Positions 1 to 64,000 of a stretch of 64,000 bases of DNA are shown in pieces. The stretch is from Anagrus nilaparvatae. Lineage: Eukaryota; Arthropoda; Insecta; Hymenoptera; Mymaridae. The stretch lies in assembly GCA_022575985.1 (NCBI GenBank), contig JAKSXM010000231.1, positions 3,660,501-3,724,500 of the forward strand, in the 5' to 3' direction. A program made the position numbers and the translations under genes. How positions within the stretch are numbered: the first letter of the stretch is position 1; the number at the start of each line of letters is the position of its first letter. The notes below the pieces were generated by a model, which saw nothing but the letters and a program-made list of their open reading frames with translations, did not search any database and was not told where the DNA came from.

Positions 1-556
1 CTGCTACACCTTTCATGGCCGTTCTGAAAACCCTTTTCATTGCATCTTCTCCTACCAATTTTCTTTCTCCTATGTTTTCAATATGTTCAATGAACCATAC
101 CGGGTTAACTTTTTTAACGTCACCATTGAGCTGTACATCAGCTAGTCTAATGGCCTTAGTCACTGTGTTAATTTGTTCTTGTGATGACCTCCTGCGTGGT
201 TCTGGAAGTAAAGGTTCTCGTGGCAAAACCTGTTGTTGATGCATTCGAAGAACCTGTTCAAATATACCTTGATTTACTATTGGTCGCTGCTGTAGTCTTT
301 GATTTTTACCAATATCTCTTTCTAGATTTAAGAGATATTGCTGGTTTGGTTGTTGTTCTTTTTGGTTTAACAACCTATTGTTTACTTCTTTCCATTGTTG
401 TCTTTCTTGTTGCCATTACTGTTTCTCTTGCCATTGTATTTGCATGTGTTGAATTTGCTCTCTTATTTTATGTAATTTGCCTAGTCTTCGAAAATGCATA
501 TCTTGCGCTTCGCGCCTGCGCTTACGATTCTACATACTATCAGACTAATACTTAGC
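1..556 (-). pseudogene. Ty3/gypsy-like gag fragment, runs off the left edge
   Basis: The minus strand reads as a gag-type polypeptide. A glutamine-rich coiled-coil-like stretch (about 500-240) is followed by a capsid-like segment containing QEQINTVTKAIRLAD and VWFIEHIENIGERK, a pattern usual in retrotransposon gags. One TAA interrupts the frame near 425 (context EKQ-stop-WQQ), so this copy is probably dead. The rest lies beyond position 1, so pol cannot be assessed. The plus-strand reading frames here are shadows of this tract. Class (gag) is fairly secure; the Ty3/gypsy family is inferred. Confidence 0.5.
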
Positions 557-683
557 GAATAACTATTCCAAAAAGAAATTAAGATTTTTATTAATAAAAT
601 TTTATCAATCCCTTTTACTTTTGGAATATCTCAACAACAAAAAAATGGTTTCATAATATAACATTATTATGGTAAAATCTATA

Positions 684-2013
684 CTAACTATCGTCTTTTA
701 TCATTTCTGGTTCTTCATTTTCTTCTTTACGATTTATTCCCTCTGCATCGTCTCCTTAGGCACCTTCATTTTCCGGTTCTTGAACATTTTCAGCACCTTG
801 AAATTAAGTAAATGTCAGTAAAGTGGTTAATGTTATGAAAACCCGTAAATGTTAAATAAGTTCATTATATTTTGATGTAAATTTTATAAACTACAATGAT
901 TTTTATCAACTCTTATAAATAAAACATACTAATCTATATATAAATCTAACAATTCTAATAAACTGACATCTATCATATTCTCCCTAAAACTAATAATTAA
1001 TAAAAAAACCAATATCTCGGTTAATAGAAATGACCCAATGATATTGCTTAAAATCTAACTAAAACAAGAATAGAATCTGTTGACAAATATGTTTCTCAGG
1101 TGATATCTTATATTTATTTCGTCAGAAAAATCATAAACCACTAACCAGTGATATAGATATGTTGTTAGCATTTTTCAGATAATTAGATATCATTAAATTA
1201 CCTACAGGTTAACTATTATCTGTAGGTCGCTAAAATCAATTGATAAGGCATAAATTTTTGATTAATACTTATTAGAGGAGCGTAACTTTTCTGATGGATT
1301 TCCAGGTTCTAATACTTTATCAGCGCTTTCACCATCAGTAGTATCATCAGAATTATGACCCCCTGACTCATTATCACGTTCTGCAAATAATGTTTGAAAT
1401 TCAATGATGTTTGAAAATTAAAAGATTATTTCAGTTACATTAGCTATTTATGATTCAGTGAACAAGTAAAACATTAAAATTAATTTTAAAACCTAACAAA
1501 TGGATTAAAAACTCATATGCTTTTAATATTAGACAAAATGCCAAAGAAAAATTTCAGCGGTACCAACAATGTCATTTGAACTGTCTAATAACAAAAATAA
1601 AAAAATATGGTAACAAAAAAATACTTATAAAGTATGAGTCTAAATTGCTTTTTATTATTTTTCAGTATATATTTTAAACTCAATAAAATAAATTTAATTC
1701 ATTAACTATAAATATTGAAGGGTTATAATTAAACTCAAAAATTTATCTAACTAATAAATAAACAAAACAAAAGATAATTTTGAATGCAGAAATAAATGTT
1801 TTTAATTTACTAAAATTTAAACCCATTGCAGCAAAGAATTTAATTTTCCTGTAGGCTTTATATGTTTTAATTTACTCTTAAATTTTGAAGATGAAGATGA
1901 ATTTGCTTCTGGAATTGGCAAATCCGACGTCAAATGTTCTTCTTTAACATTTTCTAGCGTATTTTGAAAATCAGCAATAACTGGATCATCTATTACTGAA
2001 TGATCATCTATAT
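684..2013 (-). CDS. Candidate acidic multi-exon gene (partial, weak)
   Basis: Three short acidic tracts lie on the minus strand, each with a plausible acceptor. The first is 2013-1823 (acceptor TTTTTAG; begins IDDHSVIDDPVIADF and ends in a serine run plus a lysine-rich end). The second is 1380-1269 (acceptor TTTGCAG; ERDNESGGHNSDDTTDGES). The third is 796-684 (acceptor TTTCAAG; AENVQEPENEGA, then an in-frame TAA, ending MIKDDS-stop). All three are rich in D, E, S and N, as in a disordered acidic tail. No domain is recognisable, upstream exons are not identified, and the exon phases do not join cleanly. It may be a decayed gene or chance reading frames. Confidence 0.22.
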
Positions 2014-2989
2014 CTAAAAACAAAAAATAATAGTGAGTAGAAGATATTCTTGAATTCTGAATTAAACATAATTTATATTTTTTTTTGTTATTTTAAGAAG
2101 ATTATCGTACAAGATTGTGCAAAAAATTGTAGTAAAGTAGAATAGTATTTTAAGTTGCTTATACACTGTTAAAGTTTAAGTCTTAATATGACATATATTT
2201 TCACCCTTTAATAAATTACTCAAATAAAATATTTTATAATAAGCAAAAATGAGATATTAGAAAACTTTTTGAAAACTTTTTGAAAAATTTAAAAATAGAT
2301 GCAGAAGGGTAAATTTTAAAATTATATATATATGGGTATACCCATATATTTATTTTTGATTTTTCAACATTTTTATGGTTTGTTGAAATAGCAGATGTTT
2401 TTTAAAATATTAATAAAAAAATTTTTAAGGAATATCTGGATAAATTGTCTATACGAAATTTTTTAAAACTCTGTAAAAAGCTCAAAAACTATTTTGTTTA
2501 TGTTTCACGAGCATAAAAAATTTTTATGTGGTATATTTTTTGTTTGGTATGTTTCAGAACAAGTTAGAGGCTGCTGCAATCGTGCACACCATTCAAAGTT
2601 AGGCCTAAATTTGAGTACCTGTACTCGGTGCTATTTTGGAAAAATAAAAAAATAAAAAAAAAAAGGTTAAGCAACTCTAATAAAGTGCCAATTTTGAAAA
2701 AATTATCTCAATTATTTCTACCCGAAAACCTATCCACAAAAAGTCATGTTTTTTTTATTTCTAATTAGATCTACCACCTTAAAGAATTTAACTATCTTGC
2801 TAATTTTTTGCCAACTTTTTATGATATAGCGTTCTTTACACAAAACTGGCCATCTAAAAATGAATGAAACCTTCAAAATCTTTTTCAGTGACCAAAAATA
2901 CTTACGTTTCACTGAGGTGGATACTCGTGCTGATAAAATTTTTACGGTGCAGGGGATACTGAAAAACCAAGCTATGCGGACCACTTTAA
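2014..2989. other. AT-rich spacer, no gene seen
   Basis: Low-complexity AT-rich DNA with a short palindrome near 2325-2350 centred on GGGTATACCC. Minus-strand reading frames in 2730-2984 lack any recognisable motif. Confidence 0.5.
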
Positions 2990-3314
2990 ATATCTGCAGA
3001 GCATAGCATACAGCACTGGCAGTCTTGACACAAGCCAGGCCTTAGATCAAGCAATGGTCGAAAAACCCAATGCCTTCCTTCACCACATTTCTGTTATGAA
3101 GGACATAGCGCCCTATATAGCACAGGCTTTGGAAAAACACCATAAGGAAATGCTGGAATCTCATGGAAGCATGTCACATCATTGCAGTACAAAAAAATTG
3201 TGGCATGCCAATCAAAAACGGAGTAAACCTGTTCGGCAATTTCCTCATACAACTTGAGCTGATAATGAATAGACTGCATGTAGAAACGCAAGTTATGGAA
3301 TCTGCTCTCAATAA

Positions 3315-3757
3315 CCGGTTTGTGTAAACACAACCTAAATACATGGAACATGTATTATTCCAGCTGAGGACTAGGTATAATACAAATTTTACTCAACATT
3401 ACAATACAATTTTCTATTTTTATAATTTGTAATTATCACCTCACTAGCTGTTAAGATTCTAAACCCAAACTATTTTGATTCCCTAAACTAAGTCCCTTAA
3501 TCGATATTATTGCAAGTCCCTAAACCTAAATTATTCCAAGTCCCTGAAACTGAATGATACCATGTCCCTGAACCTGAATTATTCCAAGTTCGTAAATCGA
3601 TATTATTCTAAGTCCATAAACCTGTATTATTCTAAGTCCTTAACCCCTAATTTTTCAAAGTCTTTTAAAAGTATTTTATTTATTTATATATACTTACCTA
3701 ATTATTCTAAGTCTTATTTGACCCCCCCTTAAACATGTTCCATGTTAAAAATTAGCA
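3315..3757 (+). mobile_element. Family A element copy 1 (CATGGAACATGT ends, internal minisatellite)
   Basis: It begins with the near-palindrome GGTTTGTGTAAACACAACC, then ACATGGAACATG, and ends with ACATGTTCCATGTT. Between lie about nine degenerate units of 20-28 bp of the type AAGTCCCTAAACCTAAATTATT. It splits ORF1 of the R1-clade fragment: the flanks continue the ORF1 sequence seen uninterrupted at 33.4 kb. It encodes no protein. Related copies are at 17861, 22050, 23566 and a remnant at 6441. Confidence 0.75.
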
Positions 3758-4533
3758 CATAAACAGCAGGCAAAGAGGGTCCGATCGCCTTCCTCTGGGG
3801 AGAATTCTCCAGAGTCAAGTCAAGTGAGGAAAAGGATTCCTAAGAAGAACCTCAGCAATCTTAGCAACATAGCTAAATCTGAGGAGGAGCAGCAGAACAA
3901 CGCTCCAGGAAGAGGAAAGTAGAAAAATGCTGCTCCAAGAAAACTAGAGGAAGGAGCAAGAGAAGCAACGAAAGAAGAAATTAAATCTGCTACAACTACG
4001 TCAAAAGCAGAAGCTGGAGCACAATGACGTGAAATTGGTTGAAATGGGTGAGCTGTCAAAAAAGAATTAACTTGCGAGGGGATGATCTCCCGATCTCTCT
4101 CCGGATGATCATCCCAATAAGGAAAATAATTCAAAGGTAGCACCTAATAACACCAAGGTGGCCGGCCCACAGTTTAACTCTGGGACCTCCTCCAACAAGG
4201 ATAGAGATAAAGACGCCCTAGGCACAAGTCCAAAAAGGAACAAAGGCAGCAGAAGAAACTAAAAAAGCTTAAACAGGGAAATCCCGAAAAGACGAACCAG
4301 CCAACTGAGATAATATACGAAGCTGATGGAAAGGAATAAGAAAAAGGGGCGCAACCTCCGAAGCTACTGGGCAAAGAAAATTGGCAGGTTAAAGAAAAAA
4401 AAAAGAATAAACCCAGAGTCAAGAAGGCCCAACAGGCAAAGGAACCTACTGACAAGAATAAAGTTCCTTCCAAGACGGGAAGGTGCAGTTATAGAAAAAG
4501 AAAGGAAGCCTTCCAGATTACTCTGGCAGCGCA

Positions 4534-5026
4534 CAGTGTGATGTCAGGTGTCAGAAAAATTGACAAAAATCGTTCTTGGACTGAGTTTTTGAGCTATCGA
4601 CTTGAAATCTGTTTTGAACGACTTGAAAATAAGCCTGCTTTTGCGACTCACTGCGAATTATTCATATTTTCTTATTTTGAATTATCCTATTTACTAAAAA
4701 TGCATTTTATACGAGATTCTAAAATATACGAAAATTATGATTTAATATTTTTTGACTTAAAAATGTTTTTTAGTTTTTATGTATGTAATCCAGGATTAAC
4801 ACAAAAAAATTTCTCGATTGGTTTAGAGTGCAAAAAATGCAGGAAGTGCAAATTCCGATAAATAAATAGGTTGCGGTAGTGTAAATAGGCTAATTAAAAA
4901 TAAAAAATTTGAAAAACCGCAGTGATGCACAAGAGCTTTCTTATTTTAAAGCCGTTCAAAACAGCTTTCAAGTCGATAGCTCAAAAACTCAATCCAAGAG
5001 CGATTTTTGTCCATTTTGCCACACTG
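4534..5026. mobile_element. Short TIR element (hAT-like MITE) inside the R1-clade fragment
   Basis: The ends are CAGTGTG and CACACTG, backed by imperfect inverted arms of roughly 75 bp (both read GAGTTTTTGAGCTATCGACT from the ends inward). CAGCG occurs on both sides (4527-4531 and 5029-5033), and the retrotransposon ORF1 resumes directly after it, as in the uninterrupted copy at 34.2 kb. End sequence and size fit hAT-type MITEs, but the 8 bp duplication expected of hAT is not clean. A related arm lies near 59,540-59,630. Confidence 0.65.
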
Positions 5027-5033
5027 TTCAGCG

Positions 5034-5744
5034 GGGAAAAGCTACGAGGAAACGCTTCTCGAACTGCAGAAGAGCGTTAAACTCGAGGAATCTGGCGCGA
5101 AGGTCCATCGCATCAGGAAAATTCAAAATTGTAGTGTCCTGATCGATCTGGAGGCAATCCAGGACCACCAAAAGCTGAGAGATGCAGTGAAGTCAGTAAT
5201 GAGCCCTGAATCTAATGTTCGTGATATGATCCCAATGCTCAAGCTTGAAATTCGAGACTTAGATTGGGTCGCGAAAGAGCAGGAGATTCAGGAGGCCGTT
5301 GCCAAGGCTATTGGCATTGATAATAGTGACCTGCTTACGGTCTCCATTTTCAAAACGAAAGGGACAACCAGCCAGATGGTCGTTGTTGCCATCCTGGAAG
5401 CGGACGCTTTACGCCTTGCCAAAAAGGGTAAAATCCAGATTGGCTGGGAATCGAGTAGGGTGCGCCTTTGCGCGGACGCGAGGTGCCGTTTCAAATGTCT
5501 GGGCTATGGGCATAGCCAGTATGTCTGTAAAGGCCCAGACAGAAACAAGGTGGCACGCCTTGAGGCACTCCAATGTGGCGAAGATGGCCATAAAAGGGCA
5601 GATTGCCGCAAGAAAAAGCCCAGGTGCTTCCTCTGCAAGACTAGAAAGGATAAATGCTCCACGGAGCACTATCCCGGAGAGGGAAACTGCCCCAGTTATC
5701 GGGAGGCTCTGGCTGTGGCGAGAAACAGGTGTCATCGGAAATGA
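5034..5744 (+). pseudogene. ORF1 C-terminal part of the R1-clade copy (gag-like, CCHC knuckles)
   Basis: The frame is open from the MITE boundary to a stop that overlaps the ORF2 start codon (ATGA at 5741). It contains a conserved core (KSYEETLLELQKSVKLEE; LKLEIRDLDWVAKEQEIQEA) and three zinc-knuckle positions: CKCLGYGHSQYVC-type, CGEDGHKRADC, and CFLCKTRKDKC with a distal H and C. In the second knuckle the first cysteine pair is lost, because VARLEALQ replaces the ACLK of the sister copy at 34.7 kb. The product would be the RNA-binding ORF1 protein of R1-type elements. It is disconnected from its N-terminus. Confidence 0.75.
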
Positions 5745-6124
5745 TTCAGGTTCTACAAGGGAACATGAATCGAGCCAGGGAAGCTGGTGCGTTGTTGGAA
5801 CAGATCGCCCGAGAAGAAGATTCAGACATCCTCTTACTAAGCGAGCAATCCTTCGACATGAACCACAAGTACTGGCTTTCTGATGACACTAGCTACTGCG
5901 CCATATGGCTCCGAGGAAGAGCCCAAACGTCCCTGACTCAAAAAGGGAAAGGGAATTTCCACGTTTGGGCCAAGTACGGGGAGACAACTTATACAAGTTG
6001 CTATCTCTCCCCAAACGACAGCTCGGAGGAGCTGGCTATAAAGCTGGCCAGCATCGAGAGCACGGTTCGAACGGCGACTGGTGGCGTCATCCTTACTGGA
6101 GACTTCAACCTGGCGTTGAAGTAG

Positions 6125-7940
6125 ATTAAGAAGTTATTAAGAAATCATATGTCATTGTCAAATTTTACTATATGACTGGACCCTTTACATCCTAATATTT
6201 ATGTAATCACTATTTAAAATTATTTTGAAAAGGACCCCGAACTAGGGGTGGAAACGTCAAGCATTAATAAATTAAATCTAAAATTTATACTTTAAAAAAG
6301 GTCAAATTATTTTATTATTTCTATTTTTCTACAATCGAGTAATACCTAAAAATAACTATGATAATTTTTATGTTGTCAAACAAAATTTTTTTTATACATT
6401 TGCAAATTTTTCTTTGTGATTTTCGATGTTAAAATTATAAACCAACGAGCATGAGGCATGTTATTTATACTAATTTTAACTTATACTCTCTAATTGTTGC
6501 AAGTCCTTCAACTGAAATTATTTCCATACCCTAATTCGAAATTAGTTTAAGTCAATTTTACCCTCCATCCTTTTTCATTCGAGCCGTTTTTAAGTACCTC
6601 TCTAAAAAAATTACCTAGTTTCCATCCGGGTTCCGCCGAGTTTTCTGCCTGGTATCATAAAGCTTTGGCATTTTGATGAAACTGCTAAAAATAATATAAA
6701 AAAATACAGTAAATGAAGTGTAAATAATCCTATTTATATTAATTAACGAACTAGTAATCTAAAATTTGATATTTAACCTACATGCAGAAAAATGCTTATT
6801 TGAATCAACAAAAAGTACTTGTTGAAATATGTCAACGAAGTTTGGCATATTTTACTTAGTTTATTTATGAAAAATCAGGAATTGTCAAAATTATAAATTT
6901 ATGCTAAAAATTTTAATTTGAAATAATTTCTTTCATTTTCAATATTTCAATAGTTTAAGACTCAAATAATTAATTCATAGTTTTATCAATGAAAGTTTCG
7001 AAGTATTTTTTTTTTTCGTTATACGTAAACAAATAAGTTGCAGTTTATTTTTTAGTTTAATTTTCTTTTGCATAGTTATTTTAAAAATATACGTTTTATA
7101 GAAATAAATTTTTTTGTATTTTTATGTTTATCAAGGTCCAAATTCCTTAAATTTTCAATGGCACTGCTATAAATGTAAAAATAAATTCTAAGTATAATTC
7201 TTATGGGATTTTTTATTTTTGTGGGTGGTCGCGACACGGATGGTCACGACATTTTGGGTGTATTATTCAAATATCTCTGTGTTAAAGCCATCAAATTTTT
7301 TCAAACTCTAGGTAACTTATTTTTTTATCAAAAAATATAACTGGACAAGTTATATTAAGTAAAATATGGCATTTTTTTTAAGGCGTTTTAAAAATTTAAT
7401 AGTCTTAATTTTCATAGTTAAACCTTCATATTTAAAATTTTTAGTTTTCAAAAAAATACAACAGTGCTTTCAAGTGCATAAATAGAGAATGCACAAAAGG
7501 TGGAAAGTTTAAAAAAAGCTAAAATCGAGGGACAGATCTATATGTGACGATAAGCTAGGAGGATTGCATGATGATTTTGAAATCAGATTTCTTAAATTCA
7601 AAACGGAGGAGGCATCCCTTAGTCTTTAGCCTCGAAATCGGTAATTCAAGCTATTTCAAACATTTTAACTTATATTTACAAATTTGATCATATCAAAAAA
7701 TCTTATCATATATAATAGTGATCAACAACTCCAAAATCTGTAATTTAACTTTGGGTTTAAAAAACTTGGAATCGCAGGATCTAGAGTCCGACATTTTATA
7801 TTTGTCAGAAACATTGTCGAAATTATGAAAATCAGATTAAAATTATTATTAAGAATTATTATAATTATTATCAGACAAGAAAATATTACAGAGATTTGAA
7901 TCATTTGATTTGCATACACTATTAAATAGTATATTAAGTA
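6125..7940. other. AT-rich spacer with a family A remnant (6441-6572)
   Basis: No gene is visible. Positions 6441-6572 hold a decayed family A piece (GCATGAGGCATGTT, then AAGTCCTTCAACTGAAATTATT and AAGTC units). The rest is low-complexity AT DNA. Confidence 0.5.
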
Positions 7941-8699
7941 TCAAGGGCGTAAAAGTTTCGGCACTAGCGTGAGCACTAGCACGAGTGCTCGGCAAAGCCG
8001 TGTCTAAAGTATTTCGCCCATGCACAGTGATCTAGGAAAAAAAAAAGAAGACAAAAATTCGATTTGCTCGAGGTTATGTGCTATTTTGACGCGGCTTACG
8101 TCATTTTATAGCTAAACTCCTCTATTTTACGAAAAGCACGACAAGAAAGTTTTTTTAATACATTTTCCACCCCTAAATTGCAAAAAACTACCCCCAAAGT
8201 ATGAAATTTATTATAAAATAATATTTTTGCGCAAAAAAATATCGAAGTAAGTTTATCAGTTTTAAATTCTAAGAGTGGCATTAAGGGTTTTTAGGGGTTC
8301 AAAAGGGTTAAGATATATAAAAAAAATTGTTTTAATACATTTTATAAATATTTAATAAAATTTTATTTTGAACAACTATGGAAATCCTCACTTTCAGGTG
8401 TATTTAAGGGTTGTTAGGGGGTTTTTAAGGGTATTTTTTTTTGGTTCCTCAAAGAGGAACCATTGTGTTAGGTCAAAATTTGATTTTCTATTTTTTGGCA
8501 TATAAGCACGTATGGCATAAAACGGCATAAAAGCACGTTTTGGGACCCCAGGAAGCTAAAAAACCTGTTTTTAAAAAAAGTCTGTATGTGTGTGTGTGTG
8601 TGCACGTATGTATGTAATCGGTGATATTTCACAAATATTATGGAATTAAGACCTAATTTTTTTAAAAAATTTTTTCACCAAAAAAGCTCGAGGTACTTT

Positions 8700-10330
8700 T
8701 TTTTTTTTTGATTTGGATGTAATACCTCATTTATTTCCACGAAAGTACCTATATTTGAAAGTATGGTTTTTACATGATATCTCGAATCGGATACTTAATT
8801 TTCTGAAAATTTTTTTTCTAAAATTTTTTTCACAAAAAAATACAAAAAATACTAATTTTTTTTTTCTTTTTGGACGTAGTACCTAATTTATTTCCATAAA
8901 AGTACCAGTTTTAAGAACCTTGTTTATTGTTATTTTTTGGATCTGATACTTAATTTTTTCAAAATTTTTTTTGTCAAAATGAAAAAAATAGAAAAATAAA
9001 AAAAATGCAATATTTTTTTTTTTTTTGGGTGTAATACCTCATTTAATTCTATGAAAGTACTAATATCTGAAAATATTGTAACTAGTGATATTTCAAAACT
9101 ATTATCGAATTAAGACCTAATTTTTTTTTCAAACATTTTTTTATCAAAAAATCTAAAACCCCCCTTTTTTTTTTAATTTGGATGTAATACCTCATTTATT
9201 TCCATGAAAGTACTTATATTTGAAAGTATAGTTTTCAAATGATATCTCGAATCAGATACTTAATTTTCTAAAAATTTTTTTTCTAAAATTTTTTTCACAA
9301 AAAAAATAGCAAAAATACCAGTTTTTTTTTCTTTTTGGACTTAGTACCTAATTTATTTTCATGGAAGTACTAGTTTTAAGAACCTTGTTTATTGTAATTT
9401 TTTGGATCTGATACTTAATTTTTTCAAAATTTTTTTTGTCAAAATTAAAAAAAAAGAAAAATAAAAAAACTGTATTATATTTTTTTTTTTGGTGCAATAC
9501 CTCATTTAATTCTATGAAAGTACTAATATCTGAAAATATTGTAACTAGTGATATTTCAAAACCATTATCGAATTAAGACCTAATTTTTTTTCCAAACATT
9601 TTTTTATCAAAAAATCTCAAACCCCCCCCTTTTTTTTTTATTTTGGATGTAATACCTCATTTATTTCCATGAAAGTACTTATACTTGAAAGTATGGTTTT
9701 TACTTGATATCTCCAATCTGATACTTAATTTTTTGAAAATTTTTTTCACAAAAAAATACAAAAAATACGAAACTTTTTTTTCTTTTTGGACGTAGTACCT
9801 AATTTATTTCCAAGGAAGTACTAGTTTTAAGAACCTCGTTTACAGTAATTTTTTGGAATTGATACTTAATTTTTTCAAAATTTTTATTCTCTAAATTAAA
9901 AAAAAAGAAAAATAAAAAAAATTGCAATATTTTTTTGGTGTAATACCTCTTTTAATTGTATGAAAGTACTAATATTTTAAAATATTGTAACCAGTGATAT
10001 TCCAAAACAATTATCGAACGAATACCTAACTTTTTTTTCCAAAAATTTTTTATTAAAAAAATCTCAAAATACTTTTTTTTTTTTTAATTTGGATGTAATA
10101 CCTGATTCATTTCCATGAAAGTACTTATACTTGAAAGTATGGTTTTTACTCGATATCTTGAATCTGATAATTAATTTTTTGAAAATTTTTTTCTTCAAAA
10201 TCTTCGTTACAAAAAAATACATAAAACATCAAATTTATTTTTCGTATTGGACATATCTAATTTATTTTAATGAGAGAACAAATTTTATAAATTTAGTTTA
10301 TAGTAATTTTTTGTATCCGATCACAATTTT
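8700..10330 (+). repeat. Higher-order tandem repeat: three about 155 bp monomers in a 460 bp unit
   Basis: Three related monomers recur in fixed order. Type A has GATGTAATACCTCATTTATT, type B has GGACGTAGTACCTAATTTAT, and type C has GGTGTAATACCTCATTTAAT. Type A begins near 8713, 9180, 9643 and 10,090, a period of 447-467 bp. All share the frame TACCT(C/A)ATTTA.TTC.ATG(A/G)AAGTAC. The same monomers occur once or twice in the other family B copies, so the array has expanded in this copy. Confidence 0.8.
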
Positions 10331-10884
10331 TTTTTTATTTTGATATAAATTATAACACACAAGAAAGAATATAATAATAATAATTTTTGACTTCCTCGGA
10401 TTATTTTGTTCGTTGCTATGTTTATTTATGTATGCAGCTTAATGAAATTATAAACAATAATAAACAGCCTAAAAATATTAAATGGTTATGTTTGCATTTT
10501 AAAATTAAGATGCAAACCATTTTAAAATTAAGTTGCCAACTATTTCTTTGACAAAACAAAAAAATCATGTTACTCAATATTTTAATTATTAAGGGATAAA
10601 ATTTTTTGAAATAATAACAGCCTTTACGAGCAAATTTTATTAAGGGATAATTATATATTCTAATAAAATTTTACAAAAAAATAATAAAATTAGCTTTTTT
10701 TATATTTATCTCTTTTTAATTATGCAAAAATGATTTAAAATCCATTATAACGCCGGCGCGATCAATCCATGGACGCTAGAATTTTTACTTTAATAACTAA
10801 ATGATCTTACTGGTCTACTTTACCTAGTAAAAAAGAAAAATGTATGTATAATTGCATGGTTGTAATCAATAATATTTATTGCAT

Positions 10885-12283
10885 TAATTTTGATGAAGTT
10901 TATTAAAAATAAACAACGATCTATATGGAACAAATAAACATGATAACTTTTTTCATTATCTTTGTCTGTGTGTCTGAGGACTGAGCCTCTCTTTGTCACA
11001 CAGAATATTTTTTTTTTTGAAGAAAGTTATATGATGTTAATTTTTAGATGGAAAAAAATTTTTGTTTTATTAAAAAATGAAAAATCTGAAAGTTCATTTC
11101 AGCTCTGCAAGAAAACAGGGCGAGCTTCATCAGTGTGAGACCCTGTTTTCTGCTTTTCACATATGAACAAACAGAAAACTTAATAATTTACAAAAAAAAC
11201 ACAAAAATGTAAAAAAATTTTTTTAAAAGAAAGAAAGAACTTACATTTTTTGACACACCAGGAAGAGAATTTCAAGTAGAATGAGCAATAGAAAGAAAGA
11301 ATTCTCTCCTTCTACGCACACACACACTTAAAGCTCCCACATCTGCGTTCAAATTATGTCGTCAAACTACGAAATATTTAAAACTAAGTAATAAACTGTA
11401 AAGAATATAAAAAATATATATAAAAAAATTTTTTATTCAAATAGAATTTTTTCATTTTTTAAAAAAATATATATATATGTCTAGATGGTAGACAACAATT
11501 ATTATTTTTGTAGGCATTTTTTCGATCAATTGCCAATTAATATTCACAAAAAAACAGTATAAATACTGTTTTACGTTCCAAATTAATTAAATTAATTTTG
11601 ATGAAGTTTATTAAAAATAAACAACGAACCATCTAGACATATATATATATATTTTTAAAAAATGAAAAAATTCTATTTGAATAAAAAATTTTTTTATATA
11701 TATTTTTTATATTCTTTACAGTTTATTACTTAGTTTTAAATATTTCGTAGTTTGACGACATAATTTGAACGCAGATGTGGGAGCTTTAAGTGTGTGTGTG
11801 CGTAGAAGGAGAGAATTCTTTCTTTCTATTGCTCATTCTACTTGAAATTCTCTTCCTGGTGTGTCAAAAAATGTAAGTTCTTTCTTTCTTTTAAAAAAAT
11901 TTTTTTACATTTTTGTGTTTTTTTTGTAAATTATTAAGTTTTCTGTTTGTTCATATGTGAAAAGCAGAAAACAGGGTCTCACACTGATGAAGCTCGCCCT
12001 GTTTTCTTGCAGAGCTGAAATGAACTTTCAGATTTTTCATTTTTTAATAAAACAAAAATTTTTTTCCATCTAAAAATTAACATCATATAACTTTCTTCAA
12101 AAAAAAAAATATTCTGTGTGACAAAGAGAGGCTCAGTCCTCAGACACACAGACAAAGATAATGAAAAAAGTTATCATGTTTATTTGTTCCATATAGATCG
12201 TTGTTTATTTTTAATAAACTTCATCAAAATTAATTTAATTAATTTGGAACGTAAAACAGTATTTATACTGTTTTTTTGTGAAT
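10885..12283. repeat. Large palindrome: two 605 bp arms, 138 bp spacer
   Basis: The left arm 10,885-11,489 and right arm 11,628-12,232 are reverse complements that I found to match essentially base for base. The unit is bounded by the direct repeat ATAATATTTATTGCAT (10,869-10,884 and 12,284-12,299), the mark of an insertion into family B. The spacer's right part (about 11,548-11,627, ACAGTATAAATACTGTTTTA onward) is repeated inverted at 12,197-12,283, so the right half is itself a TIR unit. Each arm has an inner small hairpin (GAAAACAGGG / CCCTGTTTTC). No protein is encoded. Confidence 0.85.
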
Positions 12284-12656
12284 ATAATATTTATTGCATA
12301 TTGAAGTTTAAAGACCATTGTTTGAGGAACCTCAGTGCCAGCTAGTTGGCAGGGTATTTTTTTTTTTTAATAAATACGTTAATTGTTTGCAAAGTTTTCA
12401 TTTTGTAACATAATAAACCTACTTCGATATTTTTTTGCGCAAAAATATTATTTTATATTAAATTTCATACTTTAGGGGTAGTTTTTTGCATTTTAGTGGT
12501 GAAAATGTATTGAAAAAACTTTCTCGACGTATTTTTCGTAAAATAGAGGACTTTAGCTTTAAAATGCCGTAACCCGCGTCAAAATAGAACGTAATCTCGA
12601 TCAAATCGAATTTTTTTCTTCTTTTTTTTTTCCTAGATCATTGTGCCATGGTGCTT

Positions 12657-13552
12657 TGTAACAACTTATTTATTATTAATTAATTAAAATCAATAAAAAC
12701 AATATGGAATTAATAAACAAATTGTTACATAAAAGTTTAATAATAATTGTATTGCGAGGGGATTTACCTATATATGAATATGTGTGTGTACATTAACTCA
12801 CATATATACGAGGGCAACATGCAGATGGATAAAGGACTTTTAAATAATTACTTTATTAATTAGTAATAATAAAAAGATATAAATTTATTAATAATAAAAA
12901 AAGAAAATGATTCTATATAAAAGAAACAGTATATATATGTATATATACTGGGGTTTAATATGAGCCACGGATGTCGACCTCCGTGGACTCCACACGTATA
13001 CATTCACACACTTAAACCTAACGTGATTCTAATAATATGAAAATAATCGAAAGATATCGCGATGAGCTCATAATATTTTAAGTGCATAATACCTTCAACT
13101 TGTTTCTTGTTAATAAGCTAAATTTAACGTGGTCCAGGTCCTGGAGTTATTTTCACAAATCTTCTCTGTTACCGACGTGACTAAACTGAGGGTTAGTTGT
13201 CCACGAATCTTTTCTCATTAATTACAAAGAATATATCCAATGACACTATTTGAATTTACTAATTAAGTGACCACTGTACTTTATTTAATAAAAATTTAAT
13301 AAATCTTTTATGATTATATAAAAATGTATCATGGAAAACCGAGAATTTAATTAGCAAATTTTCTCGTGGTATCCATGCTAAAGCAGCTAGCAGAAGAAGA
13401 GCGCGTGTTCTCTTGTTTCTTGATTTCCCGCTCGTTCCGTGTTTACGTTATTTTACTGGATAAAACATATTTATCCACAGAACGCAGCGGAATATTTAAA
13501 ATATGAAAATATAAAATAAAATTATATTTTATTAAGAAAACACCGCATTACA
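12657..13552. mobile_element. Solo LTR, 896 bp
   Basis: It starts TGTAACAAC and ends CATTACA (TG...CA with TGTAA/TTACA inverted ends). The flanking 4 bp duplication is GCTT (12,653-12,656 and 13,553-13,556), and the empty site GGTGCTTACAC is seen at 19.1 kb. There is no internal retroelement sequence, as expected after LTR-LTR recombination. A TATAAAAGAAAC motif near 12,920 could be its promoter. Confidence 0.75.
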
Positions 13553-14015
13553 GCTTACACTATTTTTTGCCCACCTAGGCGTAGAACGAGTTCAGAAAAT
13601 TCTTTACACACGAGTTTTACGCCCGGGAGGGCAAAAAATATATTTTTCATCATTTTTAATAAAACAAATATATTTTTGCAATCATTCATTAGATAGTTTT
13701 TTTAAATTTATTTAAAATTTAAATTTTAGAGCCTCAGACCCCTAAAACTAAGTTGAATTGGCTGGAAATAAGGGGATGTGACGGACAGTCAACGCCACAG
13801 AAGATTTTTCCACATAGAGTTCGCCACAAAAGTAAACCACCTAAATACATTAAACATTAAAATTGCACAAACCTGTCAGTAACGAACAAAATTAAAAATA
13901 ATTGAAAGTCTAATATAATTTTTAAATAAATGACCCAACAATTTGTGACCAAGGATCCAAAAAACCTATAATACTTCAAATCTGGCGAGGGCCAGTAACT
14001 AAACAGCCAATGAGG

Positions 14016-15003
14016 AATTTTAAAATACGCTGCCAAGTAATTGGCACTATGGTTCCTCATTAACAATAGCAAAATTTTTATAATGGACTATTTTATCTAT
14101 AATTTCAGATTTTAGTATGTCATAAAAAAAATTTAAGTACTTTTAATTTCAAGAAATTACTATAAACAAGGTTCTTAAAACTAGTACTTCCATGGAAATA
14201 AATTAGGTACTACGTCCAATAAGAAAAAAAAAATTGGTATTTTTTGTATTTTTTTGTGAAAAAAATTTTTGGAAAAAAATTTTCAGAAAATTAAGTATCC
14301 CATTCGAGATATCATGTGAAAACCATACTTTCAAATATAAGTACTTTCGTGGAAATAAATGAGGTATTACATCCAAATTAAAAAAAAAAAAAGTACCTCG
14401 AGCTTTTTTGGTGAAAAAATTTTTGAAAAAAAAATTAGGTCTTAGTAATTAAGAAAAAATTATATAATTTTTGTATTCAGATCACCTGAAGAGGCCAACG
14501 GATTTGTTGGTGAAATATTGTGAAATAAAAAAATTGTTACACATCAAATTAATTTGTATTGTTTTATTTATTTTAAATAATTTGAAACAATAAAAAATTA
14601 AGTTCAGCTCCAATTCTGGTCAATAAAATATTATTTTTACTTTTTTAATTCGATAATGGTTTTGAAATATCACTAGTTACAATATTTTCAGATATTAGTA
14701 CTTTAATGGAATTAAATGAGGTAATACATCGAAATTAAAAAAAAAAAAGTACCTCGAGCTTTTTTGGTGAAAAAATTTTTGAAAAAAAAATTAGGTCTTA
14801 ATTCCATAATGTTTGTGAAATATCAGCGATTACATACGTACGTACGTACGAACGTACGAACGTACGTACACACACACATACACACATACAGACCTTTTTT
14901 AAAAACCGGTTTTTTAGCTTCCTGAGGTCTCAAAACGTGCTTATATGCCAAAAAGTAAAAAAAATTTTGACCGATCACAATGGTTCCTCTATGAGGAACC
15001 AAA
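14016..15003 (-). mobile_element. Family B element copy 3 (inverted)
   Basis: Read on the minus strand it opens with GGTTCCTCATAGAGGAACC (about 14,983-15,001), continues with the GGCATATAAGCACGTTTTGAG tract and a CGTACGTACG simple repeat (14,830-14,870), then two blocks of the ATACCTCATTTA monomers. It ends ATGAGGAACCATAGTGCCA ... TTGGCAGCG (14,028-14,062). No protein is encoded; the minus frame 13,857-14,072 is a shadow. Confidence 0.7.
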
Positions 15004-17860
15004 AATTTTTATTCATATAATTTAAATGAAAAAAGGAGTAAAAAACAGCTTTATTTTGATTTGTATGGAGTGTAAAATTATAGGCAATGCAATAACGAGA
15101 CATTTTAGAGATATATGTAATTTCAATATTATTTTATCTTACCTGTTTTGAAATAAAAATATCCAATTATATAAGTATATATAGCTATAAATGCTGAAAA
15201 ATTGAATATTTGCTGAGCTATACCGAAGTTTGGCGTATAAAATTAGAAGGTTATAAGCATTTTTAATTGCAATACTTTTTAAATAATCACCAATTTTCCG
15301 ACGACGGTAAATTTCCGTCTGAAAACTTTTGTGTTTTTCAAAAGTTTCTAAATTAAAAAAATAAAAAGCAAAAAACTTTAGTTAAAAAACGTTACAACGG
15401 AAAAATCGATGAAAATCTAAACAGTCTTGATGATTTTTAAGAGTTTTTTAATTAATTAAGAAGTATTTTTTTCTTCAATAAATAAAAATAATCACTGTTT
15501 CATTTACTGATTAATTAAGAAAATCGAGAAAAAAATGAAAATATTTTGAAATGTAAAATTTTTATTATTAATAATCCAGAAGCCGTATATGTTAGTCGTT
15601 AGATTTATGCACTTTTCCTAAACTTTGTACAAGGCTACTTATATTATCCTGCGCAACACGGCGTACAAATGCATTAGGTAAAAATCCGTTGGGTAATTGT
15701 TGGGTAAATTGGCACGATATGCAATTGTAACGATTTCCAAAAAATTACGATCAAAAAGCATTTTGAATACTTTATTTATTCTTGATAAAATATAGTCAGC
15801 TACAAAATATGAGATATAATTTAAATCGACATGTGCAATAAATTAAAAGTAACGATTTAATTTAATTTTTGATAATATAAAAATCTAATATTTGAAGAAT
15901 CTAAAAAAATAACAATTAAAACATGTGCCTATGTGTAATAAAGTGTTGCAACACACGTTAATTATTGCACATACACAACAATGCTACCAATACTACTTTA
16001 TAATTCAATACTCTTACTACTTTTTTTGTCAAATAAAATTTAGATTTTCTGAATATCGTTTAAATAAATTTAGTAATAAATTGAACTGGGAAATTTAAAT
16101 TATGTAATTAAAAAAGAACGTAATTTATTTAATTATTACATAAAAAATAATTATTTAAATATATTTTAAAATTATTGTTGAACAATTGTCAGAACGATAA
16201 ATTTTGTATTTATGTATTTCTATCGATGGATACATAAATTGATTGACTCTGATTTATATACAAGTTCAAGGAACGACCTTATAGGTTCTCCAAGGAATCT
16301 GTGGGGTAGTCCATTCATTGTGTATCTAAATGCATCTTCCATTCTTTCTACCAGATCTACGTTTCATATAATTAATTGTTGTTTTTCTATCGTACAAGTT
16401 TTTTTTTATTTTTTAAATACAGTATGGTTTCGTATGTAAATTGCAAATTTATTTTAAAAATATTGATTTTATCGTAACAATGTAATAAATTAATTTTTAA
16501 TACTCAAAATTTTGTTTATTTATCTTAAATGTATATCAAATTCGAGATTAAATCTAAAGTTTTTCTATTTTTATTTTCAAAATTTTTTAAATCTAGACTA
16601 CTTCAAAATTAATAAATAAAAAATTTTCGATCAGTTTTTATAAAAAAAAAATATTTTAAAAATTCGCCTACTAAAAAAAGAAAAAAAAATTAAATACTTG
16701 GATATATTATAAATAAAATATTCTAAAAAATACAAAAAAATTTAAGAATTTAGATTAATTTTTATTGAAGAAAATCGAAAGAATATTAAATTAAAGAATT
16801 ACGTCTCAAAATAAAAAGTTTAAGTTAATTAAAAGTTAAAAAAATACATTAACTAACAAAATTCAAAATATTTGGCTCAAATTTTTATCCCAAATAAAAA
16901 GATTAAAAATTAGTAAATTATAAATAAATAAATAAGTTGTAAATTATTAATAAAATAAAAAAAAATATTAAAAATAGGACATAATTATATAATAAGATAA
17001 GTTCCAGCAAATAATCTATAAGTGGTACATATAGCTGTGTGAATGGTGAATAGTAATTTTTTCAATTTTATAAATTAAATTAACAAATTGTAATTCGTAA
17101 TTACTTATAGTCTGATTACATTTTTATTTGAAAGGAGTTTTATTTTTTTATTTAAATTAGTGCTGATATGTGAGTAATTTTAATTATATAGAAATAAAAA
17201 ATCAAGACTGATAAAAATTACAAATTTAAAAAAAAAATTTTTTTAATTTAAGTAAAAAGAAAAAAAAAATTAATTTTTAAGCTGACAATTAGAATCATGA
17301 ATATTCCAGTAGTGTCTGTTCTTTACGCCTGAAATTATGGGCATAAATCAGTTAAAGCAATTTCAGTTTTAGAAAACCGTAATTATCATTTAAGTTATAA
17401 TAAAAATTTACTCAATAATGTCTAGTCTAATATATATTTAAAAGAGAGAAATTTAAATTTATGCATAATAAATTGAATATATTTATAATATAGACATCGA
17501 AATACAAACACTCATAATATGAAATTGAATCATTCTTCGAAAGGAAATTTCAGCCCAGTTTTTTGTTTTATCTCAAATAGAAATGATATGTTTGAGTCTA
17601 ATGGACCAACATTTGAAAATTTAAGCATGCATCTCAGCATGCATGCTATTATCAAAATTTTCTAAATATGTTTGCAAAGTTTTGATTAAAATATTAACTT
17701 TATTGACTTCATTTATTTATTTATAAATGTTTTATCGCGTAGTAAATATTTAAAACTTGTTTTCAAATTTTTAACTTTGAAATATAACTTGGACTATAAT
17801 AAGACATGTTTGAGAAGGCGACAATTATAATCTAAATTTACATTTAATGAGCTGAGCGTA
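15004..17860. other. AT-rich spacer, no gene seen
   Basis: Very AT-rich low-complexity DNA. The plus frame at 16,212-16,439 has no recognisable domain, signal or splice context. No repeat family of the window was recognised here. Confidence 0.5.
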
Positions 17861-18825
17861 ATTATTAACATGGAACATGTTTATAGGGAGGGGGTACTTC
17901 AGAACTCGAAAATTAAGGGGGGGGGTCAAATTTGTCCTATTTAAGGGGGGGGGGGTCAAATAAGACTTAGAATAATTAGGAGACTTTGAAAAATCTGGGC
18001 TTAAGGACTTAGGGTAATACAGGTTTATGGATTTGGAATAATATTGATTAAGGTCTTACGTACGTCAGGATTTTTACCTATCGGCATCTTTGTCTTACAC
18101 ATGTATAAAAGTAAGGATTGCAACTTCAAATAAATAAAAAAGTTTATTCAATAATACATAATTATTACTTTGCAAAGCTTAAAAATAAATTTTATTAACT
18201 TAATTTTGGCATTAAATAAATTATTTATTATTTAAACAATATTATTTAATTATTTATAAAGAAAATAAATAAATAAAATAAATGACTCTACCTCAATAGC
18301 AGAATAAACGTTAATTTTTATACATTTTTTTTAGTAAAACCATAAAAAATGACGGTCGATTGTAAATTTTAAGGTTTCTTTTTATTTATTAGGACATTAT
18401 TTATCAACTCATAAAAAAAAATATCTAAGTTTTGTATTTTAAATGCTTTTTTTTCATTTTTTTAAATTCCTCATAAGAGCCTGTGTTAATTTTTTTTTTT
18501 GTTTATTTATTTACTCAAAAACTGTGCGGTCAATTATTTAAAAAGAAAATACGTGTAAAATTAATTTATATTTACTTTACTTTCTCCAAGTTTTAGCTTT
18601 TTTTTGCATTTTACCCCGGACGTACGTAAGACCTTAAGGGACTTAGAATAATTGAGATTTAGGGAATCAAAATAGATTGGGTATAGAATCTTAACAACTA
18701 GTAAGGTGATAATTACAAATTATAAAATTATAAAATTGTATTGTAATGTTGAGTAACATTTGTTTTATACCTAGTCCTCAGCTGGAAGTAAACATGTTCC
18801 ATGCACTTGTGTTTAAAAAAACCGG
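17861..18825 (-). mobile_element. Family A element copy 2, split by a TTAA element
   Basis: ACATGGAACATGT at 17,868 and AACATGTTCCATG at 18,791 mark its ends, followed by AAACCGGTTATAAG at the far right. Internal GGGACTTAGAATAAT units continue on both sides of the nested element at 18,052-18,633. Poly-G runs at 17,920-17,950 vary this copy. Confidence 0.75.
18052..18633 (+). mobile_element. TTAA-flanked MITE, family E copy 1 (piggyBac-like)
   Basis: TIR GGTCTTACGTACGTC at both ends, flanked by TTAA (18,048-18,051, 18,634-18,637). The empty target is visible in other family A copies (ATCGATTAAGGGACTTAG type), so TTAA is a true duplication. At 582 bp and without transposase it fits a non-autonomous piggyBac-type element. 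A diverged copy lies inverted at 20,501-21,092. Confidence 0.75.
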
Positions 18826-19004
18826 TTATAAGTTTTTTACTATATCGACATTTTTATTGTTATTATTTGAATAGACTTTTCAAAAAATGATTATACTGTC
18901 TATAATTTTGGCTACCTTTCAAGCACAATAAAAAGTAAAATAATTATTATTCATTATTTTCTTCTTTTTTTTTATTGTTTGGGAAATAATACTTATATTT
19001 AATA

Positions 19005-19205
19005 TTAAGTATCAAGGGCGTAAAAGTTTCGGCACTAGCGTGAGCACTAGCAGGAGTGCTCGGCGAAGCCGGGCACGAGTGATATGTATTCACGCTCGTG
19101 TCTAAAGTATTCCGCCCATGGTGCTTACACTATTTTTTGCCCACCTAGGTGTAGAACGAGTTCAGAAAATTCTTTACACACGAGTTTTACGCCCGGGAGC
19201 AAAAA
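19005..19205 (+). mobile_element. Family C small TIR element, uninterrupted copy
   Basis: Ends AAGGGCGTAAAAGTTTCGG and CACGAGTTTTACGCCC define a roughly 180-200 bp unit. It matches both halves of the split copy at 7930-13,640 and serves as the empty-site reference for the insertions there. No coding capacity. Confidence 0.75.
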
Positions 19206-19691
19206 AATATTTGCTTTTAGATTAGAAATAGAATCTATTTGGTCTTAATCATCCTGATAAGTATAATTAAAATTTTTGAAAATTTCAAAGTTACCATTGA
19301 TATAGTAAAAAAAAAACCTAAGAAAAACCTATGTTATTAAAAAATGTATTCAAATATTTTTATAATTAATGAATAAGAGAAACTTTTTAAATGTGATAAT
19401 ATTCGTGAAAAATGTTTTGTTGTTAAATATGCATTAAGTATAGGAAATCATACTCTAGTGACTAAAGATCTAATAAAAATCCATGTGCTAATTTAGCAAA
19501 AATAAAACTTTGTTTTTCAAGTAATCATAAAATTTATAAATAAAAGTAAGTAATCTAACAATATCTTATCTAAAAGTAATTCTCTCGAGCAGAGCCTTAC
19601 AAAATTTTTAGCATCAGTGAATGCAATGAATGCAAACCTTATAGGGGATATTTAATGAATTAAAAGATCATTCACAACAGAAAAAATGATT
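19206..19691. other. AT-rich spacer, no gene seen
   Basis: No reading frame or recognised repeat between the family C copy and the tandem duplication. Confidence 0.45.
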
Positions 19692-20100
19692 AAAACAACT
19701 GATTAAAATCATTTGCTACTTTATAATGTAATTTCTGTTTAAATAAAGAAGCTGGGCGTTAAACTAGTTTGGGTGAATTAAAAATTGAAAATAAAATTTG
19801 AATTTGAAAATACTTTAATTTAAAATTGTGATAAAATTTTTGTATTCAAATTTCGAAAGAATAAGTTTTAATTAAAAAATAATTTTAAAATTATTAATTT
19901 TAAAACAACTGATTAAAATCATTTGCTACTTTATAATGTAATTTCTGTTTAAATAATGAAGCTTTGGGCGTTAAACTAGTTTGGGTGAATTAAAAATTGA
20001 AAATAAAATTTGAATTTGAAAATACTTTAATTTAAAATTGTGATAAAATTTTTGTATTCAAATTTCGAAGGAATAAGTTTTAATTAAAAAATAATTTTAA
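19692..20100 (+). repeat. Recent 210 bp tandem duplication
   Basis: Units 19,692-19,901 and 19,902-20,100 begin AAAACAACTGATTAAAATC and differ at only a few positions (AAGAAGCTGGGCG against ATGAAGCTTTGGGCG). It is noncoding and looks like a simple recent duplication. Confidence 0.8.
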
Positions 20101-20500
20101 CTCAAATTTTTAAAATAATTGATACATTAAAAAATTTTTTAAAATATTTTAAACTAATAAAAAAAAAATGTTTAGATTAATAGTAACACTAGATACCGTC
20201 AAAGACGGGTAGAGCGAAGCTGATCATGTTAGAAAAAAGCTTGAAAACAGTTTCATTAATTTTTTTAATTTTGGGATTTAAAAAGTTTTGATTGGATTTT
20301 GAGTTAAATATTAATATGTAAATAAGACGTAAAAATATGTTAACCCTTATGTACCCGGTGGAGTACCTGGGTAGTATTTGGCCGAAAATTGTCGAATTTC
20401 TCGGATATGACTTAAAATTTTGATCTGAACCTTTAAACTAGCTTCAAACAACTGATTTCGAATAGAGTTTTCCATACTGCGCATAAAAAAAATTGTTTAA

Positions 20501-21092
20501 GGTCTTAAGAGCGTTAGAATTAAAATGCAAAAAAAAAGCTAAAACTTGGAGAAAGTGAAGTAAATATAATTTAATTTTACACGTATTTTTTTTTTTTTTA
20601 TAATTGACCGAATAGTTTTTGAGAAAATTAATAAATAAAAAATAAATTAACACAGGCTCTTATGGGGAATTTTAAAAAATGAAAAAAAAGCATTTAAAAT
20701 ACAAAACATAGATATTTTTTTTTATGAGTTGATAAATAAAGTCCTAATAAATAAAAAGAGACCTTAAAATTTACAATTTACCGTCATTTTGTATGGTTTT
20801 ACTTAAAAAAATGTATAAAAAATAAACGTTTATTCTGATATTGAGGTAGAGTCATTTATTATATTTTTTAATTTATTTATTTTCTTTATATATACTTAAA
20901 TAATATTGTTTAAATAATAAATAATTTATTTAATACCAAAATTAAGTTAATAAAATTCATTTTTAAGCTTTGAATAGTAATAATTAAGTATTATTGAAAA
21001 AATTTTTTTATTTATTTAAAGTTGCAATCCGTATTTTTTTACATGAGTAAGACAAGGATGCCGATAAGCAAAATCCTAACGCTCTTAACGCC
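20501..21092 (-). mobile_element. TTAA-flanked MITE, family E copy 2
   Basis: TIRs GGTCTTAAGAGCGTTAG and CTAACGCTCTTAACGCC, flanked by TTAA (20,497-20,500 and 21,093-21,096). The interior is the diverged reverse complement of 18,052-18,633. Upstream (20,341) another TTAACCCTTATGTACCC end suggests an older TTAA-type remnant. Confidence 0.7.
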
Positions 21093-21118
21093 TTAAACAT
21101 AAATATAATGTGTGTTTT

Positions 21119-21908
21119 GGTTCCTCAAAGAGGAACCATTGTGATAGGTCAAATTTCGATTTTTGATTTTTTGGCATATAAGCATGTTTTGAGACCCAAG
21201 GAAGCTAAAAAACCGGTTTTTAAAAAAAGTATGTATGTGTGTGTGTGCGTGTGTGTATGTAATTGGTGATATTTCACAAACATTATGGAGTTAAGACCTA
21301 ATTTTTTTTTCAAAAATTTTTTTATCAAAAAAGCTCGAGGTACTTTTTTTTTTTTTAATTTGGATGTAATACCTCATTTATTTCCACGAAAGTACTTATA
21401 TTTGAAAGTATGGTTTTTACTCTATATCTCGAATCTGATACTTAATTTTTTGAAAATTTTTTTCCCAAAATTTTTTTCACGAAAAAATACAAAAAACACC
21501 AAATTTTTTTTCTTTTTGGACGTAGTACCTAATTTATTTCTATGAGGGTACTAGTTTTAGACAGTTCATTTATAGTAATTTTTTGAATCTGATACCGAAT
21601 TTTTCCAAAATTTAAAAAAAAATAAAAAAAATAAAAAAAATGCAATATTTTTTTTGTTGGTGTAATACTTCATTTAATTCCATGAAAGTACTATCTTGAA
21701 TAATTATTATCCAATAAATTACCTTAAATTTTATTTTGAAAAAAATAGATAGATTTAGTTGAATTCAATAAATAAATTTTCTTTTAACTTTTAAAAGTTA
21801 ATAGAAATGAATGTATGATTGCATGGTTTTATTCGGTGATATCTGTGTCATATTGAAGTATTTAGCTCATTGTTTGAGGAACCTTAGTGCCAGATAGTTG
21901 GCAGGGTA
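21119..21908 (+). mobile_element. Family B element copy 2, short form
   Basis: It begins GGTTCCTCAAAGAGGAACC, then a GT-rich run and single copies of monomers A, B and C, and ends TTGAGGAACCTTAGTGCCA ... TTGGCAGGG. At about 790 bp it gives the unexpanded form of family B and shows that the 8.7-10.3 kb array and the palindrome are additions. Confidence 0.7.
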
Positions 21909-22049
21909 TTTTTCTTTATTTTTTTTTTAATCTTGCATTTGAAAATGTTTTATATTATTTTAACTTTTATTTAATTTACTGACTCATATACGGGGGCAAA
22001 AATGAATAAAACTACACCTGAATTTAACAGAAAATGAAAAAAACTTATA

Positions 22050-22582
22050 ACTGGTTTGTGTTTTCACACAACCAACGATCATGGAACATGTTCACTTTAA
22101 CAGTTTTATCGTATATTCCCTAATTATTATAAGATCAAGACAGAAATTACAATAAATCCAGAAATATAAATTATCCTAAGTCCAAAAATCTAAAGTATTC
22201 TAAGTTCTTGTTCTTGATTGACTGACTCATACCAACCGTGACTCCCACTTCAAATTATTTTAAGTCCCTAAATCGAAAATATTCTAAGTCCATTTCACTC
22301 CACCCCCCTAAAAACGTCGTCAATATTTCAACCCCCTACCCCTTTAAAACTTTAATACACGAAGATCCTGAGTGGGACGTGAATTTTATTTTATTAGGTG
22401 CATCGCTATTCGTTGATGCTTGTTATCTTAATTGCAATTAGTTAACTAATAAACAAACAATGCATCCGCTCTGGATCGCCCTGTACCCCCCCCCCCCCTA
22501 AAAACGTTACATTTTTATCAACCTTTTTCCGAGCCGGACATTTTCAATAACCCATCCAATGAACGTGTTCCATGTTAAAAAT
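22050..22582 (+). mobile_element. Family A element copy 3
   Basis: Begins CTGGTTTGTGTTTTCACAC, then CATGGAACATGTTC, and ends CGTGTTCCATGTTAAAAATG. Internal AAGTCC-type units are fewer, and a long C-run lies at 22,487-22,498. No convincing coding content; the 22,238-22,441 frame is an accidental reading of the repeat. Confidence 0.7.
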
Positions 22583-23565
22583 GTATTACATTTTATTTTT
22601 TAGACTTTTTATAACTTCTGCACAATTATTACTTATGAACAATGGCTTTTTTTAACATATTTATTTAGTTAATAAAAAAACGGAGGAATAATATAGGAGT
22701 GGAAACAATTTTTTTTGTTGAATCCTGAAAAAGGCATATGCACGGTCTATGGGTGCTAGACGTTGTATTTTTAAAGTCAATAATTACAAAAAAAAAATTA
22801 AAGGCTTGGGATTAACATACACTAACACTATTAAATCGTAGTATAAGTGAACGTTAAAATCGGAGATGTTCCATTGATACCAACCTATGAATTTAATTTT
22901 GCCATATGACTTTAAAAATACCATGTTCAGCACCGAAAGACCGTGTAATAATAAAGATTTTGCAAGAAAAATTTTTGCTTAATTTCCCTTATGCAAAAAG
23001 TTAACAAAGTTGCAAAAAGGGGGCAGATTTTATGGGTGTCTTTACTTTGCTTTCGCTAACAATTGACCAGTACCTTTAGGGAAACAAATTACAAATAACT
23101 TTAATTAATATGTTGGAAAAAACCCCGATAACCTCCGTTTATTTTAACATTTCTTCTAGGCATATAAACACTGTGCACAAGGCTAATATTGCTTGTTAAT
23201 TAGTTAGTTAACAAAGATACTTCTTATTGGTCGCAATTTTATGGTATTAAAGTCACTTGTCATCGCTGATTTTTTCAATGTTATAACCAATTAACCAAAT
23301 GGCTATTTTTATCCCAAAATGATTTAAATTACTTTAAATTACTTCAGAAATTGCAATTTTAAACAAAAATGGGTTTTCTAGGTCTCAAAAATTTTCTAAA
23401 AGCTGTAAATTTCTAAAAATTCTTTATTTGTCATTGAGAATTATTTGTTTGTCAAATATTTTACCTTTTTAATTTTTATTTTAAATTCTCTTCTTTTAAG
23501 TGAGCAAACTGAATTCCCATTTTTGGCGCTAAATGGTCAATTTTCAATTTGCTGCAAAAATTGTA
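22583..23565. other. AT-rich spacer, no gene seen
   Basis: No open frame above background and no recognised repeat family. Confidence 0.45.
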
Positions 23566-23972
23566 GTTTAACATTGAACATGTTTATAAGGAACAAATTT
23601 CGATTTAGGCACTTAGAATAATCCGGGGTTAGGGACTTACAATAATTTCTATTTAGGGACTTAGAATAATTTAGTTTTAGAGGCTTAGAAAAATTCAAGT
23701 TTAGGGACTTAAAATAATCCGGGTTTAGAGACTTCTAATAATTCGACTTAAAGGACTTATTTTCGATTTAAGCACTTAGAATAATACAGGTTTACGGAAT
23801 CAGAATAATTTGGGTGAAGAATTTTAACATCTAGTAAAGGTGATAATTAAAAATTATAAGAGCAATGAATTGTATTGTAGTATTGCGTAATATTTATGTA
23901 TTATAACAATTAAACATGTTCAAGCTGTAGTAAACATGTTCCATGCGTTTAGGTTGTGTTTACACAAACCAG
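23566..23972 (-). mobile_element. Family A element copy 4
   Basis: AACATTGAACATGTTTATAAGG at the left and ACATGTTCCATGCG with GGTTGTGTTTACACAAACC at the right. At least eight GGGACTTAGAATAAT-type units of about 24 bp fill it. It is orientated opposite to copies 1 and 3. Confidence 0.7.
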
Positions 23973-24099
23973 CTATAAGTTTTTTGTATTGTTTTTTTTT
24001 TTTTTATAATTTAGAGTATAGTTTTCACGTCCTATAATTAGTCTTACAGCCCAATTAGAGCTTTATTGAATTCCAATATTTTCTGATCCTTTCTTTTAA

Positions 24100-24790
24100 A
24101 AAGGCAGTTAATTAGATAATTTTAGCTCTGCTTTCAGAATATTACAAAAAAACCTTAAAATGGGGTAGTTTTTGTTGATTTCATGTCCTCTACTTCCCAG
24201 CCACTTTGGACCCCAGATTGCGTATTTCAGAATCAAAGCCTACTTTTGTAATCTAATTTTTTTGGTCACGTGTTCTAGAAAAAGTTATGAGTCGACAAAG
24301 TTAACCAAATTTTGAAGAAAAAAAACCGAAGTATGACACCCCGGAATAGACTAGATTTTTAGATTAGGCAAAAACATTATAACAACAACAAAACTTAATT
24401 TATATTTTAAATTTTTCGTTATTTTGGCTCTAGCCATTGAATACCCGCCGTTTACCCGCGCTCTTAGTTTATAGTATACATGATTTTGAGCTCGGAAAAA
24501 CGTTCAATGGCTCGACATGCCTCTCCAGAATTAAAATACCGAAAAATGTCAAATATAAACTTATTATGTTTTGGCCTTAGTTAAAACCTATGCTATTTCG
24601 AGGTTTCATACTTTTAGTTTTTTTTTCAAAAATTGGCCATTTTTGTGAACCCATAACTTTTTCCAGATTACGCGGCCGAAAAAATTAGGATACGAAAGTG
24701 GGTGTATTTAGTTCTTGACTACCTCTGTGCCCAAATTCAGCTGTCATACTTACACGCACTTATTTCCATAACATTGTCATTACCAGATGG
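24100..24790. repeat. Diverged inverted repeat, arms about 300 bp
   Basis: Left 24,190-24,440 and right 24,490-24,730 pair as diverged reverse complements. Shared strings include AAAAAGTTATG, the TTTTTTGGTCACG/TTTTTTCGGCCGCG segment and GAGCCATTGAA near the centre (about 24,455). No TIR end or target duplication could be fixed. It is probably an old foldback element. Confidence 0.5.
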
Positions 24791-25071
24791 CTAAACTCTT
24801 TCTTATTTAATAAAATTACGCTTTAATATACTTTTATAAAACAGTTTAATCTATTTTAAAAAATCGGTATTTAAACAACCGTTTTGTTTTTTCAATGAAG
24901 TAACCTTCAGAAGAATTAAAAACTTATTAGTTATTAGTTTCTAATCAATTTTTCAAACTGATAAATGCATAAAAATGAAAAAATTCAACGATAATGCAGT
25001 TATGCATAGAATGCATATGGATGGAGTTACATATTCTTTGAACTAGGTTTAGTCAAAAAAAATATATTTAA

Positions 25072-25369
25072 CCCTTTAGTGCAGTATGACGAGTATACTC
25101 GTCAAAACGCAGTTGTTACTATTTCCATGATGACGAGTATACTCGTCATGACTTTTTTTCTCATTTTCGTACTCTATATCAATATTTTCTAAAAATCCAC
25201 ATAGGTAAGGGGTTCTTGGGGTCACTGATTATGAATATGATGTCCAAAAATAATGAAAATTCAATATGGCGTCGGAAAATTGGCTATAAACTACAATTTA
25301 AGCATCCTTTGCCAAATTATGCATGCATTTTGGAAGCTAAAAACCAGAATTTACTCATGCACTAAAGGG
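25072..25369 (+). mobile_element. piggyBac-type MITE, 298 bp
   Basis: TIR CCCTTTAGTGCA at both ends, bounded by TTAA (25,068-25,071 and 25,370-25,373), both typical of piggyBac elements. Inside, the 18 bp palindrome TGACGAGTATACTCGTCA type occurs twice (about 25,088 and 25,132). No transposase. The frame at 25,253-25,447 crosses the element edge and is not a gene. Confidence 0.8.
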
Positions 25370-25373
25370 TTAA

Positions 25374-27607
25374 TATTAAAATTTAAAATTTTACGTGTCG
25401 ATTTCTTTTTTAATACTAAATTAATTTTAAAACCAACATTTATGTGAAATTCCAAAAAATATTACTAAATACAAATAATCTAATGCAACTTGTTTTTAGT
25501 AATTTTTTTTGCAATTCTCCATCCGCCATTTCGAAATTAAAAAAAAATCATGTAAAAAAATATGTCTTAAATCACACAAAAAATGAAAATTTTATTATTC
25601 TTCATTAAATAGACCTTTTTTTTATGCTATTTACAAAACTGATGATCAGCAACGTTGATAAGCAACGTATCGATTTTTTTTAATATCCAACTTATAACCT
25701 AAATAATAAGTTTCCGCTTAGTTTTATAGTAAGTTTGACATCAAATTCTGATAATTGAGCTTTTTAACATAGGAATAAATTTTTACAAAAATAAATTTTA
25801 ATTTTAACTAGGGGGCTACGCCCCCTGCGCGCTAAAGCACGCCAACCCCCTCAAATTCAATTTTAAATGAAAAACAATTTAAACTTTAAACAAATATTTA
25901 TTTAATAAAACAAATTTTCGATTTTCGTACAAAATCTTCATTCTAAGCTAAAGTTTATTATTTTAAGTTTTACTTTATGAATTAACCCTAAATTAGGTAC
26001 ATTATACCAATTATGCGATCACAGGCCCTCGGTGCTATGCACCTCGGGCCCTGTCAACCTTCCCATTTGATATATTATAACTTTATATCGAACTTATTTC
26101 ATTAACTGATTCCTCATAAATAACTAATTTTTTATTTAAGGCAGAAAATAACATGTTAATAATATTATATTATTCACCCTTTCAAAATGAAGAAAAAAAA
26201 ATAAAAAATAAATAATAATAAAATACAGAATTTTAAAATACGCGCCATTAAAAATAACAGAACAGTATAAGGTTTAATTTGTACACCGCAAGAGCGCGTT
26301 AGTATTAATTTCGAAATGAATAACAGCTGTTAAGTACAGACCAATCAGAGTGAGTTTTAAAATGTCTCAAAATCAGCGTTACATTTCATTCTTTTAATAG
26401 AAGAATTAATTTAGACCTCAGATAGGCTCTTGGGCGTTAAACGTTTAATTCCATAAAATTCGGATTAATTAATGATTAATAATAAAAATATATCTTGTAT
26501 TATTTTGCATTTCTATGATATTTAATCGATACAAAGTTTATACAAAAGCTATGAAATTTATTGCGCAGTTGACATTTATAAGGGTTTTCACCTCTGTGAA
26601 GCGAAAATACAATAATAAACATGCTCTTAAAAATACAGGATTGGGCCCAAAAACTATAGGTTCCATCAACTCAAGAAAAGGAACCCAGTTTTAAAAAGTG
26701 AAAGTAATCCGATGGATCGTTGTCGAGATATCGTGCCCACAAGGTGTCGATTTTAGCATCCATTAAGGTAGAGCTTCGCTCTATAATTAAGAACTTTAAA
26801 AAAACTTGCTAAATTAAAAAAAGAATATTTTTATAGATCGTTAGCTTAAAACTTGTAAAAAATTTATCTAATTGTAAGTTTAAAATAAAAAAAGTAAAAA
26901 TATTTAGACTTATTGATGCATACATTTTTTTTTTATTAAGTAAAATTAAAAAAATAAATAATTTAAATATTTAGATCAATGGTTTAAGCATTCTACGAAA
27001 ATTGCCCAACTTAAAAAAAAAATTTATAAAAATTTGAATATATATTAATTGTTGAATATAAAAAAATAAAAAAATAAATTTTTTATTACTTAGACTATAG
27101 TTGTTACTAAATTCTGAACCATTAGTCTAATTTAACCCATTAAGGACCAAACGTACATAGCTGGACTTTTGATTACTAAACTGTTATAAAACCTTTTCTT
27201 TTTATTCTAACAAGTTTTCTAGGAGTAAAAATGATTGCTTTTTCAAGTTTTACAACAGTTTTTACGTACAACCCCTCCAAAAGGGGTAAAAATAGGGATA
27301 ATCATGAATTTTCGTGTTTTTAAAATTTTTTCTGGACTTTTAGCTATAAAACCTCTATAACTTACTTCTTTTATTACCTAGACCTCTTAATATAGTTAAA
27401 AGTGTAATATTCATGTGGGCTGACCATAATTTTTCATTTCTAACCCTTTAGGGGGTGACTACCCTTATGCATAAATAAAAAAAATGTTTTGATTTTGTAT
27501 TCTTCACTTTTTTACCCCTTATTCATTTTCTAGAATGTCTTACTAAAAATGAAGAATTTGAAAATTCGTTTATTTTTATAATTTTAGTTTTAAAAGTAAC
27601 ATTAAAA
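25374..27607. other. AT-rich intergenic DNA with short palindromes
   Basis: No gene is seen. Notable small structures are GGGGGCTACGCCCCC near 25,806 and an imperfect palindrome in GGCCCTCGGTGCTATGCACC near 26,015. TTAACCCATTAAGGACC at 27,133 resembles one end of a TTAA-type element without a visible partner. Confidence 0.45.
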
Positions 27608-28110
27608 TTGGGTGAAAGTGTTTGCCGAATTTCTAATAAAATTTTGCGTAATTATGTATCGCTAAATGAATACAATTTACAGATTATATTTAAGAGTAAT
27701 GGTAAATCTAGCTATTCTTCTGGAGCTCACAAGGCAGTACTAACTGAATGCAGTCCTGTATTTGCAGCGATTTTGAAGGATAATAGGAAGGATTCAGCAA
27801 CAAATGTGATACACATTTTAGAAATTACAGATCTAACATCAATAGGTTTTGAATATTTTTTATATTATTTGTATACGGAAAAAATTCGCGATGAATTATT
27901 TAAGAAACATCTTGCAGACGTCTTAATGGTTTCTTACAAATACAGAGTTCAAGCTTTATTAAATTATTGCAATTTGTTTTGACAAAAAACTTAACAAGGA
28001 AAACGTTACTGAAATTTATATCTTAGCCGACTCATGTAATCTCGAGACATTAAAACTAGCCTGTCTCAATTTCACTCATCAAAACTCATCTCAGCAGAAA
28101 CTCAAATAAA
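27608..28110 (+). pseudogene. BTB/POZ-domain (SPOP-like) gene, frameshifted
   Basis: About 125 residues match a BTB/POZ fold of the SPOP/TDPOZ type. Markers are HKAVLTECSPVFAAIL (the usual HK.VL...SPVF core), FEYFLYYLYTEKI, and LLNYC at the end of the domain. The BTB frame stops at 27,982, but the following helices continue in another frame (NKENVTEIYILADSCNLETL, 27,985-28,110), so a one-base indel near TTTTGAC breaks it. No MATH domain is seen upstream. BTB proteins of this class dimerise and bring substrates to Cullin-3 ligases, but this copy is probably dead. Confidence 0.7.
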
Positions 28111-28254
28111 AATTAATATTCGATTAATCACTTAAAATTTAAATAAAATAGTTAAAAGTGATTTTTTTTTTTACTTATTCGAATTATGTTACCTAAATCG
28201 AAAATTTGTTCATCAAAGAAGATTTAAGAGCACATGAAACTAAAAAAAATGATT

Positions 28255-29719
28255 ACTCCAGTCAAAACGCGGTTTAGGGTGTATTTTCAGCTGCCGACAT
28301 GAGATTTGCTCTACTATATGTTTTTTGGGTCGCTGATCACGAAAATCGGGGTTATTTCTACCCGAAATTTTCGGAACACCCTTAAATTTGCAAAAACTAC
28401 CCCCAAAAAGGGGTTTTTTTGATATATTAGCAAACTGAGTTTATAGATTTAGCCAAGAATTGGTCTTAGGGGGTTTTTTGGGTCGCTGAACAAGAATTTC
28501 AGGTAGTTTTTAATGAATAGTTAATATTTCACCCTTAAATTAGCAAAAATTAACCCTAAAAGGGGGTGTTTTTGCTATTTTCGCACTTTGAGCGATCAGA
28601 TTAAGTCCTTACGGGTTTTTTGGGTCGCTGATCAAGAATTTGGGTGAATTTTTGATAAATTATTAATATTTCACCCTTAAATTAGCAAAAACAACCCCTA
28701 AAAAGGGTGTTTTTGCTATTTTCGTACTTCGAGCGACCAGATTAAGTCCTTACGGGTTTTTTGGGTCGCTGATCAAGAATTTGGGTGAATTTTTGATAAA
28801 TAATTAATATTTCACCCTTAAATTAGCAAAAACAACCCCTAAAAAGGGTGTTTTTGCTATTTTCGTACTTTGAGCAACCAAATGAGATCCTTACAGTTTT
28901 TTTGGGTGATGATCAAGGATTTGGGGGATTTTTTTTATTAATAATTAATATTTCACCCTAAAATAAGCAAAACCGATCCCTAAAGAGATGTGCATTTGCA
29001 ATTTTGTGTTTGTTGATCAAGAATTTCGGTTTATATGAAAATATGAAAATGTTTATATAAAAATGTTTTTGATACAATTTTTCACAATTAAATTTGCAAA
29101 AATTATTTTTTTTAAACAAAAAATCCCATTGTTTCAGAGAATTTCAGTAATATAAGTGTGAAATATTAATTTAAAAAAAAAAATCCCCCAAATCCTTGAT
29201 CATCGACCAAAAAATACTGTAAGAACCTAATCTGGTCGCTCAAAGTGCGAAAATAGCAAAAACACCCTTTTTCGGGGTTGTTTTTGCTAATTTAAGGGTG
29301 AAATATTAATTATTTATTGAAAATTACCCCAAATTCTTGATTAGCGACCCAAAAAACCTGTATGGACATAATCTGGTCGCTCAAAGTGCAAAAATATTAA
29401 AAACACTCCCTTTTAGGGTTAATTTTTGCTAATTTAAGGGTGAAATATTAATTATTCATTAAAAACTACCTGAAATTCTTGTTCAGCGACCCAAAAAACC
29501 CCCTAAGACCAATTCTTGGCTGAATCTATAAACTCAGTTTGCTAATATATCTAAAAAACCCCTTTTTAGGGGTAGTTTTTGCAAATTTAAGGGTGTTCCG
29601 AAAATTTCGGGCAGAAATAACCCCGATTTTCGTGATCAGCGACCCAAAAAACATATAGTAGAGCAAATCTTATGTCGGCAGCTGAAAATACACCCCGCCC
29701 CCGCGTTTTGACTGGAGTA
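28255..29719. mobile_element. Foldback element, TA-flanked, arms with 141 bp tandem units
   Basis: The ends are TACTCCAGTCAAAACGCGG and its inverse CGCGTTTTGACTGGAGTA. The arms (about 28,257-28,963 and 29,157-29,717) pair over their length, and the left holds one more unit than the right. Units of about 141 bp contain GGGTCGCTGATCAAGAATTT and TTTCACCCTTAAATTAGC. TA at both tips fits a TA-target (Tc1/mariner-like) duplication. No transposase. Confidence 0.75.
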
Positions 29720-30283
29720 GATTATTAAATAATTGATAAATAAATATTAATTTTTTTTTTCCCTTAATTATCAAATAATTATTCGCAAGTTAAAAAATAA
29801 TTAAAATAATCATGGCGCTTAACAAATCTTAAAATTTTTATTAAAAGTCTAAACTTATCATTATTATTTGAATCAGGTAAATTTAAATAAATATATGGAA
29901 TATGATAATATATTTATTTTCTTCCCGGTTTGCGACTTACACCTACCGTAATGCAAATACCTACTTTTTTTTATACTCCTCTTATTCGGCAATCGAATAA
30001 ATACGACTTCTATTTTGAAATATAATCAGATTTTTATTTAAGGACGCATAATTAATAGATAAACAAACTAACAAACCAATAATACATGAAGTTGCATTCA
30101 GTTTATCGATTTCTATGTGTAAAGGGATTCAAATGATTAGTATTGTTTTGCAGATAGCTAGATTAGGAGGATCAAATTGATGCAAGAATTTCATGTATTT
30201 ATTGTTATTCAATGCCAATCATCAAATTAACAAATAAGGTAATTAAATATATTTTTTTTTTTCATTTGTTATATCTTTAAATT
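29720..30283. other. AT-rich spacer, no gene seen
   Basis: Between the foldback element and the zinc-finger gene; it could hold its promoter, but nothing distinctive is visible. Confidence 0.4.
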
Positions 30284-31006
30284 TTGATATCTATAAATAC
30301 GTTTTATTTTTATAAAAAATTTAATTTAATTCTTTCTGCAGATAAATTAAGAATATATAATATTTGGATAAAAATAAGAATTATTATGAGGCTTAGAAAC
30401 AACAAAATCATTAAATTTTTGAGAATTATACCACGTCAAAAGCTTAAAGGGAATAAGAAAAAAAATTTTAATCTTAGTCATAAAATATCAATGAAAAATG
30501 ATTATAAAAATGTTACCAGAAAGAAGTTTTTATAAAGAAAATTATATAAATGTGATTCGTGTGATTTGTTGATAATAACAAAATTTGACTTGAAAAGGCA
30601 CGTTAAAATTCACGAAGAATTTGTTTGCATTATATGCGTCATAACCATTTATGGCAAATTTGTTTATGAAAATCATATGTCATCACAACATTATTCTGGT
30701 AAACCTTATCGCTGTACACAGTGTAGCAAAACCTTCGTTAAGGATTACAATATGAATAGACATTATAAGTTAAATCATCAAGAAATGAAATTAACGATTA
30801 GAAATGAAAATAAAGAAAATTCAAATGAATCGCTTTTTGATAAGATAAAAACGGGAATTTCGGGAAAAAATATCAAAACCAAATGTTTACAAATAAAAAA
30901 TTCAATCAAAATAGAAAACAGAAATGACAGTTTTGAAGAAAATAAAGAAAATTGGCATTATTATTTGAATGGAATTATCGTTAAGTACGAGACATTTGAT
31001 TATTAA
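30284..31006 (+). pseudogene. C2H2 zinc-finger gene with an in-frame stop
   Basis: A basic, asparagine- and lysine-rich lead (30,284-30,532) is followed in the same frame by TAA (30,533-30,535) and then three C2H2 fingers. These are CDSCDLLIITKFDLKRHVKIH, CIICVITIYGKFVYENHMSS.H and CTQCSKTFVKDYNMNRHYKL.H, all with CX2CX12HX3-4H spacing. The second finger lies in place but its linker is shortened (EEFVCIIC). The tail to 31,006 is charged and unstructured. It is a probable DNA-binding protein of unknown target. The stop leaves no ATG before the first finger, so it is either a pseudogene or the lead belongs to another exon. Confidence 0.65.
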
Positions 31007-32466
31007 GCTAATTATATAATTTTAATTAGATAACTTAAGGACAATTTTTTTTCTTCAAATTAAACAAAATTTTTTTGATGATAAATTGTACACAAGTGTA
31101 AAATTATATAAGAAAATGATAAGATTAAATAAAAAATAAAAATAAACGAGTAAAATGATCCTTTATTTTTTAACTTGATTATTGAATTGATCGCCCATTT
31201 TGATTTTTCTGAATTAATTTAAGTAATTGATCGACCTTTTTGGGCTTAATTGAATAAAAAATCTTTTATTTATTTATTTAGCAACGTTTCGTTGGTATAA
31301 CGCCAACCTCGTCAGGCTAAAAATTTATTAAGAATTAACATTTTTTACGAAAATTTTACAATATTATAACCATTACTTGTATCTCTTACCATATAAACAT
31401 TTAATTTTAAAGCAAAGAATATTTTATTCTTTACTGAGTACCAGTATTTATAATACCGAATGGACTTTAAATAAAATAAAGTAACATTGTCGACGTTTCT
31501 TATTTGCGAAAGAAAATAATATAAATAACACTAATATAATATTTACTTATCTTTGTACCCTGATATATATCTAAAAATTTTGCACGAATATAGACTATGA
31601 GACCCATACCATTGGATTCCTGAGAATTTCCTCTAGCTAACTGTATATGGTGATATATATACTTTATTCGGAATTTTCCTGGGAAGAACGACCTTAAAGC
31701 TCGCGTTTACGAATCTCGTATATGTTTTTTTATTGATAAGTTTTTTTTGTATTTGAATATTAAGAAGTTTTTCAGAAATATTTCTCCTATAAAAGTTACT
31801 TTCAAATTCTAAAATTTTCGATTCCATCACAATTTATCGTATGGTTATTATCCATTTCCTGAACATCAAAATTCTCAAGTTTGTGTTTCTTCGACGCAGT
31901 TTATTTATGGGGTGCGAATTGCTTGTTATTGTAAATAATTATTAAAAAAAAAAAAACAAAAACAATAAACAATAAAAATTATCTGATATTAACAATAGAT
32001 ATGATAATTAAAAAGAAAATTTTTTGTGTAATTTAAAATATAATTTAAAATAATAGAAAATGTAACTTTTTAAATTTTTTTCTTCAGGAAATAAGCCATT
32101 TAAATCGATTAGACGATCTACCAAATTTACAAGATTTCCAATACATGTATCATTTATCACGTAATATAAAATTTTATTCTTATCTTTTTTTTGTTATTTT
32201 TATTTATTTTTTAATGGTTACTAATTGAATTTTTATATTTACGTAATAAATCATTATTTATTACTTTTAGATACGAAAAACCGATAAAACTTAATTTTTT
32301 TTTCTTTTTTTTGAAATTAAAAAAAAAATAATTTATTTTATTTAGCATGAATGATTTTTTATTCCTTTTATTTTATTTGAAATGTTAATTCGTTCATATT
32401 CAATAAATGGCAACTTTATAGAAATTAAATGTGAGATAAAAAAAAATTTTTTTTGTTAAATTTAAA
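31007..32466. other. AT-rich spacer, no gene seen
   Basis: Possible upstream exon of PrimPol near 32,088-32,165 (acceptor TCTTCAG, reading NLQDFQYMYHLS), too short to support. Otherwise low complexity. Confidence 0.35.
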
Positions 32467-33163
32467 ATGTCACTTCAAAGTATGAAAGGTAATAACAATA
32501 TTTTGAAACAAAATTTGAATAAACTTGATAACCTTAATTGTTGGTTTAAAGAAATGAAAATCTAAATTCAGCTATAGAATTTTATTTGTCATTAAAAGTA
32601 AAGGAATCTGAAATACTTTTAATTTCACTAGACATAACAAATAAATTTCATAAAAAATTTTTTGTTTGCTATTATAATGGATTTACGAAGACTTTATTTA
32701 GTAAAAGAATAGAGGAAAGAAATTTCTATGAAGTAAGTACTGTTTGAAAGTTGAACGATAACTATTTATTTCTTTGATAATTCACTGATAATTTTAATTT
32801 TTTTTTTTAATTTAAATTAATTTCAATTTTATCAATTAAAATTGCTTTTAATGAAGAAAAAAAATTTCTCATTTGTTAAATTTTTCTTAATTTTACAGAT
32901 CATAGTACTTGATCAACCAGTACGTATGCATTTGGATATTGAATACAAAAAACAATTAAACCCCGAAAAAAATGGTGAAATTATATTAAAAAAATTTTTG
33001 ATTATCTTCAATGAAAATCTTAGGCAAACTGCTTGATACTTGATTCGAGTACTTCTTTAAAATTTAGCAAACACGTTGTATATAATATAAAGAATAATGG
33101 CTTTAAATACTATTTTTCAAATAATTTTATTATAGGGGAATGCGTAAAGAATTTTGTTGAATT
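32467..33163 (+). pseudogene. PRIMPOL: PrimPol (primase-polymerase), 5' half
   Basis: This half matches eukaryotic PrimPol, an archaeo-eukaryotic primase-type enzyme that reprimes stalled forks. Exon one ends ERNFYE at 32,732, the intron is 32,733-32,898 (GTAAGT donor, TTTTACAG acceptor), and exon two starts IIVLDQPVRMHLDIEYKK. The catalytic DxE (HLDIEY) and SxH (LKFSKHVVY) motifs are intact. Frameshifts occur near 32,555 (MKI-stop against ENLNSAIEFYLS) and near 33,033 (RQTA-stop against ILDSSTSLKF), where a few codons also seem lost. Coding then stops at the retrotransposon. Joined with 38,593-39,769 it gives about 560 codons, the usual length of the family. Confidence 0.85.
33093..33163 (+). 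repeat. Target-site duplication, left copy (71 bp)
   Basis: AATAATGGCTTTAAATACTA onward is repeated at 38,593-38,663, exactly 5500 bp away, with four mismatches (33,105; 33,126; 33,142; 33,159). The second copy follows an A-tail. It lies inside the PrimPol coding region. Confidence 0.9.
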
Positions 33164-34942
33164 TTGGACCAGGCCTTTGATGAAGCAGTGGTCGAAAAAC
33201 CCAATGCCTTCCCTCACCACATTTCTGTTCTGAAGGACGCTATACAGGCTTTGGAAAAACACCACAAGGAAATGACGGAAGCTCATCGCAGCATGTCCAA
33301 TCACTTTACAACAAAACAAAAAAATTGCGGCATGCCAATTAAAAGTGGAGTAAACCTCTTCGGCAATGTGCTCATTCAACTTGAGCTAATAACGAAGAGA
33401 CTGCATGCAGAAACGCAAGATATTGAGTCTGCTCTTAAGAAAGCAGAACATAAGCAGCAGGCAAATAGAATCCGATCGTCTTCCTCTGAGGAGAACTCTC
33501 CAGAGTCAAGACAAGATAGGAAAAGGATCCACAAGAAGAACCTCAGCAACTCTGGGGTGGAGCAGCAGAACAACGTGGAGCTCCAGGAAGAAGAAGAAAG
33601 AAGGAAAATGCTGCTTCAAGAAAACCAGAGGAAGGAGCAAGAGCAGAGGAATAAGAAGAAAGTGCGACTGGAACAGGAGGAAAAAAAGCGGCGTAAAAAA
33701 GATAAACTGATCCAGGAGCAAAAGAAGAAGGCAAGTCTGCTAGAATTATACCAAAAGCAGAAGCTGGAACAGAAAAAAGGGAAGCGGCCACCAAAAGAGA
33801 ATGAACTTGCGGGGGGGGATTGCCACAATAAGGGAGATGACTTAAAGGTTGCTCCTAACAACACCAAGGAGAACGGCCCACAGGGTAACCCTGGGATCTC
33901 CCCCAACAAGGATGGAGTTAAGGACGCCCCTAGGCATAAGTCCAAAAAAGAAAGAAAGCTGCTGAAGAAACAAAAGCAGCTGCAGCTTCAACCAAGAAAA
34001 GGTACTGATCTGCATATGGAGATATGCGAAGTAGCTGACGGACAGGAGCCGAAAAATCAGGTACCTAAGAAGCCACTGGACAAGGAGGAAAATTAGCTGG
34101 TAAAGGGTAAGAAGAAGAAAAAGCCCAGGGCCAAAAAGCCCCAGCCAACAAAGGAACCTGCAGCAAAAGGTAAAGCACCTTCCAAGGTGGGAAGGCGCAG
34201 GTATAGGAAAAGGAAGGAAGCCTTCCAGATTACCCCAGCGGCGGGCAAATCCTACGAGGAAACGCTTCTCGATTTAAAGAGAAACGTTAACCTCGATGAA
34301 TCTGGCGCGAAGGTCCACGGCATTAGGAAAACTCAAAACGGCAGCGTCCTTATTGAGTTGGAGGCCATCGAGGACCGGCAAAAACTTGAAGAAGCGGTGA
34401 AGTCGGTCACGGGCCCTGAGTCGAATGTTCATGACTTGATCCCGACACTAAAACTCGAAATTCGAGATTTGGATGGGGTCACAAAAGAACAGGAGATTCA
34501 GGCAGCTGTTGCCAAGGCCATAGGTGTCGAAAATGGAGACCTATTCCAGGTGTCCATTTTCAAAACCAAAGGCACAACAAGCCAGATGGCCGTGGTGGAC
34601 CTTCTTGAGACTGACGCTCTACGCCTGGCCAAAAAGGGCAAAATCCAGATCGGCTGGGCATCTAATAGAGTACGCCTCCGTGCAGACGTGAGGCGCTGCT
34701 ACAAATGTCTGGGCTATGGACATAGCCAACATGTCTGCAAAGGCCCAGACAGAAGTAAGGCGTGTTTAAAGTGTGGCGAAGATGGCCATAAGAGGACGGA
34801 GTGCAGCAAGGATAAGCCTGAGTGCTTCCTCTGCAAGACCAGAAAGGATGAGTGCTCCACGGAGCACTATCCTGGAGAGGGAAACTGCCTCAGTTACCGG
34901 GAGGCTCTGGCTGTGGCGAGAAGCAGGTGTCATCGGAAATGA
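33164..34942 (+). pseudogene. ORF1 of the R1-clade element (gag-like, three CCHC knuckles)
   Basis: One reading frame with a single in-frame TAG at 34,094-34,096. From the N-terminus it has a conserved helical part (VEKPNAFPHHISVLKDAI, QALEKHHKEM, CGMPIKSGVNLFGNVLIQLE), a long E/K/Q-rich coiled coil (about residues 130-230), a basic stretch (GKKKKKPRAKKP), and a globular part (KSYEETLLDLKRNVNLDES). Knuckles CYKCLGYGHSQHVC and CLKCGEDGHKRTEC, plus a third C/H cluster, follow. Its stop overlaps the ORF2 start as ATGA. The role in family members is binding element RNA. About 200 N-terminal residues seen in the 63 kb copy are missing. Confidence 0.85.
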
Positions 34943-35177
34943 TCAAGGTTCTCCAAGGGAACATGCGACACGCACGGGATGCTGGTGCATTGTTGGATCA
35001 AATTGCTCGCGAAGAGGATGAAAATATAAAAAATATACAAATATCCTCTTACTAAGCGAGCAATATTACAACATGAACCACAAGTACTGGTTTTCCGATG
35101 ACACTGGCTGCTGCGCCATATGGCTTCGAGGCAGAGCCCAAACGTCCCTTAACCAACAAGGGAAAGGGAATTGCCAC
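34939..35177 (+). pseudogene. First, aborted ORF2 start (endonuclease N-terminus)
   Basis: It opens MIKVLQGNMRHARDAGALLD, the usual start of an R1-type endonuclease, but a short AT insertion near 35,025 (AATATAAAAAATATAC) breaks the frame. At about 35,178 the sequence jumps into ORF1 knuckle sequence at a CGCC microhomology. It is a remnant of the recipient half of the chimera. Confidence 0.8.
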
Positions 35178-35456
35178 GCCTTTGCGCGGACGCGAGGTGC
35201 CGTTTCAAATGTCTGGGCTATGGGCATAGCCAGTATGTCTGTAAAGGCCCAGACAGAAACAAGGTGGCACGCCTTGAGGCACTCCAATGTGGCGAAGATG
35301 GCCATAAAAGGGCAGATTGCCGCAAGAAAAAGCCCAGGTGCTTCCTCTGCAAGACTAGAAAGGATAAATGCTCCACGGAGCACTATCCCGGAGAGGGAAA
35401 CTGCCCCAGTTATCGGGAGGCTCTGGCTGTGGCGAGAAACAGGTGTCATCGGAAAT
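35178..35456 (+). pseudogene. Duplicated ORF1 knuckle block (second copy)
   Basis: Essentially identical for about 300 bp to 5464-5744 of the fragment at 3-6 kb, including the unusual VARLEALQ replacement in the second knuckle. It ends in the ORF1 stop/ORF2 start overlap. It is diverged from the first knuckle block (34,680-34,942), so it did not come from a local tandem duplication. Confidence 0.85.
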
Positions 35457-37054
35457 GATTCAGGTTCTACAAGGGAACATGAATCGAATCGAGCCAGGGA
35501 AGCTGGTGCGTTGTTGGAACAGATCGCCCGAGAAGAAGATTCAGACATCCTCTTACTAAGCGAGCAATCCTTCAACATGAACCACAAGTACTGGCTTTCC
35601 GATGACACTAGCTACTGCGCCATATGGCTCCGAGGAAGAGCCCAAACGTCCCTGACTCAAAAAGGGAAAGGAAATTTCCACGTTTGGGCCAAGTGCGGGG
35701 AGACAACTTACATAAGTTTGCTATCTCTCCCCAAACGACAACTCGGCAGAGCTGGCTACAAAGCTGGCCAGCATCGAGAGCACGGTCCGAACGGCGAGTG
35801 GTGGCGTCATCCTTGGTGGAGACTTCAACGCCAGGGCTCTGGAATGGAGGATGCCGACGACTAACCCCAGGGGACGAATGGTGCTCGAAATGGCCAATAG
35901 GTGCAAACTAGTGGTCCAGAATAGAGGCAATAGACCCACCTACGATAGGCCGGGTTGGGGTGTCTCTATCCCGGACATAACCTTCGCTACAGAAGCTGCG
36001 TCCGGGAGAATAGGCGACTGGAGGGTGATGGATGATCAATACAATGGTAGTGATCATCATTACATCGCCTTCCGGGTGTTGGAAGGAACCTCACAACGAC
36101 CTCCGTACAGGAGGCGCCCCCTGGGTTGGAACGTCCCAAAAATGGACGAAGACAGATTCGAAGAGTATCTTCGAACCGAGTCAGCGTCCATCCCCGCTTG
36201 GCATGGAGGGGCCACTAGTCCCCATCAGGCTGAAATCTTAGTTAAGAAAGTAACGTCTCAATTATGCGGGGCTTGTGATGCCTCGATGCCTTGCTGCAGG
36301 CCCTGGAAAGGGCGAAAGCCAGTGTACTGGTGGACTCCCGAAATAGCTGAGCTCCGGAAGGAATGCCATAGGACGCGACGAAGGGCGCAAAGAGCACGGG
36401 ACAGACCTGAGGCTGCTTTGCTTTCTCAGGAACATAAGGACGCCAAACACCGGCTGGCCAAGGCCATCCGTCAAAGCAAGGCTCCATTTCTGCGTTCATT
36501 ACGCGAAGATGTAAACAAGGACCCCTGGGGCCTAGGTTACAAAGTTGTAATGGGCAAGTTAAACCGGGGGTCCGACAACATGATGTACGCGGTGTCGACT
36601 GAACGGATCGTCGGTGCTCTCTTCCCTGAAAGGCCCATCCGGGAAAACCCGGTTGAGGTGATACCCAGGGAAGAAGTGCCGCTGTTCAGCGAAGGCGAGA
36701 TGGTTAAGGCCATAAAGGCCATGAAAAATAGCAAGGCGCCGGGGCCGGACGGGATACCAGCGGAAGTGCTCAAAAGAGCGGTCAAAGTAATCCCTGGTAT
36801 CCTGTTAAGCATGTTCAATGCGTGTTTGGTGGCTGGAGTGTTCCCAAAACAGTGGAAGGTGGCACGTCTCTTGCTCTTGAACAAGCGCAAGGGGGGAGCC
36901 CCGGACTCTCCATCATCTTACAGACCTTTGTGTATGTTAAATACCATTGGTAAGGTGATGGAGAGCATGCTCCGGGCAAGGCTCAGAAGGGCAATCGAGG
37001 AGGGCGGTAACGCTGGACGTCAAAAACGCTTTCAACTCGGCCAGGTAGGATGAC
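35457..37054 (+). pseudogene. ORF2 N-terminal half: APE endonuclease and RT fingers
   Basis: The endonuclease restarts at 35,457 (MIQVLQGNMN). A 5 bp repeat (AATCG) shifts the frame near 35,485, and another shift lies near 35,720. Later endonuclease motifs are readable from 35,815: GDFNA, IPDITFAT and SDHHYI. RT begins about 36,690 with AIKAMKNSKAPGPDGIPAE and SYRPLCMLNTIGKVMES. At 37,010 (EEGG) roughly 130 bp are missing compared with the family, which removes the GFR-type segment, and the frame changes. Confidence 0.85.
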
Positions 37055-38326
37055 ATGATCCGGTCTCTCAAGTACGATTTCCAGATACCCAGCTATCTGG
37101 GTAACGTACTAAAGGATTACCTGCGGGACCGGAGACTGCTCTACGACACGCTCGATGGAAGGCGTGAAAGGTTTTTGAGTGCAGGCATCGCACAAGGTTC
37201 GGTTCTCGGACCGGACCTGTGGAATGCCTTTTTCGATGGCTTGTTACGCGTCCATCTCTCGGAAGGAGTTTCCCTGATCGGGTACGCTGACGACGTGGCC
37301 CTGACCATAACTGGCAGGGACATGGAAGTGACCCAGGAGAGGTTGAATCTAGTCATGAGACGGATCAACCTCTGGATGGGTGATCATGGGCTCCAGCTTG
37401 CGATCTTAAAAACGGAGATCGTACTGCTGACCCGTCGAAGGGTTCCTACCGACTTCGATGTAATTATTGACGACGGCGGAAACCCTCACACGATCCGAAC
37501 CAGAACATCGGTGAAATACCTGGGAGCAATAATTGATAACAAGCTGACCTTCTGGGAGCAATTTCAGAGGTCGTGTGAAAAGGCAGCGTCGGTCGCATCC
37601 TCCCTGTCAAGGCTCTTGGCCAACATTGGGGGACCCAAACCAGGGAAGCGAAGGCTCCTGATGTCAGTCGTCAACTCTGTCCTGCTCTACGGATCAGAAG
37701 TCTGGGCGAAGACCACAGAAATTGCCAAGTACAGACATAAAACATCGTCTATACAGAGGCAAGCGGCAGTGAGGATCGCCTGCGGATACCACACGGTATC
37801 TCTAGAGGCGATCCAGGTTGTCGCTTCGGTGATACCCATTGCCTTGCTAGCGTTGGAGCGGAAATTCATCTACGAGATCGTAGATGAGCGCGAAGTGGCT
37901 TTCACTCGCACCCGCTTCAACTCTATGAAAGCATGGAAGAAACGATGGAAAAAGAACCAAGAGAAAAATGCCCGATGGACGTGCAGACTGATCTCAGACC
38001 TGCAGGAATGGATAGGACGACAGCATGGGGAGGTGGATTTCTACCTTACCCAGTTCTTAACTGGACACGGGTATTTCCGTGTCATGTTGAAGCGTTGGCA
38101 TAAGGTGGCAACAAAGGAGTGCTTGCACTGTCCGGGCGTGGATGATACAGTAAAGCACACATTCTTCGAATGTGTGCGCTACGCGGAGGGGCGCCCGTCC
38201 TTTCCGATTTGGAGGCCGGAGACGGTGGTCCCGGAAATGCAACGGAGTTCCAAAAACTGGAACAAAGTAGCAGAGTACGTAAGGAATACCTTGTTGGAGA
38301 AGAAGGAAGAGGGCTTTCTATCGTAG
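37005..38326 (+). pseudogene. ORF2 C-terminal half: RT palm, thumb and CCHC
   Basis: The frame resumes with VTLDVKNAFNSAR (catalytic Asp present), a TAG in place of the usual Trp, then DDMIRSLKYDFQIPSYLG. LIGYADDVALT carries the catalytic YADD (about 37,280). After the thumb, the C-terminal C-x2-C...H....C motif reads CLHCPGVDDTVKHTFFEC (about 38,120-38,175), as in R1 and relatives. The frame is open for 423 codons to the stop at 38,326. The palm is intact but the protein is separated from its fingers by the upstream deletion. Confidence 0.9.
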
Positions 38327-38592
38327 AGAGCTCTCCTGCCCCTAGGCAGGGGGAAGGCAGCGGCCAGCTGCCTAGGCTGCGCGTCCCAAACTGAAGTTAT
38401 ACCTGAAAAGGGAGTTTGGGACAAACAAGCGCGGGGGCTTTAAAGTGTGTTTATCCAGTAAGAATCTGGGGCGTAGCCGGCGGTCTCCCAGTTGTACACT
38501 TTGTACTTTAAGTCTTTGTCTTTAAGGCCCGCAAATACTCCATGGCTGATTCAAGATTCACATATTTCCCTTAAAAAAAAAAAAAAAAAAAA
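38327..38592 (+). other. 3' UTR and A-tail of the R1-clade element
   Basis: GC-rich, with an inverted pair CCCCTAGGCAGGGGG-like near 38,338, and ends in about 25 A residues (38,568-38,592). These are the expected 3' end features of a target-primed insertion. Confidence 0.8.
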
Positions 38593-39769
38593 AATAATGG
38601 CTTTGAATACTATTTTTCAAATAATCTTATTATAGGGGAATACGTAAAGAATTTTGTTAAATTATTTTTGCGTTTTATTGAAAAACATTCAACAGGAATG
38701 GGATTTGGACGCCTTGGATCAACCCCATCATTAATATTACACAAGCAACAACAAAATATGGAAAAAATTTTAACAGTCAACATTATAAAAAACTACTGTA
38801 AAAATGACACTGCCTCAAATAAAAATATAAATTTTAAGGAAAATTTGAAGAATAATAATAATCAACTTAATTTTGTTCAATCTATTGAAGATGAGATAAA
38901 ATTATCAAAAGACAAAAAAATTTTAGGCAAATTTTCTGTTCGTTTGTGCAAAGATTTATTAATAAAATTAAACAAAGATAATGATTATCTGGGAATATTT
39001 ATTGATACTTCAATATACACAAAAAATCGAAATTTTCGTACAATTTTATCAACCAAATTTGGCAAGAATTCAAATTTCAAAGTTTGCTCGAATTCACGCG
39101 TTAAGAAAAATGTAAAGAAAGCTTTGAAAATTTTTGTAAAAGGTCATTGATAATAATATAAAAATATTAAATAATTTTATAACGCTTGTTGATACATTTG
39201 GAATAAAATTAATAGATTTCTTACCCGAGAAGGATAATAATTTATCAAATGATGTATCAAATCCAAATGTTTTATCCAACGCTGTTAGAATTCCGAATGC
39301 TAAGAATATTATAAATTATAAAATTAAAACATTAAATCCAAATTCTAATCTTGGAATGATAATTAAAGAAATCATAAAGGAATTTCAAATAAATTTTCAA
39401 ATAATGGTTGACGACACCAATTTAATAAGAGAAATCCGTTATCAAAACGAGTATAATATTTTTTGCGACTTATATTCGAATTATTGCTTTAACGTCAATA
39501 GACTTCATATAAATAATCACATTTATTATGTAATAAATTTAAAATTTGGTTTTATCTTTCAAAAGTGTTACAAATGTAAATATTACACGTCGGATAAAAT
39601 GTTTTTTCAAAAATATAAGGGTTTAAGGATACTATATGTAAGATCGAAAAATAATTACAATAATAATATAAATAACAATCAACATCAAGATATCATTAAT
39701 ATTAATGAAGATAAACAGCAAGGAATAATTATATATGATAGTGATTTTCCGACAGATTTTTATAATTAA
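38593..39769 (+). pseudogene. PRIMPOL: PrimPol (primase-polymerase), 3' half
   Basis: It repeats the 71 bp target (NNGFEYYFSNNLIIGEYVKN) and continues in the same frame. The family motif FIDTSIYTKNRNFR (about 38,998-39,040) carries the third catalytic aspartate. A one-base shift near 39,140 (VKGH-stop against VIDNNIKILNN) is followed by open frame to 39,769. A C/H/C/C cluster (FCDLYSNYC, NRLH, CYKCKY; about 39,465-39,580) fits the PrimPol zinc finger needed for priming. The tail is asparagine-rich and ends FPTDFYN. Catalytic residues survive, but at least three frameshifts plus the insertion make this a pseudogene. Confidence 0.85.
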
Positions 39770-39903
39770 GTATATTATCAGATCTGAATATAATAATATG
39801 TTTGATATCTCGGTGTTAGAAAACATAATAAAAAAATTAGTCAGTTTATATAAGAAGAATCTATTAGAGCATATAGTATATTCTTCAATTGTTTTTTTAT
39901 TAT

Positions 39904-39919
39904 GGCCCTGAAAAGGGCC
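39904..39919 (-). terminator. Histone 3' stem-loop of the H2B gene
   Basis: On the minus strand GGCCCTTTTCAGGGCC, a perfect 6 bp stem with a 4 nt loop of the replication-dependent histone type. It sits 28 nt past the H2B stop, the normal distance for SLBP/U7-type processing. Confidence 0.9.
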
Positions 39920-39947
39920 GATTTTGTACATCTGTCTATTTTTTCAT

Positions 39948-40331
39948 TTATTCGACAGAGCCTATGTACTTGGTTATTGCATAAGTGCCTTTGACAACAG
40001 CTTCTCTTTTAAGTTCTCCGGGCAATAAAAGGCGGACTGCAGTTTGAATTTCCCGAGATCTGATGGTTTTTCTCTTGTTGTAATGCGCCAATCGAGAAGC
40101 CTCAACAGCGATGCGTTGGAAAATGTCATTAGCGAAGGAATTAACAATTGACATCGCCTTGCTGGAAATTTCGACATTGGGATGTACTTTTCCAAGTACT
40201 TTGTAAATGTGATTAGCGTAAGATTCCTTTCTCTTACTCTTCTTTTTATTTTTGTCACCGTTGGTGTTTATCTTATTTTTTTGAACCTTGCTTGATTTTT
40301 TTACAGCCTTCCTACTTGTTTTCGGTGCCAT
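39948..40331 (-). CDS. H2B: Divergent histone H2B, intact
   Basis: 127 residues, as in ordinary H2B (about 123-126). The start is chosen at [10 protein letters not shown] because it matches the H2B N-terminus; a longer frame begins 12 codons upstream. It has a basic tail with a [11 protein letters not shown] block, then histone-fold segments [50 protein letters not shown] and [12 protein letters not shown], and the C-terminal helix [13 protein letters not shown]2B pairs with H2A in nucleosomes. Many normally invariant positions differ ([21 protein letters not shown]), so this is a variant. It has no intron and uses a histone stem-loop. It could be germline-specific or slowly decaying. Confidence 0.9.
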
Positions 40332-41775
40332 ATTTAAGAATAAACGGGCAAATGGAAAATAGTACATTTTTTTTTAAACCTCAAATTTGCAAGATTCTCG
40401 AGTTTTTCAACTTGCTAATCAAAGAATAAAGACATTCTCCTATTAAAGTGTGTGTTTTACATCAGATTTAACAAGCTTTGACTTTTTCTTAGCTCGCTAT
40501 TTGGTTGGTCCAGCAGTTAGACGAATAAATGAATGATTCCATTTGATGAAAAAGAGATAGAAATTACTGAAATTTTTTCAACTGTAAGAATCTTTATTAG
40601 AATCTTTATCACGGAATCTGAGTTTATTAAAAAAAAAGGCTGTCTCAAATAAAGCAAAGTAAATGATAATTTAAATTTTAAGAATTTTTTTTTTTTTAAA
40701 TATTTAGCAGTTTAAAAAAAAAAATTTATTTTTAGCACTTAATCATACTTAATTATATACAAGCGAAAAAATAATTAGAAAGATTATTTTTAACTCTTTA
40801 TACATAAATATGTGTTTTATACACACACACACACACACATGTATAAAATATTCTTTAAATTAAGAAAAATGGAAAATGGAAGCAGTGATAATATTCAATA
40901 TATATAAAAAATGTGTTATTTTATGTTATTGGCTTGAGATAACATGTGATGGTTACTCATTAAGAATTTTGTCTACAAACTAAGACCTAAACAAATTAAA
41001 TGAAAATAAGTTAACAATATAAATAAACCTGATTCTATAAATATATCGTTAATATCAGATTTTCTTTTATAAAAATAATTTGTTTTTTTGGGTGGTAGAT
41101 AGTTACATATTTCAAAAGTATTTTAATTGGTTTTATTTATTTTTTGTCCGATAAAGAGTATACAATTTTTTCATAGGCCTAGAGCATGGTTTTATTTGCG
41201 ATTTTTTTTGAAAGCATGTCCATGGAATTTTTCGAAGGTAATTTTAGTTTTTAGGGTTGCTGATTCCAAATCCAAAGTCAGTTTTGACGTTTGCCATTTT
41301 TTGTTTAAAATTTTTAATATATTACCATTTTTCTCACACTACACTAATCTTTTTTGGGTCGTTATACCTAATTATTATATCTACCCATCCAAAAATTGGT
41401 TCTATTTTATTATTTGTTAAAATATTTAAAATTATTAATAAAAAATATTATCTCCCATTGATCTTTCATTTTTCCCCTTCTTATAATTAAAGTAAATAAA
41501 AATTATTCAAATTAATTAGTTTCGGCGCGTTTCGCTAGAGCGCTATAATGTTAACCGAAGGTGGGGGTCAGATCTCTCCGAGGTCCACGCTCCCATTATT
41601 ACCAAAATACGTATTCGAAATTTATTCATTCTCTGGCGGTTATCCTCTCCTTGCTGGTGGCTATCCCCAGTAAGAGCTCTTAACCCCAGAGGACATCCCC
41701 GGTTGTTTTGTTTTGATTAAAGGACGTAAAACAAGTGGAATGGGTTAAATGAAAGCTGATAAGGATTAAACAGAT
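40332..41775. other. Spacer between divergent H2B copies
   Basis: Mostly AT-rich with a CA-repeat near 40,822-40,838. A GC-richer patch at 41,520-41,760 (CGGCGCGTTTCGCTAGAGCGC start) precedes the second H2B and contains no frame. Promoters of both H2B copies should lie here, but I see no clear TATA box. Plus frames at 41,127-41,490 are T-rich background. Confidence 0.4.
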
Positions 41776-42071
41776 ATGAGCAAAGGCGGACACAAGAAAA
41801 AAAATTCAAAAGGAAGGAATCTAACGCTATTTACATTTATAAAGTACTTAATCAATTACATCCCGATATAGGAGTTTCCAGTAAGGCTACGTCTATTATG
41901 AATTCTTTCGTAAATGACATTTTTGAAAGTATTGCTGCTGAAGCTTCTCGTTTGACTCATTACAACAAGAGATCAACCATCACTTCTCGGAACATTCAAA
42001 CCGCAGTTCGACTTCTTTTGCCACTACTAAATATACCAGTTCAAAATAAACTGATATCGAACTCTTTATAA
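41776..42071 (+). pseudogene. H2B: Histone H2B copy 2, frameshifted
   Basis: It starts [11 protein letters not shown] and, after a one-base shift near 41,810, reads [52 protein letters not shown] and QTAVRLLLP. This core is closer to canonical H2B than the intact gene at 40 kb. After LLLP the last helix is replaced by an unrelated tail ([18 protein letters not shown]). Stem-loop sequence follows four bases after the stop. It is a dead copy, because no in-frame ATG precedes the core. Confidence 0.85.
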
Positions 42072-42075
42072 AATC

Positions 42076-42091
42076 GGCCCTTTTCAGGGCC
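42076..42091 (+). terminator. Histone 3' stem-loop of H2B copy 2
   Basis: GGCCCTTTTCAGGGCC, identical in core to the minus-strand one at 39,904. It is much closer to the stop than usual because the C-terminal region is altered. Confidence 0.85.
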
Positions 42092-42871
42092 ATCAGATTT
42101 TTAAAAAGAGAAAAAACTATTTAACTAAATTTTTTTTTTTTTTTTTGAATATTTTGAAAAGTATCACCTCAAAGACAAAATTTTTATTTGATTACTTGAA
42201 AGTACGCTTTTTACTTTTTAAAATTTAATTTTCTTACTTTTCATGGTTACAGCTTACAATAACATTGATTATTTAAAGATGTTAATATCAAATAAGTTAC
42301 TCACATCAGTACGTAACCAGTTAAGAATTCAATAATTTTTTAGCGTCTGTTTTTTGCGTTATTTAAATCACTAACACAACTAAAATGCGATAAACGATTA
42401 ACAATTGATTTTGGTAATAAAAATTTCTAATTTCACGCATAGTACTGATAATCTGCTTAAAAACTTGTATAAAATTTTTTAGAAATTGAAGAAAAAGAAA
42501 ATTTCTTTCTTAAAAAAATGGCAAAATTTGAAATTTTAATAATGCAAAAATCTTTCTTTTCTTTTTTTTTGTGTTTTTTCTGACATTTTACAAAGTTAAA
42601 TTCAAAGCGCTTGTACTAGCACTCAAAGTAAAATAAATTTAAAGTTCTGTACGTTAAAGTAAAATTTGACAGTACTGAAAAGGACTTATTGATATTCAGA
42701 GCTTTGTATGGCGAATGATAGATGTAATTCGAATTTCATTCCTCCCGAGTTATATGCATGAATTTTATATGGTTGGAAATAGCCGATTTATTAAAAAAAA
42801 AATTACCGCAAATGTCGCACTCATATATTTGGCTTGTTACATTTTTCCTCATTGTCTTTCCAATATATTTG

Positions 42872-43150
42872 TTAAATTGTTTTTTTGCATATACTGAAAT
42901 CTGCTATTTTTCTTTCTTCCAAACTTCCATGCAGTCTCTTAGTGTGTGGTTCTAGAGATCTTGTGTTGTTAAACTTTTTGTCACACAGCTGACAAATATA
43001 TTTTGATACATTTGGATTATGCGAATTCCTTATGTGTTCCAGAAAACTTTTTTTTTGCTTATACAGCTTTCCACATTTGTCACACAGAAATATCATAAAT
43101 TTTTTTTTCTTCTTTTTAGGTACGCAAGTAGCAACGGAAATTCTCATCAA
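42872..43150 (-). CDS. Small C2H2 zinc-finger protein (fragment)
   Basis: A 92-residue frame with an N-terminal lysine run (VPKKKKKKFM) and two C2H2 fingers. They are CDKCGKLYKQKKSFLEHIRN.H and CQLCDKKFNNTRSLEPHTKR.H, both CX2CX12HX4H. It ends shortly after at KKTI. Nothing further is recognisable. It may be an exon of a larger zinc-finger gene or a fragment related to the one at 48.8-49.5 kb. No histone stem-loop follows it. Confidence 0.55.
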   Translation of the reverse strand: MMRISVATCVPKKKKKKFMIFLCDKCGKLYKQKKSFLEHIRNSHNPNVSKYICQLCDKKFNNTRSLEPHTKRLHGSLEERKIADFSICKKTI

Positions 43151-43827
43151 GTTGATTATCAGATTATAAATGATTAACGATTGACTTATGCGTCCTTATT
43201 TATAATTTTTTGCATAAATTCGCGCGCAAAAAACAATGGCAGCTGTCAGTATACTTGTTTTAACTATAATAATAATAATTACATTACCTACTTAGAAAAT
43301 GATGGAGCAAGAGATTTAATTAAATATTTTACGATAGTAAAAAGTTTTAGATAATTCAAGAGTTTTAATTAATTATTTAGAAAATACATTAAGTTTCGAT
43401 GACAAAATTTTGGACCGTTTTAAAGATATTCATATTTTAGTTTGGTTTAAAAAAATTTATTTATAAGATTAATTAAAATATTCCATTGCTAATTAAAAAA
43501 AAAAAATTTCTTTCTTCAAAAAATGGCCAAATTTGAAAATTTAAGAATTCAAAAATGTCTCTTTGCTCTATCTTTTTCTACTTCTTTTCCTCCCTTGCCA
43601 CGTTCAGTCATTTTTGCGAAAATAAAGTTTTCTTGATGGAAAACGAATTAAAGCAGAATTAAAAAAAAAAAAACGGCCCAAAATTTTGTAGTAAATGTAA
43701 TTTTTAGTAAATGTAAATCGATACCACCTAAATTTAACGACCAATCACAATACTCGAATTGCGTAAAGCGAGTCTTTAAAAGAATGCGCTTTTTGGATTC
43801 TAGCTCATTTGGCTGTAGAACGTTCAG
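43151..43827. other. AT-rich spacer upstream of the H3 copy
   Basis: No gene; it would contain the former H3 promoter. Nothing diagnostic seen. Confidence 0.4.
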
Positions 43828-44284
43828 ATGGCACGTACCAAGCACACCGCTACACGCAAACAGCTCGGAATAGCTAAGAAAGCTCTTAAGAGTGCCCCTG
43901 CAACCGGAGGAGTCAAGAAGCCGTATTATCGTCTTTATAGGCCTGGAGCAGTTGCCCGTCGAAAAAACGATAAATCCGTCGTTACCAAAATAGTACTGAA
44001 TTTTTAATCAGAAAATTACTAGAGCACGTAAAGCTTACATCATTAGCTTATATGAAAATTATTTTAAATTATTAATTTTCTCTTAATAATTTTGTGCCAG
44101 GAAGTTTATGCGTTTCACGATTATTACCATTACTGCATTTGGATAGAGTATTCGCACAAGATTACAAAACTGATTCGCGTTTACAAAGCTCAGCTGTCTT
44201 CTTTTTCAAGAAGATAGTGAAGCTTATCTTGTTGGTCTCTTTGAAGATACCAATCTTTGCGACATTCAAGCTAAATGTGCTTAA
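43828..44284 (+). pseudogene. H3: Histone H3, broken
   Basis: The N-terminus [14 protein letters not shown] is followed by [14 protein letters not shown] and RPGAVARR, with the segment around K9-K18 shortened. Frame shifts then separate [27 protein letters not shown] (a clear RFQSSAV equivalent) and [19 protein letters not shown]. Between the second and third pieces (about 44,040-44,140) unrelated AT-rich sequence replaces the segment around PFQRLVREIAQDFK. All pieces are in canonical H3 order, so this is one decayed gene, not functional. Confidence 0.85.
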
Positions 44285-44318
44285 ATTATTAAAAGGAAAA
44301 ACTATAGTAAAACCAATA

Positions 44319-44334
44319 GGCCCTTTTTAGGACC
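44319..44334 (+). terminator. Decayed histone stem-loop after H3
   Basis: GGCCCTTTTTAGGACC, two changes from the perfect form at 42,076, placed about 35 nt after the H3 stop. The stem is weakened, matching the decay of the gene. Confidence 0.65.
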
Positions 44335-45909
44335 AAGATAATTTTTTCAACGTTTACATAACATTCGAACAGCTAAGTAATGTTGATAACATTTTAAAAA
44401 TTAAGTTTAATTAAAAATTAATAATCGTTTATCTGTAATAAAAATTAAAAAAAAGTATAATTATGTGCTTTTACATATATATCTGTAATTTTAATTACTT
44501 TTATAATGTCGGTATTCTTAATAATTAATTTAAAGAAGGCTCTAACTGACTTTAAACTATAATCTAACTAGCCTGACATTTATAAGGTATTTCTCTACAG
44601 TAGCACATACCGCGCATTCATATGGTTTTCTCTTGTGATTTTACTAACTAATTACGAACCATTATAATTAAGAATAATCAATATTTAATTCAAATAGATA
44701 TTATAACCTGGTTAATTAATAAAGTATATAAATAAATTATAGATTTATTATGAAAATATAAGTATACATATGTATCGATCAAGCGGTATGTGAATATATA
44801 AAAGAGCAAAAATAGATATGAGAAAATACGAGAGAAATACCGCGTGGTCGTATACTTGCGTATATTCGCGCACTAATATATTTTAACATACACTCACACA
44901 TACTAAAAATTATAAAGAAAATTAACTTTTTATTGAATTCGCTAGCTAAAAATATGTGCACTTTTAATTAAGTAATGGCCAAACCTTGAATAAAGGGCTC
45001 TAATTTTAGGCCTCTGGTCGAGCTATATAACTTCACTTAGGCTTCAATTAAGTTTAATTTTAGAACTCTGGAAATAGCCTTTTATAATTTTAACGAACAC
45101 TTTATTATACTTTTCTTGATGAATTTATGATTGCCTCTGTTACTTGTAATTTAATTCACTTTAGGCAACTTTAATTTCATACTTTGAATATAACCTTTCA
45201 AGTATTTTATAATAAAATTTAATAAACTGACTAACTTTATTTTTACTAATTAATTAACTTATCGACTTTTAATTTTAATCGATTTAATAATAACTACACA
45301 GAAAAATGAACGACTTTACTTTTTTTTTATGATTATCATGGACGTCTGTCCTTGCTCCATGCCGGTCGCAAGAATGAGGTGCGCACATGGAGCTCTTTTC
45401 TTCTTCCGGCTGTAAAAACCGCCGTTGTTGCTCGTGCGTTTCCAAATTTCGAATTTTATTTTTGAGTCCGGGGTAAATTTAAATTGCTAATGCGGACATA
45501 ATATTTCGTCATTATACTTTAATTTAATTAATTTAACTAATTAAGATTCGGTTAATAACAAATAAATTATTTGTTATGTTATTTTTTTTTTAATATAGTT
45601 TATTTTTTTATATTTTTATGTTATAATTAATAAAATCATATTTTTCAGAAACTAACAGCCAAAAATAGTTCATACCTTTCATTAATGCGACCCACAGTAG
45701 GTAAATTAACATTATTAACAACAATGCATTACTGAAGAGTAATGATTTACTTTTACAGAACCAATTTTATGAGGCATTACGTATATGGATCAACGTGTCT
45801 AATTTTTTTTTCTTCAAGTGGTCGTAATGAGATTCTTTGCCAATATTAAATATTTTAAAAGAAAAAAAAATTTATCCCTGAATTACGCTTTATTATATGA
45901 ATATATATA
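44335..45909. other. Spacer; possible solo LTR about 44,506-45,501
   Basis: TGTCGGTATTC at 44,506 and GCTAATGCGGACA ending near 45,501 could be ends of an LTR (TG...CA with TGTC/GACA). No exact duplication flanks them. A GC-richer patch sits at 45,345-45,480. No gene is seen. Confidence 0.25.
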
Positions 45910-45972
45910 AATGACATTTTTGAAAGTATTGCAGCTGAAGCTTACCGTTTGGCTCATTTTAACAAGAGATCA
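45910..45972 (+). pseudogene. H2B: Histone H2B scrap (21 codons)
   Basis: [20 protein letters not shown] is nearly identical at DNA level to 41,915-41,980 of H2B copy 2, which indicates a small recent duplication. Nothing of the rest of H2B is nearby. Confidence 0.8.
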
Positions 45973-46345
45973 TAAAAGTGTGAATAAAAAAAATGAATTT
46001 CTTAACAAATTTTGAAGATAGCACAGAGAGAGAGAAATAAATTTTAAAATTAAAATATTGTCCTAAATGATGCTTGTGAAAATAATTACGGTAAGGTAAT
46101 TTTTTGTATTGTGTAAAATAAATTGTGTAAAAATCGTAATCATAAAAAAAAAAAAATGCAGGATATTTGCCTTCAACTTTTGAAATAGATTTTCAACAAT
46201 AAGTTTTCTCTGAAAACAACGTTGCCAGTAAGAATTGTAACAGTGTTCGTGAGTTAAACTTTATTTAATTTCATATTTGTTTTTTAATTTTAACTTGATT
46301 TCTTTAAGTAAATTTTTATTTTTATTATTATTATATCAATTTATT

Positions 46346-47661
46346 TAGCAAGAAGCTCAGCGATATTTAATAACAATGTATACTTTGAAATTCAACCAAT
46401 CCAAAACTCTGAAAACGATGAGCTATTAGCGATTCTTGATGAATACACAGAATCTTCCTCTATTCAACCTGTTTGAGAATATTGTGAAACTGTAATACAA
46501 TTGGAACATAACAATAACAACAATGATAATGGTAAGTGCTAAATCATCAACAAAGATCCAAATAAACGTAACGAGAAATATTTTATGTATATCATTAAAA
46601 TTTTTAATCTTATTTTAAATTTCAGCTTCAGTGGTCAAAAGTACAAATTTTAGCACATACGTTGGTGAATCCTTATCAAATTTGAAAAACAAAAATGAAA
46701 ATCGCAATTTACCTATTTTGCACATTGATTCAAATTTTAATGGTAAAGTTATGAGAAACGGAAATATGGACGGTGATGGTATGTTTGGATTTTATTTATG
46801 GATAAAGAGTGACACAGAATTAGCTTTTAATTTGGAAGAAAATAAATTCGAGAAAAGGAATGATGTTAATGAATGTATCAAGAAATACTTTAGATAGAAA
46901 TAATATTGAAATAGTCCATTAGCATTAAAATAAAAAATGTATGCATTAAAATTAATTTAAGATCTGATTTTTGGTTTTAGAAGTGAATCAGGAAAGAGTT
47001 TCAGGAGCTATTTATTCACATATTTAAAAGCCATTTATGATGAGTTCGTAAAGACTTTAAGCTCTTTAAAAAAATTGGAATTTGATTCAGCTGTTAAGTT
47101 TTTAAAACTTGAAGAATGGATTGATGATTCCAAAACTTACAAAAATAAAACATACCGCTTGTCTGACGGCGTCAAGCGAAATATGTTAAGATTTGTCATT
47201 AGAACGGGAAAAATTATCGATTCAAAGAAAAAAAATTTTTAGAAAGATTTCATTACAAGTATACCATTTAATGTAAGTTGATTTTTCAATAATTCAATAT
47301 GATAATAATTTCAATTATTTTAATTGTTAATAATAATCTCTAATTATTTAATACACAGTGTCATTATCATTTAGTATCAGCTCATACGATTGACAGCTGC
47401 TGGAAAAAAACTATTTTAAAAGCTGATTCAGATGAGGTATTAAAAAAATTGGCTCATGAGATTAACATAGACACATTGTATGTCAAAATTATAAGAACTC
47501 TTTATGAATATGAGAATAATTCATTTAACAAATTTTATTTCATAAATCCCCTGAAACAGAATGAAGAACATCGATCTTTAGAACTTCTGGAAATTATAGA
47601 AAAATTGGAAACAGAATCAAATTTATTTCTTTATCCAACAAACAATAATAATATGAATTAA
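46346..47661 (+). pseudogene. Unrecognised multi-exon gene, decayed
   Basis: Exon-like tracts have splice signals. The first is 46,350-46,533 (acceptor TTATTTAG, donor GTAAGT; ends NNNNNDNG, one in-frame TGA at 46,475). The second is 46,626-46,897 (acceptor ATTTCAG; SVVKSTNFSTYVGES). More coding-like sequence follows at 46,995-47,270 (YLKAIYDEFVKTLSSLKKLE; SDGVKRNMLRFVIRTGKI, one TAG) and 47,358-47,661 (CHYHLVSAHTIDSCW; NIDTLYVKIIRTLYEY; ends TNNNNMN). Polar asparagine-rich ends and a helical middle are visible. I recognise no family, and I do not assign a function. Confidence 0.45.
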
Positions 47662-48740
47662 GGAACTACATATAATATAAATCTACATGAATTGATTGCA
47701 TTCATTTAAATGATAATAATCATTACATAATTTTATATTTTGTAAAAATATTTTATTATTTTGTTTCATTTATGATCATTGCATTCATGATCACATATAA
47801 TGTAAATTTTTTAAGAAAATAAAAATACAATACCAATTTAAAAATATTTTTAAATATGAATTTTATTAATTAATTAATTAATTAATAAATAAACAATAAT
47901 AAATTTTTTTGACATTCTATTTTTTCGGCTTATACTTATTAACATAGCTCATAAGTAAGATGCACATGTAGAAATTTTTATTAATAAAAGAAATAAGAGA
48001 AACAGAATTCACTCACCACTAAGTATATACATTTTATTAATAAAAATACTCAAAATAAAATTTATCATTAACAATATTTTTGTTTAATTTTTTAATACAA
48101 TTAACCACACATTACACATTAAAATATACTACATAAATACCTAGCACTTATAAATATTTATTTTTTACATAGTAATTATAATTTTATATTAATATATTAA
48201 TAAAATAGATTTCAAAATAATAAAATTTATCTCGAAAATAATGCATTTTAAAGTCCAAAATAGAGAAAATTAGGTTATACACATATTTATTTATTTACAA
48301 AAATATTTTCCGCTCTGGCTCCTTTCGTTTCTGCTCGCTTTTTTAAATTTCCTCCCTGTAAAACCACTAGCGCGCTTTACATTTTAACGGGTGGTAAAAG
48401 ATACGTTTCCGTCCTTGATATCAGGTTCGAAAATAAGGACTTTCGGGTAAGATAGGAAGAAAAAATTTTTTAACGGTTTTTTAGCACTTAGCCTGAATTT
48501 GGTGGATTTTCATTTAAACTATCTTGAAGTGTAATTTAAAAGTTCTCTTACTAAAATTTTTATCAAAAAATTAACTTTCAAACAGTTTAAACAATATTAT
48601 ATTTTTATATAAAGTTTTATACGGGAAGCCTAAGGCGCCTAAGTCGATCCAATTAAGATAAAGGACAAAGCTTAGATAAAGGCATCATCCCTAAAAGTAA
48701 AATTATGTATAATAGGTTCTAAACGTTTTAAATATTTGTT
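47662..48740. other. AT-rich spacer, no gene seen
   Basis: Includes a TTAATTAATTAATTAATTAA run near 47,868. No reading frame of note. Confidence 0.45.
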
Positions 48741-48756
48741 GGCCCTGAAAAGGGCC
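48741..48756 (-). terminator. Histone-type 3' stem-loop after a zinc-finger gene
   Basis: GGCCCTTTTCAGGGCC on the minus strand, with the same TCGG...CCA context as the true histone copies. It lies 43 nt past the stop of the zinc-finger frame at 48,800, and no histone sequence lies between. It is either used by that gene or is a relic of a lost histone gene. Confidence 0.8.
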
Positions 48757-48799
48757 GATATTTTTGGTAATTCTAATGAATTTTAATAAATTATGGTGA

Positions 48800-49545
48800 T
48801 TAGGTGTCAGATGTCTGATGGATAATTATAACGGTGTCGTCTGCAGTGGATACGCTCAAAACAACAGGCCTTGTTCGATTTACGTAAATTACGTTTTTTG
48901 TTGTTGAATTTTTCTCTTCGTAATCCGCTTCTCGAAGATTGCTATTATCAACTGTTTTCGAAGAATTATCCTCTGCAGAAAATTCAACCTCGGTGTCTTC
49001 GCAATTTGATATGGGTGAAAATGCAGGCGATTCAAAATCATCATAGTCCGTATCATCCAGTGTGGGATCATTAATCCAATCTAACGGATCACCATTATTT
49101 TCAATTTCATGTTTTTGGTGTTCTTCTTGTTCTGTATTTGATTCTTGATGAATAGCTTCTGCTTTTTCAATAATAAATTTGCAACTGCCATTTTCTGCTG
49201 CTACCGATGATAATGTGTTTACGTGCATTTTACTTACATGATGTACAAGATTTCCTTTTTTCTTTTAGTTTTTTCCGCAATAATCGCAGCTGTAGATTTT
49301 GCATTTCGATGTTTTTACACATTTTTTTGTATGTATTTTCATGTTTGTTTTAAAAATTGTCTTACCACATTTCTCGAAGTCTTTTTTCTCTCTGGTTGTA
49401 TCGTGGATTGAATAGTGATTTTTAAGAGCTTTGTCACTTGAGAATATTTTGTTGCAAATTCTACATTTTCTTGAATCTTTCGGAAAATAAACATGCTTTT
49501 GATGTTCGTTGATCCGTCGTAACGTTTTGTATTTTTGTATTTTTA
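48800..49545 (-). pseudogene. C2H2 zinc-finger gene with acidic tail, stop inside a finger
   Basis: One minus-strand frame from about 49,545 reads CRICNKIFSSDKALKNHYSIH (a full finger). It continues with a Cys/His-poor degenerate finger (EKCGKTIFKTNMKIH), then CDYCGKN, stop TAA (49,265-49,267) and KKKGNLVHHVSKMH. If the stop counts as a residue, this third finger keeps exact CX2CX12HX4H spacing. The tail (49,228-48,800) is acidic and ends VIIIHQTSDT. Its role would be DNA binding with an acidic region of unknown use. The single nonsense codon replaces the conserved aromatic position of the finger. Confidence 0.65.
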
Positions 49546-50078
49546 AATTTTATCGTTATCAACAACATACTACACAAATTGTATCGTTATCTAACAACAT
49601 ACTACACTTAAGCGTGAAGTTTCTGTTGGGAGACTCTGTATCTCTATCTTCGTTAATCATGATAGTGCCTTCAAAAATATTTCAAAAAAATTAGAAAGAT
49701 GATTGATGATTTCTCAAAAACCAGTTGAAGGATTCAATTATCCGGCTGTTATTTATATAAATTTTTTATCATAAACGCTACAAAGCGCACGCTCGACGCC
49801 CCCCACTTATATTTTTACGAATTATAGATCAGTTTATTCGACATGATAAAAAATTTTAATGCTTATAAAATTTTATTTTCTCGTTTCAATTATTATAATT
49901 AAAAAAAAAACAAAAATAAAAAATTAGAAAAAAATTTTAAAAAAAGTAAATCAGGTAGTTTCGAAATTCAAAAATAATTTATTTAATTTTTTCGAACTCG
50001 CTAAACAAGCCTTAAGCTAAGGTTTTAAAGCATTCACTAAATATAAACCAGTTCCAAAAATCGTTAAAAAAATATGAT
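49546..50078. other. AT-rich spacer, no gene seen
   Basis: Would contain upstream exons of the zinc-finger gene, but none could be supported. Confidence 0.4.
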
Positions 50079-50094
50079 GGCCCTGAAAAGGGCC
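50079..50094 (-). terminator. Orphan histone-type stem-loop
   Basis: GGCCCTTTTCAGGGCC on the minus strand with the same TCGG...CCAT context. Upstream on its strand lies the 3' end of the gypsy remnant, not a histone. It is probably the leftover of a histone gene displaced by the retroelement. Confidence 0.7.
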
Positions 50095-50133
50095 GATTGA
50101 TAACTTCCATCTCTCTCATTTCGGGTTCTCAGG

Positions 50134-50421
50134 TCATCCAAGAGTTGGCAATAACTGTGTTATCGAGGCGAACAGGCTCCCAATAGATGGATAGCAAAAG
50201 CAATAACATTTTGTTATTGCTAATGAGGAACCATAGTGCCAATTACTTGGCAGCGTTTTTACTTGGCAGTCAAGACAGAATCGAATCCTCTTACGGACAT
50301 CCTCCTTCAAGTTTTGCCAATAATACCTTTGTTTAATTCGGTGCTCCTTTTTATTTACACTGGAATGACCTTCTTGAGGAGAAGTGTGCATAAGATGGAA
50401 GATTTTATCTCTTTGTTCCAT
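50134..50421 (-). pseudogene. Integrase zinc-binding (HHCC) remnant
   Basis: HLMHTSPQEGHSSVNKKEHR, then YYWQNLKEDVRKRIRFCLDC. The H...H...C..C arrangement and YYW...V form the N-terminal zinc domain of gypsy integrases. The catalytic core is absent; the sequence leaves the family at QVKTLPSNW where a family B end fragment begins. Confidence 0.75.
50222..50262 (-). mobile_element. Family B end fragment
   Basis: ATGAGGAACCATAGTGCCA ... TTGGCAGCG matches the right terminus of family B copy 3 (14,028-14,062). Confidence 0.6.
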
Positions 50422-50861
50422 AGGAGCAAAGGTTAAGGTGGCCGTATAAATAGTGATTTCAATATTAGACTTAAAATGTACTTAAAAGAAAATAGTCATG
50501 AAGTCCTGCCAAAGGATATTTGTGATATTATTTAAGTGTAATTAGAAGGTCTAAGAATTTTTATTTTTTAGAAATAACCGACTCATTTTCCGCTAAACAT
50601 AACCCAAAATACTGCTTATTTCTAATCTTATCCCTTTGGATCGTTTTTGGGGCATAAACCGATCGCTGTTCTATCAGGTCGCGATTAAATAGTCTTTCGG
50701 CTCTTAAATCTTAAGGTTTCCCCTCTGGGCTAATGAAATAAATTAAATTGTCGCGACAGTATTCTAAAGATTCTTTGGAAAATTTTAGGTTGGTTAACTT
50801 ATTTGTGGTTTCTTGGCTCGGTTCGGATAACTCTTTCTCCTAAGTTGAATCTTCTTCGCTA

Positions 50862-51520
50862 TCAGTGGAAAACGGCTCTTGAGGTAATTCTTCCCGGTAA
50901 TTCTTGCGTCTTTTTGTTTGTAGGGTTCTTCTTTCGACGTACTACTTTCCGAGGTTGGCTCTGGGTGTCGCTTGGGACTAGCTCAGAGTCTGTAGATTCT
51001 GAATTTTTATCTTTTGTCTGTTTCGGGGTTTTTAATATGTCTGTATTGTTGTCTTTCCTTTTAGTTTGGGTAAATTTTCGTTTTGCGTCTTCTAGTGCCT
51101 GAGCTTTTTCGGTCAACTTTTTAACTCTAGTACTAATTCTTGGAGGCACTGGAGCAGATCTGCTTGGTTTCAATTTCGATGGATCGGCTCTTGAAGTTGA
51201 TGCAATTAGGTCTATCTCTGTTTCTGTCAATTTTGCTTTATCTCTTGTTATCGCGTTGATATTTGCCTCTGGTTCTTCTGGTATATTCCTAGAGAGGGCG
51301 TATGCGTTTACTTGGCGCTTCCCACTTCGGTATATTATTTCGTACTGGTAGTCCGATAAGTAAAAACGCCATCTCGTGACTCTGGCGTTACAATCAGCGG
51401 TTTTAAAATAAATTAGGGGTTGATGGTCGGTCACGATAGTAAATTTACTATTATATAAATACTGTCTAAAGTGTTTAACGCCAAAAATAACCGCAAGGGC
51501 CTCTTTTACGACTGTTACAA
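50862..51520 (-). pseudogene. RNase H and linker of the gypsy element
   Basis: KEALAVIFGVKHFRQYLY, FTIVTDHQPLIYF, TRWRFYLSDYQYEIIYRSG and VNAYALSRN are Ty3-type RNase H landmarks. ALSR replaces the usual ADALSR, so the final catalytic Asp is lost (A-Y-A). A charged P/S/T/K-rich linker follows to 50,862. At 51,520 it is fused directly to the RT fragment. Confidence 0.75.
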
Positions 51521-52188
51521 AGACCGAACGGCATTCGAATGAATTGATAATGATTATTAGGGGTAGATAATGCACAATACTTCCGGTGATCGGGGTGTAC
51601 GTAAATTTGAAAAAATCCATTTGACTTGTCAAGCGTAGTAAAGTACGTATTCCCACCTAAACGGTCGAATAACTCTGATATTACTGGCAGAGGAAAAACG
51701 TCAGGAACCGTAGCTTTGTTTAAAATGCGAAAATCGATACATAAACGCCATCTCTTGTTTCATTTTGAATCTGGTTTCTTTGATACCATCAAAATTGGGC
51801 TCTGATAAGGTGAATCGGATGGTTCGATGATTCCCCTTTCTAACATTTGTTGGATTTGCCTGTCAACCTCTGTTTCGTCACTCAAATGGTCTAGCCTTAA
51901 TAAAGATTTTAGTTTTTCTAACCGATTTTGTCCTTCTTCAACTTCTGGTGTCGAGTCTTCGTCCGAGTCGAACATGTAAACCTGTCCGTCTAAGTCTGGG
52001 TCATTTTCTATGTCTCTGTGAAAGTCTTGAAAATATTCGTAATTTTCGTCTGCGGCTACTTGATTTATTGCGTCGGTTCGCCCAATATTCATGATGTTCA
52101 CAAATTCGACATATTTCTGGTCCTTTACAAAGTTAGATGAGTCGTCTACCTCCAACTCTTCAATATCCTCAAAATCTTGAGACGGCAA
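51521..52188 (-). pseudogene. Reverse transcriptase N-terminal part
   Basis: It opens with an acidic spacer (52,188-51,930), then IQQMLERGIIEPSDSPYQSP and KKPDSK, a TGA at 51,760-51,762, and NKRWRLCIDFRILNKATV, LDKSNGFFQIYVHPD and RMPFGLCN. These are RT motifs up to the FGLCNAP box; TLDKSNGF lacks the usual D-L-x-S-G-Y-H/W form only slightly. Everything from FGLC to RNase H, including the YxDD site, is deleted. Confidence 0.8.
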
Positions 52189-52615
52189 ACGTTTAAGAAT
52201 TTCTCTCTCTTCCTGATCTAAATAACGATTGATTTCGGCAGTTAACTTATCGCCTGATTCTTCTTCTGAGTCCGTGGTGTAATCAGAGGTGTTGCTAGTG
52301 TCATTTGAGTCGCTGGTGTTGTTGGGTTCTTGGAAGGGTACCCTTTTATTGACTAGTAGACATGCTTTTGGTTCTTCTATTTGTTGATGGTCTTTTTTAA
52401 ACGGTATACACTCGGAACCTATTACTAATTCTTGCGTTCGATAATTAATTTCACACTTGGCGCTAGCGAGAAACGCGGAACCCTAAATTCCTTGATAGTG
52501 TATGGTCATAGAGTCAGAGACGATGCTAAAAGGTGTTAGTTGACCATGGATTAACATTACAACTTCCCCTATCGTGGATAAAGGGTCCTCGGTTATACCC
52601 TTGAGTACAACTCGT

Positions 52616-52728
52616 TTATGATGGTTTATTGGTGCTGTAGGTGACACCACTGCCAATCATTAGCTTAATTGTTGTTTTGGTGTTGGTATTGGTTACTTCA
52701 ATGTAAGGTACCGTGTCGAAAGGCCGTC
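52616..52728 (-). pseudogene. Aspartic protease remnant
   Basis: VTNTNTKTTIKLMIGSGVTY has the layout of a retroviral-type protease active site, but the catalytic D of D-S/T-G is glycine (IGSG), and a stop follows at 52,616. Confidence 0.55.
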
Positions 52729-53516
52729 TTAATTCCAAATTGAGTTCTCGAACTCCTTCGGTGATTCCGACTGAAAAACTGAGCGGATTTGGGCAGTTAA
52801 AGGACCCTGACCGCTGGCTTGGATCCTCTGCCCGTTTCCCGACGGTTGGCGAGTATTTTCCTCCATTCTTTTTCTTCTGCAAAACTCTATAGTATGACCT
52901 CTCATTTTGCAGTAAGTACAACTTCTTGAATAATATTCTTGTCTTGGACAGGAGGTTCGGTTATGGCCAACTACGTTACAATTTTCACAATAGAGCTGTT
53001 CTCCTGGTCGCGATTCTTCTGTGGGAAACAATTTTCTGCAGTATTGAACCTTATGGCCAGGCCTCTTGCAATACTTACAGATCATAAACGGTTTACCTTT
53101 AGAGTGGCATTCGTTAGTTGCGTGACCCTTTCGTGAACAAAATTCACAATACTTTTCTTCTGATGTTGTTGTTGTGGTGTGAATCCCTCGAGCAGGGCTT
53201 TGGTTTCTACAGAAGTTGGCGGAGTGGCCCCACCTTCCGCATCTTCCGCAGTAAGGTGATGTTCTTGATGCCGGTGGCCTAAAAGAGGGGTTCATTTCTG
53301 GATGCGTGGTTTCGTTACATTCTCAGGAATAATGGGGTCCGTTACAAAACCTACATATTAATTCTCTTCCTAAACCTGCGCATTGCCTTGTGTTATGGAA
53401 CCTTGAACTGCACTCTCTACAGGGCTTTTCGAAATTACAACTACAGACAAGACAGGAGGCTTCTGTTGTCTCATTTTTACAATTTCCCGTGCATTCTTGT
53501 GCTTCGTAGGTAGGAA
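52729..53516 (-). pseudogene. Gag C-terminal region with seven zinc knuckles
   Basis: Successive knuckles on the minus strand are CRECSSRFHNTRQC, CRFCNGPHYS-stop-EC (TGA at 53,323-53,325), CGRCGRWGHSANFC, CEFCSRKGHATNEC, CKYCKRPGHKVQYC, CENCNVVGHNRTSC and CTYCKMRGHTIEFC. Gypsy gags normally carry one or two. Short basic or threonine-rich linkers separate them. It ends in a Q/G-rich tail. The role in the family is packaging of element RNA. Confidence 0.8.
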
Positions 53517-53528
53517 ATTATGTTCTAT

Positions 53529-55791
53529 TTTAATTTTAAAGCTTAAAACAGTTTTCACAAGCTGTTTTATGTCATTTTTTTTCAAAAAAATCCTAAGTTT
53601 TTGTTATTTTTCCCTTGTTTTCTCGGAACTGGTGATAGGTACACTCTCAATTTTTTTTCTGGTAACATATTTTAGTTGTACAAGGTCACCTTGAAATTTT
53701 CAGACAAAACGGTTTGGTGCAACCTACTTAAAAATCCACTCAAAGTGGAGTTCGCAATTCTCGGTTTTTAGCAAATTTTTATTTTATACGATGAAAATGG
53801 TAAGTAATTCTGATTTATCAGTGAAATACTTTTTGATTTATTTCAATTTTATACTTTTTTCAATATATTACACTATTTTTAATATTTTTCATGCTAGACT
53901 GAAGAAAATATTTCAAAAATATTTCAATTAAAAACGAAAAAAATGGCATTAATTTTGTTCTAAGTGAGTAATGTTTTTTATTCTTTCTGTCTGGAATATT
54001 TATATAAGTTCAGATATGGCAGTTAAGAGGGCAAAAAAAGATGATAGATATGTCGCGTCAATTATTTCACTGTATGACCGTGTAATATTTTCGCCTTATT
54101 TTGGAAAATATTGGGAAATTCAGGGAGTGGAAAATGTATATAAAAGTAAAATAATAGTTAACACTTATGGGTTATATTGATATTGCGTGGTTTCGAATTA
54201 ACACACGCGTTTATTCATTCACTTAACCTAAAATACAGTTCGGCAGTTAAAAAAAATATATATGTTTCGACACTCCCGTGAATTTAATTTAAATAAAAAT
54301 ATAAACTAATAATGATAAAAAAAATGAATTTAGTGGACTGTATGATTAATTAATAAATTTGAATTCAATTTACCAAGCCGGGCGGCACATGTTTTATACG
54401 GAAATTACTTATACTTTTAATTTTACTTGATTGCGAGATGACCGACCACAGAATGAGAGCGAGTCGTGCGCAGCGACCAGTTTTATAAAAAACGAGAGAT
54501 ATTTTACGTAAGAGAAGGGGCCTTAAAACCGGGGGCCGATAAATGAAATAACTGACATATCGCGTGATATTTGATTTACCGCGAATATTTAAATATAAAG
54601 GAAAAATATGAATTTTAGGCCATTGGCCGCAACAGACCGGCTGAATAAAATCGGCTAATTATGATTTCATTCTTTTCTCTATATAATCAGGATTCCTCGT
54701 AGATAATTAGGCGCTCTCAATAAATAATATATAAGTTAACGTTAATAATGCATGGAGCCGGCTTCTATTGGATTATCTAACATAATATTTTCGGAATATA
54801 ATGTCTTTCCGAAGGCCTCCGAGAGCGCCCGATTTTGTACGAGCCATCCTGATTATAGAGAAAAGGGAATCGAATAAACTATGACACTATATTGTTTTTC
54901 TTATTGGAGCTGACGGTGGTAAATTCATTTGCAATATTTTGATTCTGTTAAATTAAAAATTCGACTAGGTTTTTGATTATGTTAAAGTTTATTTTTATCT
55001 AATATCTCACATGATTACATTTTTCTGAAACATCATCTGATACTCAAATTAACTGGATAACGCTTTTTCATCGCATTCTCAAAGATCTTTGTTAAGGTTG
55101 AATCAGGTGGATAGAAATAGCATTTTTTTAGTAAAAATTTCTGGAGATTGAAACTTCTGGAATGTTTAATATTTTTAGCCATCGATCATGTTATGTGTCC
55201 CTTAAAATTAAAAAAATAATTTTGAAAATTTATTGACTACTGACGGAATTATTAGCGCTTGAAATTGCACTAATTTTTGAGGAACTTAATTAATCAAGAT
55301 TTTTTTATAAATAATCTGATTTTAAAAATCTTTGAATATAATATTTAAGGCATTATTTAGCATCGATTCACTAAAAAAAATTTTTGATTTTCTACGTTTC
55401 GCCACGAATAAATTGATTTTTTGAAAAATTATTACATAAAATATTAAAAATAGTGAAATATATTGAAAAAGGTATAAAATTGAAATAAATCAAAAAGTAT
55501 TTCACTGATAAATCAGAATTACTTACCATTTTCATCGTATAAAATAAAAATTTGCTAAAAACCGAAAATTGCGAACTCCACTTTGAGTGGATTTTTAAGT
55601 AGGTTGCACCAAACCGTTTTGTCTGAAAATTTCAAGGTAACCTTGTACAACTAAAATATGTTACCAGAAAAAAAATTGAGAGTGTACCTATCACCAGTTC
55701 CGAGAAAACAAGGGAAAAATAACAAAAACTTAGGATTTTTTTGAAAAAAAATGACATAAAACAGCTTGTAAAAACTGTTTTAAGCTTTAAA
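53529..55791. mobile_element. Mutator-like foldback element, 2.26 kb
   Basis: Arms of about 360 bp (53,529-53,888 and 55,439-55,791) are reverse complements with few differences. They end in TTTAAAGCTTAAAACAG. ATTATGTTCTAT flanks both sides (53,517-53,528, 55,792-55,803). Long TIRs with a 9-12 bp duplication suit Mutator-like elements. The spacer has no transposase and holds a smaller TIR unit at 54,664-54,880. Confidence 0.75.
54664..54880. mobile_element. Small TIR unit inside the foldback element
   Basis: Inverted ends of about 50 bp: CTTTTCTCTATATAATCAGG with GCGCTCTC, answered by GAGAGCGCCC and CCTGATTATAGAGAAAAG. Length is about 217 bp. Target duplication not clear. Confidence 0.55.
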
Positions 55792-55803
55792 ATTATGTTC
55801 TAT

Positions 55804-56234
55804 CATTTTAAGTGAGTTATTTTATATGTAAAAAAGTCACTTTTAACTAGCCCTACATCTTACGTGTCTTTAAATGAAGTAAAATTTATCGAAATTTTAT
55901 TAAATTTTTAAAAACCTAAAAAAATGACTTTTTGAGGTTAGGGACGTAAGGAAGAGCATTCGGAAGTCCCTATACAGGTGAAAGGTGGTCTTTTGGTACC
56001 AAAAATATGCCCTGAAAATTTGACGGCAATCGGTTTCGTGGGCCGGAGCCCGCTTCTTATCCAGGAATAGTCTTTAAATTGTTAATGCGGGAATAAAATG
56101 TCCACATTATAGCATAAATTTTTATACATCTGTGGTAATTAATTTTGTAAAAATATTTTTTGCGAAAAGTATATCTAATAAAACTGTCCTGAGAAGTATG
56201 TGAAATGTAAGTTTCAAAAGTTTCGAAATGGCAG
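55804..56234. other. Spacer, no gene seen
   Basis: AT-rich with a slightly GC-richer part (55,935-56,060). No frame or repeat recognised. Confidence 0.4.
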
Positions 56235-56777
56235 TTGTTTTTCGATTTTAAAAAATCCGGGAATAGCCTTTTTCAGAAAGTTGCTTTTTTTTCACCAGTT
56301 TTTAACTCCCAAGTTCTTTTTTCTGTGTATAATTCTAACAATGTGCATCCCAACGCCCATATGTCAGTGGCAGAAGTTGACTCTTTACATAAAAGTATTT
56401 ATTCCGGAGCCATGTAGGTTATTGGCAGGTTTAATATCTCTATGGATAATTCTCTTGTGGTGGTCGTGCATGTAGTGAAGCGCTCTACATATCTGTTTAC
56501 CAATTAAATCTTTCTTAAGTTCTCAAAGGTTAATTTTGTTTTTCCAGAAACTGGTGAATAAAATATTGTAAAGGCAGGTTCCTTTAACTAATTCAGAGAT
56601 AATGTGAACCTCATTGTTGTGTACACATACTCCCATCATTAGCACAATATTAGGATATGTTATTTCTTTTAAGTTAAAAATTTCTTTTGCAATAGTTTTT
56701 GCACAAGTTATGTCCTCAATTGTTTATATTGCTACATCCGTGCCATACAAGTCCCCTTTATAAACAGTTCCAAACAT
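56235..56777 (-). pseudogene. Partial duplicate of the neighbouring kinase pseudogene
   Basis: It matches 57,000-57,620 closely but lacks about 123 bp corresponding to 57,152-57,274, which removes the activation-loop segment, and it breaks off before the glycine loop. It shares the TGA in the INL-stop-EL context but has Cys (TGT) where the other copy has its second stop. So one stop predates the duplication and the other is later. Confidence 0.8.
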
Positions 56778-56822
56778 AATAATAGTCATTTACTATTTTT
56801 CAATAAAATTAAACTAATATTT

Positions 56823-57689
56823 TTAACTTAAGTTTTTGAACCGTATATTCGATTTATAGATTTCATGCAATTCCCTTGCTAAGGGTCGGTTCGGAATCTC
56901 TGTTTCCGGTTCAATGTATCTAAAACAATTTTTTATATATGGTTCTATAAAAGAAGGTAGCTTATCAAAACACGGAACAAGTTTATTTTCAAATTTTTCA
57001 GAAAGTTGCTTTATTTTATCACCAGTTTTTAACTCCCAAGTTCTTTTTTCTGTGTATGTTTCTAACAATGTGCATCCCAACGCCCATATGTCAGTGGCAG
57101 AAGTTGACTCTTTACATAAAAGTATTTGTTTCGGAGCCATGTAGGTTATTGTTTCTGATGGGCATGTTTCTAAAACATCTGAAGTTTGTACTCGTGAACT
57201 TTTCATTTCTTCTTTTATCTGCATTAAACCTAGGTCCCATACTTTTGCCCTTAAGCCAACGGATATCAATATATTGGCAGGTTTAATATCTCTATGGATA
57301 ATTCTCTTGTGGTGGTCGTGCATGTAGTGAAGCGCTCTAAATATCTGTAGACCAATTAAATCCTTCTTAAGTTCTCAAAGGTTAATTTTGTTTTTCCAGA
57401 AACTGGTGAATAAAATATTGTAAAGGCAGGTTCCTTTAACTAATTCAGAGATAATGTGAACCTCATTGTTGTGTACTCATACTCCCATCATTAGCACAAT
57501 ATTAGGATGTGTTATTTCTTTTAAGTTAAAAATTTCTTGTGCAATAGTTTTTGCACAAGTTATGTCCTCAATTGTTTTTATTGCTACATCCGTGCCATAC
57601 AAGTCCCCTTTATAAACAGCTCCAAAGCCTCCTCGACCTTGGATTTCGTCGGTAAATGATAAAGCTCTGAAGGGAATCAAATTAAACAA
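56823..57689 (-). pseudogene. TKL-type protein kinase, two in-frame stops
   Basis: Kinase subdomains in order: glycine loop GRGGFGAVYKG, VAIK lysine, helix C glutamate (KTIAQEIFNLKEI), HPNIVLMMGV, stop TGA, hinge ISELVKG, stop TGA, HRDIKPANI catalytic loop, WDLGL (DLG in place of DFG), MAPK in place of APE, and TDIWALGCTLLE. The C-lobe is complete to residue NIRFKNLS. HRD and Lys are intact, so the ancestor was likely active toward Ser/Thr. The frame is kept across both stops, consistent with recent nonsense changes. Confidence 0.8.
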
Positions 57690-58169
57690 TGATACTTTAA
57701 GATGTACTGCAATCCCATAAAATATTATACTTTTTCAAAAGTAGGTAAAGTAAGTATATATATATTATATTTGAATTAGTTAGATATATATATATATATA
57801 TTATTTATATTATATTAGAATCAGTTAGATATATTATTAATAGAAAAATACATTCTTAATCTTTATTTTTAAATATTTTATAATAAAATATATTTAAAAT
57901 TTTTTAAAATCATTTAGAAAATAATATTTTTAGTTTAATTTTTTCTTGTCGTTTCATTTGGAGAATTTGGCGATGATTTCCTGGTTTCCACCAGTAATTA
58001 GAGGAGATTCTGTACGAGTTTTGGTTTTCTACATCTAGGATACTGCGAAAAGTAAGTAGACACACGGAGGGTTAGTGCTGAAATTGAGCCAATTGCTCCT
58101 CTGTTAGGTTATATTGGTTTAACATTGGCTTTATTTGATTTTTAAAATGTGAGCACATCCCCTCTGCCG
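57690..58169. other. AT-rich spacer with TA repeats
   Basis: TATATA runs at 57,755-57,800. No gene is seen. Confidence 0.4.
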
Positions 58170-59200
58170 ATCGATGCGTCATGTACTAAAAATAAAATAA
58201 AACTATGATTATTTTTTTTTTATAATCGATTAATATTAAAGTTTAAATACAATTTATTGTCAATGAAAGCTCTAATTTAAAAGATCTGCTTACGATACCT
58301 AAACAAATTTTAAAATGTTACAGCTTTTATTTGCAATAAATTATAGATTTCACAAGATTATACTTATTCAACAGTTGAAATTTAAAAAATAATAAAAAAG
58401 TAAAGACCGCAGGGGACACGAGAAAAATTATTATTAAAATTATAATTTGCTTGATTTATATTTTCGTCAATTTGTTCATTTACCTGAATTTGTACTTCTT
58501 CATTTCTGTTGGCATCTGCATTATTAACTATTAAATTACACTGTTGATTATTTTCGTTTCTAATTGCTACTCGTATTCTGATGCCGTCTGCATCATTTTT
58601 CAGGTCCGTCATCTGTGAAAATTAAGAAAGTAAAGTTTTTAATCTTTAAGACCAAGATCTTGAATTCCCGAGAAAAATTATTATCCAGTAAAAAATGAAT
58701 AATAGTCAAGTCCTCTAATAATGTATACGGCGTATTGGCTCTAAAAGAGTGTATTTAAATTATACATTATTGAATAAGTGAAGGTAATTAGTTTTGACTT
58801 ACTGTAAATCGTCATGTTCTTGATGTGGCATTGGTCAAAGACTATAATGTTTATTTGGGCACAGATTATCTTGATTTGCCGCAGCCTGATTTCTGTTATT
58901 CAGGTTTTGAACTTGAATCAATGCTTCTCTACCATCATTTCATTCGTTTTGATGTTCAGGTTCTTCTCATGCGTCATGTACTAAAAATAAAATAAAAACT
59001 ATGATTATTTTTTTTTTATAATTGATTAATATTAAAGTTTAAATACAATTTATTGTCAATAAAAGCTCTAACTTAAAAGATCTGCTTACGATACCTAAAC
59101 AAATTTTAAAATGATACAGCTTTTATTTGCAATAAATTATAGATTTCACAAGATTATACTTATTCAACAGTTGAAATTTAAAAAATAATAAAAAAGTAAA
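58170..59200 (+). repeat. Direct repeat of about 232 bp, 800 bp apart
   Basis: 58,170-58,402 and 58,970-59,200 begin GCGTCATGTACTAAAAATAA and differ at few positions. Between them is a minus-strand polar frame (58,382-58,612, NNADANRNEEVQIQVNEQI) and a decayed similar asparagine/glutamine-rich tract near 58,850-58,950 (NLNNRNQAAANQDN). This suggests that a small gene segment was duplicated together with its flank. No domain is recognised. Confidence 0.65.
58382..58612 (-). CDS. Hypothetical N/Q-rich polypeptide (weak)
   Basis: 76 codons starting MTDLKNDADGIRIRVA and ending YFFIIF inside the direct repeat. Asparagine-rich and acidic. Sequence TTTTCAG just upstream on its strand may be an acceptor. 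No family recognised; may be an exon of a longer gene. Confidence 0.25.
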   Translation of the reverse strand: MTDLKNDADGIRIRVAIRNENNQQCNLIVNNADANRNEEVQIQVNEQIDENINQANYNFNNNFSRVPCGLYFFIIF

Positions 59201-60920
59201 TTATATTTTTAAAAAACCCTATTTTTAACCCGCGCTCAACAATTACATTCTGTATATATCTATATATTTCTGGATAAATTATTATAGAAAGAGAAAAACA
59301 TTGGAATTTGAAGTAAAACTGAAATTATTTATGCAATATTTATGCCAGAATATATATTTAAAATATATGTAACGCAATTATCCCTTAAATAAGTTGAGTA
59401 AACAGTAAAAAAATTAAGTGTAAAACACTTTAAATTCAAAATATAAAATTTTAAAATTTTTTCTAATTTTTAAATTTTGTTAAATTTGCGCTTTTGGCTA
59501 ACAGCCTCGCTGACAGCTAATTAGTAAAAAAAACATCAAAAAAGCCGCAGTGACACATGAAATTAGATACTTCTAGAAGTAGTTTAAAACCGGTTTTAAG
59601 TGAATAGCTCAAAAGTTGAGTCCAAGAGCACTTAGGTTGGAGAAAACCTTGGAGCCCCTTTAATGTGCCTCTTCCTCAAGGATAGTTTTAGGATAGCAGT
59701 CTGCGGCTGCATGCTTGTCAAGAATGCTCGAGGGAACGTCAAGGCATAAAACCCGGTTTATAGGGCAGCCTCAGTTATTCCAGAACCGCTTATAGGATAA
59801 CTATGAGCAGTCTGCGACATTCCTATCTGTTAGGGTTTTGCCTCGTAAATTTTCTGTATATGCTTTTCTTACTACCTAAAACTCATGATGCCCTCTCTCA
59901 TGACTTTGTCCTCAATTTATTCGCGTTTTGTTTAGTCGCGCTGATATTGCCATGTGTGTGATTTTCATCAGAGGTTCTGTGGTTACACAGTCTAGCGGGA
60001 TATTTAATTTTTATTAGTTTCTAAAACACTATAAATGAATACTATAATATTGTTTATTTATAATTATTCGACATATTTAAAATTAATAAAATTATAAATT
60101 ATATAAAATATTAAAAAAAAAAGAAACTTAGGACTAAAATAATTGTCTTATTTTATTGTACATTCTACTCTAAATTTTCTCTTCGATTTTATCTAATTAA
60201 TCGATTCATCAAAGCTTTGCAGTATTTGCGTTAAAAATTTCTTAGACAATTATAAATATTTTTTTTTTAATTTATTTTTATACATTGTAAAAGCAACCAC
60301 AAAATGTTATAAAATATGTTTAAACTATAATAAAGCACTACATCTGTAAATGCGACATAAACTCATTCGATAGTATATCGTTATCCTATTGTAAAATATC
60401 GCTGTGCAGAGCAAAAGAAAAATTTGTTTTTTGGGCTGAAAAAGGTTCAGTGTGAAATTCCCAAAAATTTGTTATTGCATACTTTATGAGTTTCGTATGT
60501 ACTTAAGTTTTCACTGTCTAATCTTCAAATTTATTTTGTTTTTTATTTTCTTAATCACGTTTTGCTGCTAGATAAATTCTCACTACTGCATCTCTCACTT
60601 AATGCAATACTCTACATTTGAAGAAGCCATACTATACTAAGTGTCATGCATGTAGTAATTTTCTATATGATTGAAAGACTACAAAGTAAGAGTGTTATTT
60701 TTTTCATTCATTCACTTGAGAAATCAATTAATTGTATCTTTTGGAATAGAGCGTTTTGGCATCTATAATTTTGTAATGCCAATTACTGATGTCAGGATTT
60801 AGATGAATAGAAGTAGATAAGTTCCCGGTCTGTTATTGTCTCTGTTGATCACCAAAGTGGTGATTTTTCTCCATTCTTTCAAGCTTATTTTTAGAGAGTT
60901 GGTTAACAGGATTAACTGAA
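59201..60920. other. Spacer with a MITE arm and a GC-richer block
   Basis: Positions 59,540-59,640 resemble one arm of the element at 4534-5026 (GAATAGCTCAAAAGTTGAGT and CCAAGAGC). Positions 59,640-60,000 are less AT-rich (AACCTTGGAGCCCC to GTCTAGCGGG) without an open frame; this could be the 3' UTR of an unidentified retroelement. The rest is AT-rich. Confidence 0.4.
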
Positions 60921-60921
60921 A

Positions 60922-61625
60922 ATGCACATAAGAAACTTTTTCGACACCAGGACTTTCTTCAATCTTTCGTAAGTACAAAAATTCAAAAATAAATTACCGT
61001 TTGTAATCAATATTTACTTATTGCAGAGTTTATCAAGAAAAATCCTGCAACTTCAAAAAAAATGTCAAGTTTTTGCGTGTATGTCAAAATTATGTATTAT
61101 TTATTATCTCTGCACTTTCGAGTTTTGTGTGTCCTATTTTATAAAAAGAATTAAAAATGCGCCTTCAATGGTTCACGAAATAATAAATGTGTTTCGTACT
61201 CATGATTGAATTATCTTCAGTCATTGTACGCCTCAAATTATTCTTAAAATTAAAAACAATATTAATAATAAAGTATGTTTACTTTAAATTTAAATGATAA
61301 AAAAATCAAATTTGATTGAAACATATGTTTACCAAATATATTTGAATGATAAAAATTTAAATATAAATAATGAAAAAGAAAAAAGTTTTTAAGTATTTTT
61401 TAAATATACAAAAATTTTGAAATTTGACATCTCTGAACTATGACTTTTGTGAAAATAATTCTATTATTTGACAATTATAATCTCTGCACTTTCGGGTTTT
61501 GTGTGCCTTCGTTTATAAAAAATTGTAACTGCACTAAGCAATTCATGGTTGACGAAACAATAAAAATATTTCTTGCTCATGGTTGGATAACTAAGAAAAT
61601 ATATCAAAATTTTATTTTATCCTAA
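60922..61625 (+). other. Small gene-like unit with a duplicated exon (weak)
   Basis: An ATG tract MHIRNFFDTRTFFNLS ends at a GTAAGT donor (60,970), with an acceptor TTATTGCAG near 61,026. The downstream tract has two diverged direct copies (61,095-61,209 and 61,475-61,595). Both contain CTCTGCACTTTCG.GTTTTG, and their shared frame reads LCTF.FCV..FIK...V.E.I..F. Which frame is real cannot be decided; no family is recognised. Confidence 0.25.
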
Positions 61626-61779
61626 TAATGATTGTTAAATAATACTGTTTAATGTTTATATAAAAAATATAAATGAATGAAATTAATGCTTACGTCTTTT
61701 ATTTTATTTCAAAATAAATAAACGAAAGGAAGTATAAAAAAGAGGATAAAATTAAAATTATTTTAAAAATCCATTATTT

Positions 61780-63316
61780 AGCGTGTGCTAAATGCGCGAC
61801 TATTCTAGTATTAAGTAGACCACTAGATGGGGTGGTCGGGAAATAAGCCACTTTTGGTAAATACCTGACACGCTGGGATGATATGGGATTTTGGGCCCAT
61901 GGACTAGCTGGAGTTACCTATTGACATGACGCTGCATAACCCATAGACCACTAGTTTGGTCTCTTAGTTTTGATAACTCTAGGTAAGATTGAACAGCCTT
62001 GTCGTGGCTACCCTGTTGATTGCGCATGCGCATATAAATATTCACCCACTGACCAAGGTTGAGGTTGGCACACGTCATACCTTTGCGTCACTTAACCGAC
62101 GGCTCTTGGCTGGGGTCTCATTGGCCCCACATGTTGATAGTTTATTTCATCCCCACTCAGCTTCCCTTAGGACGCCAGTGGGATGACTCTTTGCTGATTG
62201 TTGCCGAACTCACTACGAGTGGTACGTCATTTCTTCGCGCAGACATCTGTGAACAGGGCACATAACCCTCCTTTCTCTCAAATGTCTCAAATGACAGCTT
62301 TGATAATTTGATAATAAAGCAAATAGATGCAAAGAGCTATGTGTTCTTCTAAGGACTCTCTGGAGTAGGGTTCCACGGTAGTAGTGTCCTAACATAAATA
62401 GGACTCTGTTGCCGTTGGTTCTTCCGTGTCTGGGTCGTTCACCCAATGTCTGCGGGGTGATTCAGAAAAAGCTTCAGAAACCTGAAAAGTTCGTCAGGAT
62501 TGGTTGTTTGTGTTTCTTGTCATAAATAAAAAATTGTTTAATTTAAATGTGTATCTTAAATGTTGCAGCCAATAACTTCTGGACGTAAGGCTAAACTGGG
62601 TGATTGTCAGATAAACCTTGACAGTGTTGGGCGATCGGCCCCGATATGACTGAGCCTAGGATCCTCGCTCATTCGAGGGACCCTCGAATGTCCACTCTTG
62701 ATGGTCGCTGAGATCTTAAGTCTCACTATCGATCAAAGCTTCCTTGACTGAAATCTGTTCAGATTCAAGTAAATTAATTTAAATTAAATCAAATTTAATG
62801 ACTATATTAATTATGGGAGCAGATATCCGGGGGGATATCGCTTATTCTTTTTGCAATGCAAATTGAAACAGCAACGGCCGGGGTAGTCTTACCTGGCAGT
62901 CTTTAATAAAAAATTACAGAATACCTTCCATGTAAACCATTGGTATCATGGTCATCTGCTTAAAATGGCCTATAAGGATCCCGTTTATACGACGGGTAAA
63001 ATATTGTATTATGTCAGCCGACATTAAGGCAAAAACCTTCAATCTACAGGACACTCAGTGGCCATCATTCCCTGTGACTTGCACTGAGAATGGGGGCTGT
63101 TGCGGGTCTGACTCCTGTCTTGTGACGGGCTAGAATATCGCTAGATGGTTAACAACCATAGTGCTAGGAAACCACTACATTGTCACCCGGCTCACGCATC
63201 GGGTAAAAATAACCATATGATGCAAGCAGACATAGAACGAAGGTGTATTTCCTCTTATCTGCAGGACTGACATTGGTCGCTACCCTGGGACTGGTACCTG
63301 CGGCGCTGATCGATGT
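61780..63316 (+). other. 5' region of an R1-clade element (presumed 5' UTR)
   Basis: Base composition shifts from AT-rich to near-balanced at about 61,780 and stays so until ORF1 at 63,317. No long frame is present, as expected of a LINE 5' UTR with internal promoter. The exact 5' boundary is not seen. Confidence 0.45.
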
Positions 63317-64000
63317 ATGACCGAAGGGTACTCTTACCCGTATTCTTTTAAAAGCGCTTTGTCCAGTGACGCAGGCTATTATATTTCCAAAATGCAAAAT
63401 AATAAAAACGTACTACCCCAGTCTGATAAGTCTCTTTCTCAACAGGAGATGAATTCAGCTACCAATTCCGATCGAGTGGAAGCCTCGGTGGTTGGTACCG
63501 ATCCCAAGGATTCTGGGGCGGATCAAAAATTTTGCATGGAGACGGATTTAACATCTAATTCCGTCCAAGGAGGAAGTAATAGTGCTCCCCAAAACCACCT
63601 ACTGCATGATTCAATGCGCGAACGTAACGATTATGCGCTTGATGCATCAAACAATGGTGCTGGCAAAAGTAGCGATGGAACAGAAGCACCTGTAAATGCT
63701 GATAACATACCATCTGGTCTTGAAACAGCATTAACTTGGGCAGACCGCATTAAAAATTTGTAGGCCATAATCGACGACAGGCTGAACGAGGATGTTCGAA
63801 TAGACAAGTGCAAATCGAATCTCTTGAAGCACTTCTTGTCGGTTATGAAGGAAGCGTTTCAGGCCATGGAGAAATATCATTACCAGATGAAAGCTGAATG
63901 TGAAACGATGACTGTTCATTTCCTTGAGGTACAGAAGAACGTTGGGATGCCAATTAAAAATGGCGTTTCAATGTTCGTAAAAGTGCTCGAGCAGTTAAGC
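63317..64000 (+). pseudogene. ORF1 of an R1-clade element, N-terminal part, runs off the right edge
   Basis: It starts MTEGYSYPYSFKSALSSDAG, with a polar S/N/D-rich lead (147 residues), then TAG at 63,761-63,763, and continues in the same frame with KCKSNLLKHFLSVMKEAFQA, MEKYHYQMKAECETM and VGMPIKNGVSMFVKVLEQLS. The second part aligns with ORF1 of the copies at 3 and 33 kb (KEAFQAMEK against KDAIQALEK; GMPIKNG against GMPIKSG). It supplies the N-terminal half that those copies lack. Apart from the one TAG the frame is clean. Confidence 0.8.

What the first reader, a model, noticed from the sequence alone, without database searches (positions are those of the whole stretch)
8018..12650. Transib-type element ending in a perfect V(D)J-like heptamer
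The left terminus is CACAGTG, the RSS heptamer; the right terminus is CACAATG. A 220 bp TIR, a 5 bp duplication CCATG and an empty site (19.1 kb) fix the ends. Transib transposases are the accepted relatives of RAG1, and their ends normally read CACWATG, so a CACAGTG end is a natural intermediate form. The 4.6 kb passenger interior is also large for a non-autonomous Transib copy.
Basis: partly seen in the sequence, partly recalled or inferred. Interest (0 to 1): 0.75.

Follow-up and report, generated by a model that had tools for sequence, protein, structure and literature searches.

The report
Nested Transib-type MITE carrying a Helentron-like insert
The stretch is an ordinary small, gene-less jumping element of the Transib kind, whose ends look like the DNA signals used in antibody-gene recombination, and it looks large only because a second jumping element landed inside it.

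Summary
The observed ends are real: element 8023-12645, ends CACAGTG/CACAATG, ~234-bp inverted repeats (91%), 5-bp duplication CCATG. It belongs to a repeat family in its own 489-Mb genome. In fetched copies 14 of 19 end pairs carry an identical 5-bp duplication (12 of 16; 2 of 3); none of the 16 match at 3, 4 or 6-9 bp. The flanking 5-mers fit C(G/A)N(C/T)G in AT-rich surroundings, agreeing with the CGNCG target printed for Transib. Membership is very likely, although no transposase was found: the one answered protein search was uninformative. The 4.6-kb 'passenger interior' is a ~3.9-kb Helentron/HINE-like element (8443-12356) inserted in the oligo-T tract of a ~705-bp MITE. CACAGTG does not look like an intermediate from CACWATG: it is the commonest end sampled, and CACAATG marks one end of one subfamily. 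An A-rich block lies mostly 19-22 bp from the heptamer, without 12/23 asymmetry. New member of a known kind, low to moderate interest.

The parts
8018..8022 (.). left target-site duplication CCATG
   Evidence: 5-bp duplications in sister copies
8023..8256 (+). left terminal inverted repeat, ~234 bp, beginning CACAGTG ATCTAGG and an A-rich tract
   Evidence: (234 aligned columns, 91.0%), alignment
8257..8433 (+). left internal part of the ~705-bp MITE
   Evidence: aligned to 8 complete copies without the insert
8443..12356 (+). nested Helentron/HINE-like element in the oligo-T tract: 19-nt palindrome at 5' end, inverted GAGGAACC and a 16-nt palindrome near 3' end, no duplication seen
   Evidence: two related copies in the window at 21119-21908 (+) and about 15000-14026 (-)
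8700..10375 (+). inside the nested element: four ~460-bp direct repeats built of ~155-bp units
   Evidence: families D1, D3
10874..12243 (.). inside the nested element: 616-bp inverted repeat, arms 10874-11489 and 11628-12243, 99% complementary
   Evidence: I1
12357..12412 (+). right internal part of the MITE, beginning in the oligo-T tract
12413..12645 (-). right terminal inverted repeat, reading CACAATG ATCTAGG inward
12646..12650 (.). right target-site duplication CCATG
19002..19126 (+). paralogous copy of the target without the element (left side matches, only 6 bp on the right)

Best explanation
A non-autonomous, ~705-bp Transib-superfamily MITE inserted at a CCATG target by cut and paste, using a Transib transposase supplied in trans. 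Inferred chemistry, from the family and not tested here: the transposase binds the inverted repeats, nicks 5' of the CAC heptamer, forms flank hairpins, excises the element and joins it to a GC-rich target with a 5-bp stagger. Later a ~3.9-kb rolling-circle element of the Helentron/HINE kind inserted into the MITE's oligo-T tract without duplicating target bases, making the 4.6-kb composite. Shown: ends, 5-bp duplications, target preference, family copies without the insert, nested boundaries. Inferred: the enzymes and the order of chemical steps.
For: Identical 5-bp duplications in 12 of 16 end pairs and in 0 of 16 at 3, 4, 6, 7, 8 or 9 bp; 2 of 3 further pairs. Flanking 5-mers are 71% GC against 31% in the adjoining 100 bp, with C in 34 of 43 at -5, G or A in 36 of 43 at -4, C or T in 39 of 43 at -2 and G in 41 of 43 at -1 (both ends of a copy counted, so not all independent). 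The printed Transib target is CGNCG (PMC4735498, passage). 37 of 43 ends start with CAC. Eight complete copies without the insert align end to end with the two outer parts of the window copy, which is broken at one oligo-T tract. The nested ends are shared by three repeats in the window.
Against: No transposase was found. PF12940 gave 0 matches in the own genome, with 13 of 13 candidates scored, but the 14 control genomes were silent too, so this is not informative. None of the six-frame ORFs listed in L029-L039 (at least 110 aa) or L040-L045 (at least 100 aa) was recognised by eye as such a transposase. 5 of 19 pairs lack an identical duplication: L022 differs at one base; L024, L027, L038 and L045 may be decayed, truncated or wrongly paired. 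One further pair without an identical duplication, L034, was dropped as a near-copy of L027; counting it gives 14 of 20. The window copy's CCATG is a looser fit to CGNCG.
Confidence: 0.92

Rival explanations
1. A MITE of another CAC-ended superfamily (Chapaev or CACTA/CMC-like) whose ends resemble Transib.
For: Such superfamilies also start with CAC (recalled); no transposase was found here.
Against: Their duplications are 2-4 bp (recalled); here 12 of 16 pairs match at exactly 5 bp and none at 3 or 4, and the target fits CGNCG.
Confidence: 0.04
2. A RAG-like (RAG1L-RAG2L) element rather than Transib.
For: 5-bp duplications and CAC heptamers are shared by both (PMC7204232 passages; PMC8289069 passages).
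Against: The protostome RAGL end consensus printed in PMC7204232 (CACTWMCAAAC...) is not matched by CACAGTGATCTAGG. RAG2-like genes were not searched for.
Confidence: 0.03
3. The 4.6-kb element is one genuine passenger-carrying transposon that moves as a unit.
For: Both ends and the duplication are intact in the window, so a composite could in principle move.
Against: The other 18 end pairs are 604-3335 bp long, too short to hold this interior. The interior has its own ends and occurs twice more in the window without the Transib ends.
Confidence: 0.02

Closest known systems
Transib superfamily non-autonomous elements (insect Transib MITEs)
   Same: CAC heptamer, inverted repeats, 5-bp GC-rich duplication fitting CGNCG, no gene recognised, under ~800 bp without the insert; Transib MITEs in insects are already catalogued (PMC5199201 passages)
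   Different: mean length given there is ~482 bp; here ~705 bp with ~234-bp inverted repeats; commonest heptamer CACAGTG; transposase not found
Hztransib of Helicoverpa zea
   Same: long inverted repeats and a 5-bp duplication GCTCG (PMC1852546 passages)
   Different: 3518 bp with a deduced 489-aa protein; its end sequence was not seen in any call
Helentron-derived HINE / DINE-1 elements (for the nested insert)
   Same: palindromic subterminal repeat at the 5' end, inverted partner and palindrome near the 3' end, T-rich target, no duplication, internal tandem repeats in some copies (PMC4067079 passages)
   Different: has a 616-bp inner inverted repeat; 3' subterminal repeat ~25 bp from the end (38-60 bp in the mite families described) and 3' palindrome ~5 bp from the T tract (8-35 bp there); no autonomous partner with these ends was found
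V(D)J recombination signals
   Same: heptamer CACAGTG identical to the consensus (PMC8289069 passage) and an A-rich block further in
   Different: A-rich block at 19-22 bp on both sides, no 12/23 asymmetry, no ACAAAAACC nonamer

Membership tests
Transib superfamily | 5-bp target-site duplication | tested here: met
   12 of 16 pairs and 2 of 3 identical at 5 bp; 0 of 16 at 3, 4, 6, 7, 8 and 9 bp
Transib superfamily | CGNCG-like GC-rich target | tested here: met
   column counts over 43 ends; published motif in PMC4735498. The window copy itself has CCATG, a looser fit
Transib superfamily | termini beginning with a CAC heptamer | tested here: met
   37 of 43 ends start CAC: CACAGTG 21, CACAATG 11, 5 others; 6 do not (after removing 6 of the 49 ends). 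Of 9 further ends, 4 are CACAGTG and 5 changed or truncated. Sample drawn with a CACAGTG-bearing query
Transib superfamily | RAG1-core-like DDE transposase in an autonomous partner | tested here: inconclusive
   PF12940 in own genome: 0 matches, 14 control genomes silent; the looser search did not complete. A passage in PMC4411706 says autonomous Transibs are typically present in one or a few copies
Helentron/HINE (nested insert) | palindromic 5' subterminal repeat and 3' palindrome | tested here: met
   9-bp stem at 8442-8462, z -4.3, 0 of 200 shuffles; the 3' stem of 6 bp is weaker, z -1.8, 10 of 200 shuffles
Helentron/HINE (nested insert) | insertion in T-rich target without duplication | tested here: met
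   comparison with 8 copies lacking the insert; a duplication of Ts only could not be told apart in the T tract
Helentron/HINE (nested insert) | autonomous Rep/helicase-endonuclease partner with the same ends | tested here: inconclusive
   L035 holds a Helitron_like_N + PIF1 ORF that runs off the fetched stretch; the nested-element ends were not found in L035
V(D)J-type 12/23 signal | heptamer-nonamer with 12 and 23 bp spacers on opposite ends | tested here: not met
   38 of 42 scored ends have the A-rich block at 19-22 bp, 4 at 8, 18, 23 and 33 bp, and 1 of 43 was not scored; left and right ends of the window copy are both 21

The most novel reading that the evidence does not exclude
An animal (probably insect) Transib lineage whose commonest terminal heptamer is exactly the vertebrate signal consensus CACAGTG, within which one subfamily has a fixed one-base difference between its two ends (CACAGTG / CACAATG) and an A-rich block at 19-22 bp. 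If an active transposase exists in this genome, the two ends may be bound unequally, giving a natural system for testing end asymmetry.
Probability: 0.2. Interest if true: 0.4.

Novelty: new member of a known kind. Interest (0 to 1): 0.22.

Why it matters
It adds a well-delimited Transib MITE family with CACAGTG ends and removes a false lead: the large 'passenger' is a nested Helentron-like element. If its transposase is found, its ends could be tested directly against vertebrate recombination signals.

Tried and rejected
Considered and rejected: a 4.6-kb passenger-carrying Transib; CACAGTG as an intermediate from CACWATG; 12/23-type spacing. The nonamer-like block was located by one motif inside the repeat, so its near-constant spacing mainly reflects conservation of the repeat; no independent significance test was made.

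Led nowhere: the autonomous partner. I fetched 11 stretches of about 6.5 kb behind ends with no near partner (three of them longer versions of stretches) and 6 stretches found only with the outer 78 bp. No transposase was recognised by eye in their ORFs; of those ORFs only two, both in L035, were scanned against Pfam. L044 proved to be a 3335-bp member with 5-bp duplication CGCTG, much of it one long inverted repeat; no open frame of 100 aa was listed in that locus, and the longest in its inner 2.5 kb was 84 aa.

Limits: one search scored 40 of 344 candidates and one search scored 40 of 136, so copies are a sample biased towards the query. The stretches, with the window, cover the 40 hits. Six ends (L017, L021, L023, L026 and two of L034) were dropped as repeated or near-copy loci before the count of 43; the pair in L034 (no identical duplication) was dropped with them. 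The subfamily of ten was chosen by me from length, identity and pairing of end types, so its end asymmetry is a description, not an independent test. The blast list was cut in print and is not used for counts. The host was not identified.

Papers: passages only were seen of PMC8355894, PMC7204232, PMC4067079, PMC8289069, PMC1852546, PMC5199201, PMC4735498 and PMC4411706. Other papers appeared in search listings only and are not used. PMC1131882 (Kapitonov and Jurka 2005) is not held; what I know of it is recalled. No claim of absence from print is made.

Full report
The window is a 64-kb stretch of an unnamed 488.7-Mb genome (G000, contig C95:3660501-3724500), 31% GC. It is probably an insect's (inference from its LINE, BTB and zinc-finger sequences, and from its repeat types); the host was not identified.

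Observation. The element runs from 8023 to 12645. Its left end reads CACAGTGATCTAGG followed by an A-rich tract, and the right end, read inward, CACAATGATCTAGG followed by the same tract. The inverted repeats align over 234 columns at 91.0% and lose similarity further in. CCATG stands directly outside both ends. The claimed empty site at 19.1 kb is real on the left (70 bp at 97% and 24 bp at 96%, with about 25 bp between them present only in the paralogue), has CCATG once, and matches for only 6 bp on the right. It supports the 5-bp duplication but would be thin evidence alone.

Family. A search of the own genome with the left repeat scored 40 of 344 candidates, all 40 matching. Regions around the hits were fetched, and six further ones found with the outer 78 bp. 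Convergent end pairs were taken as copies. Of 16 pairs, 12 have identical 5-mers outside both ends and none is identical at 3, 4, 6, 7, 8 or 9 bp. Of three further pairs, two have identical 5-mers. One more pair (L034, not identical) was dropped as a near-copy of L027; with it the total would be 14 of 20 instead of 14 of 19. The 5-mers next to the ends are 71% GC against 31% in the adjoining 100 bp, and read mostly C-(G/A)-N-(C/T)-G. A paper on moth elements in baculoviruses names CGNCG as the preferred site of Transib (PMC4735498, one passage). A GC-biased 5-bp duplication is stated for ProtoRAG, with the same base preference for Transib and vertebrate RAG, in PMC8289069 (passage).

Heptamers. 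Among 43 ends, CACAGTG occurs 21 times, CACAATG 11 times, and 11 ends have other forms one base away from one of these (six ends of repeated or near-copy loci were dropped from the 49). Of nine further ends, four are CACAGTG and five are changed or truncated. In the ten copies of the window copy's subfamily (L009-L016, L019 and the window), the right-type end is CACAATG in 10 of 10 and the left-type end is CACAGTG in 9 of 10, the tenth being TACAGTG. Outside this subfamily, CACAGTG accounts for 12 of 23 ends and CACAATG for 1 (counted). So CACAATG looks like a subfamily mark of one end, not the form from which CACAGTG is a step, with the caution that the sample was drawn with a CACAGTG-bearing query. 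An A-rich block (AAAAAAATT in 32 of 42 scored ends) lies 19-22 bp inside the heptamer in 38 of 42. A figure legend in PMC8355894 describes nonamer-like blocks at symmetric 20-22 bp spacers in known Transib ends, so this too is ordinary. There is no 12/23 asymmetry.

The interior. Of the 16 paired copies, ten are 686-714 bp long, three (L022, L027, L038) 604-649 bp, L025 870 bp, L011 1151 bp, and the window copy 4623 bp. Eight complete copies align from end to end with the two outer parts of the window copy, which is interrupted at a single oligo-T tract. The interrupting stretch, about 8443-12356, begins with the palindrome GGTTCCTCAAAGAGGAACC and ends with GAGGAACC, the palindrome TGCCAGCTAGTTGGCA and GGGTA before the T tract. 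Like ends bound two other repeats in the window, at 21119-21908 and about 15000-14026 on the other strand, without Transib ends. The 5' palindrome folds better than all of 200 shuffles; the 3' one is weaker (10 of 200 shuffles as good). Palindromic subterminal repeats, a 3' palindrome, T-rich targets without duplication and, in some copies, tandem repeats are the printed features of Helentron-derived HINE elements (PMC4067079, passages); the distances of the 3' features from the end are somewhat shorter here than in the mite families described. The insert holds four ~460-bp repeats made of ~155-bp units and a 616-bp inverted repeat with 99% complementary arms. A Helitron_like_N + PIF1 open frame near a family copy in L035 shows that rolling-circle element genes exist in this genome, but it was not linked to these ends.

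Transposase. None was found. The Pfam RAG1 model gave no match in the genome, but its control genomes were silent too, so the answer says nothing. A later, looser search did not complete. A passage in PMC4411706 says that autonomous Transibs are typically present in only one or a few copies, so a miss is not surprising. Filing under Transib rests on ends, duplication length and target, all met; the gene remains untested.

Verdict. A Transib-type MITE, moved in trans by an enzyme not seen here, later broken by a Helentron-like insertion. The exact CACAGTG heptamer is real and, in the sampled family, common, but identity of some Transib ends with canonical signals is already noted in PMC8355894 (passages), and insect Transib MITEs are already catalogued (PMC5199201, passages). 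New member of a known kind.

Noticed in passing
L044:3683-7017 (G000 C1): A 3335-bp member of the same family with 5-bp duplication CGCTG, much of it one long inverted repeat, without a long open frame.
   Followed up: partly
L041:6046-7238: A 1193-bp member with about 500-bp inverted repeats and duplication CGACT.
   Followed up: partly
window 10874-12243: 616-bp inverted repeat with 99% complementary arms and a 138-bp loop inside the nested element; origin unknown.
   Followed up: no
L035:2-2896 (-): 965-aa open frame, cut by the end of the stretch, with Helitron_like_N and PIF1 helicase domains, near a family copy.
   Followed up: partly
window 35716-38323: LINE remnant with endonuclease and reverse transcriptase domains in separate frames.
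   Followed up: no
window 19016-19196: The repeat that served as target looks like a small element with GGGCGTAAAA...TTTTACGCCC ends (read by eye; limits approximate).
   Followed up: no
L017 and L018 (C175:6421230-6422748 and 6398941-6400459): Two mirror-image copies about 23 kb apart with the same flank, suggesting an inverted duplication.
   Followed up: no
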